Source: Anatilimnocola floriformis
GTDB taxonomy: Bacteria; Planctomycetota; Planctomycetia; Pirellulales; Pirellulaceae
Direction of reading: 5' to 3'
Assembly: GCF_024256385.1 (NCBI RefSeq)
Contig: NZ_JAMLFW010000002.1
Location: forward strand, 2,108,001 to 2,172,000
Length of the DNA: 64,000 nucleotides
Shown: positions 1 to 64,000 of the stretch, piece after piece
Layout: the number at the start of each line of letters is the position of its first letter
Numbering within the stretch: position 1 is the stretch's first letter
Program-made: the position numbers and the translations under genes
Notes under the pieces: model-generated
Seen by the model: only the letters and a program-made list of their open reading frames with translations
Database searches by the model: none
Told to the model about the DNA's origin: nothing

Positions 1-77
1 GCCAGGATTTTGCCTGTCAGGCCCCGGCGGTTGGTGCCGAGGCCATTGAAAATGCTTGGGCGCGGTTGCAGGAGTAG
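1..77 (+). CDS. C-terminal end of an unidentified protein, cut by the window edge
   Basis: Reading from base 3, an open frame gives about 24 residues ending in GAEAIENAWARLQE followed by TAG at 75-77. The Ala/Glu-rich amphipathic ending and high-GC third positions look like real coding sequence. It converges on the next gene, whose stop lies 28 bases away. The family cannot be told from so little. A chance frame is the alternative. Confidence 0.4.
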   Translation, partial: QDFACQAPAVGAEAIENAWARLQE

Positions 78-105
78 GTCAGGCACTTCAGGGCTTGGCC
101 TACGC

Positions 106-1185
106 TTACTTCCCAAAGCGTTTTTGCAACTGCACGAGTTGAATCTCGCGATCGCTCAAATCGCCGATCGGATTGAACGCGAGTGGCTTGCCGAAGAGGA
201 CGCTGAGGTGGTTTGTAGCATCGACGCGGACATCCAGATTGTCATGCCGCAGCAACGCGAGCCAAGCACAGCGATCATCGACCATCCAAGCCGCGACACG
301 TTGTGGCGAGTCGGTCGAGAGATCGGCCAGGCCCTGGCAAATGTCTTGAATGCGAGCTGCTTGCTCGGGCGTCAGACTTTTGCGGTCGAGTCGTTGCAAC
401 CAGGCCACCACGCCTTGTCCCGCGGCTCGTAGTCGCCGGTCGGCAAGTTGACGTTCTTGAAAATCATCGCTGTTCAACTGCGCCACCCAATCTCGCCATT
501 GGGCTCGTTCGGTCAGCACATCGCGGCCGGCCTGGCTGCGCAGTTCCTGCAGAATGCCATTCGAGAGTTCCTTCAGTTGCCAGTGAGGACGCAATGTTTC
601 CAGCAGTGGAAAGAGTGTTTCTTCGCACAGTTGCGGTTGCGCGAGCGACAGGTGCCACAGCGTGGCAGCCGTGTATGTTTGCGGTGAATCGCGGCCGATG
701 GTCAGCGTAATCGGCCCGCGAAACGGTTGCGAGAATTTCAGATCGGCCGACGGGCTGCTGCCGGTGCGGGTCAGCGTGATCCGCTGTTGATCATCGAGAT
801 CCAGCTTGATCTGCCGTTCGGTTTGATTGTCTTCGTAATGTAGCAGCAGCGTTTCGGTTTGCAGTTGCACCGACAGTTGCTCATAAGGCAACTCGTTCGG
901 CTCGCCGACCTGCACGATGCGACTTTGGCCGCAGCGATGGCCCAGCATGGCAATGCGCCCGCCGACGATTTCCATTCGCACCCAAGCCATTCGCGAAATG
1001 AGATTTCGCTCCGGCTTGCGCTCGCTGGACTTGTTGTTGCTCGTCGAAGTCGCCGAGGCGGGCGAATCCTGAGCCGTGGCCCGCTGTGTTGCGTGGAGCA
1101 ATACGAGCGTGGCAAAGAAGATTGTCGCCGGGCAGAGTCTCAAAGAGATGCTGCCGCGCGCGATGTCGGTAGAACTTCCCCTCAT
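106..1185 (-). CDS. Secreted hypothetical protein
   Basis: 359 residues. The N-terminus has a hydrophobic stretch (about residues 18-38, ending ATAQD) that reads as a signal peptide or membrane anchor, so the protein is probably exported. A Ser/Asn/Lys-rich linker follows. The middle (about 65-170) looks beta-rich. The C-terminal half is helical and HEAT-like around 240-340 (DDFQERQLADRRLRAAG and a later DVRVDATNHLSVLFGK). No catalytic motif is visible and I do not recognise a named family. Frames on the opposite strand over the same bases are shadows. It appears to be a single gene. Confidence 0.75.
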   Translation of the reverse strand: MRGSSTDIARGSISLRLCPATIFFATLVLLHATQRATAQDSPASATSTSNNKSSERKPERNLISRMAWVRMEIVGGRIAMLGHRCGQSRIVQVGEPNELPYEQLSVQLQTETLLLHYEDNQTERQIKLDLDDQQRITLTRTGSSPSADLKFSQPFRGPITLTIGRDSPQTYTAATLWHLSLAQPQLCEETLFPLLETLRPHWQLKELSNGILQELRSQAGRDVLTERAQWRDWVAQLNSDDFQERQLADRRLRAAGQGVVAWLQRLDRKSLTPEQAARIQDICQGLADLSTDSPQRVAAWMVDDRCAWLALLRHDNLDVRVDATNHLSVLFGKPLAFNPIGDLSDREIQLVQLQKRFGK

Positions 1186-1606
1186 GGCGAACCCCCATGC
1201 TTCGTGCAGTTCACGAGTGTGGAGAGGAAGTGAAAACTGGCTTGAATGCTGCGGATCGGCGAAATCCGTTCGCCAATCTCAGTCGAGCTGCGGCGTCATG
1301 GTTGTGCAGGCTGCCCCTTCATCGCCCAACAATCGCGGGGTAACCGGTTATCTGACTTATCGAGATTCTTGAGCTTTGGCTCAAGAGCAAGATGAAGTTT
1401 CGGACAACATTTCACCAAGCTTTTCGCAACCAACAAGATACGAGCCTAATAACCGCTAGCGTCGATGGCAAGAGCGGCCTGATGGTTCGTAATGCTACGG
1501 AAACGCGACGTTATGCGAAGGGAAAGGTGACCGCCGTTACCCCTTTTCTGCGGCTGCGCGATCGGCGAAGAGCAGCAGCACTTGCGGAAAATACTTTTGC
1601 CACAAC
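1186..1606. other. Gene-free stretch upstream of a minus-strand gene
   Basis: 421 bases with no supported gene. The only structure I see is a perfect 8-base stem with a 4-base loop at 1367-1386 (TCTTGAGC/GCTCAAGA), with no T-tract on either strand. The region must hold the promoter of the secreted hypothetical at 106-1185. Confidence 0.5.
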
Positions 1607-2311
1607 CTACGGCAGCTCTTTGATGCGAATGTTCTTAAACTCCACCGGCGAGCCTTCAGACTCCAGGCAGAGATAACCGCTGGCCGGCGTGATGTCTTTG
1701 CCGCCCGAGACTTGTTCGCCGTTGACCGAGAGTTTAATCACGCCGTCGATCGCGCTGATGTGATAATGATTCCACTCGGGCGTTCCTTTGCTCAGGTTCT
1801 TCGTGGGAAAGCTCCGCTGACCGTTTGGCGAAACCGGCGGGAACGGCGTCATCTTGGCGCGACCGACCGGGAACACATCGCCATTGGTGGTGAACCAATC
1901 GGGCTTCTTCTTGGTGCTCTTCTCATATTGCTCGGCATAACCATGATCGAGCACCTGCACTTCAATCCCTTGCGGCAGCGCGCCGGGCTTCAGTCCCTCG
2001 AGTGAAGCGGGAATGCCCCAAACAAAAATGCCGCTGTTGCCGGCGCTCTTCAAGTGTCGCCACTCGGCGACTAGCTCGAAATTCTTGTACTCCTTCAGCG
2101 TGCGAATCACGCCCACCGGTTTGCCGGTGCAATGCGCGACGCCTTCCTTCCAGCTCCAGGTGTCTTCGGCGCAGTTGACGTTCTTAAAATCCTTTTCGCC
2201 GAGTTCGATCCAGCCCTCGCCCTTGCCTTCATTCAGTTTGGGAGCTTCTTGAGCGAGCGAGATCTGCGCCAACAACAGAGCGAGCGTGACCAGCAACAGC
2301 GTGCGCGACAT
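1607..2311 (-). CDS. 3-keto-disaccharide hydrolase (DUF1080) domain protein, secreted
   Basis: 234 residues from the ATG at 2311. An open frame extends further upstream, but only this start gives a clean signal peptide (MSRTLLLVTLALLLAQISLAQ). The mature part is a single DUF1080 (PF06439) domain with a concanavalin-like fold, recognised from WIELGEKDFKNVNC, the GNSGIFVWG core and the C-terminal SGYLCLESEGSPVEFKNIRIKEL. Members are very abundant in planctomycetes; characterised relatives hydrolyse 3-keto-glycosides, others are only predicted to bind or cut sugars. The protein is presumably periplasmic. The downstream gap to the next minus-strand start is wide, so it is probably its own transcript. 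Confidence 0.9.
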   Translation of the reverse strand: MSRTLLLVTLALLLAQISLAQEAPKLNEGKGEGWIELGEKDFKNVNCAEDTWSWKEGVAHCTGKPVGVIRTLKEYKNFELVAEWRHLKSAGNSGIFVWGIPASLEGLKPGALPQGIEVQVLDHGYAEQYEKSTKKKPDWFTTNGDVFPVGRAKMTPFPPVSPNGQRSFPTKNLSKGTPEWNHYHISAIDGVIKLSVNGEQVSGGKDITPASGYLCLESEGSPVEFKNIRIKELP

Positions 2312-2369
2312 GGTTCGATTTCCGAGGTGGGATGTACGGAAGGGGATGCCGCGCATTGTAGTGCACCCC

Positions 2370-2395
2370 AAGTAGGACGGAACATTGGTCCGTCG
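2370..2395. repeat. Short palindromic repeat, GGACGGA..TGGTCCGTC type
   Basis: An imperfect palindrome (GACGGAAC, 3-base loop, GGTCCGTC) preceded by GTAG. A second copy with the same GTAGGACGGA opening lies directly after recA at 42830-42852. It sits between the TPR lipoprotein stop and the DUF1080 start. Confidence 0.55.
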
Positions 2396-2417
2396 ATGAA
2401 GCAGACGCCAACGTCGC

Positions 2418-3413
2418 TTAACGCATCGCCTCAGGTTGCGGCAGCGCGGCAAAATTGTGCTGTCGCGCGGCGAGCTCGCTGCGGAGTTGGATGGCCGCCG
2501 GATGATAAGGATCCATTTGCAGCGCGCCGTTATTGGCAAGGGTCGCACTGCCGACATCACCGGCCTGCAAGCGAGCGCGAGCCAGTTCCACCAAGAGTTC
2601 TGGAGTCGGCTTGAGACGGGCCGCGGCGGCTAGGCAATCGGCGGCGTCTTGATGGCGGCCGAGCCGATTTAGCACGAGCCCTTCGCGAAAGAGGACATCG
2701 GGTGGCACCGAGCCGGGCGGAAATTGATCAGCCAGCGATTGCAGCGTGGCAAGCGCCCGTTGCGGCCGACCACTGCCGTCGTACAGTTCTGCCACGGCAA
2801 TTTGCGCCGCCGGAAAGTGGGGCTGCAAACTCAGCGCGCGGTGATAAGTAGCGAGCGCTTCTTCGTTTTGCCCTGTCGCCCGCTGCACACTCGCCTTCAG
2901 CGCCCAGGCATTTGGCAGGTGCTTATTCGCGGCGATCGCTTTATCAGCTTGTCGGGCGGCGGCTGGTAGATTGCCGAGCGTGAAATACATCTGGCCGAGT
3001 TGCACGACTCGCTCAGGATCGTCGCCCGAGAGCTTGACGGCTTCGGTCATGTGGACGACCGCTTGCTCTTGCGCGCCGCGTTGCCAGAGCGATTCTGCAT
3101 AGCCGTAGCGCGCTCGTTCATCCGTCGGCAACCGCTGCACGGCCTCGGCAAAGTAGGCTTCGGCTTGATCCCATTGCCCCTTCTGCTGGGCATCTTTTCC
3201 TTGCAGCGACAGTTGCCGCGTGACGGCGATGGTTTCGTCGGAATCTTTTTTGCAGCGGAGTGAACGACAGCCACTGCCGCTGCCAATCAAACAAAGAAGC
3301 GTGACCGCCAGGCAAACGATTCGTGCTCGATTCCGCCGGGCTATATCAACGAAGACGCTGCTAGTGGCGCGATGATCGCGCAGCAACGTACCTGGTCGTT
3401 GAATTTGGAGCAT
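2418..3413 (-). CDS. TPR-repeat lipoprotein
   Basis: About 331 residues from the ATG at 3413; an ATG at 3485 in the same frame is possible, and neither has a strong ribosome-binding site. A hydrophobic segment (RIVCLAVTLLCLIGSGSGC) ends in a lipobox-like cysteine, so the protein is probably a lipoprotein. The pre-lipobox part is unusually long from any ATG, so the true start may be a non-ATG codon near 3350-3390. The rest is tandem tetratricopeptide repeats (AEAYFAEAVQRLPTDERARYGYAESLW, then AATYHRALSLQPHFPAAQIAVAEL-like units), a scaffold for protein interactions. The partner is unknown. Confidence 0.85.
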   Translation of the reverse strand: MLQIQRPGTLLRDHRATSSVFVDIARRNRARIVCLAVTLLCLIGSGSGCRSLRCKKDSDETIAVTRQLSLQGKDAQQKGQWDQAEAYFAEAVQRLPTDERARYGYAESLWQRGAQEQAVVHMTEAVKLSGDDPERVVQLGQMYFTLGNLPAAARQADKAIAANKHLPNAWALKASVQRATGQNEEALATYHRALSLQPHFPAAQIAVAELYDGSGRPQRALATLQSLADQFPPGSVPPDVLFREGLVLNRLGRHQDAADCLAAAARLKPTPELLVELARARLQAGDVGSATLANNGALQMDPYHPAAIQLRSELAARQHNFAALPQPEAMR

Positions 3414-3667
3414 CCGTGCTCTGCCAGAAGATGAAGTGCAAGCCTGCCGCCGGTTATCGAACGCATCGACCTTCGCCGCGCGCATCTTGAGCGCGGATAA
3501 GCCGATTCCGGTGGATTGCGGGTGAATAACAAAATCACACTAGACGGACAAGAAGAAACCGTGCGCGATGGCCGCTAGCGTCGACCGAAGGGGCCACTTT
3601 TCACTTCTGCATGCAAGCATTAAGGTGGCTAGTAGCACTTCGATTCGTGTCTTCAGTAGGTAAGCCC

Positions 3668-4111
3668 ATGCCGGCGGTGTTCGAAAAATTCGGTGTCCGC
3701 GTTCTCTATCCCGAGAACTGGGATCTCATCGACGTGGATGGCGAGAGCACGCCGCTCTGCTTCACCCTGCAAAGCAAAGAAACGGCCTACTGGACTCTTT
3801 ACATCTATCCGCCTGGTCACGAAGTGCGGCCCAAGGTGAAAGAGATTGTCGAAGGACTGCAAGCCGAGTACAAAGAGGTCGAAGTCATCCCTGTCGAAGA
3901 AGAAATCGGCGAGACGAAGACCAAGGGCGTCGACCTGGCGTTCTTTTATCTCGACCTGCTCGTCGAAGCCAAGATCCGCACGCTCCGCACGCCGTCAGCA
4001 ACGCTCATCTGGCACTACATGGCGGAGAGTCGCGAGTTCGAAGAGCGCGAACCGGTGTTCAAGGCAATCGCCACTACGCTGCTGCAAACGCAAGTGGCGC
4101 TGCCGGAATAA
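3668..4111 (+). CDS. Hypothetical protein, small alpha/beta domain
   Basis: 147 residues from the ATG at 3668, preceded by TAGGTAAG; an in-frame start at 3611 is less convincing. The sequence (FGVRVLYPENWDLIDV, WTLYIYPPG, then a final ATLIWHYMAESREFEEREPVFKAIATTLL) resembles the PsbP/DUF1795-type fold of small proteins that start with a PENW motif, but this is a visual impression. There is no signal peptide, so it is probably cytoplasmic. It converges with lpxA. Confidence 0.75.
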   Translation: MPAVFEKFGVRVLYPENWDLIDVDGESTPLCFTLQSKETAYWTLYIYPPGHEVRPKVKEIVEGLQAEYKEVEVIPVEEEIGETKTKGVDLAFFYLDLLVEAKIRTLRTPSATLIWHYMAESREFEEREPVFKAIATTLLQTQVALPE

Positions 4112-4113
4112 CC

Positions 4114-4136
4114 GCCGAGTGTGCCAGGCACACGGC
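4114..4136. terminator. Hairpin between convergent genes
   Basis: GTGTGCC and GGCACAC pair around a single A, extended by GCC/GGC. It lies between the stops of the hypothetical at 3668-4111 and lpxA. No T-tract follows on either strand, so a role in termination is inferred only from position. Confidence 0.3.
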
Positions 4137-4146
4137 AAACTCACCT

Positions 4147-5016
4147 TCAGGCAGCTTCCCGCTTCTGGTCGCCGGCTTCGTTTTCGATGTCGTCGTCTTC
4201 GACACTGGCGATTTTCAGAGTAGCCTTGCGGCTGATGCGGCGTTCTTGCACGAAGCCCCGCTTGCCCGACTTCAGGAACTCATAGAATTCCGCACAAGGG
4301 CCTTCGTTGAATTCGGCTTTGAGAATGGTCAGCACTTCCGACCACCGCAGGCCTTGGCGATAGATCACGCGGTAGGCTTGCTTGAGTTGCAGGATTTGTT
4401 CGGGTGTGTAGCCATTGCGACGCAGACCGACGCGGTTCAAGCCGACGACTTCTGTCGAGCCGCCGCCTTCGACCATCATGAACGGCGGGACGTCTTGCAC
4501 AATCTTGGCGATCGCGCCGACCATGGCCAGGCGACCGACGCGGCAGAACTGATGCACACCCACGCCACCGGAGATGTAAGCGCGATCTTCGATGTGCGTA
4601 TGACCGCCGAGCATCGAGTTGTTGACCAGCACGCAGTTGTTGCCGACGCGGGCGTCGTGGCCGACGTGAGCGTTGACCATCATCAGGTTGTGATTGCCGA
4701 CGATCGTGGCCGCGTCATTGGCATGGCCGCGGTGGAACGTGGCGTTTTCGCGAATGCGGTTGTGATCGCCGATGATCAGCGTACCGCCGGGCTGAGCTTC
4801 AACCAGGTGCTGAGCCTTGGCGCCGAGGATGGCGCCTTCGCCGATCTCGTTATTCACACCGAGCGTCGTGCGGCTTTTGACCACCGCGCGAGCTTCGAGG
4901 CGGCAATCGTCGCCGATGCGTGTTTCGGCTTCGATGATGCAGTACGGGCCGATGGAGACATTCCGGCCGATCTCCGCACGAGGATCGACCACCGCTGTTG
5001 GATGAATGTGGGCCAC
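4147..5016 (-). CDS. lpxA: Acyl-ACP--UDP-N-acetylglucosamine O-acyltransferase
   Basis: 289 residues. LpxA transfers the 3-hydroxyacyl chain from acyl carrier protein to UDP-GlcNAc, the first step of lipid A synthesis, in the cytoplasm. The N-terminal two thirds is a left-handed beta helix of hexapeptide repeats (HPTAVVDPRAEIGRNVSIGP onward). VNAHVGHD places the catalytic histidine at residue 120 (E. coli His125), and GGVGVHQFCRVG and QDVPPFMMVEG are typical of LpxA rather than LpxD or a generic transferase. The helical C-terminal domain follows. The protein carries about 25 extra charged residues at the C-terminus (VEDDDIENEAGDQKREAA) beyond the usual 262. Its presence supports a lipid A-type outer membrane in this organism. 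Confidence 0.95.
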   Translation of the reverse strand: MAHIHPTAVVDPRAEIGRNVSIGPYCIIEAETRIGDDCRLEARAVVKSRTTLGVNNEIGEGAILGAKAQHLVEAQPGGTLIIGDHNRIRENATFHRGHANDAATIVGNHNLMMVNAHVGHDARVGNNCVLVNNSMLGGHTHIEDRAYISGGVGVHQFCRVGRLAMVGAIAKIVQDVPPFMMVEGGGSTEVVGLNRVGLRRNGYTPEQILQLKQAYRVIYRQGLRWSEVLTILKAEFNEGPCAEFYEFLKSGKRGFVQERRISRKATLKIASVEDDDIENEAGDQKREAA

Positions 5017-5452
5017 AGGTGCTCTTTCCTACGACCGTCCTTGGTCGCACTGGGTTTTGTTCCGCGGGTTTAAATCCGCAGGTCTTGATCCGACCGATGT
5101 CCGGCGTCGCTGGGTATCGTCGCGGGACATTCCATCGTTCGCGTCACATCCTGTGACGGGCACTCGCTCTGCATTTCATTTGCTTCTTAGCCAAAGCATC
5201 GGAAATCGACAGCCTGGAGATTGAAGCGCAGGTCCGAATTATGCCAACTTTGCAGGATGTGTCGACATCAGTTTTTTTGGAGAGATTTCCGAAGATCGAT
5301 TGGCGGGATTGAGCGATGAAGTGCTAGCGTTTGGTGCTAGTAAAATTTGCATGAGTTGGAGACGAACCCATTTGTGGACGACAGCGCTCTGCGGTTCCGT
5401 TCGCAATGGTTAGGTACTTCGGTCTGCAAAACTCGTGAACAGTCTTTTCTGA
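5017..5452. other. Gene-free stretch with two small hairpins
   Basis: 436 bases between the lpxA start and the next gene. I see a near-palindrome around 5063-5083 (GCGGGTTTAAATCCGC) and a perfect 7-base stem at 5142-5158 (CGTCACA TCC TGTGACG). No coding sequence is supported. Confidence 0.5.
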
Positions 5453-5890
5453 GTGATGTGTAGTGTCGCCTTGAATTATCGAGATCATCTGCGGATTTGG
5501 GAGTCGGACTATGGCCGTTCGGACGGATGGGATGTGGAACTCGATGGGAAGCTTGTAGCTTTGTTGGATGAGCCGCAATTTGAGGACATGTTCTGGTATA
5601 GCTACCGCCTATCGGTGACGGCGGATGATCCAACGCTGAAAGAACGCATGCTGACTGCGGAGTTCTGGAAAGGGGATGATTGTTTGCGGCTCGTTTGTCG
5701 TAGTCGAGCCACCGGGTTTGTTGTTGAGCATCCCTTGCCCGCTCCTGGGTTCAATCAATCTAACCGAGTACTGATGCGTTTTTTGTATATTTCCATACGT
5801 GATCCGCTTCCCTGGGACTGGATCGTTCTGAAGTTTCGCAAAGTGTTTCGTTCTAGTTTCAAGCGTCAGACACATAAATTCGCGAAGTAA
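5453..5890 (+). CDS. Hypothetical protein
   Basis: 145 residues from a GTG, or 144 from the ATG directly after it at 5456. The chain is rich in aromatic residues (IWESDYGRSDGWDVELDGKLVALLDEP, then FEDMFWYSYRL) and reads like a beta-rich globular domain ending in a basic tail. GC content is lower than in the neighbours. No signal peptide, membrane segment or known motif was found. Orphan gene with long gaps on both sides. Confidence 0.6.
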   Translation: MMCSVALNYRDHLRIWESDYGRSDGWDVELDGKLVALLDEPQFEDMFWYSYRLSVTADDPTLKERMLTAEFWKGDDCLRLVCRSRATGFVVEHPLPAPGFNQSNRVLMRFLYISIRDPLPWDWIVLKFRKVFRSSFKRQTHKFAK

Positions 5891-6205
5891 GTCTCGTAGG
5901 TAAGGTCTGGCGCTCCAGTCTTAACGAATCGAAAGTACGCGGCCATTTCTGGCGGAACCAGAACCTACTTTGTCTTTTGCCGGCAGCGCAGTAATCGAGT
6001 TGCTGACCAATAGGACTCTCGCTGATCTGCAAAAACAGATCCTGCCGCCCACCTGTGCATACGCCGCTTTCATACCAGTTGATTCGCTGCCCTGGCGATG
6101 GCGAACCCTCGGGCATGGTATGGCGGAAGCTTTTCAGCTCCCTCCAACCCCAGACCGCGGCGACATGATTTAGATTTCGCAACATTTGCGATCTGTCCCG
6201 CAAGG
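5891..6205. other. Gene-free stretch
   Basis: 315 bases between the hypothetical and the end of the vapC-like gene. Short open frames are present on both strands, but none has a convincing composition or start. I see no repeats or strong hairpins. Confidence 0.4.
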
Positions 6206-6592
6206 CTACCAAAGTCTTTTGATGCCGTAAGGATCAAGGGCCGCATCGATGCTGACTATCGGCATGTGCTCGACGATGGACTGAGCGATTAGCAGGCGGT
6301 CGAAGGGATCGTTATGGTGCCGCGGAAGTGAGGTAAGCGGCTCGCAATGCTTCGGTTCAATCGGCAAGATCGAGATGCCGAGGTCGCGTATTGCCCGTTG
6401 CATGAAGTCCGGAAAAGGCTCGGTCAGCGTGAGTTTCTGTGTGCCGAGTTTGATTGCGATCTCCCAATAAGATGCTGGGCTAATCACGCATTGATTGGCA
6501 AGATCAAGGATGAGGTTGCCGGCAGTCGCGCTAAGCTTCGGGTCGCTGGTGTATGCCCAGATGAGAGTGTGTGTATCGAGCAGTAGCCTCAC
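6206..6592 (-). CDS. vapC: PIN-domain toxin of a VapBC-type system
   Basis: 128 residues, the usual length for VapC. PIN domains are Mg-dependent RNases. The acidic residues are visible: Asp6 in LLLDTHTLIW, Glu44 in SYWEIAIK, Asp95/Asp98 in HHNDPFDRLLIAQ and Asp116 in IVSIDAALDPYG. The start overlaps the stop of the antitoxin gene by four bases, the usual coupling for such pairs. Expected to be autoregulated with its partner; the RNA target cannot be told. The symbol is a family label. Confidence 0.9.
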   Translation of the reverse strand: MRLLLDTHTLIWAYTSDPKLSATAGNLILDLANQCVISPASYWEIAIKLGTQKLTLTEPFPDFMQRAIRDLGISILPIEPKHCEPLTSLPRHHNDPFDRLLIAQSIVEHMPIVSIDAALDPYGIKRLW

Positions 6593-6816
6593 TCCATGTA
6601 CTCCTTGAAATCCTCCAGGTGGGACTTGTCCTCGTGATCGTAGAACAGGACTTTCCCTTTTCCGCTTCCCAAAATGCGCGGCTGGGCTGATGCTTCTGGT
6701 GTTAAGCGAGCAATCGGTTTGCCGTCACGTGTGATGATGACGCTTTCTCCGGTCGCCAGTTTCTCTAACAATTCGGGCAAGCGTGATTGAACTTCTTCGA
6801 CAGTGGCTGTGGACAT
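6589..6816 (-). CDS. vapB: Phd/YefM-type antitoxin
   Basis: 75 residues. The N-terminal half (VEEVQSRLPELLEKLATGESVIITRDGKPIARLTP) is the Phd/YefM fold, which binds operator DNA; the C-terminal part (DHEDKSHLEDFKEYME) is the flexible segment that neutralises the toxin. A GGAGG lies about ten bases before the ATG at 6816. It is upstream of, and overlaps, the PIN toxin gene, so the two form an operon on the minus strand. Confidence 0.88.
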   Translation of the reverse strand: MSTATVEEVQSRLPELLEKLATGESVIITRDGKPIARLTPEASAQPRILGSGKGKVLFYDHEDKSHLEDFKEYME

Positions 6817-6892
6817 TCATTGGCCCTCCGTACTTCCTAAGATAACCTAACTGCGGCGCTAGTTCACACAAACCACGAAGTACACAACGTAC

Positions 6893-6927
6893 AAAAGAAA
6901 ACCCCGCGGGTTTTACTCAGCGGGGTT
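6893..6927 (-). terminator. Rho-independent terminator of rpsA
   Basis: On the minus strand an AACCCCGC...GCGGGGTT stem (6900-6907 with 6920-6927) is followed by TTCTTTTGT. It begins 33 bases after the rpsA stop, which fits intrinsic termination. Confidence 0.85.
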
Positions 6928-6960
6928 CTGTGTTAATCAGGATCAAGTCGAACGAACGGC

Positions 6961-8793
6961 CTAAGCCTTTCCTTCGTCTCCCTTGTCGCCAGCGGCCATC
7001 GTGGGGCTGATGAGCGGGCCGCCGCCACCGAGGCCACCCTTCAGTTCGCCGCTGCCCTTGCTCTTCTTCTTCGGCGAGGTTTCTCCACCGGCGCCATCGA
7101 CTGGCGGTTCGGCGGCGGAATCTTCTTCGCTCCATTCGACGCGCTTGCGGCTGAGGCCGATCTTGCGCTCGTCGATATCGACGCGGAGAATCTTCACATC
7201 GATCTTGTCGCCGACCTTCACCACTTCTTCCGGATTCTCGACCTTATGGTCGGCGAGTTCCGAAATGTGGAGCAGGCCTTCGAGGCCGTCTTCGAGGCCG
7301 ACAAAGACGCCGAAGTTGGTGATCTTGGTCACCGTGCCGCTGACAACCTGGCCGGGGTTGTACTTGCCCGGGATGTCGCGAGCCCATGGATCTTCGTCCA
7401 GTTGCTTCAGGCCGAGGGCGATACGCCGACGTTCCTGATCGACCGACAGGATCTTGCACTTCACAACCTGGCCCTTTTCGAGCATTTCGCTCGGGTGACC
7501 AATCTTGCGAGTCCACGACATGTCGCTGACGTGCAACAGACCGTCGATGCCTTCTTCGAGTTCGACAAACGCGCCGTAGTTGGTGAGGTTGCGAACCTTG
7601 CCTTCGACCAGCGAGTCGACAGGATATTTTTCCGCGACCTTGGTCCACGGATTTTCCTGCGTCTGCTTCATACCCAGCGACAGCTGCTGACCATCCTTGT
7701 CGACACCGAGAATCACGACGCTGATTTCGTCGTTGATGTTCACGAGTTCGCTCGGATGATTGACGCGGCGGGTCCAGCTCATTTCGCTGATGTGCACCAG
7801 GCCTTCGATGCCCGGCTCGAGCTTGACGAACGCACCGTAGCTCATCACGTTGACGACCGAACCCTTGTGGGTCGAGCCGACCGGATACTTTTCGGCCACG
7901 TTGGTCCAAGGGTTGTGACCCTTTTGCTTCAGGCCGAGCGCGATCTTTTGCTTTTCGCGATCGATGTGGAGCACCATCACTTCGAGCTCTTGGTCGATCG
8001 AGACCATTTCGCTCGGGTGACCGATGCGGTCCCAGCTCATATCGGTGATGTGGAGCAGACCGTCGATGCCGCCCAGGTCGACGAACGCGCCGAACTCGGC
8101 GATGTTCTTGACGACGCCCTTGCGCGACTGACCGACTTCCAGTTCCTTGAGCAACGATTCGCGAGCTTCCTGGCGCTGACGTTCGATGAGCGAACGACGG
8201 CTGACGACGATGTTCTTGCGAGCTTCGTCGATCTTGAGCACTTCGCACTGCACCGTGCGATTGATGTAATCGCCGATGTCGGCAGGACGACGGATGTCGA
8301 CCTGGCTGGCCGGCAAGAACACGTTCACGCCGCTGACGTCGACGAGCAAACCACCCTTGATCTTGCGGGTGACGAGACCGGAGACGACGTCACCTTCCTT
8401 GATCTTCTTGAGAATATCGAGCCACTGGTCCATCTTGCGCGCTTTGCGCTTGCTGATGCGGACCATGCCACCGTCATCGGGCGTGGCAGTTTCATCTTCG
8501 AGGTCTTCGATGAGGACGCGGACCAGATCGCCCACTTGCGGCGGCGGATCTTCTGGATCCCATTCATCGACCGGAATCGAGCCTTCGCTCTTGAAACCGA
8601 TGTCGACGAGGACCATGCCGTCGCCGACGCGCAAAATGCGGCCTTCGACGATTTTGTTGACGTCAAACCCGATGGTGTCACCACCAGGAATGATGCCGAT
8701 GTCGTCGTCGCCAATGTCTTGGACGGCGAGGGCGTACATCGACTCGATGTCAGGGTCGTTCTCCAGGTCGCGAATCAGTCTGCGATTAACCAT
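6961..8793 (-). CDS. rpsA: 30S ribosomal protein S1
   Basis: 610 residues with six S1/OB repeats, at roughly 46-125, 135-210, 222-295, 307-380, 392-465 and 480-552. Repeats 3-6 carry the repeated GAFVDL / GLLHISEMSW / HPSEM pattern. S1 sits on the small subunit and helps recruit mRNA. A charged, Gly/Pro-rich tail of about 55 residues follows. The start at 8793 fits the family (an acidic N-terminus ahead of repeat 1), but the best Shine-Dalgarno sequence is about 19 bases away and is better placed for a tiny upstream reading frame (see separate entry). A strong terminator follows the gene. Long open frames on the opposite strand are shadows. Confidence 0.96.
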
Positions 8794-8806
8794 AAACCAA
8801 AAACAT
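8786..8806 (-). promoter_or_regulatory. Six-codon upstream reading frame overlapping the rpsA start
   Basis: On the minus strand GGGAGGAA (8811-8818) stands 6 bases before an ATG at 8806 that opens a frame MFLVYG and stops at TAA (8788-8786), five bases inside rpsA. The rpsA ATG at 8793 is in another frame and about 19 bases from the same GGAGG. This may be a translational-coupling or regulatory leader; that role is inference. Confidence 0.45.
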
Positions 8807-8818
8807 TACCTTCCTCCC

Positions 8819-9134
8819 GGCAACTTCAGCCGAGCTTCGGTTCTTTTGTTGATGCGCAAACGACGATTTCTCATCGCGGTGCATCAACATAGGAGCGCGA
8901 GAGAAACTGGGGAGGCTTAGAGGTGCCCGCTAGCTGCCGCGCGAACCAACTTGGCGCGCAATAATCCCGGCGTTTAGCGAATCGGGCAATCTATCACGAT
9001 TGCCGGTTGCGTACAAGGCAAACTGGGTAAGGACGCCGCTGCGCTATCGCAGAAGGTGTAGCTGGATTCGCCAGAATTCAGATGGTTACGTCCAATAGCC
9101 AAGTCTGAATTCTGGTGAATTCAGCTACTTCGCA
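8819..9134. other. Leader region of rpsA with a 71-base inverted repeat at its far end
   Basis: No gene is supported between the prs stop and the rpsA leader. The rpsA promoter must lie here, but I do not see a clear -35/-10 pair. The far end holds the inverted repeat listed at 9058-9128. Confidence 0.5.
9058..9128. repeat. 71-base inverted-repeat element, family A copy 1
   Basis: Two 25-base arms (9058-9082 and 9104-9128) of the type GTAGCTGAATTCGCCAGAAT pair with two mismatches around a 21-base centre. It starts 6 bases after the prs stop (on that gene's strand). The same element with perfect arms and the same total length is at 30537-30607, and a lone arm is at 27131-27155. Confidence 0.85.
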
Positions 9135-10091
9135 TTACTCGTCCGACTTATCAAACAGAATGCTGATCGATTGATCGTGGTGGATCCGTTTGATGGCTTC
9201 GGCGAGGAGCGGGGCGACCGAGAGAACCTTCATATTGGGAAGGAGCTTTTCGGGCGGGATCGGAATCGAGTCGGTCACGGCCAGCGTGTTGATTTTCGAC
9301 TTCGAGATTTTTTCGATCGCGTTGCCGCAGAGCACGCCGTGGGTGGCGGCAGCGTAGATCTCTTTGGCGCCGGCTTCGAAGACGGTTTTAGCGGCGCCGG
9401 TGATCGAGCCGCCGGTGGTGATCATGTCGTCGAACATGAAGGCCACTTTGCCTTCGATGGGGCCGCCGATGATGTGTTCCTGGCGGGTCTCGGTGGCGTT
9501 GTCGCGGCGTTTGTCGACGATGGCGAGCTTGCCGCCCATCCGCTTTTGATATCCCAGCGCTCGCTTGATGCTGCCGACGTCGGGGCTGACGACGACGCGA
9601 TCGTCCTCGGCAAACGGCAGGCCTTGAGCCCACTCTTGAAGGACCGGCGCGGCGTACAAGTTATCAACGGGGCAGTCGAAAAAGCCTTGAATCTGCGGCG
9701 AATGGAGGTCCATCGTCAAAACGCGATCGGCCCCGGCTCGGGTAATGAGATTGGCGACCAGCTTGGCCGTGATCGGCACGCGGCCTTCGTCCTTGCGGTC
9801 TTGGCGGGCGTAGCCGAAGTATGGAATGACGGCGGTGATTCGCTCGGCCGAGGCTCGTTTGCAACTGTCGATCATGATCAACAGTTCGAACAGGTTGTCG
9901 TTGACCGGCGGGCAGGTCGGTTGGATGAGGAAGATATCGCGGCCGCGAATGTCTTCTTCGATCTTGCAGAAGTTTTCGCCGTCGGGAAATTTTCCCAGCG
10001 TGATTTCGGCCAAGGGCAAGTGCAGGAAGTTGCAAATGCTTTTTGCCAAAGGGCGGTTGGCTTGGCCGGAGAAGATTTTCAGTTCACGCAT
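9135..10091 (-). CDS. prs: Ribose-phosphate pyrophosphokinase (PRPP synthetase)
   Basis: 318 residues from the ATG at 10091 (MRELKIFSGQANRPLA), the usual length for class I enzymes. It makes PRPP from ribose 5-phosphate and ATP for purine, pyrimidine, His and Trp synthesis. Family marks are PDGENFCKIEEDIRGRDIFLIQ, the PYFGYARQDRKDEGR ATP-binding stretch, DLHSPQIQGFF, the catalytic flexible loop with KRR, and the ribose-phosphate loop FDDMITTGGS. An upstream in-frame start would translate a repeat-like sequence and is rejected. Confidence 0.96.
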   Translation of the reverse strand: MRELKIFSGQANRPLAKSICNFLHLPLAEITLGKFPDGENFCKIEEDIRGRDIFLIQPTCPPVNDNLFELLIMIDSCKRASAERITAVIPYFGYARQDRKDEGRVPITAKLVANLITRAGADRVLTMDLHSPQIQGFFDCPVDNLYAAPVLQEWAQGLPFAEDDRVVVSPDVGSIKRALGYQKRMGGKLAIVDKRRDNATETRQEHIIGGPIEGKVAFMFDDMITTGGSITGAAKTVFEAGAKEIYAAATHGVLCGNAIEKISKSKINTLAVTDSIPIPPEKLLPNMKVLSVAPLLAEAIKRIHHDQSISILFDKSDE

Positions 10092-10103
10092 TTTGTTCTT
10101 AGG

Positions 10104-10126
10104 TAGCCCGACGCGTGAGCGAGGGG
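10104..10126. repeat. Solo CCCGACGCGTGAGCG repeat arm, family C
   Basis: Just upstream of the prs start, TAGCCCGACGCGTGAGCGAG matches the terminal inverted repeats of the 198-base element at 20460-20657. No partner arm is seen here. Confidence 0.55.
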
Positions 10127-10172
10127 GAAGCGGGTACAACTTTTCAAGGCAAGTGAAGGTAACTCGCTGCTC

Positions 10173-10215
10173 AACCCCTCACCCCAGCCCTCTCCCCGAA
10201 GCGGGGCGAGGGAGC
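10173..10215. repeat. Family B repeat (CCCCTCACCCCAGCCCTCTC type)
   Basis: A pyrimidine-rich run followed by CTCCCCGAAGCGGGGCGAG, which folds back on itself. A copy identical over about 41 bases lies at 28311-28351, and related copies are at 35685-35730, 35758-35805 and 49819-49861. It lies between the dapA stop and the prs start. Confidence 0.75.
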
Positions 10216-10251
10216 AAAACGTTTGCTAACGCAAACAAAGAAAACAATCGA

Positions 10252-11139
10252 TTACAGCAGCCCGTAGTTCGTCAGCGTCTTCTTCAGCTTCGCTTCGCCG
10301 GCTGCATCCAGCGCCGTCATCGGCAAGCGCAGTTCGCCGGTGTCGCGGCCGAGCATTTTCATGGCGGCTTTGAGCGGGATGGGATTGGTCGAGAGGCCCA
10401 ACATGTCGCGGCAGAGGTGGAACAACTTGTGATGCCACTTTTCTGCTTCGGCGACATCGCTCTTCTTCCAGGCATTCAGCAGCGCGATCATATCCTTCGG
10501 CACGATGTTGCCGACGACGGAAATGACCCCTTCGCCACCGACGGAGAGGAGCGGCAGCGTCAGGCTGTCGTCGCCACTGAGAATCGAGAGCTTGGTCGCG
10601 CTCAGGATTTGCGAAGCCTGATCGAGCGAACCGGTCGCTTCCTTCACGAGCGTGATGTTCGGCAGTTCGTCGAAACGAATGAACGTTTCCGGCTCGATGT
10701 TCTTGCCGGTGCGGCCCGGAATGTTGTAGACGCAGAGCGGAATGCCGACCTGTTCGGCAATGGCTTTGTAGTGCTGATAAAAGCCTTCTTGCGTCGGCTT
10801 GTTGTAATAAGGACCGACCACGAGGGCGGCATCGGCGCCTTCTTTGGCAGCCCACTTGGTCAGACGCAGGGCTTCGGCCGTGCTGTTCGAGCCGGTGCCG
10901 GGCATGACCTTGCAACGGCCGCGGGCGGTTTGCACGACGATCGAAATGACCCGCTCGTGTTCTTCGTGCGAGAGGGTGGGCGATTCGCCAGTCGTGCCGA
11001 CGGGGCACAGCCCGTGCGTGCCGGCGGCGATCTGGAATTCGACCTGTTCCTTGAGTTTGGCTTCGTCCAACTGGCCATCTTTGAGAGGCGTGGTGATTGC
11101 AACCCACAAACCCGCGAACTCCGAACCTTTCCGAGCCAT
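10252..11139 (-). CDS. dapA: 4-hydroxy-tetrahydrodipicolinate synthase
   Basis: 295 residues from the ATG at 11139, matching the family length of about 290. DapA condenses pyruvate with aspartate semialdehyde in lysine/diaminopimelate synthesis. Visible are the [10 protein letters not shown] loop (Thr49/Thr50), the catalytic tyrosine in VYNIPGRTG (Tyr138) and the Schiff-base lysine in ITLVKEATG (Lys166), in a TIM-barrel order. Related aldolases of the same fold remain possible, but the full set of DapA residues is present. The upstream extension of the frame overlaps the divergent gene and is rejected as coding. Confidence 0.93.
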
Positions 11140-11336
11140 ATCCGCAGCACCCTGTGTAGAACCCGAACCATCAAAGCGAGAGGACCCGCGGCAAAAGGCT
11201 CGCGGGCAAACGAACATCATACGTCCGCGGTGCGGGAATGGGGAGAGGCAGAAACCCTGTTTGACGCCGCTAGCGAGGCTATTTACCTTAGCTGCGACGA
11301 CGAATCCTGCCGCTATTCGCTGGAGAATCAATCGAG

Positions 11337-11879
11337 ATGGGTGCACAACTCTGGTATCACGAAGCCCCCTGGTATGCCAAGCCCGCCGACGCCCTGCAGG
11401 AACTGCAAGCCAGGTTCCTTGCCGAAAATTACGACTTGGCGAAGCTCCTCCCGCAGCATCTTGGCTGGGAGCGAGAATCGATTGCGGCCTGCAGGGAGGA
11501 CGGCGACCCCTACGACTTGCTGGAAATGATGGAGCAAAAATTAGCGCTGCTGGAAGACCTGTGCAGCAAGCCGATTCCGAACAAGCCCGCGGAGCAGATC
11601 AAGATCCTGCAACAGCTCAACGCCGACAGCGGCGAAGGGATCGGCAATGTGCTGGATTTGACCGGCGTGTCGAAAAAACGGCAGATGCACACCGCTACGC
11701 CGCTCTCCGACAAAGAACTCGTCGAGCTCGTCGGCAGCACCCAGCCCGATCTGCCCCAGGCCCAGAAATCGATCTACAAGATCAACGGCGTGCTCGAGCG
11801 TGGCGATTGTGTCTGCTTTGCGTTCTATGCAGAGGGCCAACCGGCGGGCTGGTACTTCGTGGGTAATACGATTGATTAA
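11337..11879 (+). CDS. Hypothetical protein
   Basis: 180 residues, with CTGGAGAA about 15 bases ahead of the ATG. The first half is helical ([30 protein letters not shown], later [16 protein letters not shown]), the last third is mixed and ends [17 protein letters not shown]. No signal peptide or membrane segment. I do not recognise the family. It diverges from dapA. Confidence 0.7.
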
Positions 11880-11902
11880 GTGAGGTCGGATTTTAGGGAC
11901 AC

Positions 11903-12127
11903 TTACTCCGCTTCTTCAGACCACACCAAATGTCCCTGCCGGATGCACGCGATGAGATAAACGGCCACAGCGCAGCCGGTGGCAACGATTCCCCAGCGAT
12001 AAATTTGTGGTTCGTCGGGGAAGTAGAACTGCGCGACTCCGATATCCACCACAAGGCGTCCAATCACCAGCAAAACAACAAGCAGCGCCACGGACGAATA
12101 GATCCGAACTTCTGCAGGATTGCTCAT
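11903..12127 (-). CDS. Small membrane protein with two transmembrane helices
   Basis: 74 residues. Helix 1 is about residues 11-31 (SSVALLVVLLVIGRLVVDIGV), helix 2 about 45-62 (WGIVATGCAVAVYLIACI), with a short loop between them and an acidic end (VWSEEAE). No function can be assigned. It converges with the hypothetical at 11337-11879. Confidence 0.65.
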   Translation of the reverse strand: MSNPAEVRIYSSVALLVVLLVIGRLVVDIGVAQFYFPDEPQIYRWGIVATGCAVAVYLIACIRQGHLVWSEEAE

Positions 12128-12557
12128 TCCCTGAGTCTATCGGCCTGCGAATATGCCCTGCAACGGACACAAGCCTGACGCGCAAGCGGAGGAATCGCCT
12201 CAATTTCTTCGCTGGCGCGTAAGGTTCATGTGAGCGAAAAGACGGCACTCTACGCCCAATCGTCGTGCATCAGAAACCGCCCCGGAAATCAACGGCGGTT
12301 TACTTTTGCCCGTTCCGCTGCGAAAAACGATCGATTCGGCCGAATTCCGCCGATCTGCCTCGCCTGGAATGCCACTTGCTGTTGCGCGCGCCTGCCGCCG
12401 CGTGACGCCTTGTTCTTGCGGCGACGAAACTGCAATGCGTGCTGCCCACAACGGTCGCAGCGCTTGCACAGCGGCCATTCGTTTTGCCCAAGCCGATCCC
12501 TTTTCCCTGCCGATACATTCGATCCACAGCCCCTCTTGCCGCGAGTGATTTGAACCG
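12128..12557. other. Gene-free divergent promoter region
   Basis: 430 bases between a small membrane protein gene on the minus strand and the large transglutaminase gene on the plus strand. Short frames exist on both strands but look like shadows. I see no strong repeat and no TTGGCA site like those in front of the 56-62 kb cluster. Confidence 0.4.
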
Positions 12558-15500
12558 ATGGCCATCCGCGTTGCTCTGCACCACCGTACTTCGTATCGCT
12601 TCGACCGGCCTGTAACGCTGCTGCCGCACGTCGTTCGCCTGCGGCCGGCGCCGCACTGCCGCACGCCGATTTTGAGCTATTCGCTGAAGGTGCAGCCCGA
12701 GGAGCAATTTCTCAACTGGCAGCAGGATCCTTACAGCAATTACCTGGCGCGGCTCGTCTTTCCCAAGCCGGCCACGGAAGCCGTCTTCGAAGTCGACCTC
12801 GTCGCCGAGATGACGACGCACAACCCGTTCGACTTCTTCATCGACGACAGCGCTCAGCAGTCACCGTTCAAGTACGACGCCATCCTCACCCGCGAATTGC
12901 AGCCCTACCTCGAAGCCGAAGCGCCTGGCCCGCTCCTCAGCCAGTTGATTGCCGAGAGCCGCAAGAGCGCCATCAAGACGATCGATTACCTCGTCGAGCT
13001 CAATCAGAAAATTCAAAGCCGGCTGAAGTATCTGATTCGCCTCGAGCCCGGCATTCAATCGTGCGAAGAAACGCTCACGCTCGGCTCGGGCAGCTGCCGC
13101 GATTACTCGTGGCTGCTCGTGAACTTGCTGCGGCATCTCGGTTTGGCCGCGCGGTTTGTCTCGGGCTACCTGATTCAATTGACTGCCGATGTGAAGTCGC
13201 TCGACGGCCCGAGCGGCACCGAGGTCGATTTCACCGACTTGCACGCTTGGACCGAAGTCTTCATTCCCGGCGCGGGCTGGATCGGCCTCGATTCGACGAG
13301 CGGTCTTCTCGCCGGCGAAGGTCACTTGCCGCTCGCCTGCGCCGCCGATCCGACTTCGGCAGCGCCGATCACCGGAAGTTGGCAGAAGCTGGAAGGGGAC
13401 ACCGGCGATGTCAAAGTCGAGCAGGAATTCAAGTTTGAAATGAAGGTCACGCGGATCCACGAAGATCCGCGCGTGACCAAGCCTTACACCGACCGCCAGT
13501 GGAACTCGATCGAAACGCTCGGCGCACAGATCGACGATGAACTGCGGGCCGGCGATTGCCGACTGACGATGGGTGGCGAACCAACGTTTGTGGCCATCGA
13601 CAATCGCGATGCCGACGAATGGAACACGGCGGCGCTCGGGCCGCACAAGCGCAAGCTCGCCGGTGTGTTGTTTCGCAAAATGCGCGATCACTTCGCGCCG
13701 CAAGGTTTGCTCCACTTCAGCCAAGGAAAGTGGTATCCCGGCGAATCGTTGCCGCGCTGGGCGTTCAGCTGTTATTGGCGCAAAGACGGTCAGCCGCTGT
13801 GGCGCGATCCGGCGCTCGTCGCCGCGGATCATGGTGAGTACAAGTTCACCGATCGCGATGCGCAGAAATTTACGCAGGTTCTCGCGCGGCGATTGGGCGT
13901 CGAAGCCGGCCACGAAATTCCCGGTTACGAAGACGTTTGGTATTACATGTGGCGTGAGCGGCGGCTGCCGACGAATGTCGACCCGCTGCAGAACAATCTC
14001 GCCGATAAAGAAGAGCGGGCCCGCCTCGCCAAGATTTTTGACCACGGCTTGGAAAAGGTCATCGGCTATGCATTGCCGGTGCAGCGGATTCACACTCGCG
14101 AAGGTTCGTACTGGGTCAGCGGCAGTTGGTTCCTCCGCCGCGAACACATGTTTCTGATCCCCGGCGATTCGCCGATGGGTTTCCGTTTGCCGCTCGATAG
14201 CATTCCTTGGGTCGCCCCCGGCGACATGTTCAAGCCGGAAGAGATCGATCCCACCGCGCCGCTGCCGCCGTTGCCGTCTGCCGTCGACGGCAATTATTGG
14301 TCGCCGCAGTCGGGCGATTTGTTGGCCCGCTACAACCCGCCCTATCCGAATCAGGGTTACCCCAATCAATCGCCGCGCTCGATTTGGGAACAGAACTTCG
14401 GTCCTGGTGCTGGCCCTGGCAATGGTTCGGCCAATGGCCGAGGAAATCCCAACGATCGCCGCGGCGAAACGCTCGTGCGTTTTCAAACGCAGGGCGACAA
14501 TCGTCCAGAGCCCGGCAAGTCGGCGGCGGGCATTGTGCGGACCGCGCTATGTGTCGAATCTCGCAACGGCACGATGTTTGTCTTCATGCCGCCGCTCGGT
14601 TTGCTCGAGGATTATCTCGATCTCGTCGCTGCCATCGAAGCGACCGCGAATGAGTTGAACATCCCAGTCCAGCTCGAAGGCTATGGCCCGCCGCACGATT
14701 CGCGGCTGCAGAATTTCTCGGTCACGCCCGACCCGGGTGTCATCGAAGTCAACATTCATCCCGCGACGAACTGGGAAGAACTCGCCGCAAACACCGAGGC
14801 GCTCTATCAGCTGGCCCATGAGTCGCGACTGTCGGCTGAGAAGTTCATGCTCGACGGCAAGCACACCGGCACCGGCGGCGGCAATCACATTGTCATCGGT
14901 GGTCCGACGCCGACCGAAAGCCCGATTCTGCAGCGGCCTGATTTGCTCCGCAGCCTGGTTTCGTACTGGCACAACCATCCGTCGCTGTCGTACTTGTTCT
15001 CAGGCTTATTCCTCGGCCCGACGAGTCAGGCGCCGCGCGTCGATGAAGCCCGCAATGATTCGCTCTACGAGCTCGAAATCGCGTTTCAAGAACTGCGGCT
15101 CGAAGGCAATGTGAAGCCTTGGCTTGTCGATCGTGTTTTCCGTCACTTGCTGACCGATCTAACGGGCAATACGCACCGCGCCGAGTTCTGCATCGACAAG
15201 TTGTATTCGCCGGATGGCTATGCTGGTCGCCGCGGCTTGCTTGAAATGCGAGCCTTCGAAATGCCGCCGCACTGGCAGATGAGCCTGGTGCAACAATTGT
15301 TGTTGCGTTCGCTCATCGCTCGCTTCTGGCATGAACCCTATCGCGCCAAGCTCGTCCGCTGGGGCACCGAACTGCACGATCGTTTCGCACTGCCGCACTT
15401 CATTCAACATGATTTGCAGGATGTGCTGTACGAACTTCGGCAGGCCGGTTTCCCGCTGCAAGAAGCCTGGTTTGCGCCGCACTTGGAATTCCGCTTCCCG

Positions 15501-16211
15501 TTACTCGGCGAAATCTCGCAGCGCAACGTGAAGCTCGAATTGCGGCAAGCCATCGAACCGTGGCACGTCCTCGGCGAAGAAAGCTCGAGCAGCGGCACGG
15601 CCCGGTATGTCGACTCGTCGGTCGAACGACTGCAAGTGAAAGTCACCGGCCTGACCGACTCGCGACACGTCATCGCGTGCAATGGCCGCCGTGTTCCGCT
15701 CCATCCGACGGGCGTGAATGGCGAGTTTGTTGCCGGCGTTCGTTATCGCGCCTGGCAACCACCATCGTGCTTACATCCGACCATCGGCAGCCACGCGCCA
15801 CTGGTGTTCGACCTGCTCGATACCTGGCTGAACCGTTCCATCGGCGGCTGCACTTATCACGTCGCTCACCCGGGCGGCATGAGTTACGACACCTTCCCCG
15901 TCAACGCCAACGCAGCCGAGGGGCGGCGACATAGTCGCTTCCTGGCGATGGGGCACACTCCTGGGAGCGGCTTTGTAATGCCAACCGAAGAACGTATTCC
16001 CGAAGCCCCCCTGACGCTCGATCTGCGTACCACGCCGACGATGCAACAGGACCTGATCGCTCCCGACCTGCAAAACGGCGCGGCGCGCTACCTCGGCAAC
16101 GGCTCGGTTGCCAACGCCAATCTGCAACCGGGAATGGAACGCAAGATGTCGCCATCCGGGCCATTCCGTAGTCGTCTATCGGCAGCCTTTGAAGGTGAAC
16201 GTTACGACTGA
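12558..16211 (+). CDS. Transglutaminase-like protein with DUF2126 C-terminal region
   Basis: 1217 residues, close to the family's usual 1100-1150. Order: bacterial transglutaminase N-terminal domain (1-110), transglutaminase core (about 150-260) with Cys180 in GSGSCRDYSW, His229 in DLHAWTEVF and Asp245 in WIGLDSTSG, then the DUF2126 region (about 320 to the end), with a Pro/Gly/Asn-rich insert near 580-660. The core fold could act as a protease or an amide-forming enzyme; the substrate is unknown. No signal peptide. Relatives usually sit beside circularly permuted ATP-grasp and alpha-E genes; here those are about 40 kb downstream at 56-62 kb. Probably transcribed alone. Confidence 0.93.
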   Translation: MAIRVALHHRTSYRFDRPVTLLPHVVRLRPAPHCRTPILSYSLKVQPEEQFLNWQQDPYSNYLARLVFPKPATEAVFEVDLVAEMTTHNPFDFFIDDSAQQSPFKYDAILTRELQPYLEAEAPGPLLSQLIAESRKSAIKTIDYLVELNQKIQSRLKYLIRLEPGIQSCEETLTLGSGSCRDYSWLLVNLLRHLGLAARFVSGYLIQLTADVKSLDGPSGTEVDFTDLHAWTEVFIPGAGWIGLDSTSGLLAGEGHLPLACAADPTSAAPITGSWQKLEGDTGDVKVEQEFKFEMKVTRIHEDPRVTKPYTDRQWNSIETLGAQIDDELRAGDCRLTMGGEPTFVAIDNRDADEWNTAALGPHKRKLAGVLFRKMRDHFAPQGLLHFSQGKWYPGESLPRWAFSCYWRKDGQPLWRDPALVAADHGEYKFTDRDAQKFTQVLARRLGVEAGHEIPGYEDVWYYMWRERRLPTNVDPLQNNLADKEERARLAKIFDHGLEKVIGYALPVQRIHTREGSYWVSGSWFLRREHMFLIPGDSPMGFRLPLDSIPWVAPGDMFKPEEIDPTAPLPPLPSAVDGNYWSPQSGDLLARYNPPYPNQGYPNQSPRSIWEQNFGPGAGPGNGSANGRGNPNDRRGETLVRFQTQGDNRPEPGKSAAGIVRTALCVESRNGTMFVFMPPLGLLEDYLDLVAAIEATANELNIPVQLEGYGPPHDSRLQNFSVTPDPGVIEVNIHPATNWEELAANTEALYQLAHESRLSAEKFMLDGKHTGTGGGNHIVIGGPTPTESPILQRPDLLRSLVSYWHNHPSLSYLFSGLFLGPTSQAPRVDEARNDSLYELEIAFQELRLEGNVKPWLVDRVFRHLLTDLTGNTHRAEFCIDKLYSPDGYAGRRGLLEMRAFEMPPHWQMSLVQQLLLRSLIARFWHEPYRAKLVRWGTELHDRFALPHFIQHDLQDVLYELRQAGFPLQEAWFAPHLEFRFPLLGEISQRNVKLELRQAIEPWHVLGEESSSSGTARYVDSSVERLQVKVTGLTDSRHVIACNGRRVPLHPTGVNGEFVAGVRYRAWQPPSCLHPTIGSHAPLVFDLLDTWLNRSIGGCTYHVAHPGGMSYDTFPVNANAAEGRRHSRFLAMGHTPGSGFVMPTEERIPEAPLTLDLRTTPTMQQDLIAPDLQNGAARYLGNGSVANANLQPGMERKMSPSGPFRSRLSAAFEGERYD

Positions 16212-16741
16212 TCGCGGCCGGCGTCAGCCGCCGCTCCTGTCACCACCCGCGGCGTGAGCACCTGCTAAAGCTGTGGCTAAAAAACGCGGCAGCAACCATC
16301 GCGCTGATCCGCTCCCCTGCGCCGCCGCATTCGCCGCTGAACCCCATTAGTCACCAAGAGCGTGAGCGAGAGGGGCTATAAAAGGGTTATAGCCCCTTGA
16401 TTGCCAAATTCAGCAATTCCTTTCGCAGAAATAACTTACGGCGAAATTAAAATCTTCACAGGGGTTATATAACCCGCTACACCAGACCGGGGGGCTGGTT
16501 GGAGACGCTGGTTGGCGAGGCTTTTCGGCTGCCGAGTTTGCCGCTGTTTTGTTACCATCCGGTCGGTCGCAGGAGGCTGAATTGGCGGTAAGTCATTGAG
16601 AACAAGCAGTTTGCGCCCCCGATGGAGTTTTTCCGGACAACTTCGTCGAAACGAGGGTTAGCAACCTAAGATTGTAGACGGACAGGAGTTGTGGCGGCCT
16701 GATCCAACAGACCGAGCAACTGGACGTAGAGGAGCATTGGC
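16212..16741. promoter_or_regulatory. Long glmS leader with two palindromes
   Basis: 530 gene-free bases before glmS. A perfect 10-base stem (AGGGGCTATA/TATAGCCCCT) with a 7-base loop lies at 16371-16397, and a perfect 14-base palindrome GGGTTATATAACCC at 16462-16475. Both contain GGGTTATA, so they may be related sites. No T-tract follows the first, which argues against an intrinsic terminator. I could not match a glmS ribozyme core. A ribosome-binding site AGAGGAG precedes the glmS ATG. Confidence 0.5.
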
Positions 16742-18613
16742 ATGTGCGGCATTGTGGCTTACGTGGGGCATCGGCAGGCGGCGGAGTTTTTGATCGACGG
16801 GTTGCGGCGGTTGGAATACCGCGGCTATGACTCGGCCGGCCTGGCCACTGTCTCGAGCGATCGCCGGTTGCACGTGCTGAAGGCTGTCGGCAAGGTCGAC
16901 GCCCTCGCCGAGAAATTGAAGCGACACTGGGCCCCGGGCACGATCGGCGTCGGTCACACCCGCTGGGCCACGCACGGTGCGCCGACAGAAGTGAATGCTC
17001 ACCCGCACCGCGGCGGCGACGATTGCGTGGTGCTCGCGCACAACGGCGTGATCGAGAACTATCGCCTGCTGAAGGATCAGCTGGAAGAAGAAGGTTACAA
17101 GTTCGTTTCGGCGACCGACACCGAAGTGGTTGCACATCTGGTTGCCAGTTGTTACGACAAGTTGCGAGCGCTGGAAACGGAAGCCAACGACGATCCTTAT
17201 GCGCTGCCGATCGCGGCGATCAATGAAGCGACCAGCAAGCTCCGCGGCACTTATGGCTTGGCCATTTTGCTGCGGGATTATCCCGGCGTGATCTTTGCCG
17301 CCCGGCAAGGAAGCCCGCTGGTGATCGGCGTGGGTAATCATGAACACTGGGTGGCCAGCGATGCTTCGCCGCTCGCGGGCCGCACCGACAAGATCGTCTA
17401 TCTGGCCGATCGGCAGTTAGCCGTGATCACTGCTGATTCGCTGCATGTGCTAGAGCGCGATATCGGCACGGTTTCGCACTCGGTCGAAGCCCTCAACATC
17501 GTTGCCGACGACGTCGGTCTCGAAGGCTTTCCGCATTACATGCTCAAGGAAATCTATGAGCAGCCCGATTCGCTCACGGCTGCCATGCGTGGCCGGTTGA
17601 ACGATGTCGATGCCACGGCGGTCTTCGGCGGTTTGAACCTCTCGCCGCAGCAGCTCCGCTCGGTGAATCGGATCATTCTTACCGCCTGTGGCACGAGCTG
17701 GCATGCAGCCCTCGTCGGCGAATACTTGATGGAAGAGCTGGCCCGCATTCCCGTCGAAGTGGAATATGCCAGCGAGCTGCGTTATCGCAATCCGCCCGTC
17801 GATCAAGGGACGCTCCTCTTTGCCATCACGCAGAGCGGCGAAACGGCAGACACGCTCGCCGCGCTCCGCGAGATGAAACGCAAAGGCCATCCTTCGCTGG
17901 CCATCTGCAACGTCATCGGCAGCACGATCGCTCAAGAAGCCGACGGCGGCGTCTATTTGCACGCTGGTCCCGAAATCGGCGTGGCTTCGACCAAGGCTTA
18001 CACGTCGCAGGTCGTTACGCTCACCATGCTCGCGCTCTACTTCGGTCGGCTGCGGCATCTCAGCTTTGAAGCCGGCCAGCGGATCATTGCTCAGCTGCGG
18101 AAGCTGCCGGATCTGGTGCGCGAGACGCTCGAGGTCAACAACGAAGTTCGCCGCATCGCTGCCAAGTATTGCCACGCCGACAACTTCCTCTACCTCGGCC
18201 GGCAGTTCAATTTCCCGACAGGCCTCGAAGGCGCTTTGAAGCTCAAGGAAATCAGCTACATCCACGCCGAGGGCTACCCCGCCGCGGAAATGAAGCACGG
18301 GCCGATCGCCCTCGTCGACGAACACACGCCGAGCGTCTTCGTCATGCCGCAGGGTGGCGTGTATGAAAAGGTGATGTCGAACCTGGAAGAGATCAAAGCC
18401 CGCGGCGGTCCGGTCATCGCCATCGCCGCCAAGGGTGACAAGGAAATCGCCCGCCTGGCCGACGACGTGATCTACGTGCCCGAGTGCGAAGAGTTTCTCT
18501 CGCCGCTGATCAACATCGTGCCGCTGCAGCTGCTGGCCTATCACATCGCCGTCCTCCGCGGCTGTGATGTGGATAAGCCGCGTAATCTGGCGAAGAGTGT
18601 GACGGTGGAGTAG
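16742..18613 (+). CDS. glmS: Glutamine--fructose-6-phosphate aminotransferase (isomerizing)
   Basis: 623 residues, slightly longer than the E. coli enzyme (609). It makes glucosamine 6-phosphate from fructose 6-phosphate and glutamine, feeding UDP-GlcNAc used by LpxA among others. The N-terminus MCGIVAYVGHRQAAEFLIDG has the nucleophilic Cys directly after Met and GYDSAG follows. Two SIS domains come after about residue 290 (TACGTSWHAALVGEY, AITQSGETADTLAALREM and later FLYLGRQFNFPTGLEGALKL), and the C-terminus RNLAKSVTVE is the family signature. Confidence 0.97.
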   Translation: MCGIVAYVGHRQAAEFLIDGLRRLEYRGYDSAGLATVSSDRRLHVLKAVGKVDALAEKLKRHWAPGTIGVGHTRWATHGAPTEVNAHPHRGGDDCVVLAHNGVIENYRLLKDQLEEEGYKFVSATDTEVVAHLVASCYDKLRALETEANDDPYALPIAAINEATSKLRGTYGLAILLRDYPGVIFAARQGSPLVIGVGNHEHWVASDASPLAGRTDKIVYLADRQLAVITADSLHVLERDIGTVSHSVEALNIVADDVGLEGFPHYMLKEIYEQPDSLTAAMRGRLNDVDATAVFGGLNLSPQQLRSVNRIILTACGTSWHAALVGEYLMEELARIPVEVEYASELRYRNPPVDQGTLLFAITQSGETADTLAALREMKRKGHPSLAICNVIGSTIAQEADGGVYLHAGPEIGVASTKAYTSQVVTLTMLALYFGRLRHLSFEAGQRIIAQLRKLPDLVRETLEVNNEVRRIAAKYCHADNFLYLGRQFNFPTGLEGALKLKEISYIHAEGYPAAEMKHGPIALVDEHTPSVFVMPQGGVYEKVMSNLEEIKARGGPVIAIAAKGDKEIARLADDVIYVPECEEFLSPLINIVPLQLLAYHIAVLRGCDVDKPRNLAKSVTVE

Positions 18614-18700
18614 TTCTGAATTTGGGATGTTCTGAGTTCTGAGAACAGGAGTTGGGGCCTTCCTTCCTGTCTCAAAACTCAGAACTCAAAACCCAGAACT
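18613..18700. repeat. Inverted-repeat element, family D copy 1
   Basis: An AGTTCTGAGTTCTGAGAACA left side pairs with a TCAAAACTCAGAACTC right side around a short centre. It begins at the glmS stop. A similar element follows the metallopeptidase gene at 22854-22940. Both sit just after a plus-strand gene, so a 3' end role is possible. Confidence 0.75.
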
Positions 18701-18917
18701 TTGTCCCGGCCACCCCGCGCGCAAATGGCCGAAATTCACGACTTTTCCTGAAACGAATCTGGCCCGATAAAGCCATAAAAATGGTTGCAGGTGGCAATTC
18801 TGCGGGGTAGCATAGCCGGGAGCTTCATGCCGGCCGCGACTCCGTGCGCTTGCTGATCTCGCCTATTTATTCCTGCCGTTCCGCACAATTTCTTGAAGAG
18901 TTTGGGAGAATCTTTCC

Positions 18918-20366
18918 ATGCGAAAGCTCTTTCGCCAGCTGTACAGGCCCGGGGTGGTCTGGCTGATGATCCTGACGTTCGGCCTGAACACGGCCCTGGC
19001 TTGCCGTTGGCGTGCCTCGCGCTGCTGTGCTCCTTGCTACACCATCTGCCAGCCAGCTCCTGGCTGCGGAACCGCAGTTCCGGCCGGTGGCTCGGCTGCC
19101 ATGCCGGGTGCTCCTGGCACCACGGTGCAACGCCCCGAACTGGCCGACCCGGCCGATGTGAAGCCCGCGCTGCCGCCGGCTGAACCGATGCCTCCGGTCA
19201 AGCCTGTGAAGCCCGTCAAGCCGGTCGCTCCCGTACCGCCGAAACCAGTCGATCCAGCTCCTCCGGTCAAGCCAGCTGACCCGGTTCCCGCCGTGGAACC
19301 TGTTCCGCCCAAGCCGGCTGATCCAGCTCCGCCGGTGAAACCCGCCGATCCAGAACCGATGCCGCCGAAACCGGCCGATCCGGTTGACCCGGCCCCGCCC
19401 GTGAAGCCCGTCGATCCGGCTCCCGTGGACCCAGTTCCGCCCAAGCCCGCCGATCCAGTGGATCCGGCCCCGCCGAAACCGGCTGACCCGAAGGCCATGC
19501 CGCCAGAAGTCGACCCGTTCGCTCCGCCGGCCAAGCCCGCTGATCCAAAGCCGGCCGCTCCGCCAGCTGAAGTCGATCCATTCGCCCCGGCTCCAGCCAA
19601 ACCGGCTGACCCGGCCATGCCAGCTCCGCCGAAGCCCGCTGCTCCGCCAGCCGAAGTCGATCCGTTCGCTCCGGCCCCGGCCAAGCCCGCTGATCCAGCT
19701 CCGGCCAAGCCTGCCGCTCCGGCCGAAGTCGACCCGTTTGCTCCCGCCGCTGCTCCGGCCCCCGCCCCAGCTCCAGTGAAGCCAGCTGCCCCAGCCGAAG
19801 CCGATCCGTTCGCTCCGGCCGCAGCCCCTGCTGCTGCACCAGCCCCAGCTCCGGCCGCACCGGCCGAAGCTGATCCGTTTGCTCCGGCTCCGGCCAAGCC
19901 TGCCGATCCAGGCAAGACGGAACCGATCAAGGTCGAACCGAAGGCCGATCCGGTCGATGATCTGTTTGCCCCGGAAAAGCCAGCGGCTCCGAAGCCGGCT
20001 CCGGCCCCAGCCCCGGCTGAAGCCGATCCGTTTGCTCCGGCTCCTGCTGCCCCGGCCGCACCTGCTGCTCCCGCCGTGCCGGCGCCAGCCGCTCCGGCCA
20101 AGCCCGAAGCTGATCCGTTTGCCGATCCCTTCAAGATCTCGGCCGAAGGTCAGTTGCCGATGCGGACGTGGAATGACAACACCGGTACCTTCACCATCGA
20201 AGGTCGCTTGATCGCGATCATGGATGGCCAGATCCGCGTGCTGAAGACCACCGGCAAGACCACCACCGTGCCGATGCGTCGCTTGAGCGATGCCGACAAG
20301 AAGTACGTGGAAGAAATCGTCAACCGCCACGGCACAACGCTCATCGGCGTCGTCGCTGCTCGGTAG
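18918..20366 (+). CDS. Secreted Pro/Ala-rich protein with C-terminal SHD1 domain
   Basis: 482 residues. A signal peptide (GVVWLMILTFGLNTALA) is followed by a short Cys-containing stretch (CRWRASRCCAPCYTIC). Residues about 70-400 are low complexity, built of KPADP/KPVDP units and then EVDPFAPAPAKPADP/EADPFAPA units. The last 75 residues (MRTWNDNTGTFTIEGRLI, GQIRVLKTTGKTTTVPMRRL, KKYVEEI) are an SHD1 (SLA1 homology 1) domain, a module frequent in planctomycete exported proteins. The middle is probably an extended spacer. No enzyme motif. A strong terminator follows, so it is transcribed alone. Open frames on the other strand are products of the repeat composition. Confidence 0.88.
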   Translation: MRKLFRQLYRPGVVWLMILTFGLNTALACRWRASRCCAPCYTICQPAPGCGTAVPAGGSAAMPGAPGTTVQRPELADPADVKPALPPAEPMPPVKPVKPVKPVAPVPPKPVDPAPPVKPADPVPAVEPVPPKPADPAPPVKPADPEPMPPKPADPVDPAPPVKPVDPAPVDPVPPKPADPVDPAPPKPADPKAMPPEVDPFAPPAKPADPKPAAPPAEVDPFAPAPAKPADPAMPAPPKPAAPPAEVDPFAPAPAKPADPAPAKPAAPAEVDPFAPAAAPAPAPAPVKPAAPAEADPFAPAAAPAAAPAPAPAAPAEADPFAPAPAKPADPGKTEPIKVEPKADPVDDLFAPEKPAAPKPAPAPAPAEADPFAPAPAAPAAPAAPAVPAPAAPAKPEADPFADPFKISAEGQLPMRTWNDNTGTFTIEGRLIAIMDGQIRVLKTTGKTTTVPMRRLSDADKKYVEEIVNRHGTTLIGVVAAR

Positions 20367-20424
20367 ATCAAGAGACGTAGCACGAACCCCTAGGTTCGTG
20401 CGAGTCGAGTTGAGTTGAAAACAG

Positions 20425-20455
20425 AATCGGCTGCCGTAAGGCAGCCGATTTTTTT
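20425..20455 (+). terminator. Rho-independent terminator after the SHD1 gene
   Basis: AATCGGCTGCC and GGCAGCCGATT form a perfect 11-base stem with a GTAA loop, followed by TTTTT. It starts 59 bases after the stop codon. Confidence 0.93.
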
Positions 20456-20459
20456 ATGC

Positions 20460-20657
20460 GCAGGAAGCCCGACGCGTGAGCGGAAGGGAGAGGTGTGAGC
20501 AAATTCGTAAATTGGTAACGTGCGGCAGCACCAAGAACGGTTGAACGGCAAGTACACGCGGCTGTGCATCAAACTCGCTTCGAGTTGTGCTTCCGCACGT
20601 TGGTGAATCTGGAATACGCGCGCGATTCCCCTTCCGCTCACGCGTCGGGTTTCCTGC
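20460..20657. repeat. 198-base MITE-like element, family C
   Basis: 29-base terminal inverted repeats (20460-20488 and 20629-20657, one mismatch) start GCAGGAAGCCCGACGCGTGA. The 140-base interior has no gene. It lies exactly between two opposing terminators. A solo arm of the same sequence sits upstream of prs at 10104-10126. No clear target-site duplication was found. Confidence 0.8.
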
Positions 20658-20662
20658 ACGCA

Positions 20663-20699
20663 AGAAAACAAACAGCCCGCCGATATTGTCAGCGGGCTG
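20663..20699 (-). terminator. Rho-independent terminator of a minus-strand gene
   Basis: On the minus strand CAGCCCGC and GCGGGCTG (20692-20699 with 20673-20680) form an 8-base stem followed by TTTGTTTTCTT. It is 31 bases beyond the stop of the secreted coiled-coil protein at 20731. Confidence 0.85.
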
Positions 20700-20730
20700 A
20701 GCGGAATGACTTCAGTTGATCGACTGCGAG

Positions 20731-21231
20731 CTATTTGTTGAGCAGCTGATAAATGACATTGATGGCAGCGTCGCGGCTTTTGATCCTGTCGGCGTCATTG
20801 CCTTGAAACATCGCGTCCAGCGTGTTGCGCAGATTGATATCGTCGTCGAGGTTTTTACGCAGTTCGTCGAGCGTCTTCTTCGTGCTCGCCGAAGGCTTCT
20901 TCATATCTTTGAGTTCGGCCATGATCGCGCCGAAGGCTTCGCCGTGAGCTTGCACGGTCGAATTGATGTTTTCGATCCGGGCGTCAAGATGCTTCAGGCT
21001 GTCCTTCACTTCAGCGATGTCGGCCTTGAGTGTGGAAAGATCACCCGTGTTTGATCGAGGAGTTTCGCCGCTAATACCAGCGATGATCACCTGAGTCGGC
21101 ACCGCTGCCGGCATGTAATAGGCCGGGTAGGCATAGACGGCTTGTTGGTGGTGATGATGCCAGCCTGCCTGGGTCGTGGCGGCGCCGAAGGAGACGAGTG
21201 CCAATACGGCAGGAATCAGGGTGCGTTTCAT
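20731..21231 (-). CDS. Secreted hypothetical protein with coiled coil
   Basis: 166 residues from the ATG at 21231, chosen because it gives a proper signal peptide (MKRTLIPAVLALVSFGAATTQA). The mature N-terminus is His/Tyr-rich (GWHHHHQQAVYAYPAYYMP). Residues about 60-110 form a coiled coil (DLSTLKADIAEVKDSLKHLDARIENINSTV). The layout of signal peptide, aromatic or His-rich start and coiled-coil end resembles the protein at 23142-23747. No known family. Confidence 0.78.
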   Translation of the reverse strand: MKRTLIPAVLALVSFGAATTQAGWHHHHQQAVYAYPAYYMPAAVPTQVIIAGISGETPRSNTGDLSTLKADIAEVKDSLKHLDARIENINSTVQAHGEAFGAIMAELKDMKKPSASTKKTLDELRKNLDDDINLRNTLDAMFQGNDADRIKSRDAAINVIYQLLNK

Positions 21232-21476
21232 GAAAACTAAACCTCGCGGCCGATCGCCGAATAGGGAAGCTGGGAAGTACTGGTAAAAGGTAGGACACTC
21301 GCCCCCTGATTGCAATAGTTTGACTGGCAAATTCAGCGAAAGAGACCCGGGGAGAATTATGGAGATTGTTGGTCCATAAGTGGGGAAGAAGCTGCTTGTT
21401 TGTGATGTTTGGAGTAATTAAATTGATTGGGCAATTTAGACTAGGAATCTCAGGCTAAAAGCAAGGAACCGCCGCC

Positions 21477-22847
21477 ATGACTAGCGACTCTCAGCCTATC
21501 TCATCCAAATGGACTCGCCGCGCAGCCTTACAAGTCGGCGCAGGCCTCGCGGCATATGCAGCCTGCCCGCGGAGCAGCCGGGCAGCTACTGCGAATGCCA
21601 CAAATGTTTGTATTGATCGGCCCATCACATCTCGCAGTATGTCGGACGCCGAAATCCGCAAGTCTCCATCTGCCGCTGCATTGCATGGACTTTCGATCGC
21701 CAACGAAGACCCGAAGCGTCTACATGCATTGCGAGCCCCCTCTTCGGGTCCTACTGAAATTCCTACCCTGCCTTCTCAGGCAGCATTCTTAAACAAATGG
21801 GATACCGACACGCTCAACGTGTTTTTCATCAACGGAAGCACGAAGATGCAAGACCGGGTTTTCGAGCAGGTGCAGAAATGGAGCGATGTCTGCAACTTGA
21901 AATTCAAGCCGTCCACGTTGGCGAACTCCCATGTCCGCGTCACTTTCAACCGCGGAGAGGGGCACTTCTCCTTCGTCGGCATCGAAGCCTTACAAATGCG
22001 TGGCCAGCAAACGATGAATCTCGACATGACCCAGGACACCATGTTGGGTGACTACAACCTGTCCGTCATCTTGCACGAGTTTGGGCACGCGATGGGTTTG
22101 GTACACGAACATTCGAGTCCCGACAGCAATTTGAAGTTCGCTGGCATGAACCAGTTAATCAATTTCTTCCGTGGCAAGTTCGGTGAGGGAACCACCAATA
22201 CCGCCAAAACTCAGGAGCTAATCGAACACAACATTCTGAAAAAATACCGAGAGGGTGAAGTCACGAAATTCAGCAAGTTCGATCCCGAATCGATCATGAT
22301 CTATGCTCTGCCTGCAGAAGTCCTGGCACCCGGTTCTGGACCGATGCGCGCCAATCTCGAGTTGTCAGCAACTGACAAAAAATATGCTGCCGATCTTTAT
22401 GGACCGTCCTCGAATCCCAATGGCAATCAAGGAGGCAAGGATCAAAACAGCGGCGACACCAACTCCAGCAAAAAATCTTCCGATCCAAAGCAGTTCACCG
22501 CCGGCGGTGAAGCCGTAGGGTGTTATCTGAGCGCCGGTTCAACTGTTGAATTAAAGCTAGTTGTTCCCAACAGCCAGGCCGACAAAAGGTTGGCCATTTA
22601 TACGACGGGCACGACGCGCGTGATGCTCACGCTAAAGACATCTTCCGGCACGGAGATTTCGCTCACCGACAAGTCCGAGCATGGCTCGCCCGACTTCATG
22701 AACGAGGTGATTATGAAGAATTTGTCGGCCGGCGATTATAAGGTGTCTATCAAGCATCCTTCGTCGAGCGGCGGCGGCAGCTTCAAGATCCAGGCCAACT
22801 CGGAGAGTTTTGATAAATACCTGTTCGGCCGTAATAAAGCCCAGTGA
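21477..22847 (+). CDS. Exported zinc metallopeptidase (matrixin/metzincin type)
   Basis: 456 residues. The N-terminus WTRRAALQVGAGLAAYAAC looks like a twin-arginine signal. The catalytic domain (about 100-310) has the extended zinc motif HEFGHAMGLVHEH (His200, Glu201, His204, His210) and a Met-turn in SIMIYALP (Met274), which defines a metzincin; the layout fits matrixin or astacin-like enzymes. A short Asn/Gly/Lys-rich linker leads to a beta-rich C-terminal domain (about 345-450) like bacterial pre-peptidase C-terminal domains. Predicted to degrade proteins outside the cytoplasm; the substrate is unknown. Confidence 0.87.
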   Translation: MTSDSQPISSKWTRRAALQVGAGLAAYAACPRSSRAATANATNVCIDRPITSRSMSDAEIRKSPSAAALHGLSIANEDPKRLHALRAPSSGPTEIPTLPSQAAFLNKWDTDTLNVFFINGSTKMQDRVFEQVQKWSDVCNLKFKPSTLANSHVRVTFNRGEGHFSFVGIEALQMRGQQTMNLDMTQDTMLGDYNLSVILHEFGHAMGLVHEHSSPDSNLKFAGMNQLINFFRGKFGEGTTNTAKTQELIEHNILKKYREGEVTKFSKFDPESIMIYALPAEVLAPGSGPMRANLELSATDKKYAADLYGPSSNPNGNQGGKDQNSGDTNSSKKSSDPKQFTAGGEAVGCYLSAGSTVELKLVVPNSQADKRLAIYTTGTTRVMLTLKTSSGTEISLTDKSEHGSPDFMNEVIMKNLSAGDYKVSIKHPSSSGGGSFKIQANSESFDKYLFGRNKAQ

Positions 22848-22853
22848 AGAAAG

Positions 22854-22940
22854 TTCTGAGCTGGGAGTTCTGAGTTTTGAGACAGGAGAAGAATATCACC
22901 TATTCCTGTCTCAGAACTCAAAAATCAGAACTCAAAACTT
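22854..22940. repeat. Inverted-repeat element, family D copy 2
   Basis: AGTTCTGAGTTTTGAGACAGG on the left pairs with CCTGTCTCAGAACTCAAAAA on the right around a 15-base centre. It starts 6 bases after the metallopeptidase stop, in the same position relative to its gene as the copy after glmS. Confidence 0.75.
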
Positions 22941-23141
22941 TTCTGCTAGCACCGGCACTGCCAAACCCCGTCACTCCCACTGGTAAGGCTTGCCGATCGC
23001 GTTGCTTCCACCCGGCATGGGGAAGTGGGGGAAATTCTGGTTTCTTCCGCTGCCGATGAGGAGTTTAATCGAACGGGCTTTAGCAGCTCTCACTGCGATA
23101 TCTCGCGCGATTCCCCCAAATTTCTTCCAGGAGTTCCCGCC

Positions 23142-23747
23142 ATGTCCCGCCGTCCGTTCGTTCGCCTGGCCGCAGGCCTGGCTGCCGTGGCGTCGCTCTC
23201 CTTCAACATCGCTCCGGCCCAAGCCGGCGGCGGCGGCTGCGGCTGCGAAGCTCCGGCCCAGACGGTGTATCACGTCCATCAGCGCTGTGGCCATTGCTGC
23301 CGCAGCGCCCCGCCGGTAGGCATGATCGTCCCATCGGCTCCGATGATGGCGGCCGCTCCCATGATGGCAGCGCCGATGATGGCCCCTGCCATGCCCGTGC
23401 AAATGGTTTCGGCCGCGCCGACCTTTGCGATGGCTCCCGTGCAAACGGTCACTGTGGCACAAGCGCCAGTTGCGGCGCCGCAGTTTCAACTGAGCCTGGC
23501 TCCGCAGCCCGCGAGCGCCCCCACTTCCAACTGCGGCGGTGATCGGTTGCGTGCTGCCGTGCTGCAAGCCGTGCAAAACAGCAGTTCCAGCTCCGGATCG
23601 TCGGCGCTGTCTGCTCCCAGCAGCAACACGGAAGACCAGTTGTCGCAGCTTGAAAAACGAGTAGCAAAGCTTGAGGATGACACCAAGGACATCCAATCCA
23701 AAGCTCGGGACATCTTGGAGCTGTTGCGCGAGATGAAGAATAAATAG
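23142..23747 (+). CDS. Secreted Met/Ala/Pro-rich protein with C-terminal coiled coil
   Basis: 201 residues from the ATG at 23142, with CCAGGAG upstream and a clear signal peptide (LAAGLAAVASLSFNIAPAQA). The mature N-terminus has Gly/Cys clusters (GGGGCGCEA, then HVHQRCGHCCRSAPP). Residues about 65-130 are low complexity with MMAAAPMMAAPMM units. The C-terminus (EDQLSQLEKRVAKLEDDTKDIQSKARDILELLREM) is a strong coiled coil, suited to oligomerisation. The combination of Cys, His and Met could bind metal, but that is inference. Confidence 0.78.
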   Translation: MSRRPFVRLAAGLAAVASLSFNIAPAQAGGGGCGCEAPAQTVYHVHQRCGHCCRSAPPVGMIVPSAPMMAAAPMMAAPMMAPAMPVQMVSAAPTFAMAPVQTVTVAQAPVAAPQFQLSLAPQPASAPTSNCGGDRLRAAVLQAVQNSSSSSGSSALSAPSSNTEDQLSQLEKRVAKLEDDTKDIQSKARDILELLREMKNK

Positions 23748-24045
23748 TAGACGCGTTGTTGGAAGAGCGCGATGACAAAAGCTGTCGCGTCCTGGTTTGC
23801 AGGCCGCGATTTTTTGTTTCTTGGCCGAAATCGCTGCAGATTGAGGCGTTGTTGCTACTGGCAAACTTTGCGGAATATGCCTGTCGTGCCGCAGGGTATC
23901 TTTAATACTCTTCTGCTGGCTGTAGCAAATCTTTTAGATGTGCGTTTCGCACCGCCGATGCTCTATGGAACACCCAGGCCCCTGACATGTAGGGGTAGTA
24001 GCAGTTTACCGCTGCGGGTTTGCAGGCCTTCCACCGGAACATCCG

Positions 24046-25266
24046 ATGACCCGGCACTTTACTCTCGCAGTTGTTTGCCTGTTTGCCGCGCCCCTCGTGG
24101 CAGCCGCTCAATCGCGTTTCCCACCGCGCTGCTTCACCAACTCCGCGGCCCAGCCGTCATGCGAAGCTCGCCCCACGTGCGAGGCGCCAGAACCCAACTG
24201 CGAGTGTAAGCCACCCTGCAAACCGCCCTGCAATCCACCACCGCCGCCGCAGATGCCCATGTATTACCAACAGCCGGGCGTCTTTGTGCAGCCCCCCGCC
24301 ACCGGCACCGTGCAAGGACCGATCGAACAAACCACCGTGGAAGGGGCCGAACTCAGCTTTCCCGAATTGCGGCTGCGCATGCCTTCGCTTCGCATGCCGA
24401 CAGTTTCGCGCTCGCGGCAGAACGCGCGGATGGTGCTCGATCAGGCCCATGCTCCCTTTGTCGAATCGCCCCCAGTCGCGGCCATGCCCGCAGCTCCCGC
24501 AGCCGCGCCGATGGCGGCTCCTGCTGCTGCGCCCATGATGGCTGCCGCTCCCATGGCAGCGCCGCAAATGATGATGGCCCCCGCCGCCGCGCCTCAGATG
24601 CAAATGATGATGGCGCCAGCGGCCGCACCCCAAGTCATGATGGCTCCAGCCGCAGCGCCGCAAATGATGATGATGGCCCCCGTGCAAATGGCGCCGCAGC
24701 AATACTACATTCCGCAGCAGGCTCCGACGCCTCAGGCTCAGCCGCAGCAAAATCCCGTGCAGCCGATGCAAGCGCCGCAGCCCGAGCCCGATTACTCGCC
24801 GCGGCAATACTCTCCGCAGCCTTGCCCGCCGCAGCCGACCTGCGATGCTCGCGGCAATCCGATCGCCTACAACGCTGCCGAGGAAAAGATCCGGCAGCTC
24901 GAAGTCGCCGAACAACAGCTCAAGCAGCGAATGGAATCGCTCCGTCGTCAACTCGAGCAAATCGAACTAACCAAGCGGCCGCCGACACCGACGCCCGACT
25001 TGGGCGCACGCTCGATTCAACTCACTCCCACGCAGCAACTGCGCCCGACTGGTGTGCAGCCGGTCAGCCAACCAATCGCCCCGCCGGTCAAGCAGCCAAC
25101 TGCCGCGCAGCCTGCGCCCGCTGGCCAGCGAGTGTATGAAGCGCGGCCCGCGACGTACATCAGCGAACCGCAGTACCTGCCGCAATATCAGCAGCCGCAG
25201 CAATCGCAAGTGATTCGTGAGCCGCAAGCGCCAACGGCTACGATCGTTGGCTTGCGAACTCGTTAA
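24046..25266 (+). CDS. Secreted Met/Pro/Gln-rich, Cys-rich protein
   Basis: 406 residues. Signal peptide TLAVVCLFAAPLVAAA, then a stretch with ten cysteines (CFTNSAAQPSCEARPTCEA, later CECKPPCKPPCNPPPPP). Residues about 145-225 are Ala/Pro/Met-rich (APMMAAAPMAAPQMMMAPAA repeated). About 275-310 is a coiled coil (EEKIRQLEVAEQQLKQRMESLRRQLEQI), and a Pro/Gln-rich tail follows. It lies 298 bases downstream of a similar Met-rich protein and upstream of a metal-binding-type lipoprotein. No recognised domain. Confidence 0.78.
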   Translation: MTRHFTLAVVCLFAAPLVAAAQSRFPPRCFTNSAAQPSCEARPTCEAPEPNCECKPPCKPPCNPPPPPQMPMYYQQPGVFVQPPATGTVQGPIEQTTVEGAELSFPELRLRMPSLRMPTVSRSRQNARMVLDQAHAPFVESPPVAAMPAAPAAAPMAAPAAAPMMAAAPMAAPQMMMAPAAAPQMQMMMAPAAAPQVMMAPAAAPQMMMMAPVQMAPQQYYIPQQAPTPQAQPQQNPVQPMQAPQPEPDYSPRQYSPQPCPPQPTCDARGNPIAYNAAEEKIRQLEVAEQQLKQRMESLRRQLEQIELTKRPPTPTPDLGARSIQLTPTQQLRPTGVQPVSQPIAPPVKQPTAAQPAPAGQRVYEARPATYISEPQYLPQYQQPQQSQVIREPQAPTATIVGLRTR

Positions 25267-25372
25267 GGATTCGAGCCTGGTGGCATTACCCTGCTGTCAA
25301 TGCTCGTGCAATCACGGCGGATTTTGAGTAAACTGCAGAGATTCCAGCCTCCGTCTCCGGGAGTTTATTCCC

Positions 25373-25717
25373 ATGAAGTTTGTCGCTGCCCTCGCCTGTG
25401 CCTTGTCGCTGATGTTTGCCGTCGGCTGCAACCGCGTTGCCGCCCCCATGGGTGAAGCCGCTGCCGAAGTCACGCCGCCACCACCAGCGGGCGTGCAACT
25501 CGTAAAGCTGAAGTTGCCGGGCATGGTTTGCGGCGGCTGCGCGATGGAAGTGAAAGACACGCTGGTCAAGGTCGACGGCATTTCGCATGTCGCGACCAAC
25601 CCCGACAAGCACGAGTGCACCTTTTGGTTTGCCAAGGGGAACGACGAGATCAAGACGAAGCTCGACGATCTCGCCAAGACGAACGACAAGATCGCGGGCT
25701 GGGAACGCGAGAATTAA
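25373..25717 (+). CDS. Lipoprotein with heavy-metal-associated (HMA) domain
   Basis: 114 residues. The signal peptide ends in a lipobox (LMFAVGC, Cys19), so the protein should be membrane-anchored outside the cytoplasm. The rest is one HMA domain (VQLVKLKLPGMVCGGCAMEV), with the two metal-binding cysteines of the CxxC loop. HMA domains bind Cu(I), Zn or similar ions and pass them on. GGGAG precedes the ATG at 25373. It follows two Met/Cys-rich secreted proteins, so a metal-handling link is possible. Confidence 0.87.
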   Translation: MKFVAALACALSLMFAVGCNRVAAPMGEAAAEVTPPPPAGVQLVKLKLPGMVCGGCAMEVKDTLVKVDGISHVATNPDKHECTFWFAKGNDEIKTKLDDLAKTNDKIAGWEREN

Positions 25718-25720
25718 TCG

Positions 25721-25750
25721 CAAAACAGGCCGCTATTTGGCCTGTTTCTT
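25721..25750 (+). terminator. Hairpin terminator between convergent genes
   Basis: AAACAGGCC (25723-25731) pairs with GGCCTGTTT (25739-25747) around a 7-base loop. The right arm also encodes the last residues (KKQAK) of the ceramidase-like gene on the other strand. It starts directly after the HMA gene stop. The tail TTTCTTC is only moderately T-rich. Confidence 0.6.
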
Positions 25751-27103
25751 CACTTCGGCGACGATCACCTCTTCGACCTCCGGCGCCCAGCTCGCGGGCA
25801 AGCCGTAGTAAACCATCGCGCCGCCTCCCTCGTAGCCGCCTTCGATCAGAACCCGGCGGCTCGGGATATACGCCATCACATCGTTCGCGTACCCAGCGAC
25901 CCAAACGTGCTGACCGCCGGTCATCGGCTTGGCGAGATCGCTCTTGAGTCGCAGCGCGTAATCGACGACGACTTCACCGCCGAGCATGACCCACGTCACT
26001 TCGCGGCCAAGTTTCCACACAGCAACCGGATACGGATAGTCTTTCGCCAGCGGTTTGCCGGCCGCGAGATCGGCGAGCAACATCTGAGCGCGAGCGGCGA
26101 CAAACTTGTCTTTCCCTTTCGCGGCTTCCTCGAGCTCTTCTTTGCTCGGCAATGCGCCGAGCGGCACATTAATTTCGCGATAGGTGAGCTTTAGTTCCGG
26201 CGCGATCACTTCCGGCACGCGAGTGAGCGCGGCATCGACGGCGTCGGCAGCCTGAGCGCCGTATTTTTCCGCGAGTTCCACCTTTCGCCGCGGCAACGGA
26301 TTCTGATCGGCGCCGCAGCCAGCCCAAAAGAGGGCGAGACAACCTGGATGCCGCTTTTCGATTTCCAGCTGCGCATAGCCGGGCCAATCGCCGCACCATT
26401 CGTAACCTGACAACACGGTCGCATGACAGGCATAACCAAAGAGCACGCCCCGCAGCTCATCGTTCGTCGAACGAATCATCAGCACTGGAAAGTCGTGATC
26501 GTGCGGGCCCTGGATTTTTCCCTCGGCTTGCAGCTGCGGCACGTCGGCTTCTTTGTTCGCGCGGCGATTCACGGCAAAGGTGCATTTGGTGTGCTGCCAG
26601 GTCAACTTCGTAGGCTGCAGATCTTTGAGCGCCGCACCGGCCAGATCAACGATTTGCCCTTCCAGCGTGCGCGAGTAAGCGGCGATCAACTCTCTTTGCT
26701 CGGCTGGCAACAGAAACTCATGCATAGCCCGCAGATTCTTGCCGACGACCGGTCCGCTGTGCGTGTGCGAGCAAAACAGGGCGATCTGCTCCCGCTTCAG
26801 GCCATGTTGCTTTTCGATCTTCTCGCAGATGGCCTGTGACAAGTCGCGATCGATGCCGACCAGGTCGAGCGTGATCGCCAGCGCGCGAACTCCCTTCGCA
26901 TCCTCCAGCACGACGGCTTTGGCCCACAGCTCGGTGAGCTTCCCTTCGGCGGGCTTGTTCCGTGCGCCGTAACCCGCCATCCACATCGGCTTTTCCGGCG
27001 TGATGATTTGCTTGGCGAGACCGACCTGCCAGGAATCCGCCGCGCGGGATATGGGCAACAAAACCAAGATCAACAGAGCTGCGGCGAAATACGATTTGAG
27101 CAT
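25733..27103 (-). CDS. Neutral/alkaline ceramidase-like secreted protein
   Basis: 456 residues with a signal peptide (YFAAALLILVLLPISRA). The mature start SWQVGLAKQIITPEKPMWMAGYGARNKPAEG and the FCSHTHSGPVVG motif are typical of the neutral/alkaline non-lysosomal ceramidase N-terminal domain, which uses zinc to cleave amides. A GYACHATVLSGYEWCGDWPGYA stretch adds a second metal-ligand region. It is shorter than true ceramidases (about 650-750 residues) and lacks their C-terminal domain, so the real substrate may differ. Common in planctomycetes. Confidence 0.85.
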   Translation of the reverse strand: MLKSYFAAALLILVLLPISRAADSWQVGLAKQIITPEKPMWMAGYGARNKPAEGKLTELWAKAVVLEDAKGVRALAITLDLVGIDRDLSQAICEKIEKQHGLKREQIALFCSHTHSGPVVGKNLRAMHEFLLPAEQRELIAAYSRTLEGQIVDLAGAALKDLQPTKLTWQHTKCTFAVNRRANKEADVPQLQAEGKIQGPHDHDFPVLMIRSTNDELRGVLFGYACHATVLSGYEWCGDWPGYAQLEIEKRHPGCLALFWAGCGADQNPLPRRKVELAEKYGAQAADAVDAALTRVPEVIAPELKLTYREINVPLGALPSKEELEEAAKGKDKFVAARAQMLLADLAAGKPLAKDYPYPVAVWKLGREVTWVMLGGEVVVDYALRLKSDLAKPMTGGQHVWVAGYANDVMAYIPSRRVLIEGGYEGGGAMVYYGLPASWAPEVEEVIVAEVKKQAK

Positions 27104-27130
27104 GGCTGCGCCGAAGGAAAGTGGAAAAAG

Positions 27131-27155
27131 GTAGCTGAATTCGCCAGAATTCAGA
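27131..27155. repeat. Solo arm of the family A inverted repeat
   Basis: GTAGCTGAATTCGCCAGAAT followed by TCAGA is identical to the left arm of the 71-base element at 30537-30607. The central part and opposite arm are missing. It lies between two divergent genes. Confidence 0.75.
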
Positions 27156-27186
27156 CCTAGCTGAACCTCTTAACGAACGGTCGTCA

Positions 27187-28293
27187 ATGAAAATCGCACA
27201 GCGTCTACTCAACAACATCACTTCACTCGCACGCAGCGTGCTACCGAGCCGTGACAATGGCTACGCGGACCTGGTGGCGGTGGCAAAGCAAGTTCGTCGC
27301 TGCCCGGAGATCGCGCCGTGGCACGACTTCGACAAAGAGTTGGCTGAGAAGTACGTCGCCGAGCATGCCGAGCAACTCGCCGCGGCTCGTGCTGCACTGC
27401 AGCGACCTTGCCGAATTGAAATGCGGATGGTGAAGGAGTTTTATGAAGAGCATTGGCCGGAGACGCAATCGCTGCGGCAGTTGGCCACCCTGTTTTGCAC
27501 GGAGGCGCGGCTGGCGAACACGCAACAAGATCTGCCACGCTTGATCCGCGCCGGCATCGACTTGCTGCGACTGGGAAATGCGACGCGAAATGGCGGAATG
27601 ATCCTGGATGCCTTGGTTGCCCAGAGCGCGTCAGGAATGGGAATCGATTTGCTGAGGCGACAACGGGCCAATTTCAACGATGAACAACGCCAAACATTGA
27701 TCGAGGCGTTACTGCGAATCGAACCAGCTGCCGAATCGATCGAGGCGATCATCACCCGTGACCGCGAATGGGAAAATGTGACCAACCATGCGGCCACGGA
27801 AAACCATGATTTCATACCGATGGATCCGGAGGAGATTGGCATCTCGATCGCCGACCAGCAGGAGTTTCACGATCTGATTCGAGCTTCGGTTGAGCACGAA
27901 GCTCGTTTGCCACCCGACCAGCAGCGACAGAAGGAACGGGGAATCGAATATACCGGGCAAGCCTTGTTGCGAATGCTCATCACCGATCTGGCGCTGCGGC
28001 GATTTCAAACAGCACAGGGCTTATTGCCAGAGCGATTGCAGTTGCTCGTGCCGGAGTTTTTACCGGCGTTGCCCCTCGATCCTTTCACCAATACGCCGCT
28101 CATCTATCGTCCGCATGGTGAGACGTTCGAACTTTACAGCACCGGGCCGAAGCAAATCGACGGCGGCGGTTTGTTCACCAGCCGCAGTATGGTCAGCATG
28201 CACCAAGGCGATCTGTGCCTTGATGTGCACGATATTTCAGATCCGGAGAATGTCTGCGAGATCGCCGCGGAGAACATCTCTCGTAGTGCCTAA
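27187..28293 (+). CDS. Hypothetical protein of planctomycete type
   Basis: 368 residues, mostly helical and without a signal peptide. The C-terminal section (TAQGLLPERLQLLVPEFLPALPLDPFTNTPLIYRPHGETFELYSTG) carries a pattern I associate with planctomycete proteins of unknown role in which an LPxDPF segment is followed by a short beta region ending in LYSxG. The N-terminal part holds CRIEMRMVKEFYEEHWPETQSLRQLATLF. Function unknown. Diverges from the ceramidase-like gene. Confidence 0.72.
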   Translation: MKIAQRLLNNITSLARSVLPSRDNGYADLVAVAKQVRRCPEIAPWHDFDKELAEKYVAEHAEQLAAARAALQRPCRIEMRMVKEFYEEHWPETQSLRQLATLFCTEARLANTQQDLPRLIRAGIDLLRLGNATRNGGMILDALVAQSASGMGIDLLRRQRANFNDEQRQTLIEALLRIEPAAESIEAIITRDREWENVTNHAATENHDFIPMDPEEIGISIADQQEFHDLIRASVEHEARLPPDQQRQKERGIEYTGQALLRMLITDLALRRFQTAQGLLPERLQLLVPEFLPALPLDPFTNTPLIYRPHGETFELYSTGPKQIDGGGLFTSRSMVSMHQGDLCLDVHDISDPENVCEIAAENISRSA

Positions 28294-28310
28294 GCTAATA
28301 CCCGCATCGA

Positions 28311-28351
28311 CCCCTCACCCCAGCCCTCTCCCCGAAGCGGGGCGAGGGAGC
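28311..28351. repeat. Family B repeat, identical to the copy near dapA
   Basis: CCCCTCACCCCAGCCCTCTC followed by CCCGAAGCGGGGCGAGGGAG. It matches 10175-10215 base for base. It lies 18 bases after the hypothetical at 27187-28293. Confidence 0.75.
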
Positions 28352-28440
28352 TTACGTACGCTGCGCGTACACTTTTGAAACGACAGCTTCCGGCGCCGGA
28401 GCTTTCAGACGCTACAGCTTTGCAGACTCAGCTTAAACGC

Positions 28441-29733
28441 TTACAGTCGATAGTTATCCGGAATCACGCCATCTTTCACGACGCAGGGGATGCCGTCGCG
28501 GATGATGCAGGGTTCGTGTTCGCCGCGGTCTTCGACGCCTTGTTCGTTGACGATTCGCACGCCACGGCCGATCTGGACGTTCTTATCGATGATCGCTCCT
28601 TCGATGTACGAGCGATCGCCGATGCCGAGTTGCGGTCGGCCGGCGGCAGCGTGCCGTTTCTTTTGATCGTCGGTGTCGAACATATCGGCGCCCATGATCA
28701 CGCTGTTCCGAATCGTCACTCCCTCGCCGATGATCGTCCGCAGCCCGATCACGCTGTTTTCAATCACCGCGCCTTGACCAATCTGGCAGCCGTCGGCAAT
28801 CAAGCTTCGTTTGATCGTCGCACCATCAAAGAGCGTCGGCGGCAGGAAGCGCGGCCGCGAATAAATCGGGGCGACGGCAGCCGATAGATCAAAGGGAGGA
28901 TGCGTGCCGGCCAGGCTGAGGTTGGCTTCGTAGAACGCCTTGATCGTGCCGATGTCTTCCCAGTAGCCATCGAAGAGGTGCAGCATGCAGCGCTTCGAGC
29001 GAACGACGGCAGGGAAGATTTCCTTGCCGAAGTCGCGATAGTCGGTCTTCTCGAGCGCATCGACGAGCATGTCGCGATTGAAGAGATAGATGCCCATGCT
29101 CGCGATCAGGTCGCGCCCCTTGCTAGGAATGCCGCGGCCATCGATCCACGATGGCGACATTTTCACGATGTCCATTTCCTGATGCGTTTGCGGCTTTTCC
29201 AAAAAGCCCTGCACGCGACCTTCGTCGTTGATCCGCATCACACCAAAGCCCTTGGCGGCTTCGCGATCGACCGGGATGCCCGCGATAGTCACATCGGCTC
29301 GGCTTTCCTGATGCGTCTTGATCATCTCGCGATAATCCATCCGGTAGAGCTGATCGCCAGAGAGAATCAGCACGTAGTCGATGCCCGGCTGTTGCAGGTA
29401 GCGCAGATTTTTGCGCACCGCGTCAGCCGTTCCTTGGTACCAGTCTTTATTTTCGTCATTGGTCGTTTGTTGAGCAGCCAGGAGCTCGACAAACCCGCCG
29501 CTGAAATGGTCGAAGCGGTACGTCTGCCGAATGTGGCGGTGCAAGCTCACCGACATGAACTGCGTGAGAACGTACATCCGGTTCAAGCCGCTGTTGATGC
29601 AGTTCGACAGCGGAATATCGATGAGCCGATATTTGCCCGCGAGCGGCACGGCTGGCTTCGAGCGGAACTTGGTGAGCGGATAAAGACGAGTGCCCCGGCC
29701 GCCGCCGAGGACGAGCGATATGACGTTGCGCAT
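28441..29733 (-). CDS. glgC: Glucose-1-phosphate adenylyltransferase
   Basis: 430 residues from the ATG at 29733, the normal GlgC length. It makes ADP-glucose for glycogen synthesis. The N-terminal nucleotidyltransferase domain shows GGGRGTRLYPLTKFRSKPAV, YRLIDIPLSNCINSG and LSGDQLYRMDY; the substrate loop EKP appears as GFLEKPQTH. The C-terminal third is a left-handed beta helix (GATIKRSLIADGCQIGQGAVIENSVIG). An upstream in-frame ATG at 29769 is poorer. No strong ribosome-binding site is seen. No other glycogen genes lie in the window. Confidence 0.95.
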   Translation of the reverse strand: MRNVISLVLGGGRGTRLYPLTKFRSKPAVPLAGKYRLIDIPLSNCINSGLNRMYVLTQFMSVSLHRHIRQTYRFDHFSGGFVELLAAQQTTNDENKDWYQGTADAVRKNLRYLQQPGIDYVLILSGDQLYRMDYREMIKTHQESRADVTIAGIPVDREAAKGFGVMRINDEGRVQGFLEKPQTHQEMDIVKMSPSWIDGRGIPSKGRDLIASMGIYLFNRDMLVDALEKTDYRDFGKEIFPAVVRSKRCMLHLFDGYWEDIGTIKAFYEANLSLAGTHPPFDLSAAVAPIYSRPRFLPPTLFDGATIKRSLIADGCQIGQGAVIENSVIGLRTIIGEGVTIRNSVIMGADMFDTDDQKKRHAAAGRPQLGIGDRSYIEGAIIDKNVQIGRGVRIVNEQGVEDRGEHEPCIIRDGIPCVVKDGVIPDNYRL

Positions 29734-29895
29734 GATTGGGGAGGGAGAGGAATAGAGAGCGAAATACAAAGAGGCAGAACGAGGTGCAGATGGTGTGCAA
29801 CTGGCAGGCCCGCGCGTTTAATCAAACGGGCTCGGCCTTAACATAGCGGCCGCGGCGCAATGGAGCAAGAAGTGCCGCAGTTTGCCATCTGTGGA

Positions 29896-30123
29896 TCAAG
29901 GGTTGCCAATGCTTTCAGCTTCGACAGCTATTTTGCCTGTCTTGCCTACCTCCGCCGCAGCCTGATTCGAATCTTCGGCGTCGAACTGCTCGACCAGGTT
30001 GGACGGACAGACGTCTTGCTTGCCGCACTGCTTGCACACGATGTGAATCAGATCGGAGCTCGATAGCCTGAGCTCGGAATCGTGACAGAGCTGCACGAGT
30101 TGCTGGAGATGAACGCACGTCAT
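29896..30123 (-). CDS. Small protein with CxxC motif
   Basis: 75 residues from the ATG at 30123, which has an excellent GAGGAG seven bases upstream; the longer frame reaching 30279 is unlikely. Text: MTCVHLQQLVQLCHDSELRL, then DLIHIVCKQCGKQDVCP. The CKQCGKQDVC cluster plus an upstream Cys and His could bind a zinc ion. No known family. Gaps lie on both sides. Confidence 0.6.
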   Translation of the reverse strand: MTCVHLQQLVQLCHDSELRLSSSDLIHIVCKQCGKQDVCPSNLVEQFDAEDSNQAAAEVGKTGKIAVEAESIGNP

Positions 30124-30712
30124 GATTTGCTCCTCGGTAATGAACCGGCCCTCTCGGCATTTTACGCCTGCCCAGCTACCCACGCCAATCGGCTGCATGA
30201 TCGGTACGGTCGTTACCGTTGCGAGAGTGCTGAGAGAAAGACGGAGTCGCACACACTTTTCCCGTGCGCGAGGGGGCAACGATTACGAAGAGTCTTCTGG
30301 TAGCGAAAACGCTGGGGAGTTGTTTTCGTTGCTTGGCGCGCTGGCGACTGCCAGGCCCGACGCTGAACCAGCCTCGGCAGCCGCGGCGCGCGTGTTGGTG
30401 TTGACTGTCCGTGGCAGGATGGTGACGCGACGATTAAGCCGACGGCTGCGCGGTTTTGTATTCCGCCGGCCAAAGTTTGAGCGCTCCCGGCCGTCTGAGA
30501 ATCAACGTCCTGCCGCGGACTCCTTTATTAACGCATGTAGCTGAATTCGCCAGAATTCAGTTGGTTGCGTCCAACGAGCAGGTCTGAATTCTGGCGAATT
30601 CAGCTACTTGTCGTCACTCCCATCGCTCGCGCCCTTGCGTGCAACTCGTCCGCCCATGGTTTATCATCGGCGGCAGTTCTGTTCGCTGTTTCTTGCGCGC
30701 GAGGGTTTGCTG
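30124..30712. other. 589-base divergent region holding a family A repeat
   Basis: Between the small CxxC protein and the isochorismatase/ThuA gene. Apart from the inverted repeat at 30537-30607 I see no supported gene. Both promoters must lie here, with the repeat between them. Confidence 0.5.
30537..30607. repeat. 71-base inverted-repeat element, family A copy 2
   Basis: Perfect 24-base arms (30537-30560 and 30584-30607; GTAGCTGAATTCGCCAGAAT followed by TCAG) around a 23-base centre. Same length as the copy at 9058-9128, whose centre shares GGTTnCGTCCAA. Confidence 0.9.
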
Positions 30713-32347
30713 ATGTCGACCATCATTCGCCGTTCCGTTCTCGGCCTGCTTTTCATGTTCAGCGGATTCGGTCTGGCTGCCGCGGCAGACATTGCCATCC
30801 ACAAGCAATCACGCAAGCAAACCGGCGAGGGCCCATGGTCGCTGCAGCAAGCCGACGAGAATTGGAAACCCGCCGAGACGGCGATCATTGTTTGCGATAT
30901 GTGGGACGCTCATCACTGCCTGAATGCAGTTCGTCGCGAAACTGAGCTCGCGCCGCGGATGGAAAAAGTGCTGCAAGACGCCCGCAGTCGCGGCGTGCTC
31001 ATCGTGCACGCTCCTAGCAGTTGCATGGATGCGTACAAGGATCATCCTGCTCGCAAGCGTGCCCAAGGTTTGCCGACGGCGGTGAACCTGCCGCCTGACA
31101 TCAAGGATTGGTGCCGCAACATTCCCGCCGAGAAGACGTATCCCATCGATCAAACCGACGGCGGTGAGGACGACGATCTGGCCGAGCACAAACAGTGGCA
31201 CGAGATCCTGGCCGGCAAGGGCGTGAATCCGAAATCGCCGTGGAAGCGGCAGATCGATGTCCTTTCGATCGACGCCGACAAAGACGTGATCAGCGACAGC
31301 GGCGTGGAGATCTGGAATCTGCTCGAAGCCCGCAGTGTGAAGAACGTCATCCTGATGGGCGTGCATACGAATATGTGCGTCCTCGGCAGGCCGTTCGGTT
31401 TGCGGCAGATGGCCAAGAATGGCAAGAACGTCGTGCTGATGCGCGACATGACCGACACCATGTACAACCCCGAGCGCTCGCCCTTCGTGCATCACCACGG
31501 CGGCACGCAGTTGATCATCGAACACATCGAGAAGTTCGTCTGCCCGACGATCACCAGTGTCGATTTTGTCGGCGGCAAACCGTTTCAATATTCCGATCAA
31601 CCGAAATCCGTCGTCATGCTGATTGGCGATGATGAATACAAAACCGAAGTCACCCTGCCTGCCTTTGCCGAGACCGAACTCAAGCCGCTCGGCATCAGTG
31701 TGCAGATCGTTCACGCCGATGCGAAAGACAAGAACCAGTTCCCCGGCATGGCCGAAGCCGTGAAGAACGCCGATCTCGTGCTGGTGAGTGCCCGCCGCCG
31801 CACTCCGCCGAAGGATCAGCTTGATGTGCTGAAGGCTCACGTCGCGGCCGGCAAACCAATCGTCGGCATTCGTACGGCCAGTCATGCCTGGTCGCTGCGT
31901 AAAGATTCTGACGTCGCCGCGATCGAAAAGCTCGGTCTCTCGACCTGGGATCAATTCGATGCCGATGTCCTCGGCGGTCACTACACGGGCCATCACGGCG
32001 CTGGCGCAAAGACAGCCTTGAAACTCGCCGACGGAGTTGAGAAGCATCCGATCCTCCGCGGAGTCTCGCTCGACAAGTTCCAAGGCAACGGTTCGCTCTA
32101 CAAAGTCTCGCCGATTGCAACTTCGGCAACTCCGCTCTTGATCGGCACGATTCCGAATCAAGAGAGCGAACCCATCGCTTGGACGAATCTCAGCGGCGAC
32201 AAGAAGGCCCGCGTCTTCTACTCCTCGCTGGGCCATGCCGAAGATTTCGAGAATCGCGCCTTCCGCAAACTGCTGCAAAACGGCGTGCTCTGGTCACTGG
32301 GTGTGCTCGAACCAAGAACTGGCGGTGCGCCGCTCGTGGCGAAGTAA
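30713..32347 (+). CDS. Exported isochorismatase-like / ThuA-like fusion protein
   Basis: 544 residues from the ATG at 30713 with GCGAGGG upstream and a signal peptide (VLGLLFMFSGFGLAAAA). Domain 1 (about 50-290) is an isochorismatase-like cysteine hydrolase: Asp62 in AIIVCDMWDAHHC and Cys222 in GVHTNMCVLGRPFGLRQM. Domain 2 (about 300-540) resembles ThuA, a glutamine-amidotransferase-like fold (VVMLIGDDEYKTEVTLPAF, GIRTASHAWSLR, GGHYTGHHG). The two-domain arrangement suggests that both activities act on one substrate, which is unknown. Other frames over this gene are shadows. Confidence 0.87.
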   Translation: MSTIIRRSVLGLLFMFSGFGLAAAADIAIHKQSRKQTGEGPWSLQQADENWKPAETAIIVCDMWDAHHCLNAVRRETELAPRMEKVLQDARSRGVLIVHAPSSCMDAYKDHPARKRAQGLPTAVNLPPDIKDWCRNIPAEKTYPIDQTDGGEDDDLAEHKQWHEILAGKGVNPKSPWKRQIDVLSIDADKDVISDSGVEIWNLLEARSVKNVILMGVHTNMCVLGRPFGLRQMAKNGKNVVLMRDMTDTMYNPERSPFVHHHGGTQLIIEHIEKFVCPTITSVDFVGGKPFQYSDQPKSVVMLIGDDEYKTEVTLPAFAETELKPLGISVQIVHADAKDKNQFPGMAEAVKNADLVLVSARRRTPPKDQLDVLKAHVAAGKPIVGIRTASHAWSLRKDSDVAAIEKLGLSTWDQFDADVLGGHYTGHHGAGAKTALKLADGVEKHPILRGVSLDKFQGNGSLYKVSPIATSATPLLIGTIPNQESEPIAWTNLSGDKKARVFYSSLGHAEDFENRAFRKLLQNGVLWSLGVLEPRTGGAPLVAK

Positions 32348-32352
32348 CGAGC

Positions 32353-33150
32353 ATGTCGCGAATCCGTTCGCTAATGACGTCGTTTCGTTTTTGTGAAGAC
32401 TGCGGCTGGGAGATAATTCCGCAGACGCAGCAATGTCGTGGTTGTGGAACGCCAGTGACGAGCCCGCAGGATTATTGGTCGCCCACGATCGTCGACTTGA
32501 CCGCTTGGTTTGACCGGCGTGAATTCTGGTTCGCGCACCTGCAATTCTCTTGGCTGGATTTCGAGCGATTCCTTGACGACCTGAGCGTGCCGCTGGCGAG
32601 CGTGTACGAAATGTTTGCTGAGCTGTGGCAGGAGCGCATCTGGCCGACGGCGGAGATCCCACTGCGCGGCGGTTATTCGGTTGCCTTTGTTTATTTCGAT
32701 TACCCGGAGGATGCGGACGGGCCGATTTACTTCGACCATCCAACCTGGCCGGAGCCGATCTGCCTTGGCCGCTGCGGCGGAAACTGCCAATTGCCCGCGC
32801 TGCGCGATGAAGAATTGGAACTACTATCGCGATCTGCCTTCGATACGTCGCTGCCGCCGTGGCAAATCTATTTGCTGTTCCTTCCCGGTGCTCTCCGTCC
32901 CGAATTGCCGGCTGCGCTAATCGAAGCAGTTGGGCACATTAGTGACCTTCCTGCCGATCGCATCGCGGCCGTTGTCCACTCCCAATACAACAGGCCAAGC
33001 CAGTTTTCGTGGTCGCATAACGGTTCGCATTGGGTCCATAACTGCCAGCACTCTCTCCGCAACCCCGCAGAGTCCGGCTACTGTTTGACGCCTGCCGAAT
33101 TTGACCGCATCGAAGCGATGTTTACCGAACTTTTCGAAGCGATAAAATGA
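32353..33150 (+). CDS. Hypothetical protein with N-terminal zinc ribbon
   Basis: 265 residues from the ATG at 32353, six bases after the stop of the isochorismatase/ThuA gene, so the two may be cotranscribed. The first 35 residues hold CEDCGWEIIPQTQQCRGCGT, a two-CxxC zinc ribbon. The rest is acidic and aromatic (FWFAHLQFSWLDFERFLDDL) with a second Cys-containing segment (CLGRCGGNCQLP). No enzyme motif. An ATG at 32374 is an alternative start. Confidence 0.7.
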   Translation: MSRIRSLMTSFRFCEDCGWEIIPQTQQCRGCGTPVTSPQDYWSPTIVDLTAWFDRREFWFAHLQFSWLDFERFLDDLSVPLASVYEMFAELWQERIWPTAEIPLRGGYSVAFVYFDYPEDADGPIYFDHPTWPEPICLGRCGGNCQLPALRDEELELLSRSAFDTSLPPWQIYLLFLPGALRPELPAALIEAVGHISDLPADRIAAVVHSQYNRPSQFSWSHNGSHWVHNCQHSLRNPAESGYCLTPAEFDRIEAMFTELFEAIK

Positions 33151-33159
33151 CAGGTGACG

Positions 33160-33331
33160 CCTAACCCCCGGAAGGCGGCATGTAGCCGAAGAGTTGGTAG
33201 CCTTCTTAGCCACCGGCTTCAGTCGGTGGTAACGTGCCGGCTCAGAACTCCCGGCTTCAGCCATCTTCTTTGAATGGCTAAAGCCAGAGCCTTCATTGCG
33301 CGACACCACCGCCTAAAGGCGGTGGCTAACC
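33160..33331. repeat. Inverted-repeat region, family G (CACCGCC...GGCGGTGG type)
   Basis: TTAGCCACCGGCTTCAGTCGGTGG (33207-33230) is the inverted counterpart of CCACCGCCTAAAGGCGGTGGCTAA (33306-33329); each arm is itself a hairpin. Further short pairs lie inside (GGCTTCAGCCATC / GAATGGCTAAAGCC). It fills the gap between two convergent genes. Confidence 0.7.
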
Positions 33332-33357
33332 AGATTCGTGTGTGTCTGCAAAGCAAA

Positions 33358-34638
33358 CTAAGCAAACCGCAGCAGCGCGTACGTCTTCTTCCCACTCCGC
33401 AGCACCATCACCGTTTCGCTGGCGAGATCGGTGAGCGAGAGCTTTGTATCGACGCCGCTTTGCCGGCGGTTGTTGACGTAGGCACCACCTTGATCGATCA
33501 CGCGGCGGGCGTCTCCCTTCGATTTGCAGAGTCCCGATTCAACGAGAGCATCGACGAGCGGCAAACCTGCCGTCGCGAGCGAGTCGCGCGTTAGCTGTTT
33601 GCTTTGCACATCGGCAAAGATCTCGCCCAGTTCGGCGTCGGAAAGGTTTTCGATTTCCGCGCCGAAGAAAATCGCCGTCGCGCGGCGAGCTGCATCGAGA
33701 CCAGCCTCGCCGTGGACGAGCTTCGTCAGTTCTTCGGCCAATCGCTTTTGGCTTTCACGTTTCTGCGGCTCGGCAGTCCGCTGCGTGTCGAGCGCGGCGA
33801 TTTCTTCATGCGATAGCTCGGTGAGAAACCGCAGCGCCATCCCCGCATCGGCATCAGCCGTGTTGATCCAGTATTGGTAGAACGCGTACGGGCTCGTCTT
33901 CGCCGCCGAGAGATACACGGCCCCCTTTTCGGTTTTGCCCATCTTCGTGCCGTCGCTTTTCAGCAGCAGCGGGCAGGTCATGCCGTAAAGTTGCGTGCCG
34001 TCCATGCGGCGGGCCAGGTCGATGCCTGCCGTGATGTTGCCCCATTGGTCGCTGCCGCCGATTTGCAGTTCGCAACCGAGCTTCCGCTTCAGCAGCACAA
34101 AGTCGTAGGCTTGCAGCAGCATGTAGCTGAATTCGGTGTAGCTAATGCCGCTGTCGCGTTCGAGGCGGCCCTTTACCGAATCCTTACTGAGCATCACGTT
34201 CACGGGAAAATGCTTTCCCACGTCGCGGAGAAATTCCAGGTACGTGATCGGCCCCATCCAATCAAAATTGTTCACGAGCGTCGCGCCGCCCGACTTCGCA
34301 TCGCCGAAGTCGATGAAGCGTTCGAGCTGCGAACGAATGCCGGCCACGTTGTGACGCAGCGACTCTTCGTCGAGCAACTTCCGTTCGTCGGTCTTACCGG
34401 TGGGATCGCCCACCATGCCTGTCGCGCCGCCGACCAGAGCGATCGGCCGATGTCCCGCCTTTTGAAACCGCCGCAGTAGCATCACGGGGAGCAAGCTGCC
34501 GACGTGCAAGCTGTCGGATGTGGGATCGAAGCCGCAATACACCGTCCGCTGTCCCGTGGCGAGCCATTCGGGAAGAAACTCGGGCGCCGTCGTTTGATTG
34601 ACGAGGCCCCGCCAGGTGAGGTCGGCGAACAGGGACAT
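33358..34638 (-). CDS. tyrS: Tyrosyl-tRNA synthetase
   Basis: 426 residues, normal for TyrRS. It charges tRNA-Tyr. Class I signatures are HVGS at 45-48 (SDSLHVGSLLP) and KMGKT at 232-236 (GTKMGKTEKG), with YTEFSYMLLQAYD and QIGGSDQWGNI between them forming the tyrosine pocket. The C-terminal 65 residues are an S4 RNA-binding domain (LPLVDALVESGLCKSKGDAR, VIDQGGAYVNNRR). The family G repeats lie just beyond its stop. Confidence 0.96.
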   Translation of the reverse strand: MSLFADLTWRGLVNQTTAPEFLPEWLATGQRTVYCGFDPTSDSLHVGSLLPVMLLRRFQKAGHRPIALVGGATGMVGDPTGKTDERKLLDEESLRHNVAGIRSQLERFIDFGDAKSGGATLVNNFDWMGPITYLEFLRDVGKHFPVNVMLSKDSVKGRLERDSGISYTEFSYMLLQAYDFVLLKRKLGCELQIGGSDQWGNITAGIDLARRMDGTQLYGMTCPLLLKSDGTKMGKTEKGAVYLSAAKTSPYAFYQYWINTADADAGMALRFLTELSHEEIAALDTQRTAEPQKRESQKRLAEELTKLVHGEAGLDAARRATAIFFGAEIENLSDAELGEIFADVQSKQLTRDSLATAGLPLVDALVESGLCKSKGDARRVIDQGGAYVNNRRQSGVDTKLSLTDLASETVMVLRSGKKTYALLRFA

Positions 34639-34820
34639 AGTGCTTCGCGGGAAAGAGGATGGAATGCGGATATCTTCGGAGACACCATTGTGCCGCGAGG
34701 GTTCGCTCTGCGGCAGTAGGGTCCCTCGACGGATTGCATCGGCTGGGCTTTTGCTGTTTCATACCATTCTTCCCGAATTGAACGGCTTAGGCGAATTGCG
34801 CACATTGCGGAGACCTCTCG

Positions 34821-35672
34821 ATGCGTTACGGAATGAATCTGCTCCTCTGGTCCGGCGAACTCAACGACAGCATGTTGCCGGTTCTGCACATGCTGAAGAA
34901 CCTGGGTTACGACGGCGTGGAACTGCCGATCTTCAACCTCGATCTCGACTACGCGAAGTGGGGCAAAAAGCTCGACGAACTTGGCCTGGCGCGCACTGCC
35001 GTCACCATTCGCCTCGCCGACGACAACCCGATCAGCAGCGACGCCAGCGTGCGAGCCAAGGGCGTCGAACTGAATAAGAAGACTCTCGACTGCTGTGCCG
35101 CCGTCGGCGCCACGACCATCGTCGGTCCTTATCACTCGGCCCTCGGTCACTTCAGCGGCAACGTCCGCACTGCCGACGAATGGAAGTGGGGCGTCGACTC
35201 GATGCGACAAACGGCCGAACACGCTGGCAAAGTGAACGTCACTCTCGGTGTCGAACCGCTCAATCGTTTCGAAACGTATCTGCTCAACACGCATGCCGAT
35301 GCGGCGAAGTTCTGCCGCGAAGTTGGCCATCCGCGCTGCCGCATGATGTACGACACCTTCCATTCGAACATCGAAGAAAAGTCGATCACCGAAGCCATTC
35401 ACAGCTGTGCCGACATGCTCACGCATGTGCACATCAGCGAAAACGACCGCAGCACTCCCGGCCGCGGCAACGTCCGCTGGTGCGAAAACTTCGACGCCCT
35501 CCGCGAGATCAACTACAACGGCTGGCTGGTCGTCGAAGCCTTCGGCCTCGCCCTGCCCGAAATCGCCGCCGCGACGAAGATCTGGCGGCGGATGTTTGAT
35601 AGTGAAGAACAACTGGCGCGAGACTCGTTGGCGTTTATGAAGTCGCAAGTAGCGAAGCGCTGGTGCTCGTAG
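34821..35672 (+). CDS. Sugar isomerase/epimerase (TIM barrel, xylose isomerase-like)
   Basis: 283 residues. Metal ligands fit the D-tagatose/D-psicose 3-epimerase subgroup: Glu in TLGVEPLNRFETY, Asp in CRMMYDTFHSNIEEKS, His in LTHVHISENDRSTPG and Glu in WLVVEAFG. The start MRYGMNLLLWSGELNDSMLP and the EPLNR motif are shared with this subgroup, which moves the keto or hydroxyl position of ketoses. The true sugar is unknown. No signal peptide. Upstream lies tyrS, divergent. Confidence 0.88.
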   Translation: MRYGMNLLLWSGELNDSMLPVLHMLKNLGYDGVELPIFNLDLDYAKWGKKLDELGLARTAVTIRLADDNPISSDASVRAKGVELNKKTLDCCAAVGATTIVGPYHSALGHFSGNVRTADEWKWGVDSMRQTAEHAGKVNVTLGVEPLNRFETYLLNTHADAAKFCREVGHPRCRMMYDTFHSNIEEKSITEAIHSCADMLTHVHISENDRSTPGRGNVRWCENFDALREINYNGWLVVEAFGLALPEIAAATKIWRRMFDSEEQLARDSLAFMKSQVAKRWCS

Positions 35673-35684
35673 TCTTCTTTCTTA

Positions 35685-35730
35685 CTCCCTCTCCTCTGTA
35701 CTCAGGGGAGAGGGCTGGGGTGAGGGGCTG
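35685..35730. repeat. Family B repeat, reverse orientation
   Basis: CTCCCTCTCCTCTGTACTCA and AGGGGAGAGGGCTGGGGTGA: the reverse complement of the family B pattern, 12 bases after the epimerase stop. It faces the copy at 35758-35805. Confidence 0.7.
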
Positions 35731-35757
35731 GAATTGCAAATAGAGATTGCTCCCGCT

Positions 35758-35805
35758 TCACCCCCTCACCCTATCCCTCTCCCCGGAGTACCGAGGAGAG
35801 GGGAC
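35758..35805. repeat. Family B repeat, forward orientation
   Basis: ACCCCCTCACCCTATCCCTC followed by CCCGGAGTACCGAGGAGAGG. With the copy at 35685-35730 it makes a pair of opposed arms separated by 27 bases, which could form one larger hairpin between two plus-strand genes. Confidence 0.7.
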
Positions 35806-35851
35806 TCACATGGCCTGCGGCCACACCAATCACTAACGCGAGAGCGAAACC

Positions 35852-36814
35852 ATGCCCCGCTTTAAAGTTCTCATCACCGACTACGCCTGGCCCGATGTCA
35901 CTATCGAGCGGAACACCCTCGCCGAGATCGATGCCGAACTCGTGGTCGCGCCCAAGGGTGACGCCGAAACACTCGCGGGACTTGCCGCCGATTGCGATGC
36001 GATCATGACGAACTGGGCCAAGGTGCCGCAGGCCGTGATCGAGGCCTGTAAGAACTGCAAGATTGTTTCCCGGCTCGGCATTGGCCTCGACAACATCGAC
36101 GTCGCCTACTGCAAGAGCCAGAACATTCCGGTGACGAATGTCCCTGACTACTGCCTGATCGAAGTCGCCGAGCATGCGCTCGCGCAGCTGTTGTCGCTGT
36201 CGCGCAAGGTTGCCTTCTATCATCACGAAACCAAAAACGGCCGGTATGTTTTGCAATCCGGCCCGAAGCTTCGTCGCATCGAAGGGCAAACGTTGGGCAT
36301 CGTTGGCCTGGGCAACATCGGCCGCAAATTGGCCGAAAAGGCGCTCGGCTTGAAGATGAAAATCATCGCCTACAGCCGGAGTCGCAAAGATCCAATGCCG
36401 GGTGTCGAGTTCGTCGAAATCGACGAGCTGCTGCAGCGCAGTGATTACGTTTCGCTTCATACGCCGCTCACCAAGGACAACAAGTACTGGCTCAACGCCG
36501 ACAAGTTCAAGCTATTTAAGCCGAGCGCTTATCTCATCAACACTGCTCGTGGCGCGCTCATCGATGGCCAAGCCCTGCAAAATGCCCTCAATGCCGGTCA
36601 ACTCGCCGGCGCGGCGCTCGATGTGCAAGAAGTCGAGCCGCCGGATCTCTCGCAGGCTCCTTACAACGATCCGCGCGTGGTTGTCACTCCGCACGCGGCG
36701 TTTGTTTCGGAAGAATCGTTACAAAACCTCCGCTCGCGCGTGGCCAAGCAAGTCGCCACGCGTCTCACCGGCGGCGTGCCCGAAAATATCGTCAACGGCG
36801 TTACGGTCGGTTGA
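35852..36814 (+). CDS. D-2-hydroxyacid dehydrogenase, C-terminal binding protein-like
   Basis: 320 residues. NAD-dependent reductase or dehydrogenase of the D-isomer family. The Rossmann motif is GLGNIGRKLAEKALGLKMKI; the catalytic arginine is in INTARGALIDGQAL, the glutamate in QEVEPPDL and the histidine in VVTPHAAFVSEES. The pattern AAFVSEESLQNLR is nearer to the CtBP/D-3-phosphoglycerate-type group than to formate or glycerate dehydrogenases. No ACT domain. The substrate cannot be told. Confidence 0.87.
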   Translation: MPRFKVLITDYAWPDVTIERNTLAEIDAELVVAPKGDAETLAGLAADCDAIMTNWAKVPQAVIEACKNCKIVSRLGIGLDNIDVAYCKSQNIPVTNVPDYCLIEVAEHALAQLLSLSRKVAFYHHETKNGRYVLQSGPKLRRIEGQTLGIVGLGNIGRKLAEKALGLKMKIIAYSRSRKDPMPGVEFVEIDELLQRSDYVSLHTPLTKDNKYWLNADKFKLFKPSAYLINTARGALIDGQALQNALNAGQLAGAALDVQEVEPPDLSQAPYNDPRVVVTPHAAFVSEESLQNLRSRVAKQVATRLTGGVPENIVNGVTVG

Positions 36815-37026
36815 TTGAGTCTCCCCCGCTGGCGTGATGTCGGAACACTTCGCTGCCGCAGTTTTGACGGCAGGGGCATTTCGACGTAGATACTCAATAG
36901 AAGATTGCGCCTTGATCACGACTCCGCGGTTGCAGTGGGGCTTAGTCTGCGCACCATCTTTGCGCCGCACGCGGGTAGCGGCGCTCCAGGCAGCCCCACA
37001 CGTCAGCCACGAGCGCGCAGTACCAC

Positions 37027-39321
37027 ATGGACGACCAAGCTTTGGAAGTCGCCGCCGCCGATCAATGGCACGCGAGCATCGCGCTGCGATTGGAAGAGCG
37101 CCGCGCCCAGGCTCAGCAAGCTCTCGATGAGCAGCGCGGCCGCATCAAGCAACTAGAATCGCAACTCGATCAAAGCCTCGAGATCCTCGCCGGCCAACTT
37201 CGCGAGCATTCGCAGCAGCACGATCAACTGACTCGCGATCAAGAACAGCAAGACACCGCCCAAGCCGAACTCGCCGCCGCTCGTCAGCAACTGCACGCCG
37301 ATCAGCAACAGCTCAGCCGTCAGCGGCAAGAGTTCGAACAAGTCCAGATCCAAGCCGTCGCCGATCAGCAGCGCTTCACCGCCGATCTGCAGACCCGCAC
37401 GCTCGATCATCACAATCGGCAAACCAAGCTCGCCGAGCAAGCGCGGCAGCTTTCGGACCAGCAGCAGTCCCTGGTTCAGCGCGAACAGGCCCTCAGCCAC
37501 AAGCAGGCCGAGCTTGAACTTCAGCTCGATCAACTCGAACAACAACGGCTCGCGCTCGCCCAATCCGAACAGCAACTCGCCCAGCGCGTCGCGGCCTGCG
37601 AAGAACAGCAGTCTCGCCAGTTGAGCGATCAGCTAGAGCTGCAGCGCTCGCGCGAAGAACTCGCCCGCGAACAGCAGGCCCTCGCCGAAAAATCGCGCGA
37701 CTCGCAAAAGCAACGGCGACACATCGCCCAGCAACTGCGAGCGCGAAAGAAAGAGCTGTCTGCCGAAGTCGAGCTGCACCGCAGCGAGATCCTCTCCAGC
37801 GCTCAAGGCCAGGAACTGCAACTGCAGATCCGGCTCACTGAACTGCAGGCTCGTTTCGAACGACTGCAGGAAGACCTGGTCGTTCGCGACACGCAACAAG
37901 AAGAGTTGCAACAAAAACTCGGTCAGCAACAGCCAGCCCTCGAACAAGCCCAGGCCGAAGCCCGCCGTCTGGCCGATTCGCTCCGCCAGGCCGAGATGCA
38001 ACAGCAGGTGGCGCAAGGCGAATCGCAGCGTTATCGCGACATGCTCGCGCAAGAGCGCGAGACCGCCGATCGGCAGCGCGAGTCGCTCCGTCAGCAAGCT
38101 GCCCTCGCCAGCGAGAAGTCGCGCAACGAGTCGCAAGCCGAACTCGATCAACTCCGCACGCAACTGAGCCAGGCTGCTGCCCGACAGGCAACGCTCGAGC
38201 AAGAGATGTCGAGCGCGCAAGTCGCCGCCGAACAACGGCTCGATGATTTGCGGCAGGAACTCGCCCAGTCTGGCGCCGGTCAATCGGAAAATGCTCAGCG
38301 GCAATTCAAACAATGGGAAGACGAGCGTTCGCGCTTGCAACTTCGCCTCGACGAACAGATGCAAGAGCGCGCCGGCCTCGAAGCCGAACTCACTCAACTG
38401 CGCGACGAACGGAATCAGCATTCCAGCGATTCATCCTCGGCACAGAGCCAGTGGGATGCGGAACGCAATCGTTTGGAAGAGGAGCTGGCCGAAGCCCGCG
38501 AACGCGCCGCTTCAGCGAGCCAGCAGATCGTGGCTCCGAGCGAGCAAGTCGATGTCGAACCCCTCCACGAAGAAATCGAGCTGCTGAAAAAGGAAAAGCG
38601 GCAGCTCGAGCATGCCCTGACCATCGCCCAGCGCGAAGCCGATTCGGCTGGCAATCCGCAAGAGATCGACGATCTTCGCCGCCGCTTCGAGATGGCCGTG
38701 CAGGACGTTCGCGAGCTCAAAACCAAGAACGCTTCGCTCAACGAGCAACTCGCCAAAGCCAAGGCAGCCGGCGGCAAACCGGGAGCTGCTCCCGCGGCTG
38801 GCGGTGCGACCGACTGGGAAACCCGCAAGCAGCAAATGCTCGCCAAGCTGCAAGCCGAGTCGGACGACGAAGCCGACGAAAAGGCGCAGGCCGATCGGCT
38901 GACGATCGAGGGAACGATCCGCATGACGGATCAGATCGTTGCCGACAAGGAACGCGAGCTGATCGAGCTCCGCAAACTGCTCGAAGATCAATCGAGCAAC
39001 ATCGGCGGCTTGGCCGTTGGCGCCGCAGCCATCGCGAGCATGCTCGATGGCGACGAACTCATCAAGCAAGAGCGCGAGAATCTCAAGCAGTTGCAAGCCC
39101 AACTGCAAGAGCAACTCAAGCAAGCCGAAATCTCGCACTCCCTCGAGCGCGCCCGCCTCGGCCGCGAACGAACCGAGCTCGACGAAAAACTCCGCAACCT
39201 CGAGCAAGAAAAAACGAAGCTGCCGCCGAGCACCAAAGACGCCGGCCCTGCCGACAAAAAGAAATCCAGCAGCGGCGGCCGCTGGCTCTCGCGCCTCGGC
39301 TTACGCGATGGTGATGCGTAA
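37027..39321 (+). CDS. Long coiled-coil protein
   Basis: 764 residues, almost wholly heptad-patterned and Gln/Glu/Arg/Leu-rich from about 15 to 740 (LEERRAQAQQALDEQRGRIK and similar). Breaks occur near 480-600 (Ser-rich, then a Gly/Ala linker AAGGKPGAAPAAGGATDWE). A short apolar stretch (IGGLAVGAAAIASMLDGDEL) near 660 interrupts the helix. No Walker motif, so it is not an SMC ATPase. A structural or scaffolding role in the cell is likely but not shown. It ends 9 bases from the next gene on the other strand. Confidence 0.82.
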   Translation: MDDQALEVAAADQWHASIALRLEERRAQAQQALDEQRGRIKQLESQLDQSLEILAGQLREHSQQHDQLTRDQEQQDTAQAELAAARQQLHADQQQLSRQRQEFEQVQIQAVADQQRFTADLQTRTLDHHNRQTKLAEQARQLSDQQQSLVQREQALSHKQAELELQLDQLEQQRLALAQSEQQLAQRVAACEEQQSRQLSDQLELQRSREELAREQQALAEKSRDSQKQRRHIAQQLRARKKELSAEVELHRSEILSSAQGQELQLQIRLTELQARFERLQEDLVVRDTQQEELQQKLGQQQPALEQAQAEARRLADSLRQAEMQQQVAQGESQRYRDMLAQERETADRQRESLRQQAALASEKSRNESQAELDQLRTQLSQAAARQATLEQEMSSAQVAAEQRLDDLRQELAQSGAGQSENAQRQFKQWEDERSRLQLRLDEQMQERAGLEAELTQLRDERNQHSSDSSSAQSQWDAERNRLEEELAEARERAASASQQIVAPSEQVDVEPLHEEIELLKKEKRQLEHALTIAQREADSAGNPQEIDDLRRRFEMAVQDVRELKTKNASLNEQLAKAKAAGGKPGAAPAAGGATDWETRKQQMLAKLQAESDDEADEKAQADRLTIEGTIRMTDQIVADKERELIELRKLLEDQSSNIGGLAVGAAAIASMLDGDELIKQERENLKQLQAQLQEQLKQAEISHSLERARLGRERTELDEKLRNLEQEKTKLPPSTKDAGPADKKKSSSGGRWLSRLGLRDGDA

Positions 39322-39330
39322 CTGGCGGAG

Positions 39331-39822
39331 TTAAATCACTAAGCGTTGCATTGCGTGCGTGCTTTGCGGCGCGCTGCCGGCCCAGGCTTGCAGGTAGTAG
39401 TCGACGACTTCCAGCACTTCTTCTTTTTGCTTGCCCCAGTGCAGATAAAGGCCACGGAGTGGCGCGACGCGGGTCAGCTTTTCATCGGGGAAGAGAAGCA
39501 CGCCGTGGCGGCGGATTTCATAAGAGCGGATCGCCGTCCAGTTGATGCGGCGCTCGAAGCCGAGGCAGCGCTCTTTGATGCCGGTCGCGCTGAGTGTCAC
39601 TTGTACGGGGAGCCAGTTGCGCCAGATCACGGCGTAGCCGATGATGGCGACAATCACGCCGCTCCACCATTGTTCGAAACGCCACGAGATCAGCAGGCCT
39701 GCGAGCAGCGGCACGACCATCGCGACCCACGCGCCGAGCCGGCGATCGCGCAGCGGAAAGTGCCAGAGATGTACTTCCTCGGGCGCGACGCGAATGTGCA
39801 AGCTGACGCTTTTTTCCAGCAT
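39331..39822 (-). CDS. Membrane protein with PH-like C-terminal domain
   Basis: 163 residues. Two hydrophobic segments at about 30-47 (AWVAMVVPLLAGLLIS) and 54-66 (SGVIVAIIGYAVIW), followed by a cytoplasmic beta-rich domain (VQVTLSATGIKERCLGFERRINWTAIRSYEI) like the bacterial PH-type domains of unknown role. It lies 10 bases from the HEAT lipoprotein gene on the same strand and may be cotranscribed with it. Confidence 0.72.
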   Translation of the reverse strand: MLEKSVSLHIRVAPEEVHLWHFPLRDRRLGAWVAMVVPLLAGLLISWRFEQWWSGVIVAIIGYAVIWRNWLPVQVTLSATGIKERCLGFERRINWTAIRSYEIRRHGVLLFPDEKLTRVAPLRGLYLHWGKQKEEVLEVVDYYLQAWAGSAPQSTHAMQRLVI

Positions 39823-39832
39823 GGACGGCTCG

Positions 39833-40528
39833 CTAGTTGTTGGGCGGCAACGGCAGTGGTGCTGGGCTGTTCGGCGCTAGGCTATCCGTCGCCGGATTGG
39901 GAAACGTCGCCGGCGGCAACGGCTCGGGAACGTTGATCGTCGGCGTTGGCGTCTGGAAAGTAGGATTCAGCGCGGGCGGTACGAGCGACGGCGGGGCCGG
40001 CTGTTGTTCGATCAGCGATTGCATGAGCGCGGGAACCGCGGCGGCCGCATCGGGACCGATGCGACCCAGCGTGCGAACGGCGACCTTGCGAACTTCCGGA
40101 TCGGCATCGTTGAGGAGCACGATCAAGTCGTTCACGGCGGGCTTGGCATCGGAACCCATCCGCGCGAGGACTTCGGCGGCTTGCTTCTTCATTTCCGAAT
40201 CAGGACTGCGGAGCGCTTGCTGCAAATAAGGAATCGCCGGCGCACCAATCCGGCCGAGAGCATCGGCGGCGGCTTCCTTTTCGCTCCACTCTTCGTAGGG
40301 CTTGATGATGGCCACCGCGGGACGCTCGACGCGAACCACCGGAGCGACCGCGCTGACGTGAGCCACCTGGCCATTATTCAGCCCGTCGTAATTGGCCCGC
40401 TGCACCACAAACGGCGAATCGCCAATCGGTGAACGAACCGGTTTGGGAGTCGGGTAAGGATCGTAGCCGCAGCCGGCAAGCGCCAGCGCCGAGCCAACCA
40501 GCAAAGTTAAATTCCAGCGACGATTCAT
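39833..40528 (-). CDS. HEAT-repeat lipoprotein
   Basis: 231 residues from the ATG at 40528, chosen because it gives a lipoprotein signal (LTLLVGSALALAGC, Cys19). The middle carries three or so HEAT/PBS-lyase type repeats (AADALGRIGAPAIPYLQQAL, AAEVLARMGSDAKPAVNDLI, AVRTLGRIGPDAAAAVPALM), a protein-binding scaffold. The C-terminus is a Pro-rich tail (PAPLPLPPNN). It probably sits on a membrane outside the cytoplasm; the partner is unknown. Confidence 0.85.
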   Translation of the reverse strand: MNRRWNLTLLVGSALALAGCGYDPYPTPKPVRSPIGDSPFVVQRANYDGLNNGQVAHVSAVAPVVRVERPAVAIIKPYEEWSEKEAAADALGRIGAPAIPYLQQALRSPDSEMKKQAAEVLARMGSDAKPAVNDLIVLLNDADPEVRKVAVRTLGRIGPDAAAAVPALMQSLIEQQPAPPSLVPPALNPTFQTPTPTINVPEPLPPATFPNPATDSLAPNSPAPLPLPPNN

Positions 40529-40681
40529 ATCCGTTCTCCACAACGTTTTTTCGTAACCTTCAGCATTGCCGCTCTCCCGGGCAAAGTCCACTGCATTTCG
40601 GATGCCGCTAGCAGCCGACTAAGATTTCCTGCAGCTGGCCAATCCGCACAATCAGCACAACCGGCAAAGTGGAAAACCGCC

Positions 40682-40942
40682 ATGGGCGACATCAAGAGTC
40701 CCACGCTCCTCTATTTCAAAGGAGCTCTGTTCGTGTTGCTCGGCCTCGTGGCGGTGACGGCCATCTTGCTGAAGTATCCCGACCTCACCTTGGCCGCTCT
40801 GCTCGCGATCGCCATTTGGTCGTTCTGCCGAGCGTATTACTTCGCCTTCTATGTCATCCAGCACTACGTCGATCCGGAGTTTCGCTTCGCGGGGTTGCTG
40901 GCGTTTGCGCAGTACTTGGTGCGGCGAAAGGGCGATCGCTGA
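40682..40942 (+). CDS. Small membrane protein
   Basis: 86 residues with two predicted helices (about 14-32 LFVLLGLVAVTAILL and 36-58 LTLAALLAIAIWSFCRAYYFAFYVI) and a basic C-terminus. It diverges from the HEAT lipoprotein gene. No family recognised. Confidence 0.65.
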   Translation: MGDIKSPTLLYFKGALFVLLGLVAVTAILLKYPDLTLAALLAIAIWSFCRAYYFAFYVIQHYVDPEFRFAGLLAFAQYLVRRKGDR

Positions 40943-40983
40943 GCTGAATTTGCGGCCGACTGTCGCGTGGTAGAATTTCTCGC

Positions 40984-41205
40984 ATGAAGACAACTCCGGA
41001 AATCTTTAATGGCGAGATTGTCGGGGCAGCGCCCAATGGTGGGCGGATAGTTCGTTTGGCCAATGGACAACTCGTTACGGCAGTTCTCATGCGCACCCGT
41101 CGATTTGGTTGCCTGTTCGGGGATCAAGTCGGTTGGAAGGTTAAAGTTGCCCTGCGGGATCAAACTAAAGCAACAATCGTCGAGCTGATGCCACCAATCG
41201 GCTGA
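40984..41205 (+). CDS. IF-1-like small OB-fold protein
   Basis: 73 residues, the size of translation initiation factor IF-1. It follows IF-1 in order: FNGEIVGAAPNGGRIVRLAN (IF-1 [20 protein letters not shown]), GQLVTAVLMRTRRFG and GDQVGWKVKV, ending in IVELMP. It differs at many otherwise fixed positions (no KMRKN core, no RxRxR end), so it is either a divergent paralogue or another S1/IF1 OB-fold protein that binds RNA. It lies before recA with a 500-base gap. The likeness is by eye only. Confidence 0.6.
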   Translation: MKTTPEIFNGEIVGAAPNGGRIVRLANGQLVTAVLMRTRRFGCLFGDQVGWKVKVALRDQTKATIVELMPPIG

Positions 41206-41706
41206 CATTCTCCAGAAGCGAAAACGTGGAAAAAGATCGAGGCAGATGCTCCGGTCGCGAAAGTTGTGGATTGTTGCGGCCGCCGTGCAAAGTTGTTGAG
41301 GCGGGGATGGCCAACGCTTCTGGACTTGCGAATCGCAAAACCGCAGCAAGTCATTTCACATAAATTACTTGCATCACACCCAAGCTACGCAAGTGCCGAG
41401 TCACGCGTACAGTCGGTGTTGTACGAATACGTCAAATCAGGGGTCGTTTTCCGTCGCAAAGCTATTCCAGGCCAAGAGTTGCGACGATTTCAGTTTTCGC
41501 GCACAAGTGTTGTGAACTTGCCCCCCAAAAAAAATCGCAGGGCCCGGACCTAAGTTGTCCACCGCCTCGCGATTATTTGAGTATCAAGCAGTTGACGTCG
41601 ATATGGAATTGTGTACAGTATCCGCATGTCCACTATCGAGTCGCTTCCACGACGGAAGCCGGGCTGTTGCAAGTCGCCCGCCGCTTCCCCATAAAGGAGA
41701 ATTCCG
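41206..41706. other. Gene-free leader region of recA
   Basis: 501 bases with no convincing gene. It holds the possible recA promoter at 41592-41619. I saw no clear LexA box of the GAAC-N4-GTTC or CTGT-N8-ACAG types. A run of C followed by A (CCCCCCAAAAAAAA) stands near 41521-41534. Confidence 0.45.
41592..41619 (+). promoter_or_regulatory. Possible recA promoter
   Basis: TTGACG (-35-like) and TACAGT (-10-like) are separated by 16 bases, 88 bases before the recA start. The -10 box matches only four of six positions, so the call is tentative. Confidence 0.35.
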
Positions 41707-42828
41707 ATGGTTGCTGGTGAAAAGGTGAATGGTCGCATGGCGAAAAAAGATAAGGCTTCGAAAGATAGCGGCAAGGCCAAGCTGGCCGCGCTGATCGAGG
41801 GGAATGAGGTTCTCAAGACGACGCTTCAGCAAATCGAAAAGCAGTTCGGCGACGGCTCGATCATGCCGCTCGGTGGCGAGCGGACGCTGGAGATTCAGGG
41901 TGTGCCGACGGGCAGCTTGGCTCTGGATGTGGCCCTCGGCGGCCAAGGGATTCCGCGCGGCCGGATCATCGAGATCTTTGGCCCAGAATCGAGTGGTAAA
42001 ACGACGCTGGCTCTGCACACCATTGCCGAAGCTCAGAAAAAAGACGGCGTGTGCGCCCTGATCGATGCGGAACATGCGTTTGACCCGACCTGGGGCAAAA
42101 AGCTGGGTGTGCAGCTCGATACGCTGCTCGTCAGCCAGCCGACCAGCGGCGAAGAAGCGATGCAAATCGTCGAAATGCTGGTGAAGTCGAATGCGGTCGA
42201 CGTGATCGTGATCGACTCGGTCGCGGCCCTCGTGCCTCGCGCCGAACTCGAAGGGGACATCGGCGATTCGCACGTCGGTTTGCAGGCTCGCTTGATGAGC
42301 CAATCGATGCGAAAGTTGACTGGTGTCATCGCCAAGAGCAAGACGGCGGTGATCTTCATCAATCAGATCCGCGAAAAGATCGGCGTGACCTACGGCAGTC
42401 CTGAAACGACTCCCGGTGGTCGGGCGCTCAAGTTCTACTGCTCCTGCCGCATCGATGTTCGCCGCGTCACACAGATCAAAGAAGGTGAAGACGTGGTCGG
42501 CCAGCGCGTGCGGGCCAAGATCGTGAAGAACAAGGTGGCGCCGCCCTTCCGCGTGGCCGAGTTCGACATGATGCACACCAACGGCATCAGCTTCGAAGGT
42601 GATATTCTCGACATGGGTGTGGAACAGAAGATTCTGGTCCGCAGCGGCTCGTGGTTTAAGTACAACGACGCCTATATCGGGCAAGGGAAGGAAAAAGCCC
42701 GCGCCTACCTGGCCGAGAACACCGCGATTCGTGACGAGATTCGTGATAAGATTCTGGCATCGGGCGTCGGTGGTAAGGAAGTCACCCCGGAGGCCGGCGA
42801 AGAAGACGAAGGCAGCGCCGACGAGTAA
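41707..42828 (+). CDS. recA: Recombinase RecA
   Basis: 373 residues from the ATG at 41707, with AAGGAG 7 bases upstream; a later in-frame ATG at 41737 would also fit the family. RecA forms filaments on single-stranded DNA for recombination and the SOS response. Walker A is GPESSGKTT (92-100), the L1 and L2 region is seen in [16 protein letters not shown] and [14 protein letters not shown], and [12 protein letters not shown] matches. The acidic C-terminus ([12 protein letters not shown]) is usual. Followed by a short palindromic repeat. Confidence 0.97.
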
Positions 42829-42829
42829 T

Positions 42830-42852
42830 GTAGGACGGACCACTGGTCCGTC
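42830..42852. repeat. Palindromic repeat after recA, family E
   Basis: GACGGACCA and TGGTCCGTC pair perfectly around a single C, preceded by GTAG. The copy at 2370-2395 shares GTAGGACGGA and TGGTCCGTC. No T-tract follows. Confidence 0.65.
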
Positions 42853-42907
42853 TGAGTTGGTGATTCGCCGCACGGTGGCGAGTACACTAACGAAGAAGGG
42901 CTCCACG

Positions 42908-44398
42908 ATGGTTCGCTATCTTCAAATCGGGTTACTCGCCATCGGCTGTTTGTTTGCAAACAGCCTAGGTAACCCGCTGCTCGCACAAGAACCGAGCGGC
43001 TTGTCTGCAGCCGCCGCGATGGAATCGCTCCTCGTCGAAGCCATCGCCAAAGCGGAAAAATCCGTGGTCGCGGTGGCGCGACTTCGCAAATCGACCGACT
43101 CTTCCCCTTCCGCCGATTTGCTGGAAGGACTCGGGCCCGAAGGGGCTGATCTGCTGAGCGATCCAACTCGGCCTGACTTTGTGCCGCACGATTTTGGTTC
43201 CGGCATTGTCATCGATAGTCGCGGCCTGATCCTGACGACCTATCATGTCGTCGGTGATATTCCGAATTCTCGCCATCTAGTTTGGATCGGCAAAAAGCCG
43301 TACCCAGCGACCGTCAAAGCGGCCGATCCCTGGCTGGACCTCGCCGTGCTGAAGATCGAAGCCAGCGATCTCACGCCGCTGACTTTCGGCGATGCCAAGA
43401 GTTTGAAGAAGGGCCAAATCGCGATCGCCCTCGGCAATCCTTACGCGATTGCCCGCGATGGCGAACCGAGCGCGACTTGGGGCATCATCGCCAACCTGGC
43501 CCGGCCCGCACCACCTGCGTCGGATCGCGCCGGCGGCAGCAGCGAAGGCCGCGTGACATTGCATCACTACGGCAACTTGATTCAAACCGACGCTCGCCTC
43601 GAACTCGGCTGCAGCGGTGGCGCGCTAGTCAATCTCAAGGGAGAACTGATCGGCATCACCACTTCGCTCGCAGCGCTCGCCGGCTATGAGAAGAGCGGCG
43701 GCTTTGCGATTCCCGTGAACGAAGATTTTCGCCGAGCGCTGGACACGCTCAAAACAGGCCGCGTGCCGGAGTATGGTTTCCTCGGCGTGGCGCCGACGTT
43801 TCTCAATGCCGATGAACGGCGGCAAGGCCGCTTCGGCGCCCGCTTGCTCGATGTCGTTCCGGCGACTCCTGCCGCAAAATCGGGTTTGCAGGCCGGCGAT
43901 GTCATCACGCATGTCGAGGGGGAGGCAATCAGCGACGAGTTGCAACTCATTCGTCGCTTGAGCGGCCTCGCTGCCGATACCACGGTCTCGCTCACACTCG
44001 AGCGCGGCGGTGGCGCGAACCGTCGCGGCAAAGTGATGACCTCGAAAGTTACGCTCTCGAAGAAGCGTGTCGAAGGGCCGCGGCCAGCATTTGCCGAAGT
44101 TGCCGATCCCGTTTGGCGTGGCATGAAAGTGGAATACGCCACGGCAACGAATCAGTTTCGCGATCACAGCCGCGATCTCGATCCCGAGGGTTGCCTCGCG
44201 GTCGTGGATGTGGAAAAAGACTCTGCCGCTTGGAAGGCTGGCTTTCGTCCGGGCGATTTCATCAGCCATGTCGGCAAGCTGCGCGTCGCCACGCCGAAGC
44301 AGTTTCAGCAGGCCACGGCAGACCTGCGCGGCAACGTTTCGCTGAAGCTCAGCGGCGTGCTGAATGGTAGCGACACTCGCACGGTCGCTGCCGAGTGA
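42908..44398 (+). CDS. HtrA/DegP-type serine protease with PDZ domains
   Basis: 496 residues from the ATG at 42908, which gives a signal peptide (LQIGLLAIGCLFANSLGNPLLA); the longer frame overlaps recA. The trypsin-like domain shows His113 (LTTYHVVGD), Asp144 (WLDLAVLKI) and Ser236 (LGCSGGALV, where GNSGG is usual). Two PDZ domains follow (about 275-360, LLDVVPATPAAKSGLQAGDV, and about 400-490, SAAWKAGFRPGDFISH). It acts on misfolded or signal proteins outside the cytoplasm. Its stop overlaps the start of a membrane glycosyltransferase gene, so they form an operon. Confidence 0.92.
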   Translation: MVRYLQIGLLAIGCLFANSLGNPLLAQEPSGLSAAAAMESLLVEAIAKAEKSVVAVARLRKSTDSSPSADLLEGLGPEGADLLSDPTRPDFVPHDFGSGIVIDSRGLILTTYHVVGDIPNSRHLVWIGKKPYPATVKAADPWLDLAVLKIEASDLTPLTFGDAKSLKKGQIAIALGNPYAIARDGEPSATWGIIANLARPAPPASDRAGGSSEGRVTLHHYGNLIQTDARLELGCSGGALVNLKGELIGITTSLAALAGYEKSGGFAIPVNEDFRRALDTLKTGRVPEYGFLGVAPTFLNADERRQGRFGARLLDVVPATPAAKSGLQAGDVITHVEGEAISDELQLIRRLSGLAADTTVSLTLERGGGANRRGKVMTSKVTLSKKRVEGPRPAFAEVADPVWRGMKVEYATATNQFRDHSRDLDPEGCLAVVDVEKDSAAWKAGFRPGDFISHVGKLRVATPKQFQQATADLRGNVSLKLSGVLNGSDTRTVAAE

Positions 44399-45939
44399 TG
44401 CCGCGCAAGCCTACGATCATCGTCCTCAGCGCCATCGTTGTCCTGACCGTTATTCTGCGCGGCTGGCAATTGGGCGAGAGTTTGTGGCTTGATGAGTTGC
44501 ACACTTCCTGGACCGTCAGTGGTTCGCTCAGCGATGTCGCCCAGCGCGCGGCCGTAGGCAATCAATCGCCCGTTTACTTTTGGCTGACTTGGTTCTCCGC
44601 GAGATTGCCGCTTCCTGGCGAAATTGCATTGCGACTGCCGAGCATGCTTGCCGGCTGCGCACTGCCTGTCGCGGTCTTCTGGCTCTGTAAAAAGTTGTTG
44701 CCGAAGAAAGGGAGTGAGTCGGCTGACGACACCGTACCGTTGCTGGCGGCAGCGCTGGTGGCCATCGCTCCTCGGGCGATCTTCTATTCGCAGGAAGCCC
44801 GGCCCTATGCGATCCTGATGCTCGTCGCGGCGCTGCACTACGGCGTTTTGCTGAAGGGCCTCGAGCGAGCGACATGGCAGATGCGAACCTACTGGGTGAT
44901 TACGGGTGCGCTGCTGGTGCATTTGCATTACACGGGCGGGCTGATACTGCTGGCCGAATTGGTTGCACTCCTACTGCTCGCCATCAGCGACGTCCGCCAG
45001 CGTTCTCCCTCGGGCGCGGATTGTTCGCCATTCAAGATGTGCACGAACTGCCTGGTCGATATCGGGGCATTGGTGGTGTTGCTCCTCCCCGCTATTCCCG
45101 GCATGCTCGCTGTTTCCGCGCGGCGAGAAAACTGGAGCCACTTTGTCGAGCCGCAGCCATGGGAAGCGATCCTGCTGTTGTTTCCTTGGACGACGGCGGT
45201 CGTGGTTCTCATCGTGCTCAAATGGTGGCGACCGGTCCTGCAACAGCCAAGCCTGATCCTGCTGGCGTGCTGGATTTTCGTGCCGCAGATCACGGCCTGG
45301 CTGACTACGCAGGTTGATGTCGCGCGGCTGTTTCATTCGCGGTATTTGATCGCAGTGATGCCGGCGACTTTGATCGCGGCTGCCCTGTGCGTGCGACTTT
45401 GCGGCAACGCGGCGACACAATCGATTGCGGCGGGCATCATTCTCGCCATTGCTTTTGCTACCAGCGGCATCATGCACAACTGGCGGCAGGATGGCAAAGT
45501 CTTGCACGATCGGCGCGAAGATTGGCGCGGAGCCGTCGCGGCATTGAACGACAAACTGAAGAACGACTCCGCGACCAATCCGCCAATTCTCGTGCGCAGC
45601 GGTCTGATCGAAGCCGATGCGCTACGTGACAACGGCGAACCATTTTTCCGCGACTACTGTCTCTGTCCGGTGAAAGGAATCTATCGGCTGAACTCGGATA
45701 ATCTCATTCCGCTGACAACCGATGAGCCAGGACTGCTACAGGCGGAGTTGAGCGAACGGTTGCGGAGTGAAGATAGTCTGTGGCTGTTAGTGCGCACCTC
45801 GCAAGCAAGCGTGCGAGAACAATTGCTGAAGGACTTGAAAAAGTCGCTCGGAGTCGAGATCGAAGCGAGTGAACCACAGTTCTTTGGCAACCTGTATTTG
45901 CAGCAGATCAAGCTGCGGCAGTTACCGGTCCGGCGCTGA
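44398..45939 (+). CDS. GT39-like integral membrane glycosyltransferase
   Basis: 513 residues from the ATG at 44398; its first base is the last base of the htrA-like stop (TGATG overlap). About ten membrane segments. An early acidic motif SLWLDELHTSW lies in the first external loop, as in the GT-C fold (PMT/ArnT) that moves sugar from a lipid carrier, and the N-terminal part fits the PMT_2 region. A soluble tail of about 100 residues follows the last helix. It ends 18 bases inside the next gene, which runs the other way. Confidence 0.8.
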   Translation: MPRKPTIIVLSAIVVLTVILRGWQLGESLWLDELHTSWTVSGSLSDVAQRAAVGNQSPVYFWLTWFSARLPLPGEIALRLPSMLAGCALPVAVFWLCKKLLPKKGSESADDTVPLLAAALVAIAPRAIFYSQEARPYAILMLVAALHYGVLLKGLERATWQMRTYWVITGALLVHLHYTGGLILLAELVALLLLAISDVRQRSPSGADCSPFKMCTNCLVDIGALVVLLLPAIPGMLAVSARRENWSHFVEPQPWEAILLLFPWTTAVVVLIVLKWWRPVLQQPSLILLACWIFVPQITAWLTTQVDVARLFHSRYLIAVMPATLIAAALCVRLCGNAATQSIAAGIILAIAFATSGIMHNWRQDGKVLHDRREDWRGAVAALNDKLKNDSATNPPILVRSGLIEADALRDNGEPFFRDYCLCPVKGIYRLNSDNLIPLTTDEPGLLQAELSERLRSEDSLWLLVRTSQASVREQLLKDLKKSLGVEIEASEPQFFGNLYLQQIKLRQLPVRR

Positions 45940-47484
45940 TCTGACGACAACGGTTGCCGAGCCTTCGTTGTCGGCGAGCTTGGCTGGCGAATCGTTCAGA
46001 CACAGATAGAGCGTGCCGCTTTTTAGCGGCTTGATGCGGCCGGCCGAGCCGATGACATCGGGTTGCGACAGCGGCGTGACCATCGTGTCATTGTGCTTCG
46101 GATCGCTGACCGCAGCCAGCAGAATGCCAAGCGGCTGATGCTGGTGGTACTCGAGCGTAATGCCGTTCGGCTCGCAGACCCACGGCTTGGGTTCGCGAGC
46201 GAGCGTGTAGCGACCGGTGGCGGTCAGTTCATAAGTCTGGCCCGCTTCCACCAGAATGCCCGTCGATTGCCAGGCTCGATCGGCCACCACCGTGACAGTC
46301 GTCGGCTCGGTCAGAGGCTGAGCTGGCTTGCGGACGGTGGCGGCTCGCGCCACGTCATAGCCGTATTCGAGGTTGATCACGTACAGCTGCCAGTCCTCCA
46401 CGATTTGCGGCCAATTGGCGTGCAACTCCTTGAAGAACATCCGCGTAAAGTTGTAGGTACTGTCGGCTGTCTTTTTGCGAAGATCCTGAAAAGGAGCCGT
46501 CGTTTGCGGATGCGCATTGAGAAAGGTCGTCGCGGCCCAGCACCAACCGTAGGCTTCGTTTTTGAGATGAGCCTGCGCATCGTAAGTCAGGATGCCGGAG
46601 AGAGTCATACCGCGATTGGCGGCAAACTCATCCCGAACGATTTTCACCCGGCCCCAGTACGGCACCTGCGTTTTGTCGGGCGGGTTGTATCCCAGCACCA
46701 GTCGCTGGCCGTCCCACAAATGCGTGCCGAGGAGCTCGGCCATCCCTTCGCTGTACCACGGCGGACCGGCGCCGCCGAGATGATGACTCATGAAGGCATG
46801 CGTTCCTTCGTGCAGCAGAAGATGGCGGCGGTAGTAATCGCTGGGCTGATCGAAGAGCCAGAACTGGGCTCCCGTCTGATAGCCGTTGGGAAAATCGGGC
46901 ACGTCGCTGCCGTAGAGGCCGGCACCTTGAAACCGCTCTTTGCTCACCATCACGCAGCCGACCATTTTCCAGTTGGCGAGCTTGGCCTGGTCGATCGAAA
47001 AATACTTCCCCCACTCGACGACGGCGGCATCGAAGATCGTCGGCAGGTTTTTGATGTCCTCGACTTTTTCCGGCACATCGGTGTAGAGAATCAAATGCTT
47101 GCCGGTCAGTTTACGAATACCAGCCGCGGCAATCTTGCCGTCGTCGAGTTGCGGCAGCGGATACTCGCGAGGCACGCCGCGATCGGTGATCTCGGGCACA
47201 GCGGGCGCGGGAACGGCGAGTTCTTGCGGCGTGAGTGCATTCTTCCGCTGAGCGAACTCGTTCGTTGGTTGCTCTTCGGTGGGCTGCTGCGGAACAACTT
47301 TTGGCGGCAGCGCAGCCTTCTTAGTAGGCGCTACTGGTTTGGGCTGCGTAGTTTGTTTCGTCGACTTCGCGACGAGTTTTTTCGACTGCTTCGCCACGGG
47401 TTGATTGGCGGGAGCACAGCCAGTGCAAAGGGCAAGGCCGCAGCTCAAAACGATGCCGATGAAAAGGTGCTTACCGAAATCCAT
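45922..47484 (-). CDS. Metallopeptidase-like lipoprotein (DUF1570 type)
   Basis: 520 residues from the ATG at 47484, which gives a lipobox signal (VLSCGLALCTGC, Cys23). A Lys/Thr/Pro-rich linker leads to a peptidase domain with HLLLHEGTHAF (His225, Glu226, His229) and a following Glu in PWYSEGMAELLGTHLW, a gluzincin pattern like that of DUF1570 proteins. The C-terminal third is beta-rich (WQSTGILVEAGQTYELTATG). The last six codons overlap the convergent glycosyltransferase gene. Substrate unknown. Confidence 0.85.
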   Translation of the reverse strand: MDFGKHLFIGIVLSCGLALCTGCAPANQPVAKQSKKLVAKSTKQTTQPKPVAPTKKAALPPKVVPQQPTEEQPTNEFAQRKNALTPQELAVPAPAVPEITDRGVPREYPLPQLDDGKIAAAGIRKLTGKHLILYTDVPEKVEDIKNLPTIFDAAVVEWGKYFSIDQAKLANWKMVGCVMVSKERFQGAGLYGSDVPDFPNGYQTGAQFWLFDQPSDYYRRHLLLHEGTHAFMSHHLGGAGPPWYSEGMAELLGTHLWDGQRLVLGYNPPDKTQVPYWGRVKIVRDEFAANRGMTLSGILTYDAQAHLKNEAYGWCWAATTFLNAHPQTTAPFQDLRKKTADSTYNFTRMFFKELHANWPQIVEDWQLYVINLEYGYDVARAATVRKPAQPLTEPTTVTVVADRAWQSTGILVEAGQTYELTATGRYTLAREPKPWVCEPNGITLEYHQHQPLGILLAAVSDPKHNDTMVTPLSQPDVIGSAGRIKPLKSGTLYLCLNDSPAKLADNEGSATVVVRSAPDR

Positions 47485-47553
47485 GCCGCGGCCCGCCTGT
47501 GTGAGATGTCCCTGGCGTTTATTATAGGACAAACGCGGGAAAGTCGGCGCACG

Positions 47554-47591
47554 AAAAAAGCGACTTGTCCGGAAGAGGTGGGACAAGTCGC
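47554..47591 (-). terminator. Rho-independent terminator of the blaI-blaR1-like operon
   Basis: On the minus strand GCGACTTGTCC and GGACAAGTCGC form a perfect 11-base stem with a 10-base loop, followed by TTTTTT. It lies about 95 bases after the stop of the M56 peptidase gene. A second hairpin (47615-47636, CCCCTGCC/GGCAGGGG) lies between stop and terminator. Confidence 0.9.
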
Positions 47592-47686
47592 CGGGATGTT
47601 GAACGAGAGTCTCGCCCCTGCCGTTGTGGGCAGGGGTTCAACGACTTCTCCCACTAGACCGCAGGCGCGAGGGTGGTGGCGGTTGG

Positions 47687-49270
47687 TTAGCGACGGTCGC
47701 CTTCAGCTTTAGGGCGGTCACCGTCACGAGCACCTTCGCGCGGCCGATCTCCACCCTCACGAGGCCGATCACCTTCGCGGCGAGGTTCGGCGCGGAGATC
47801 GCCATCACCAGGACGACGCACGTTAGCGCCGCTAGCCCCCTTGAGGCGAGCTACTTCGGCACGGAGTTCTGCCATTTCCGCTCGCAGTTGGCGGATGATC
47901 GCGAGTAGTTCGGCATTGTCGCCAGTCGCTGGACGAGCACCTTCGCGAGTTAGTTCTCGCGGCCGATCGCCGTCACGGGCTCCTTCGCGCGGAGCACCTT
48001 CAGCACGGTTCGGATCTGGCTTGCGGGCTTCAGGGCGGCGTTCGCCATCGCGGGGGGCGCCTTCGGTGCGGGGGCGATCGCCGTCACGGCGAACCTCGCC
48101 TTCGCGTGGCTTGTCACCATCACGACGGACTTCTGCACCTTCCCGAGGACGATCACCATCACGACGCACTTCCCCATCGCGACGTTCTCCTTCACGGCGA
48201 GTTTCGGTCCGTGGAGTATCCTTCGCACCTGCCTTTGGCGCGTCATCGTCGGCTTGCGCCGGCGATGTGGCATAGATCGCGGCCAGCAAGGCCAGCGACA
48301 AGCTGCCGAGCAGCACGCCGGCGGGGACGAACGACGCTGGTCGTTCGCTGGAAATTCCGAGCACACAACGGACGCGATGGAGCAGAGTCATTTTGCCTTC
48401 TCCGAAAAAGCCCGTTGCTAGCGCCGGTCGCCCGCCGACCAGCGCCCACCGGGCCGTGAATTCCAATGCTTCGGCGTAGTCGAGCCGCAGACCGGTCGCC
48501 GACACAGCCAGTTCATCGCAGCACAGTTCGCGTTCCCGCCGCAGCCGCGCCGACAGCCACCAAATGGCCGGATGATAAAAGAGAAACGCTTCCGCGATTC
48601 GCTGCAAAAAGTTCACCCACAAATCGCACCGCCGCAGATGCGCCAGCTCGTGAGCGACGACGGCTTCGAGCAGATTGGGCGGCAACTCAAGCAACCAAGC
48701 CGCTGGCAGCAGCACGACCGGCTTGAAGAAGCCCACCGCGATAGCTTGCGAAACATGTTCGCTGGCGAAGACAACTTGCTTCACCGAATAACGCAATCGC
48801 CAGCTGACGCGCGACAGACTCGCGGCAATCTCATCAGGCAACCGCGCGCGACGGCGCATCAAGGTTTGCGTCGCCAGCCAACCTAGCAACAGCCGCAAAC
48901 TGAGCAGCACGCTCCCCAGTAACCAAGTGCAGAACAGCAAGGGCTGAAGAATGATCCACCAGGAAACACTCGACGATGCTTCGGTTACTTCGACGACTTC
49001 CGCAGTCCAAGCTTCCGAGAACAACGGCGTGGCGGCAGCGCGAGAATTGCTTTGCCAACCGATCGCCATCCAGGTGAAGACCACCATGGTGAGCATCAAA
49101 ATCAGCGCCGACAGCGACAGTGCGTAGCGGACGTTTGCGCTGCGTGGCCGGAGGACTTCGACGATCACGGCGAGGACTGCGGCGATGAGAAAGCCTTGCC
49201 ACACGAAATGAGCGAGCGTCCAAGTCAACCGCTGCGCCAGCGGATGGGAGAGGAGTTCGATGGCAGTCAT
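47687..49270 (-). CDS. BlaR1/MecR1-type membrane metallopeptidase (M56) with charged tail
   Basis: 527 residues. Three or four N-terminal membrane segments (about 20-40, 50-72, 105-130 and 310-328). The zinc peptidase motif is AVVAHELAHLRRCD (His207, Glu208, His211). In the classic BlaR1 the last helix is followed by a penicillin-sensing domain; here it is followed by about 190 residues of low complexity made of RRDGDRPREGE-type units plus a coiled coil (ELLAIIRQLRAEMAELRAEVARLKG). The gene starts 24 bases after the BlaI-like gene stops, so they form one operon. The ligand is unknown. Confidence 0.88.
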   Translation of the reverse strand: MTAIELLSHPLAQRLTWTLAHFVWQGFLIAAVLAVIVEVLRPRSANVRYALSLSALILMLTMVVFTWMAIGWQSNSRAAATPLFSEAWTAEVVEVTEASSSVSWWIILQPLLFCTWLLGSVLLSLRLLLGWLATQTLMRRRARLPDEIAASLSRVSWRLRYSVKQVVFASEHVSQAIAVGFFKPVVLLPAAWLLELPPNLLEAVVAHELAHLRRCDLWVNFLQRIAEAFLFYHPAIWWLSARLRRERELCCDELAVSATGLRLDYAEALEFTARWALVGGRPALATGFFGEGKMTLLHRVRCVLGISSERPASFVPAGVLLGSLSLALLAAIYATSPAQADDDAPKAGAKDTPRTETRREGERRDGEVRRDGDRPREGAEVRRDGDKPREGEVRRDGDRPRTEGAPRDGERRPEARKPDPNRAEGAPREGARDGDRPRELTREGARPATGDNAELLAIIRQLRAEMAELRAEVARLKGASGANVRRPGDGDLRAEPRREGDRPREGGDRPREGARDGDRPKAEGDRR

Positions 49271-49294
49271 GATCGCCTCGCTACAGAACGGAGA

Positions 49295-49687
49295 TTATTG
49301 CCGGCCTTGCTGCTTGTATTGTTGAATCGCTTTGCGAATCTCATCGAGCTCGCCCGAATCGGGCCGCGATTGATCGAGCAGATGCGCCACCAACTGACTG
49401 GCCGAACCCTCAAAGGCTCGCCCTAGCAAATCGGCGACCATGCCGCCCAGAGTTTCCTCGCGCTCGCACGCCGGAGCATAGACAAACGCCCGCCCCTCTT
49501 CGCGCCGCACGAGCTGCCCCTTGTCGGCCATCACGTTCATCAGACTCATCACCGACGTATAGGCTCGCGGCCGAACGGTGTTGAGTTCTTCGAGCACGTC
49601 GCGCACCGTACTCGGTCCGCGCTGCCAAAGAACTTTCAGCACTTCAAGCTCGGCAGACGTCGGATGTTCTTCTTTGGGCCTGGCCAT
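49295..49687 (-). CDS. BlaI/MecI-type transcriptional repressor
   Basis: 130 residues. Winged-helix dimer repressor: HPTSAELEVLKVLWQRGPSTVRDVLEELN, then AYTSVMSLMNVMADKGQLVRREEGRAFVYAP. In the family, the M56 partner cleaves or triggers removal of the repressor. The ATG lies 6 bases after a -10 box, so the transcript would be leaderless. No beta-lactamase gene lies next to it; the beta-lactamase-like gene at 52-53 kb is 3 kb away. Confidence 0.93.
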   Translation of the reverse strand: MARPKEEHPTSAELEVLKVLWQRGPSTVRDVLEELNTVRPRAYTSVMSLMNVMADKGQLVRREEGRAFVYAPACEREETLGGMVADLLGRAFEGSASQLVAHLLDQSRPDSGELDEIRKAIQQYKQQGRQ

Positions 49688-49693
49688 GCGGGG

Positions 49694-49738
49694 ATTCTAC
49701 TGGTTTGGCCGTAGATGTCAACTGTTTTTGCCGTAGAT
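49694..49738 (-). promoter_or_regulatory. Leaderless promoter of the blaI-like gene with operator-like repeats
   Basis: On the minus strand TTGACA (49721-49716) and TAGAAT (49699-49694) are 16 bases apart. A start seven bases past the -10 box would fall on the A of the ATG. The plus-strand direct repeat GCCGTAGAT occurs at 49708-49716 and 49730-49738, and TCTAC (49696-49700) pairs with GTAGA (49711-49715), so a repressor bound here would cover the promoter. Confidence 0.75.
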
Positions 49739-49818
49739 AAAAATCGTCGAACGCTCTGCGGTCGATGAAGGGAGGTAAACTCCGCAACGAGCGCAGGAAT
49801 AAGCGTCAGCGAAATTCC

Positions 49819-49861
49819 GCCCCTCACCCGAACCCTCACCCCGGAGTACCGAGGAGAGGGA
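49819..49861. repeat. Family B repeat near the beta-propeller gene
   Basis: CGCCCCTCACCCGAACCCTC followed by ACCCCGGAGTACCGAGGAGA. The right part matches the copy at 35758-35805. It lies between the blaI-like promoter and the lactonase-like gene. Confidence 0.65.
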
Positions 49862-49879
49862 GTTAGGAATGAAGGCATC

Positions 49880-50953
49880 TTAAAATTTCGCAATCGTGAC
49901 CCAGGTTAGGCTTTTGCCGACTTCGAGGGTTTCTTTTCTTTCGAGCAAACCGCTCTTGGGTCCGACTGCGTAGAGAGCCAGTTTGCCGTTGCCTTCGCCG
50001 GCGCTGAGGAGCCAGTTGCCGCTGGGGGAGAGGGCGAAGGAGCGAGGTGTTTTTTCGGTCGGCGTTTGGCCGAGGGGCGTGAGGTTGACGGCGGCGGCGT
50101 CGAAGCGGAAGCCGGCGAGGCTGTCGTGGCCGCGGTTCGAGACCCAGATGAATTCGCCGCTGGGATGGACGTGCACATCGGCGGTCGAATTCTTGCCGGT
50201 GAAATCAGCGGGCAATGTCGAGATGGTCTGCACCGGCTTGAGGCCTTTCTCCCCGTCAAAGGCGTAGAGCGTGACGCTGCTGCCGGTTTCATTGGAGCTG
50301 AAGGCGAACTTTTGCGAAGGGTGAATCGCGAGGTGCCGCGGGCCGGCTTTTTCCTGACCGCCGGCGGCCATGCTTTGCTGCGTGAGCTTGCCGGTTTGGG
50401 CGTCGAACTGAAATTGAAAGATGCCGTTAGGTTGCACGTGTGGCACGAAGAGCCATTTTTGATCGGCGGAGAGAACGGCGGCGTGTGCGGTGTTAGCCGT
50501 GGCGATGGTTTGCAACGGCTGATCGCCGAGCAGGCCGTTCTTGGCGATCGAGTGGACGGTGACTCGGCCACCGGAGTAAGAAGCTGCGAGGAGGAAGTTG
50601 CAGTTCTGATCGGCGGCGACGTAGGCCGCGTTAGCGCTGCTCTGGAGTTTGGTCCGATTCACCTCGGTTAATTTTCCTGCGTCACCAATTTTGAACGAAC
50701 CAATCTCGGCGTGCGTACGAAGAGAAGCGAATAACAGTTTCGCGCCCGGATGCACGAAGAGTGACCCGGGCGCGGCGCTCACATTCGTACGCGAAACTTC
50801 CTGCAGCTTGCCGGTCTCTTCATCAAGGTGATAGAGCACGATCGCCTGCGAGCCGGCGTCAGAAACGTAGACGCACGTTTCGGCGCCGCGCGCAACGCAA
50901 GCGAAGAGGGCGAGCCAGGAAAGCAACAGCGGCAGGATCGCACGTACAGTCAT
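49880..50953 (-). CDS. Secreted lactonase-like beta-propeller protein
   Basis: 357 residues from the ATG at 50953 (a GTG four codons earlier is possible), with signal peptide ILPLLLSWLALFACVARGA. The rest is a seven-bladed propeller of the 6-phosphogluconolactonase (Pgl/YbhE, PF10282) family, with repeated blades such as AAPGSLFVHPGAKLLFASL, DVHVHPSGEFIWVSNRGHDS and TPRSFALSPSGNWLLSAGEG. The signal peptide argues against the cytosolic pentose-phosphate enzyme, so the substrate is uncertain. Confidence 0.85.
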   Translation of the reverse strand: MTVRAILPLLLSWLALFACVARGAETCVYVSDAGSQAIVLYHLDEETGKLQEVSRTNVSAAPGSLFVHPGAKLLFASLRTHAEIGSFKIGDAGKLTEVNRTKLQSSANAAYVAADQNCNFLLAASYSGGRVTVHSIAKNGLLGDQPLQTIATANTAHAAVLSADQKWLFVPHVQPNGIFQFQFDAQTGKLTQQSMAAGGQEKAGPRHLAIHPSQKFAFSSNETGSSVTLYAFDGEKGLKPVQTISTLPADFTGKNSTADVHVHPSGEFIWVSNRGHDSLAGFRFDAAAVNLTPLGQTPTEKTPRSFALSPSGNWLLSAGEGNGKLALYAVGPKSGLLERKETLEVGKSLTWVTIAKF

Positions 50954-51111
50954 GGAGGTTCTCACATTCAGGAGTAATGAGTCGCGATGTGAATTGTCCG
51001 GCAGCCGACATTACATCGCAACAATGTTCGCTAGCAAACGGTTGCATTGCTCTGGACGATCAACTCGATCTGTATACAATCGCATGAGTCCGGGCGATGC
51101 AAGGAGGTCAC

Positions 51112-52059
51112 ATGCAGTGCAAATGGGCCCTTCGATGGGCTGCCCTTCAGTGGGCGAGGCGGGCAGTGCTTGTCGCGCTGGTAGTGTTTGCAGGAAGCTT
51201 CTCTCTTCCAAACTGTTGTTTTGCCGTTGATCCTTCGCCAGTGAATATGACTGAGCGAGCCATTGCGAATGTCTTGGGTTTGCCGCAGGGAGCAATGGCC
51301 GGCGGCGGCACCTTGATGGTGTGCGGCGGCGGGGCGTTGCCCGAAGAAGTCTACGACGAGTTCGTCAGACTCGCCGGCGGACCGAAGAGCCGATTGGTGC
51401 TCATTCCCTCGGCTCATCCTTACGAGAGCGCCGAAGAAATGCGAGCGCGTTTCAACGGCTGGCTCGATTATCCGACGGCTTCGTTTCACTTCCTCGATGC
51501 GGCGACGCGTGAAGAAGCGGAGTCCGAAGAATTTGCCAAGCCACTCGCCGACGCCACGGGCGTGTGGATGAGCGGCGGAGCGCAAGGCCGTCTGGCCGAT
51601 CTGTATAAAGGGACGCGCGTCGAAGCGTACCTGCAAAAGATGCTGGAGCGCGGCGGCGTGATTGGTGGCACGAGCGCGGGCGCGGCCATCATGTCGCAAA
51701 CGATGATTCGCTACGGCACGAGTCGCGAAGCCGTGCTCGACAACGGCTTTGGTTTGCTCTCGGGCGCGGTCGTCGATCAGCACTTTACCGAGCGAGCCCG
51801 GCACACCCGGTTGCTGGGGGCGCTGCGAGAAAATCCGCAGAAGATCGGCCTCGGCGTGGATGAGCAAACCGCGCTCATCATCCAAGCCAATAAGGTTCGC
51901 GTGCTGGGACAGAACCGCGCGACGCTGATCATGCCGGCGCCGAATCGCACGATGTCGCTGTATCTGCTTGGCAGTGGTGAAGGAGCCGAGTTCGTGCGGC
52001 GGGATGAAGAAGCCGATTCGCCGTTGAGTTTGCTGCTGAGTGACTTGGCGAAGAAGTAA
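51112..52059 (+). CDS. Cyanophycinase-like peptidase (S51 family)
   Basis: 315 residues from the ATG at 51112, which has an ideal AAGGAGGT 4-5 bases upstream; an ATG at 51097 lacks this. A signal-like segment (ARRAVLVALVVFAGSFSLPNCC) comes first. The S51 fold is seen in GGTLMVCGGGALPEEVYDEF, SRLVLIPSAHP, VWMSGGAQGRLADL and the nucleophile elbow GGTSAGAAIMS (Ser188). Cyanophycinases cut the Asp-Arg polymer cyanophycin; the exported form could act on other peptides. No cyanophycin synthetase gene is in the window. Confidence 0.87.
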   Translation: MQCKWALRWAALQWARRAVLVALVVFAGSFSLPNCCFAVDPSPVNMTERAIANVLGLPQGAMAGGGTLMVCGGGALPEEVYDEFVRLAGGPKSRLVLIPSAHPYESAEEMRARFNGWLDYPTASFHFLDAATREEAESEEFAKPLADATGVWMSGGAQGRLADLYKGTRVEAYLQKMLERGGVIGGTSAGAAIMSQTMIRYGTSREAVLDNGFGLLSGAVVDQHFTERARHTRLLGALRENPQKIGLGVDEQTALIIQANKVRVLGQNRATLIMPAPNRTMSLYLLGSGEGAEFVRRDEEADSPLSLLLSDLAKK

Positions 52060-52096
52060 GCTTGGGGACGTTGGCTGATTCTCGCCGGCAGGGAAA

Positions 52097-52182
52097 CGTA
52101 GTCCGAAGCCATGCTTCGGACGAATCGCAAACGTCGCCCGAGTGATGTTGTCCCTCATTCGAAGCATGGCTTCGAACTACGG
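52097..52182. repeat. Inverted-repeat element, family F
   Basis: Two arms, each itself a hairpin (TCCGAAGCCATGCTTCGGA at 52102-52120 and TTCGAAGCATGGCTTCGAA at 52158-52176), are inverted copies of each other, separated by about 32 bases. It fills most of the gap between two convergent genes. Confidence 0.7.
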
Positions 52183-52202
52183 GATCCTGACATCGCGAAC
52201 GG

Positions 52203-53306
52203 CTATGGCAACCATTTTTTGATCATGGCGGCGGCGACATCGTCGCAACCTTTGGTGGCCGCTTCGCCGCCGATGTTCGCAGCGCTGATCACGCCGAATT
52301 GCTTGTTCGGCGCGAGCCACATCACGGCGTACCACATGGTGTTCGAGCCGTTGTGATTCAGCGCTTTGCCGCCAGCCCACGGGCGATCGACCACGACCCA
52401 GCCGCAGGCATAGTCGCCGCCAGGAGCGGGCGTGTGCAGTCGCTGCAGCGTTTCGGGCTTGAGAAGTTGCGGCACTTCTTTGCTTTGCAAATGCAGTTGC
52501 ACATAGCTGGCGAAATCGGGAAGGCTGCAATGCACGCGGCCAGCGGGGCCGATGGCGGGCGGATTGTCGCCTTGCGAGGGCTTCTTCTCATTCTTGGCCA
52601 GCGTGTGTCCCCAGGGTTGCTGCACTTTGCCGATGACGCCGGGGGGACCGAAGCCGGCCGATTTCATTTTGAGAGGCTTGAAGAGTTGCTCGGCGATGAG
52701 GTCCTCCCAAGGTTTGCCGCCGACTTTTTCGAGCATCGCGCCAACGATCGTGTAGCCCTGATTGGAATAGATCATTTTGCTGCCGGGCGACGCGGCGGGC
52801 TTTTCGGCGAGCACGGCGGTGATGAATTCCCGGCGCTGCGCGGCGACGGATCCCTTCTCCTGCCAGGCCCGCGACCAAGCCGCGGCAGGTGGTTCGGTGG
52901 GAACACCGCCGCGGTTTTGCAGGAGTTGTTCGACCGTCACGGCAGCGTATTCGGGCTGCATTTTCGCTTTCAGATCGGGAAAAGTTTCGCCGATGGTGGT
53001 ATCCCAGCGCAACTTGCCTTGATCGATGTAGATGCCTGCCAGCGTGGCCGTCATCGATTTGGTGCACGAGCCAATGTGAAACTTGTCGGCCGTGGTGACC
53101 GGCGTTTTGTCTCCGCTCTTTCGCACGCCAACGGCGGCTTGATCGCAAACTTTGCCATCCTTGATGACGATCGTCGCGAGCGCGGGGAGATCGTGCTTGC
53201 TGCGAATCGTTTCGAGTATCTCAGCGGTTTCGGCGGCTGACGACACCGATGCGAATAGAGCCAGGCACCAGCCCATGAAAAAGAAACTTGACCAATTAGT
53301 GTACAT
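52203..53306 (-). CDS. Beta-lactamase-family serine hydrolase, secreted
   Basis: 367 residues from the ATG at 53306, chosen for its signal peptide (WSSFFFMGWCLALFASVSSAA); the frame stays open well upstream but reads like noncoding sequence. The serine acylase fold of class C-like enzymes is seen in SCTK at 80-83 (IGSCTKSMTATLAG) and YSN at 180-182 (MIYSNQGYTIVG). The family includes D,D-peptidases, esterases and beta-lactamases; antibiotic resistance cannot be assumed. It converges with the cyanophycinase-like gene. Confidence 0.88.
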   Translation of the reverse strand: MYTNWSSFFFMGWCLALFASVSSAAETAEILETIRSKHDLPALATIVIKDGKVCDQAAVGVRKSGDKTPVTTADKFHIGSCTKSMTATLAGIYIDQGKLRWDTTIGETFPDLKAKMQPEYAAVTVEQLLQNRGGVPTEPPAAAWSRAWQEKGSVAAQRREFITAVLAEKPAASPGSKMIYSNQGYTIVGAMLEKVGGKPWEDLIAEQLFKPLKMKSAGFGPPGVIGKVQQPWGHTLAKNEKKPSQGDNPPAIGPAGRVHCSLPDFASYVQLHLQSKEVPQLLKPETLQRLHTPAPGGDYACGWVVVDRPWAGGKALNHNGSNTMWYAVMWLAPNKQFGVISAANIGGEAATKGCDDVAAAMIKKWLP

Positions 53307-53743
53307 GTGTATAATATCCTGCGTCGTTGAGCGGGAGAGGTTGCGCGCTGGCGGCAGGGAATGAATGTTGTTGGTCGGTGGCGAAACTGTTGTACGAGCG
53401 ATTTGGAAGTGTTGTGAGCAATACAGCCAAGAATAAGGGTTTGCGTCCGAACAGCTTCCGGCAATCTGTTGCTCCGCAAGAGCTTCGGTTGTCGGCCTGG
53501 TGCGCAAGAGATTGAGAATGAGTTGTTGTGAAAGTGTTGTATAAAAACTGCGATACTGAAGCCTGTTTTGTGCGTAATTGTCGATCAGTATTAGGGTTGA
53601 GACAGATTCAAATTGTGCCAACAACTGTTGTGAAGGTGGTAGCCGATGGCTGTTAAGGGAAAGCCTATGCGGCCGGGAGCCGAGTTTGGCGAATGACTAG
53701 CGTAACGCTTACAATCGGTGGGAACTAGTTTGGAGGATTGCCG
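53307..53743. other. Divergent promoter region with repeated AA[CG]TGTTGT boxes
   Basis: 437 bases between the beta-lactamase-like gene and the DUF1549 gene. AACTGTTGT occurs at 53385-53393 and 53623-53631, AAGTGTTGT at 53407-53415 and 53532-53540. GC is lower than in the surroundings. No gene is supported. A Shine-Dalgarno TGGAGGA at 53731-53737 precedes the DUF1549 start. Confidence 0.5.
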
Positions 53744-55327
53744 ATGCTCTCCCATTTGCTGCTCTCTCGTGTTTCAGGCTTGGTGGCGCTGTTTATTGTC
53801 GCGGCGTGCGTTGCGGTCCGGGCGGACGAAAGTGAACGAGCCGACCGTGAGCAGGCCCGTGCCGAAATAGTTCGCAAGGTCGATGAGCGAATCGATGCCG
53901 CCCTCGTGCGCGCAAAGATCGTCGCGGCGGAACAGGCCGAAGATGCGGAGTTTGTGCGGCGGGCTTATCTCGATCTGACGGGCTCGGTGCCGCGAGTGGC
54001 CGATGCTCGGAAGTTTCTTGCCGATCAACGGGCCGACAAGCGAGCGCGGTTGATCGAGGATTTGCTCACATCGCCTGCGCATGCCAATCATCTGGCCAAT
54101 TTGTGGCGGTCGATCATGCTGCCGGGCGGCGTGAATGTGGAGCAGATCAACAGCGTGGTGGGGGTGCAAAATTGGCTGCGGCAGCGGTTTGTCGAGAATC
54201 TGCGGTATGACAATCTGGTGTCGGAGTTGCTGGTGGCCACGGCGGGGGATGATGCGGGGCCGGCGCTGTATTACACATCGCTCGAACTCGCGCCGGAGAA
54301 ACTGGCATCGAGCACGGCGCGGATTTTTCTCGGCTTGCAGATTGAATGTGCCGAGTGCCACGACCATCCGTTTGATAAATGGAAGCAGCGTGACTTTTGG
54401 GGTTATGCTTCGTTCTTTGCCCAGTTGCAACGGCCCGACGCCAATGCGCCGGGGATGCAGGCGCGACTGGTCGATATCGATCGAGGCGATGTAAAGATTC
54501 CGAATTCGGAAGAGATCGTGTTGCCGAAGTTTCCCAGTGGTGGCGCGCCGGGCGCCGAAGAGCTTGGCACGCGGCGGATGAAGCTCGCGGTGTGGATGGC
54601 CTCGCGCGATAATCCATATCTGGCGCGGGCGGCAGTGAATCGGGCCTGGTCGGTGCTGTTTGGTCGCGGCCTGGTTGAGCCCGTCGACGACATTGGCCCG
54701 CACAACGCGGCATCGCATCCGGAGTTGTTCGACGAGCTGACGCAGTACTTTATCGAGAGTGGTTTTGATCTGCGCGAGCTGTTTCGCACGATCGCCATGA
54801 CGCAGGCGTATCAGCGGACGAGTCGCTGGACTTCCGCGCCGCCACCGGTGGAGTTGTATGCACAAATGCCGGTGAAGGCGCTCAGCGCCGAGCAGTTGTA
54901 TGACTCGCTCAATCGGGTTTTGGCTCGTCGCGGCGCGGGGCAGATGCCGGGTTTGAATGTGCGCAGTTCGCTGCTCGATCCGCAGCGGCAGCAATTTCTC
55001 ATCAAGATGCAAGGGCAAGGGCGATCGCCGCTCGATTACCAAGCCGGTGTGCTGCAGGCGCTCACGCTTTTGAATGGCGCTGATCTGACGGAGGCAACGA
55101 CGGCGGAGCGCGGGCCGTTGTTGCTCGCGCTCGATTCGCCGCTGTTTGCCGAAGGGGATCGGTTGGAAACGATGTTTCTGGCGACGCTCACGCGCACGCC
55201 ATCGTCGCCGGAGCGGGAGTTGTTTTTGAAGCACGTCAACAGCCGTTCGCCGAGTGAAAAAGGAAAGGCTTGGAGTGATGTGTTGTGGGCGTTGCTCAAC
55301 ACGGCGGAGTTTGCGACGAATCACTGA
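53744..55327 (+). CDS. DUF1549/DUF1553 domain protein
   Basis: 527 residues from the ATG at 53744 (TGGAGGA six bases upstream; the TTG at 53738 is less likely). Signal peptide VSGLVALFIVAACVAVRA. DUF1549 covers about 45-240 with the hallmark ECAECHDHPFDKWKQRDFWG, DUF1553 about 280-510 (AVWMASRDNPYLARAAVNRAWSVLFGRGLVEPVDDIGPHN). These proteins are hallmarks of planctomycetes and have unknown biochemistry. Larger relatives carry a cytochrome-type N-terminal domain that is missing here, and the DUF1501 gene that often follows is not present. Confidence 0.92.
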   Translation: MLSHLLLSRVSGLVALFIVAACVAVRADESERADREQARAEIVRKVDERIDAALVRAKIVAAEQAEDAEFVRRAYLDLTGSVPRVADARKFLADQRADKRARLIEDLLTSPAHANHLANLWRSIMLPGGVNVEQINSVVGVQNWLRQRFVENLRYDNLVSELLVATAGDDAGPALYYTSLELAPEKLASSTARIFLGLQIECAECHDHPFDKWKQRDFWGYASFFAQLQRPDANAPGMQARLVDIDRGDVKIPNSEEIVLPKFPSGGAPGAEELGTRRMKLAVWMASRDNPYLARAAVNRAWSVLFGRGLVEPVDDIGPHNAASHPELFDELTQYFIESGFDLRELFRTIAMTQAYQRTSRWTSAPPPVELYAQMPVKALSAEQLYDSLNRVLARRGAGQMPGLNVRSSLLDPQRQQFLIKMQGQGRSPLDYQAGVLQALTLLNGADLTEATTAERGPLLLALDSPLFAEGDRLETMFLATLTRTPSSPERELFLKHVNSRSPSEKGKAWSDVLWALLNTAEFATNH

Positions 55328-55472
55328 GTTGTCGAAGTGAGTTCGCCCGATGGTTGGAGCCGCCACGTATTGCCAGAATGGCCCTTGGGCTGCGGTTAGA
55401 ATGGCCGGCTTCGGTTGCGGCTCAGCACTGGCTGGGCCAGTGGCACACACAGGAAAAATTGAAAAGCTCTCC

Positions 55473-56126
55473 ATGGCTCGTATTCTCATTACCTCTGGTC
55501 CCACGCGGCAGTATCTCGATCCTGTGCGTTATCTCACCAATGGCAGTAGCGGCCGGATGGGGAAGGCGCTGGCGCAGGCGGCGCTCGATCTGGGGCATGA
55601 AGTTGTCGTGATTAGTGGGCCGGTGAATGTGGATTATCCGGCTGGTGCGCGAGTCGTTCCGATTATTTCGACGGAAGATCTTTTGAAAGCATCGCGTGAC
55701 GAGTTCGCGCGGTGCGATGGTGTGATCGGGGCGGCAGCGCCGTGCGACTATCGGCCGATGCAGGTGGAGGAGCACAAGATTGCCAAGAACGGCCAACCGT
55801 TGTTGTTGCAGTTGGTCGAAACGCCGGACGTGATTGCCACGCTCGGCAGCGAGAAGCGGCGGAATCAGTGGGTGGTTGGTTTTGCGCTCGAGACCGATGA
55901 TGCGCGGTTCAAGGCGATTACGAAGCTCGAGAAAAAGCACTGCGACTTGATTGTGCTCAACGGCCCGACGGCGATGGATGCGGGTGACAACGAAGTGGAG
56001 ATGCTCAATCACGCGGGAGAAGTGGTGCTCGCGGCGAATGGTTCGAAGGACGAAGTTGCGAAACGGATTTTGCAAGTGATTCAGGCGCAACTAATCGACG
56101 TTTTTTCGGCGGCGGTGTCCGAATAG
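55473..56126 (+). CDS. coaB: Phosphopantothenate--cysteine ligase (CoaB domain only)
   Basis: 217 residues from the ATG at 55473 (MARILITSGPTRQYLDPVRY); upstream in-frame sequence is noncoding in character. It joins cysteine to 4'-phosphopantothenate in coenzyme A synthesis. TNGSSGRMGKALAQAALDLGHEV and AAAPCDYRPM are the substrate and nucleotide-binding parts, and KKHCDLIVLNGP the end of the domain. In most bacteria this domain is fused to CoaC, about 400 residues in all; here the decarboxylase part is missing and must be elsewhere. Confidence 0.87.
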   Translation: MARILITSGPTRQYLDPVRYLTNGSSGRMGKALAQAALDLGHEVVVISGPVNVDYPAGARVVPIISTEDLLKASRDEFARCDGVIGAAAPCDYRPMQVEEHKIAKNGQPLLLQLVETPDVIATLGSEKRRNQWVVGFALETDDARFKAITKLEKKHCDLIVLNGPTAMDAGDNEVEMLNHAGEVVLAANGSKDEVAKRILQVIQAQLIDVFSAAVSE

Positions 56127-56485
56127 TTGGCAACTTGAGACGGTCTTGTCTCTGGGGCAAATTTGCATTCCTCATTGGCAAACTCTGCCGATGAGGACGG
56201 ATAGCGATTGGCAGAATGAGGCTCGGCGGAACCTTGTTCGCAGGTTGTTGCTGCGACTACGCAGGCTGCATATTCGCAGTAGCGGTCCCGCCCCAGATTT
56301 GCTATTTCACGCCAATCGCCACTGCATAACCCTGCTCGCGCTTGTCAGTTGGCATAACAGTTGCCAAATTGGGGAAACCTGTGCTTTGCGACCTTGCGCC
56401 CACCTATTCTGCCAATGACTTTGTCGTTGGCTGCTCAAAAGTTGGGCAGTTCATTCACAGCACGCGTCCCAGCGGAGGGTCAGTG
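56127..56485. promoter_or_regulatory. Leader of the ATP-grasp cluster with six TTGGCA/TGCCAA sites
   Basis: TTGGCA at 56127-56132, 56175-56180, 56208-56213 and 56349-56354; TGCCAA at 56362-56367 and 56410-56415. The fourth and fifth form TTGGCA-N7-TGCCAA. ATTGGCAGAAT at 56207-56217 is the exact reverse complement of 56406-56416. About 0.2 such sites are expected by chance. They could be sites of a dimeric regulator. Confidence 0.5.
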
Positions 56486-57988
56486 ATGGATTTTAGTGCG
56501 TATCAGACGGACGAATTCTACGACGAGATGTTCGAGGCCCCTGGTCGGCCTCGGGAGCGGAGCCAACATCTGGTTAGTCGGCTCCAATCTCTTTCGGCCG
56601 GCGAACTGCAGCGCCGCCAAAAATCGGCTGAGCTCGCACTCCTCAACATGGGGATTACGTTCAACGTCTACGGCCACGAAGCCGGGACCGAAAAAGTGTG
56701 GCCGTTCGACCTAGTTCCGCGCATCATCGAGGGTGGCGAATGGGACATGATCGAGCGGGGGCTGAAGCAGCGCATCACCGCGCTGAATATGTTCATCGAC
56801 GACGTGTATAACGCGCAGTATTGCGTGCGCGACAAAGCCGTTCCCGAATGGCTGATTGCCTCGGCGAAAAATCTGCTAGGTCCGTGTCGCGGCATGACAC
56901 CGCCGAAGGGAATTTGGTGCCACATCACCGGCACCGATCTCGTTCGCGATACGAACGGCCAGATGTATGTGCTGGAGGATAATCTCCGCTGCCCATCGGG
57001 CGTGTCGTACGTGCTCGAAAACCGCGAGATCATGAAGCGGACTTTTCCGCAGGGCTTTGACGGCTTCAGCGTGCTGCCGGTCGAAGACTATCCCGATCGT
57101 TTGCTCGATATGCTGCAGCACATCGCGCCGCAGGGCGTGACCGATCCGAATGTAGTGGTGCTCACGCCCGGCATTTACAACAGCGCTTATTTCGAACATT
57201 GTTTCCTCGCGCAGCGGATGGGCGTCGAACTCGTGCAGGGTTCCGACCTATGCGTGCTGAACGGCCATGTGTGGATGCGCACGACGAAGGGGCTGGAACG
57301 CGTCGACGTGATTTATCGCCGCATCGACGATGAGTTCCTCGATCCGAAAACCTTTCGGGCCGATTCGACGCTCGGTGTGCCCGGTTTGATGGATGTCTAT
57401 CGCGCAGGACGCGTTGCTCTGGCGAATGCGCCGGGCACGGGTGTGGCCGATGACAAAGCGGTTTACGCTTTTGTTCCCGACATCATCAAGTTCTATTTGG
57501 GCGAAGATGTGATTCTGCCCAACGTGCCGACGTTTGTCTGCGGTGAAGACAAACAGTGCGAACACGTGCTGATGAACATGGAAAAGCTGGTCATCAAGCC
57601 AGCCAATGAATCGGGCGGTTACGGCATCTTGCTCGGACCGCGAGCGAGCAAAGCCGAGATCGATAAGTATCGCGATGTGATTCGCGCCAACCCGCGCAAT
57701 TACGTCGCTCAGCCGATGCTCGGCCTGTCGCGCGTGCCGACGATTGTCGAGGATCATTTCGAGGGTCGACATGTCGACCTGCGGCCGTATATTCTCTACG
57801 GCAAGGATATTTTCGTCCTTCCCGGTGGCCTGACGCGGGTGGCCTTGCGAAAGAATTCGCTAGTGGTCAACTCTTCGCAAGGTGGCGGCAGCAAGGATAC
57901 TTGGGTGCTGCGAAACGGCTACAACGGTGGACGGTTCCAAACACAAAAGCAAACCTTGAGCGGCCAGTCGCAGTATCAAACGAGCTAA
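56486..57988 (+). CDS. Circularly permuted ATP-grasp protein
   Basis: 500 residues from the ATG at 56486 with AGCGGAGGG upstream. CP_ATPgrasp family (formerly DUF404/DUF407): [43 protein letters not shown] at the N-terminus, [31 protein letters not shown], then [20 protein letters not shown] and [15 protein letters not shown], with [26 protein letters not shown] near the end. ATP-grasp enzymes join a carboxylate to an amine using ATP; the substrate here is unknown. First gene of a plus-strand cluster. Confidence 0.93.
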
Positions 57989-57994
57989 GCAGTA

Positions 57995-58084
57995 AGGCAA
58001 TTGCAGATTTCAGATTGCAGATTAAAAATGCGGGTTGAGGATTCTTGCCTTCAATCTGCAATCAAAAATCTGCCATCGGCAATT
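57995..58084. repeat. Inverted-repeat element between cluster genes, family I
   Basis: GGCAATTGCAGATTTCAGAT followed by TGCAGATT pairs with AATCTGCAATCAAAAATCTG followed by CCATCGGCAATT. It fills the gap between the ATP-grasp gene and the alpha-E gene, so the message could fold into a long hairpin there. Confidence 0.65.
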
Positions 58085-58098
58085 CCCAGGCGGGGGAC

Positions 58099-59073
58099 AT
58101 GTTAAGTCGAGTCGCAGATTCCATCTTTTGGATGAGCCGTTGCATCGAACGGGCGCAGAACGTTGCGCGGTTCATCAATGTCAATCTCAAGCTCTCGATC
58201 GAGCTCGGCGCAGCCACGCACAACCAGTGGTCGCCGCTGATCTACACGACCGGCGATCAAGAACGCTTCGAAGAGCTCTACGGCGAGTACAACCAGCGGA
58301 ACGTCATCGACTTTCTTGCCTTCGATTCGAACAACGGCAACTCGATTATCTCGTGCCTCCGCGCCGCTCGCGAAAACGCCCGCACGGTCCGCGAAATGAT
58401 CTCGTCGATGATGTGGGAAGAGCTCAACAAGTTCTTCCTCAGCGTGCGGGCCGCAGCCAACGACCAGACGATCCTCGAAAGCCCCTACGAGTTCTTCAAT
58501 CAGATCATTCTGGCCAGCCATCTGGTCGAAGGGATCACCGACGGCACGATGTCGCACGGCGAGCCGTGGCACTTCGCGCATCTCGGCCGTATGCTCGAAC
58601 GGGCCGATAAGACCTCGCGCATTCTCGATGTGAAGTACTTCATCCTGCTCCCCAACGTTGGCGATGTGGGGACCAACATCGACACGATTCAGTGGGGCGC
58701 GTTGTTGGAATCGGCCAGCGCCTTGGAAATGTATCGTAAGCGGCATGGGCGGATTTCGCCCGAAGATGTCGCCGAGTTTTTGATTCTCGATCGGGAATTT
58801 CCCCGCGCGATGCATCACTGCCTGATCGAAGCCGAAAAGTCGCTGAATGCCATCTTCGGCCGGCGCGACGACCGCATCTACAACTCTGCCGAACAACGGC
58901 TGGGGCGGTTGCGGGCGGATGTGAACTATTCGCAGATCCGCGAAATTATCGACGGCGGGCTGCACGAGTTCATCGACGACTTCCAGGTCAAGTTGAACGC
59001 CGTCGGCGCCGCGATTCACGAGACGTTTTTCGCGGAACCACCGGCATCTTCGTTAGAGATGTCGACTCAATGA
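58099..59073 (+). CDS. Alpha-E domain protein (DUF403)
   Basis: 324 residues from the ATG at 58099 (GGGGGA upstream). The all-helical alpha-E domain (PF04168) begins MLSRVADSIFWMSRCIERAQNVARFINVN and contains RENARTVREMISSMMWEELNKFFL and GEPWHFAHLGRMLERADKTSRILDVKYF. In the family the domain accompanies circularly permuted ATP-grasp enzymes and transglutaminases and may assist them; its chemistry is unknown. Confidence 0.93.
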   Translation: MLSRVADSIFWMSRCIERAQNVARFINVNLKLSIELGAATHNQWSPLIYTTGDQERFEELYGEYNQRNVIDFLAFDSNNGNSIISCLRAARENARTVREMISSMMWEELNKFFLSVRAAANDQTILESPYEFFNQIILASHLVEGITDGTMSHGEPWHFAHLGRMLERADKTSRILDVKYFILLPNVGDVGTNIDTIQWGALLESASALEMYRKRHGRISPEDVAEFLILDREFPRAMHHCLIEAEKSLNAIFGRRDDRIYNSAEQRLGRLRADVNYSQIREIIDGGLHEFIDDFQVKLNAVGAAIHETFFAEPPASSLEMSTQ

Positions 59074-59198
59074 CCATAGATTCTGGTCGGTTGCCGGCTC
59101 GGTAGCAATCTGCTCTTGTCCGGCGTTCGCTATCACCCTTATGCTGGCAGTCACGTAAGTCGGTCGCTGTTCCCGCCAACATCTCTTTCCAGAAAACT

Positions 59199-61757
59199 AT
59201 GTCGCCGGGTGCGGTAACCAGCGAAGCTCACGTGCAGCGAGATCTGCTCCAGGGGTACGTTCCCTACCAGCAGGTTCACGATGAGCTGTTGGGAGCCGAT
59301 GGCACGCTCCGCGGGCAGTGGCAAAAGTTCGTTCCCGCCCTCGCCCAACTCGGCAGCCCCGAAATCGCCCGCCGCTGGGAAGCCTCGCGCAAGCTGATCC
59401 GCGAAAACGGCGTGACGTATAACGTTCACGGCGATCCCGCCGGCCTGGCCCGACCGTGGGAACTCGACGCGGTTCCGCTCCTGCTGCCAACCTCGGAATG
59501 GAACACCATTTCCGAAGGTCTCGTGCAGCGAGCGACATTGCTGAACATGGTGCTGGCCGATCTGTATGGTCCGCAGCGGTTGCTGAGCGAAGGGCTGCTG
59601 CCGCCGGAATTGGTATTTGCCCATCCGGGCTTCCTGCGGTCCTGCAAAGATCTGCCAGTTCCTCGCAATCGCTACTTGTATCTTTCCGCAGCCCACTTGG
59701 CTCGCGACCGCAGCGGCCAATGGTTGGTGATTGCTGATCGCACGCGTGGGCCGACTGGCGCTGGTTATGCGCTCGAAAATCGCCTGGTGATGTCGCGGAT
59801 GATGCCCGACGTCTTTCGCGATTGCCAGGTGGAACGTCTTGCGCGATTTTTCGCTACGCTGCGCGAAACATTGCAGACGAGCGGCCGAGTTCACGATCAG
59901 CCGCGGATCGTGTTGCTCAGCCCGGGCCCGACGAGCCCCACTTATTTCGAAGACGCCTACCTGTCGCGCTACTTGGGTTTCACGCTGGTCGAAGGTGGCG
60001 ATCTGACGGTCCGCGAGAACAACGTTTATCTCAAAACGCTCGGCGGGCTGATGCGGGTCGATGTGATCCTCCGCCGCGTTCGCGACGAGCTGTGCGATCC
60101 GCTGGAACTCCACGGCGACTCGCTGCAAGGCGTGCCAGGTTTGACGCACGCAGCCCGCAGTGGCACCGTGTTGCTGGCCAATGCTCTCGGCTGCAGCGTG
60201 GTCGAATCGGCCGCCCTCGTGCCGTTCATGCCGACGCTGGCGCACTTCTTTTTGCGCGAGGAGCTGAAGCTCAACTCCGTTCGCACTTGGTGGTGCGGCG
60301 ACGGCGAGTCGCTGCAGTACGTCATCGAAAATTTTGACAAGCTGGTGGTCAAACCGAGCTTTCCCTCTGCGCGACACACTGCCATTTCAGGTGGCCAGCT
60401 TCCGAAATCGCAGCGCGAAGAGTGGATCGCGAAAATCAAACACCGGCCGCAGAATTACGTCGCTCAAGAACTCGTGACCGGTTCATCGGCCCCGATGTGG
60501 GCCGGCGGTACGCTGCGGGCCTGCCATGTCGCGGTCCGCACGTTTGCGGTGGCGACTGGCGATACCTATGAAGTGATGCCTGGCGGCCTGGCCCGCGTCT
60601 CAACCTCCTCCGACCCACTCGCCGAATCGGCGCTCGGCGGCCAAGGGAGCAAGGATGTGTGGGTTCTGGGCGACGGCCCGGTGGCGAATGTTTCGCTGCT
60701 CCATCCCGCCGGCACGATGATCTCGCTGCAACGCAGCGGCAACGATCTTCCCAGCCGCGTCGCCGATCACTTGTTCTGGCTCGGCCGGCACGTCGAACGG
60801 CTCGAAGGAATCGCCCGTGTGCTGCGGACGACCCTCACCCGGCTCACCAGCGAAGCCTCTTTCGCTGGTTCGCAGAGTATGGGCCCGCTGCTGAAGATGC
60901 TTGCCGAATTGATGGCCTTCCCCGCACCGCTCCGGCCGTCGCTCACCGCGCCGGCGATGGCGGCGCTCGAAGCCGAACTCAGTCGTTGGATTTCCGATCC
61001 CACGCGCAACAGCCTGGCCAGCATGGTGAGTGCGATGCGCGGCGCTGCGACCGTCGTGCGCGATCGCTTGTCGCTCGACAGCTGGCGGATTTTGAATCGC
61101 CTCGGCCAAGAGCTGGTAAATCAGGGGAAAGAGCCGTCGCCGTCGCTGACCGATTCGCTGCCGATGCTCAATCGCTTGATCCTCGATCTGGCGGCGTTCA
61201 GCGGTATGGGCACCGAAAGCATGACCCGCGGTCCGGGTTGGCGTTTTCTCGATTTGGGCCGCCGTCTCGAACGAGCGCTGCAAGCGATGACCGTGATCAA
61301 GGTCGCGCTCGTCGAACCCCCTGCCGATGAAGATTCACTGCTCGAGGCGCTGCTGGAAATTGGCGATAGCTCGATGACCTATCGCAACCGCTACCTGACG
61401 ATGCTGCAGCTGCCACCGATTCTCGACTTGCTACTGACCGACGAAACGAACCCGCGCTCGGTCGGCTTTCAAGTCGCCGCGCTCCTCGGTCACGTCGATG
61501 CCCTGCCGCATTCCAATCGGCAACTCCTCCGCAGCACCGAGCAACGGCTGATTCTCGATACCTGCACGCAACTTCGCCTCGCCGATGTCTATGCCCTGTC
61601 GCATCTCGATCGTCAGGGCCGACGTTCATCGCTGGAGCGGTTCCTGCTGCGACATAGCGAGCAACTGCGGCAACTGTCGGATGAGATCAGTCGGAATTAT
61701 TTGATTCATGCTGGTCCGGCGCGGCAGCTCAACGAGATTCGTCCCTCCTCCACGTAG
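59199..61757 (+). CDS. Fused circularly permuted ATP-grasp / alpha-E protein
   Basis: 852 residues. The N-terminal part (about 1-480) repeats the ATP-grasp plan of the gene at 56486 (ENGVTYNVHGDPAGLARPWELDAVPLLLPTSEWNTISEGLVQRATLLN, then KLVVKPSFPSARHTAIS and NYVAQELVTGSSAPMW). The remainder (about 520-840) is an alpha-E domain (NDLPSRVADHLFWLGRHVERLEGIARVLR, GPGWRFLDLGRRLERALQAM). This is a second, single-chain version of the two preceding proteins. It ends 14 bases before the transglutaminase gene. Confidence 0.93.
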   Translation: MSPGAVTSEAHVQRDLLQGYVPYQQVHDELLGADGTLRGQWQKFVPALAQLGSPEIARRWEASRKLIRENGVTYNVHGDPAGLARPWELDAVPLLLPTSEWNTISEGLVQRATLLNMVLADLYGPQRLLSEGLLPPELVFAHPGFLRSCKDLPVPRNRYLYLSAAHLARDRSGQWLVIADRTRGPTGAGYALENRLVMSRMMPDVFRDCQVERLARFFATLRETLQTSGRVHDQPRIVLLSPGPTSPTYFEDAYLSRYLGFTLVEGGDLTVRENNVYLKTLGGLMRVDVILRRVRDELCDPLELHGDSLQGVPGLTHAARSGTVLLANALGCSVVESAALVPFMPTLAHFFLREELKLNSVRTWWCGDGESLQYVIENFDKLVVKPSFPSARHTAISGGQLPKSQREEWIAKIKHRPQNYVAQELVTGSSAPMWAGGTLRACHVAVRTFAVATGDTYEVMPGGLARVSTSSDPLAESALGGQGSKDVWVLGDGPVANVSLLHPAGTMISLQRSGNDLPSRVADHLFWLGRHVERLEGIARVLRTTLTRLTSEASFAGSQSMGPLLKMLAELMAFPAPLRPSLTAPAMAALEAELSRWISDPTRNSLASMVSAMRGAATVVRDRLSLDSWRILNRLGQELVNQGKEPSPSLTDSLPMLNRLILDLAAFSGMGTESMTRGPGWRFLDLGRRLERALQAMTVIKVALVEPPADEDSLLEALLEIGDSSMTYRNRYLTMLQLPPILDLLLTDETNPRSVGFQVAALLGHVDALPHSNRQLLRSTEQRLILDTCTQLRLADVYALSHLDRQGRRSSLERFLLRHSEQLRQLSDEISRNYLIHAGPARQLNEIRPSST

Positions 61758-61771
61758 ATTGAAGGTGACTC

Positions 61772-62650
61772 ATGAAATACAAAGTCACGCATACCACGAT
61801 CTACGATTATTCCGACGCGGTTCCAGTCTGTCACAACGAGATCCGCCTCTGGCCTCGCGATCATCGCCGGCAGGTTTGCCTGCAGCATCGCTTGCGGGTT
61901 CGTCCGGAACCGGCTCACACCGATCATCGCACCGACTACTTTGGCAATCACGCGGGGCAGTTCGCCATCGAGCAGCCGCACAACCGCTTGACGGTCACCG
62001 CCGTCAGCCAGGTGCAAGTCACGCCGCCGGAAGTACCCGCGCCGAGCAGCACGCCGCCCTGGGAAGACATCCGCGACCGCTTTGCCATCGGTCAGCCACC
62101 CTGGTGGCTTGAGGCGCGGCAGTTTGTGCTCGACTCGCCTTACGTGCAAGCAAGTTCCGCCCTCCGCGCGCTCGCCGAACCCTCGTTCACGCCGGGCCGG
62201 CCTTGGCTCGAAGCGGTGCTTGATCTGACGCGACGGATTTATACGGAGTTCAAGTACGATCCGGCGGCGACGAACGTGAACACCGCTCTTGAGACCGTGC
62301 TGCGAATTCGCCGCGGCGTGTGTCAGGATTTCGCCCATCTGCAAATCGGCTGCTTGCGTTCGCTAGGATTGCCGGCGCGGTATGTGAGCGGTTACTTGCT
62401 CACGCAACCGCCACCAGGACAGCCGCGACTGGTTGGCGCCGATGCCTCGCATGCCTGGGTTGCGGCGTTTTGTCCCGAGGCGGGCTGGATCGATTTCGAT
62501 CCTACGAACAACGTCATCCCCGGCGTCGGCCATGTGACGCTCGCCTGGGGACGCGACTACGGCGACGTCTGCCCGATTAAGGGCGTGGTTGTCGGCGGCG
62601 GCCAACACCGCATGCGCGTGGCGGTCGATGTCGCGCCGATGCTAGATTGA
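61772..62650 (+). CDS. Transglutaminase-like cysteine protease/ligase
   Basis: 292 residues. N-terminal beta-rich domain (YKVTHTTIYDYSDAVPVCHNEIRLWPRDHRRQ), then the transglutaminase core with Cys184 in RRGVCQDFAHL, His227 in ASHAWVAAF and Asp243 in WIDFDPTNNVIP, followed by HVTLAWGRDYGDVCPIKGVVVGG. The pattern matches the short partner of the ATP-grasp/alpha-E system. No signal peptide. It probably cuts or forms amide bonds on a peptide handled by the neighbours; the target is unknown. Confidence 0.94.
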   Translation: MKYKVTHTTIYDYSDAVPVCHNEIRLWPRDHRRQVCLQHRLRVRPEPAHTDHRTDYFGNHAGQFAIEQPHNRLTVTAVSQVQVTPPEVPAPSSTPPWEDIRDRFAIGQPPWWLEARQFVLDSPYVQASSALRALAEPSFTPGRPWLEAVLDLTRRIYTEFKYDPAATNVNTALETVLRIRRGVCQDFAHLQIGCLRSLGLPARYVSGYLLTQPPPGQPRLVGADASHAWVAAFCPEAGWIDFDPTNNVIPGVGHVTLAWGRDYGDVCPIKGVVVGGGQHRMRVAVDVAPMLD

Positions 62651-62661
62651 TTCGGAGTTGT

Positions 62662-62874
62662 CTACGCCGCTTCTGCAGGGCCTTTTGGCTTTACGGGCAT
62701 AGTATGCAGCAATGCTTTGAGCACTGCATTTACCGTTTCCGACCCAGCAAACGCGGCTGCAACTTCAGGATCGAGCACGACGAGTCGCCCCCCCTTTTGT
62801 AGCTTCGCTGCAAATCGGTTTGGCTTCGCTTGCTTATAGTCGAACTGGTAGTCGTCTCGAAGTTCATCGGACAT
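62662..62874 (-). CDS. Small antitoxin-like protein
   Basis: 70 residues with GAGAG seven bases before the ATG. It begins DDYQFDYKQAKPNRFAAKL, a motif that opens many small proteins found with toxins, and continues VVLDPEVAAAFAGSETVNAVLKALL, a ribbon-helix-helix-like ending. No toxin gene lies on either side, so it is either an orphan or of another function. Confidence 0.6.
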   Translation of the reverse strand: MSDELRDDYQFDYKQAKPNRFAAKLQKGGRLVVLDPEVAAAFAGSETVNAVLKALLHTMPVKPKGPAEAA

Positions 62875-62900
62875 TTATTAACTCTCAGCGGTTGTCCGAT

Positions 62901-62972
62901 CAGCCGCCAGGCGTTAGCCTCCGGCTTGTAAACGGTGTCGGCAGGAAGCCGGGGGCTAGCGCCCTGCGGCTG
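62901..62972. repeat. Inverted-repeat element, family H
   Basis: CAGCCGCCAGGCGTTAGCCT followed by CCGGCTT pairs with AAGCCGGGGGCTAGCGCCCT followed by GCGGCTG (62901-62927 with 62946-62972). It stands between two minus-strand genes. Confidence 0.75.
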
Positions 62973-62994
62973 ATTTTACTTACCGAATACTGAC

Positions 62995-64000
62995 CTACTT
63001 CTTAAACATCGCATCCCGCGGGTTGCCGCGCGAGAGCAAGTAAGCGAGCAGGTCGAGCACTTCGTTTTCGTTTAGCTGCTTCAACAAATCCTTCGGCATG
63101 AGCGAGACCGACGAGGGTTTACTTTCCTCGATGTCGCTCTTCTTGATCGTTTGGATCTTCGCTGCGTTCTCGGGATCGATCACCATCGTGATGCTCTCGG
63201 GCAGATCGGTGATGACGCGGCCCGTGAACGTCTTGCCGTCGGTGGTGGCCACGACGGTCGCTTTGTACTGATCCGAAATCACCTTGCTCGGTTCGATGAT
63301 CGAATCGGTGAGATCCTTCAAGCTGAAGCGGCCGGCGAGTTGCGTCAGATCGGGGCCGGTAGCGCCGCCGTCTCCGCCGTAGCGATGACAGACGACGCAC
63401 CGCGCCGCCGCAAACATCTTCTGGCCGTTCTTGAAGTCGCGGCCCGTTAGTTTGCCATCGGCAAGCGCGACGACATCGGCAGCCGTGTAATCCTTGCCTG
63501 GGCCTTTCGCCTTCGGCAGCTCGGGTGCGACGTAAGGCTTGCGAAGGCCGAGGGCTTCGACGGCGAGACGTTCGGAATCGGTGGAGTTGCTGAAGGCGTC
63601 GTTCTCGATATTCGTGAGAAACTTCTGGTAGCTATTGCCGCCACTCTTCTTCCGGGCCGTTTCAAACCAGCGGAAGTAGTTCAAACGCTGATCGACGGTC
63701 CAGCCGGTCTTCAGATTTCGCAGCGTAAACGCATAGTGATACTGCTGCTGATCGACCTGATTGGCGAGGACCGAAGCCACCGTGCCGCCGTAACCGCGGT
63801 TGCGGGCCAGCAGTTCTTCCGAAACGGCAGTCGCCGAGTCGTGCTCCTTCGTCAATTCCGGCACGATCTTGGTGGCGGCTTGAGGCGAGCTCAAACCGAC
63901 CATCAGGATGGCCAGTTCGCGATCGTGAGGATTCGAATTGGTGGGAAAAAGCGAATCGAATTTGGAGCCGAGCTTCACGCGCTCCGGGTCGGCAGGCAAG
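62995..64000 (-). CDS. PVC-type cytochrome c domain protein, C-terminal part (cut by window edge)
   Basis: The visible 334 residues run to the window end without a start. The cytochrome part is at the end: GQKMFAAARCVVCHRYGGDGGATGPDLTQLAGRFSLKDLTDSIIEPSKVISDQY, with the heme attachment CVVCH and an SLMPKDLLKQLNENEVLDLLAYLLSRGN tail. The N-terminal part seen here is HEAT-like and helical. Such proteins usually have a long PQQ-type or beta-propeller region upstream; it would lie beyond the window. Confidence 0.9.
   Translation of the reverse strand, partial: LPADPERVKLGSKFDSLFPTNSNPHDRELAILMVGLSSPQAATKIVPELTKEHDSATAVSEELLARNRGYGGTVASVLANQVDQQQYHYAFTLRNLKTGWTVDQRLNYFRWFETARKKSGGNSYQKFLTNIENDAFSNSTDSERLAVEALGLRKPYVAPELPKAKGPGKDYTAADVVALADGKLTGRDFKNGQKMFAAARCVVCHRYGGDGGATGPDLTQLAGRFSLKDLTDSIIEPSKVISDQYKATVVATTDGKTFTGRVITDLPESITMVIDPENAAKIQTIKKSDIEESKPSSVSLMPKDLLKQLNENEVLDLLAYLLSRGNPRDAMFKK

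Follow-up and report, generated by a model that had tools for sequence, protein, structure and literature searches.

The window, the 64,000-nucleotide stretch of Anatilimnocola floriformis DNA analysed here, carries a member of the peptide synthesis/modification system predicted in 2009, in a form with DUF2126 and without Anbu; it is not a new system. Judged by their residues, the two ATP-grasp proteins encoded in the cluster, S and F, are not equivalent. S has the presumed metal and ATP residues of a catalytic ligase, whereas F, which is fused to an alpha-E domain, has lost them and is probably an old and conserved pseudo-ligase whose alpha-E domain is intact. New here are the count of this degenerate F across phyla and the enrichment of sigma-54-like sites upstream of S and of D, a DUF2126 protein encoded elsewhere in the window. 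The window's copy is unusual in its local gene order.

Iyer et al. reportedly predicted, in 2009, a peptide synthesis/modification system made of circularly permuted ATP-grasp, Alpha-E, transglutaminase, Ntn-hydrolase and DUF2126 proteins. This prediction is cited in PMC5666114, PMC6376114 and PMC3597751. Hypotheses published on the Anbu operon are described as unconfirmed in PMC6376114, and according to PMC8665760 Anbu has no known function. The literature found on the system gives neither substrate nor product, and our search of it returned no biochemistry for F, D or the two further proteins of the cluster, E and T.

Genes of the cluster

The five genes and the two promoter-like elements are as follows.

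56486 to 57988, plus strand: S, stand-alone circularly permuted ATP-grasp protein, presumed ligase; 500 amino acids; CP_ATPgrasp_2, 551 bits
58099 to 59073, plus strand: E, alpha-E helical protein; 324 amino acids; Alpha-E, 340 bits; ER motifs E17-R18 and E167-R168
59199 to 61757, plus strand: F, fused ATP-grasp and alpha-E protein; 852 amino acids; CP_ATPgrasp_2, 483 bits (Pfam match 93-468); Alpha-E, 239 bits (517-835, ER motifs kept)
61772 to 62650, plus strand: T, transglutaminase-like cysteine enzyme; 292 amino acids; Bact_transglu_N, 92 bits; Transglut_core, 73 bits; C184/H227/D243
12558 to 16211, plus strand: D, N-terminal transglutaminase domain and DUF2126 (1336 bits), predicted glutamine-synthetase-like amidoligase
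56350 to 56365, plus strand: sigma-54-like -24/-12 element 5' of S, TGGCATAACAGTTGCC, 9 of 12 consensus matches
12365 to 12380, plus strand: sigma-54-like -24/-12 element 5' of D, TGGAATGCCACTTGCT, 10 of 12 consensus matches

The first-pass annotation had described the first four of these genes; all open reading frames were indeed found, and the domains assigned to them scored highly against Pfam. Gaps of 110, 125 and 14 bases separate S from E, E from F and F from T. Each component that the predicted ATP-grasp/Alpha-E/transglutaminase system calls for was found: PF14403 proteins (S with 551 and F with 483 bits), an adjoining Alpha-E protein with ER motifs, a triad-bearing transglutaminase in the cluster and a transglutaminase-DUF2126 fusion in the genome. 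Nothing in NCBIfam matched S, E, F, T or D at E≤0.001.

E and F are the only alpha-E matches in the genome at E≤0.001. A search of the same genome for Anbu was empty, so the cluster does not belong to the Anbu operons, and a search for the proteasome family gave no match above the cut-off, the two matches seen being at chance level (E 0.5-0.8). Since both searches were negative, an Anbu encoded elsewhere in the genome was rejected. A scan for consensus sigma-70 promoters and terminators was uninformative, returning 3 promoter-like sequences against 2.1 expected and 4 terminator-like sequences against 7.8 expected.

S and F differ at the presumed metal site

The alignment comprised 81 S and 123 F proteins. 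Of the F proteins, 45 belong to the phylum sample, counting the window's own, and 78 were taken from a scan of named genomes; the loci of the two samples may share some species. S rows shorter than 400 amino acids were left out, and four rows in which S lies in a long frame (L060, L064, L081 and L155) were counted as S. S keeps D151, E164, N166 and K371 in 81/81 rows and N462 in 80/81, the remaining row having a gap. In F, the equivalents of E164, N166, D431 and N462 are kept in 0/123, and the place of Asn166 is taken by Arg in 117. The F of the window has His166, Ala179 and Arg181 where S has Asp151, Glu164 and Asn166, a difference that the first-pass annotation had not noted. The glycine-rich loop of S, too, is not conserved among the F rows.

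By analogy with glutathionylspermidine synthetase, D151, E164 and N166 are presumed to be metal ligands. All three are shared by the solved structure nearest to S, 3n6x (E 2.1e-162). A profile search for glutathionylspermidine synthetase structures from which metal ligands could be transferred gave 3n6x as the sole significant match, so the ligand roles are presumptive. With the residue roles so assigned, S has the residues expected of a catalytic ATP-grasp ligase and F does not.

Other positions persist in F: R433 and D471 in 123/123, K470 in 107, D151 in 98 and K371 in 73. Because R433 and D471 are invariant and the new Arg is found in 117 rows, F appears to be constrained rather than decaying. 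Loss of residues is, by itself, no proof of inactivity, and Lys371 and Asp151 are still there in many F proteins. A quick tree, its 80 rows thinned by identity and capped at 42/123 F and 38/81 S, placed the F rows in one clade (SH-aLRT 100). The Pfam entries PF14403 and PF04168 reportedly already describe active and inactive ATP-grasps, the inactive ones often fused to Alpha-E, as well as a fusion of a transglutaminase with a COOH-NH2 ligase.

The first-pass annotation had proposed that two similar ATP-grasp/alpha-E sets act in sequence or as a hetero-pair. The Glu and Asn presumed to bind metal are missing from every one of the 123 F homologues, and the proposal of two equivalent, active sets working in sequence is for this reason not supported. 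S and F may form a hetero-pair, which would then join an active enzyme to a pseudoenzyme.

Co-occurrence across genomes

A PF14403 profile search of 244 Planctomycetota genomes gave a match at E≤0.001 in 68, of which 61 were above the cut-off. By reading of the rows, stand-alone S is present in 60/244 genomes, and 45 of those 60 also have F. One genome whose weak pieces exceed the cut-off only jointly (G094) was set aside together with the seven below it; counted were G097, where S consists of fragments at contig ends, G072, with F in two pieces, and G024, with a divergent frame of 449 residues. DUF2126 was found in 46/244 genomes; Anbu was found in 12, and one more genome gave a weak match to it. 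S is present in all 45 F-bearing, all 46 DUF2126-bearing and all 12 Anbu-bearing genomes of this sample.

F and DUF2126 coincide in 43 of the 60 S-bearing genomes (Fisher p 2.6e-8, uncorrected for relatedness); two genomes have F but lack DUF2126, and three have DUF2126 but lack F. The idea that the genes form part of a conserved set is thus borne out, and so is the earlier suggestion that the DUF2126 protein at 12558 completes it: 43/45 F-bearing Planctomycetota genomes encode DUF2126. Anbu shows the opposite trend, occurring in 4/45 F-bearing vs 8/15 F-lacking genomes among the 60 with S (p 7e-4, likewise uncorrected for relatedness). Clustering of 534 neighbouring ORFs returned Anbu as a recurring partner; among the 22 largest clusters, the others were restricted to close relatives, belonged to abundant planctomycete families or contained spurious-looking ORFs.

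According to the record titles, the system is present in several bacterial phyla. Outside Planctomycetota, 40 of the 80 loci of the named-genome scan were taken up and 39 genomes searched; in 39/39 of these F-bearing genomes PF14403 matched one or more proteins other than F, often on another contig (a fragment in G257). These results speak for a functional link between S and F. An exception is G329, a genome of the window's family (86% complete), which has F and in which no S was seen.

Gene order

Among the 78 loci of the phylum sample, S-E-D-F-T is the commonest order (16), followed by D-F-T (11), and S-E-Anbu-T occurs in 6. In the scan of named genomes, 35 of 80 loci have D-F-T alone and 7 have S-E-D-F-T. 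These orders are limited by flanks and contig ends, and some genomes contribute several loci. D lies directly upstream of F in 36/44 F-bearing loci of the phylum sample, contig ends included.

Within the family of the window, 36/60 genomes have a match. Judged by spacing and strand of S and F, three of the 36 are of a short S-E-F type (the window, its congener G283 and G334), 13 have a distance of about 6 kb that fits S-E-D-F-T, and 20, including G329, have another or an unlinked layout. Reading of the loci confirmed S-E-F-T for both G283 and G334; in G327 the order is D-F-T-S-E. The expectation that relatives would share the order of the window is therefore borne out at the level of the gene set and of the order S-E-D-F-T, but not for the exact order, whose S-F spacing was seen in those 3/36 genomes. 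D is distant in the genus of the window, by 43 kb in the window itself and by about 80 kb, on the opposite strand, in G283. Because G283 is one contig, the separate D is a trait of the genus and not an assembly fault of the window.

Accessory domains

The ER motifs of the alpha-E domain are kept in 70-71 of 71 E rows, limited to proteins of 290-400 amino acids, and in 113-121 of 121 F rows, 121 of the 123 F proteins having an alpha-E part longer than 250 amino acids. The triad Cys184/His227/Asp243, noted as intact in T from the beginning, is conserved in the F-linked T rows, with C in 106/107, H in 106/107 and D in 103/107.

Across 93 DUF2126 sequences, 263 alignment columns reach a conservation of 97% or more; D rows of 1000 amino acids or fewer were left out here, as were T rows of 500 or more from the T comparison. 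The AlphaFold model of DUF2126 (residues 288-1174 of the window's protein) has a mean pLDDT of 80. Of its 336 PDB matches at E≤10, the best 50 consist entirely of glutamine synthetases, GmaS, further glutamine synthetase homologues and YbdK; the match is weak, with a best E of 1.8e-3, none at or below 0.001, and low global TM-scores. The model is suggestive of a glutamine-synthetase-like fold.

For E, the AlphaFold model has a mean pLDDT of 87. Compared with PDB folds it gave nothing at E≤0.001 (best 0.55), and a search of solved structures with the alpha-E sequence found no relative (best E 0.057).

Sigma-54-like elements

Homologues in Burkholderia cenocepacia (I35_5080-83) are described as dependent on NtrC and sigma-54 (PMC5491218), expression of PP_2685 and PP_2688 of Pseudomonas putida is higher on nitrate than on ammonium (PMC8050072), and induction of Anbu in nitrogen limitation is cited (PMC5666114, PMC6376114). 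These ties of homologues to nitrogen limitation were the reason for a scan for sigma-54 elements. The scan used a -24/-12 consensus of 12 positions. The final scan covered up to 400 bases upstream of a start proxy, with cuts at 9/12 and 10/12; heads with fewer than 150 upstream bases or without a start proxy were dropped. Control genes came from Planctomycetota loci only, with the first in-frame Met as start.

At the 9/12 cut, sites were found in Planctomycetota upstream of 29/52 S heads and 10/21 D heads, vs 39/437 control genes. Four other spacings gave 2-9/52 for S and 0-6/21 for D, the upper values belonging to the neighbouring spacing N3 (9/52 and 6/21), and the reverse strand gave 4/52 and 0/21. 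Counted by genera, 18/40 for S and 6/16 for D have a site. Outside the phylum, 13/19 S heads have one (other spacings 0-3, reverse strand 3), and the excess is modest for D, with 12/37 (other spacings 3-6, reverse strand 5). The 10/12 cut gave 17/52 S and 9/21 D heads in Planctomycetota and 5/19 and 5/37 outside, vs 10/437 control genes.

Two other versions of the scan were run. An earlier one, which accepted only A as last base and was compared with mononucleotide shuffles, gave at 10/12 sites for 13/78 Planctomycetota, 3/32 Pseudomonadota and 3/22 other heads. With A or T accepted, and dinucleotide shuffles and control genes for comparison, 38, 24 and 5 of 73 Planctomycetota heads reached 9, 10 and 11 of 12, vs 54, 11 and 2 of 434 control genes.

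The site of S lies inside a 50-base block that is identical in the congener G283, where the surrounding DNA has diverged. The site of D is kept there as CGGAATG-GGAA-TTGCT (9/12), with a single change in a half-site and a different spacer. RpoN is encoded in the window's own genome and in 60/60 relatives, and its presence consequently cannot discriminate for or against a sigma-54 reading. As a positive control, P-II genes of the taxonomic class gave 7/40 at 9/12 and 3/40 at 10/12, which is near background, although many of them may not head operons; with so little enrichment, the control does not confirm that these bacteria have a nitrogen regulon under sigma-54. The genes of the system may be switched on under nitrogen scarcity.

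Discussion

What was observed is which genes are present, the states of their residues, their co-occurrence and order, and the enrichment of sigma-54-like sites. From this we infer that S and D are active and F inactive, which proteins bind one another, in what order the steps run and that the system of this organism is linked to nitrogen. We give an even chance to a five-gene amide or peptide ligase system that is linked to nitrogen limitation and has F as a pseudo-ligase partner. S, with E, would activate a carboxylate using ATP and form an amide bond. D would be a second ATP-dependent amidoligase, of the glutamine-synthetase type and with its own transglutaminase-like cysteine domain. F, having kept the ATP-grasp fold and lost the metal/ATP site, would have no catalytic role and would act as a partner, offering its alpha-E domain, possibly along with a bound peptide, to D, to S or to both. 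T would hydrolyse or transfer the amide product, and expression of the whole system would rise in nitrogen limitation. PMC6376114 reports that the ATP-grasp protein of the Yersinia Anbu operon releases phosphate from ATP and that no specific interaction of Anbu with other proteins of the operon was detected. It is tempting to go further and regard F as a dedicated pseudo-ligase of single origin across several phyla, coupling D to ATP-grasp/alpha-E under sigma-54 control in nitrogen limitation, Planctomycetota included, and serving to make a peptide for nitrogen storage or salvage, but we consider this extended version improbable.

F could still be an enzyme with altered chemistry, the changes from Glu to Ala, Gly or Ser and from Asn to Arg having re-tooled its site to carry out a different phosphoryl or nucleotidyl reaction, or to bind a nucleotide without the usual metals. 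The retention of R433, D471, K470, D151 and K371 to the extents given above fits this, as does selection on the pocket, which is indicated by the new Arg in 117/123; against it, two presumed metal ligands and Asn462 were lost together in 123/123, and the glycine-rich loop is unconserved. We think such an activity improbable as well. Somewhat less doubtful, yet still unlikely, is that S-E(-Anbu/T) and D-F-T are two independent ligase systems with different products that are merely frequent neighbours. The 35/80 scanned loci with D-F-T and no S-E within flanks and contig ends speak for such independence, and so do the 8/12 Anbu genomes that have S-E and lack F. This is countered by the presence of S in every one of the 45 F-bearing and 46 DUF2126-bearing genomes of the 244, and by the further PF14403 match, often on another contig, in each of the 39 F-bearing scan genomes that were searched.

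The strongest of the competing readings, though we hold it for the minority view, makes Anbu and D-F-T alternative downstream modules for one product of S-E, which would be cleaved by the Ntn-hydrolase in one case and extended or modified by D in the other. The avoidance between F and Anbu in the 60 S-bearing genomes (4/45 vs 8/15) speaks for it, but four genomes carry both, the statistic is uncorrected for relatedness, and the Yersinia study detected neither peptidase nor amidase activity of Anbu (PMC6376114). As to regulation, the element 5' of S is, by eye, an inverted repeat, TTGGCA-TAACAGT-TGCCAA, and may be a repressor operator; being dyadic and part of a block identical in the congener, it might bind a dimeric regulator rather than act as a sigma-54 promoter. 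This we also rate as unlikely, since the site of D in the window and many sites in relatives are asymmetric, ending in TTGC(A/T), and since at the 10/12 cut the sigma-54 spacing is found in 17/52 S heads, whereas the four alternative spacings reach 0-2 and the reverse strand gives 0.

For the proposed five-gene ligase system with F as its pseudo-ligase partner, the intact S, the uniformly degenerate F, the DUF2126 linked to F and the sigma-54-like operon heads give a clear experimental order: nitrogen limitation is the condition to use, S and D are the presumed ligases and F is the presumed adaptor.

The window shares its families with the predicted ATP-grasp/Alpha-E/transglutaminase system, but differs from it in the order S-E-F-T, in a DUF2126 that is 43 kb off and in a genome that lacks Anbu. 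With the Anbu operon (ATP-grasp, Alpha-E, transglutaminase, Anbu) it has the S-E pair and a transglutaminase in common, whereas D-F-T is found instead of Anbu. The same domain families occur in I35_5080-83 of B. cenocepacia and PP_2685/PP_2688 of P. putida; nitrogen-dependent expression is described there, whereas for the planctomycete the indication consists of sequence elements. Amidoligases of the glutamine synthetase/YbdK type may have a fold like that of the DUF2126 model, as far as the weak match goes, but the DUF2126 protein has additional domains. The alpha-E model, finally, bears a weak resemblance to the CHAD domain (E 1.8).

Repeat between the ATP-grasp and alpha-E genes

The gap between the stand-alone circularly permuted ATP-grasp gene (56486..57988, plus strand) and the alpha-E gene (58099..59073, plus strand) spans 57989-58098 and contains an inverted repeat of 27 bases, with arms at 58000-58026 and 58050-58076 that are 85% complementary and an RNA fold z of -2.8. 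A search of the window allowing at most one mismatch found no second copy of the repeat core AGATTGCAGATT. This element could be a hairpin involved in RNA processing, or a copy of a dispersed repeat.

Flanking genes

The following genes were recognized upstream of the ATP-grasp gene and at the end of the window:

53738-55327, planctomycete PSCyt2/PSD1 (DUF1549/DUF1553) protein; the PSD1 match is limited to model positions 1-121 of 244
55350-56126, gene immediately 5' of the ATP-grasp gene, encoding a CoaB-like (DFP C-terminal) domain; the CoaC half is absent and the product scores below the cut-off of the CoaBC model
62995-63999, minus strand, c-type cytochrome carrying a heme-binding domain of the TIGR02603 family

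Observations at other loci

A third match to CP_ATPgrasp_2 (PF14403) in the window's genome, at G000:C1:4269841-4270080, is weak (26 bits, under the cut-off) and lies in a frame of 534 residues, which is perhaps a remote relative of ATP-grasp. One P-II gene of this genome (locus L219) has a sigma-54-like site 16 bases 5' of its presumed start, matching 10 of the 12 positions of the -24/-12 consensus. In another planctomycete genome of the sample (G041, locus L104), the stand-alone ATP-grasp gene of an Anbu-type cluster carries a single in-frame TAG.
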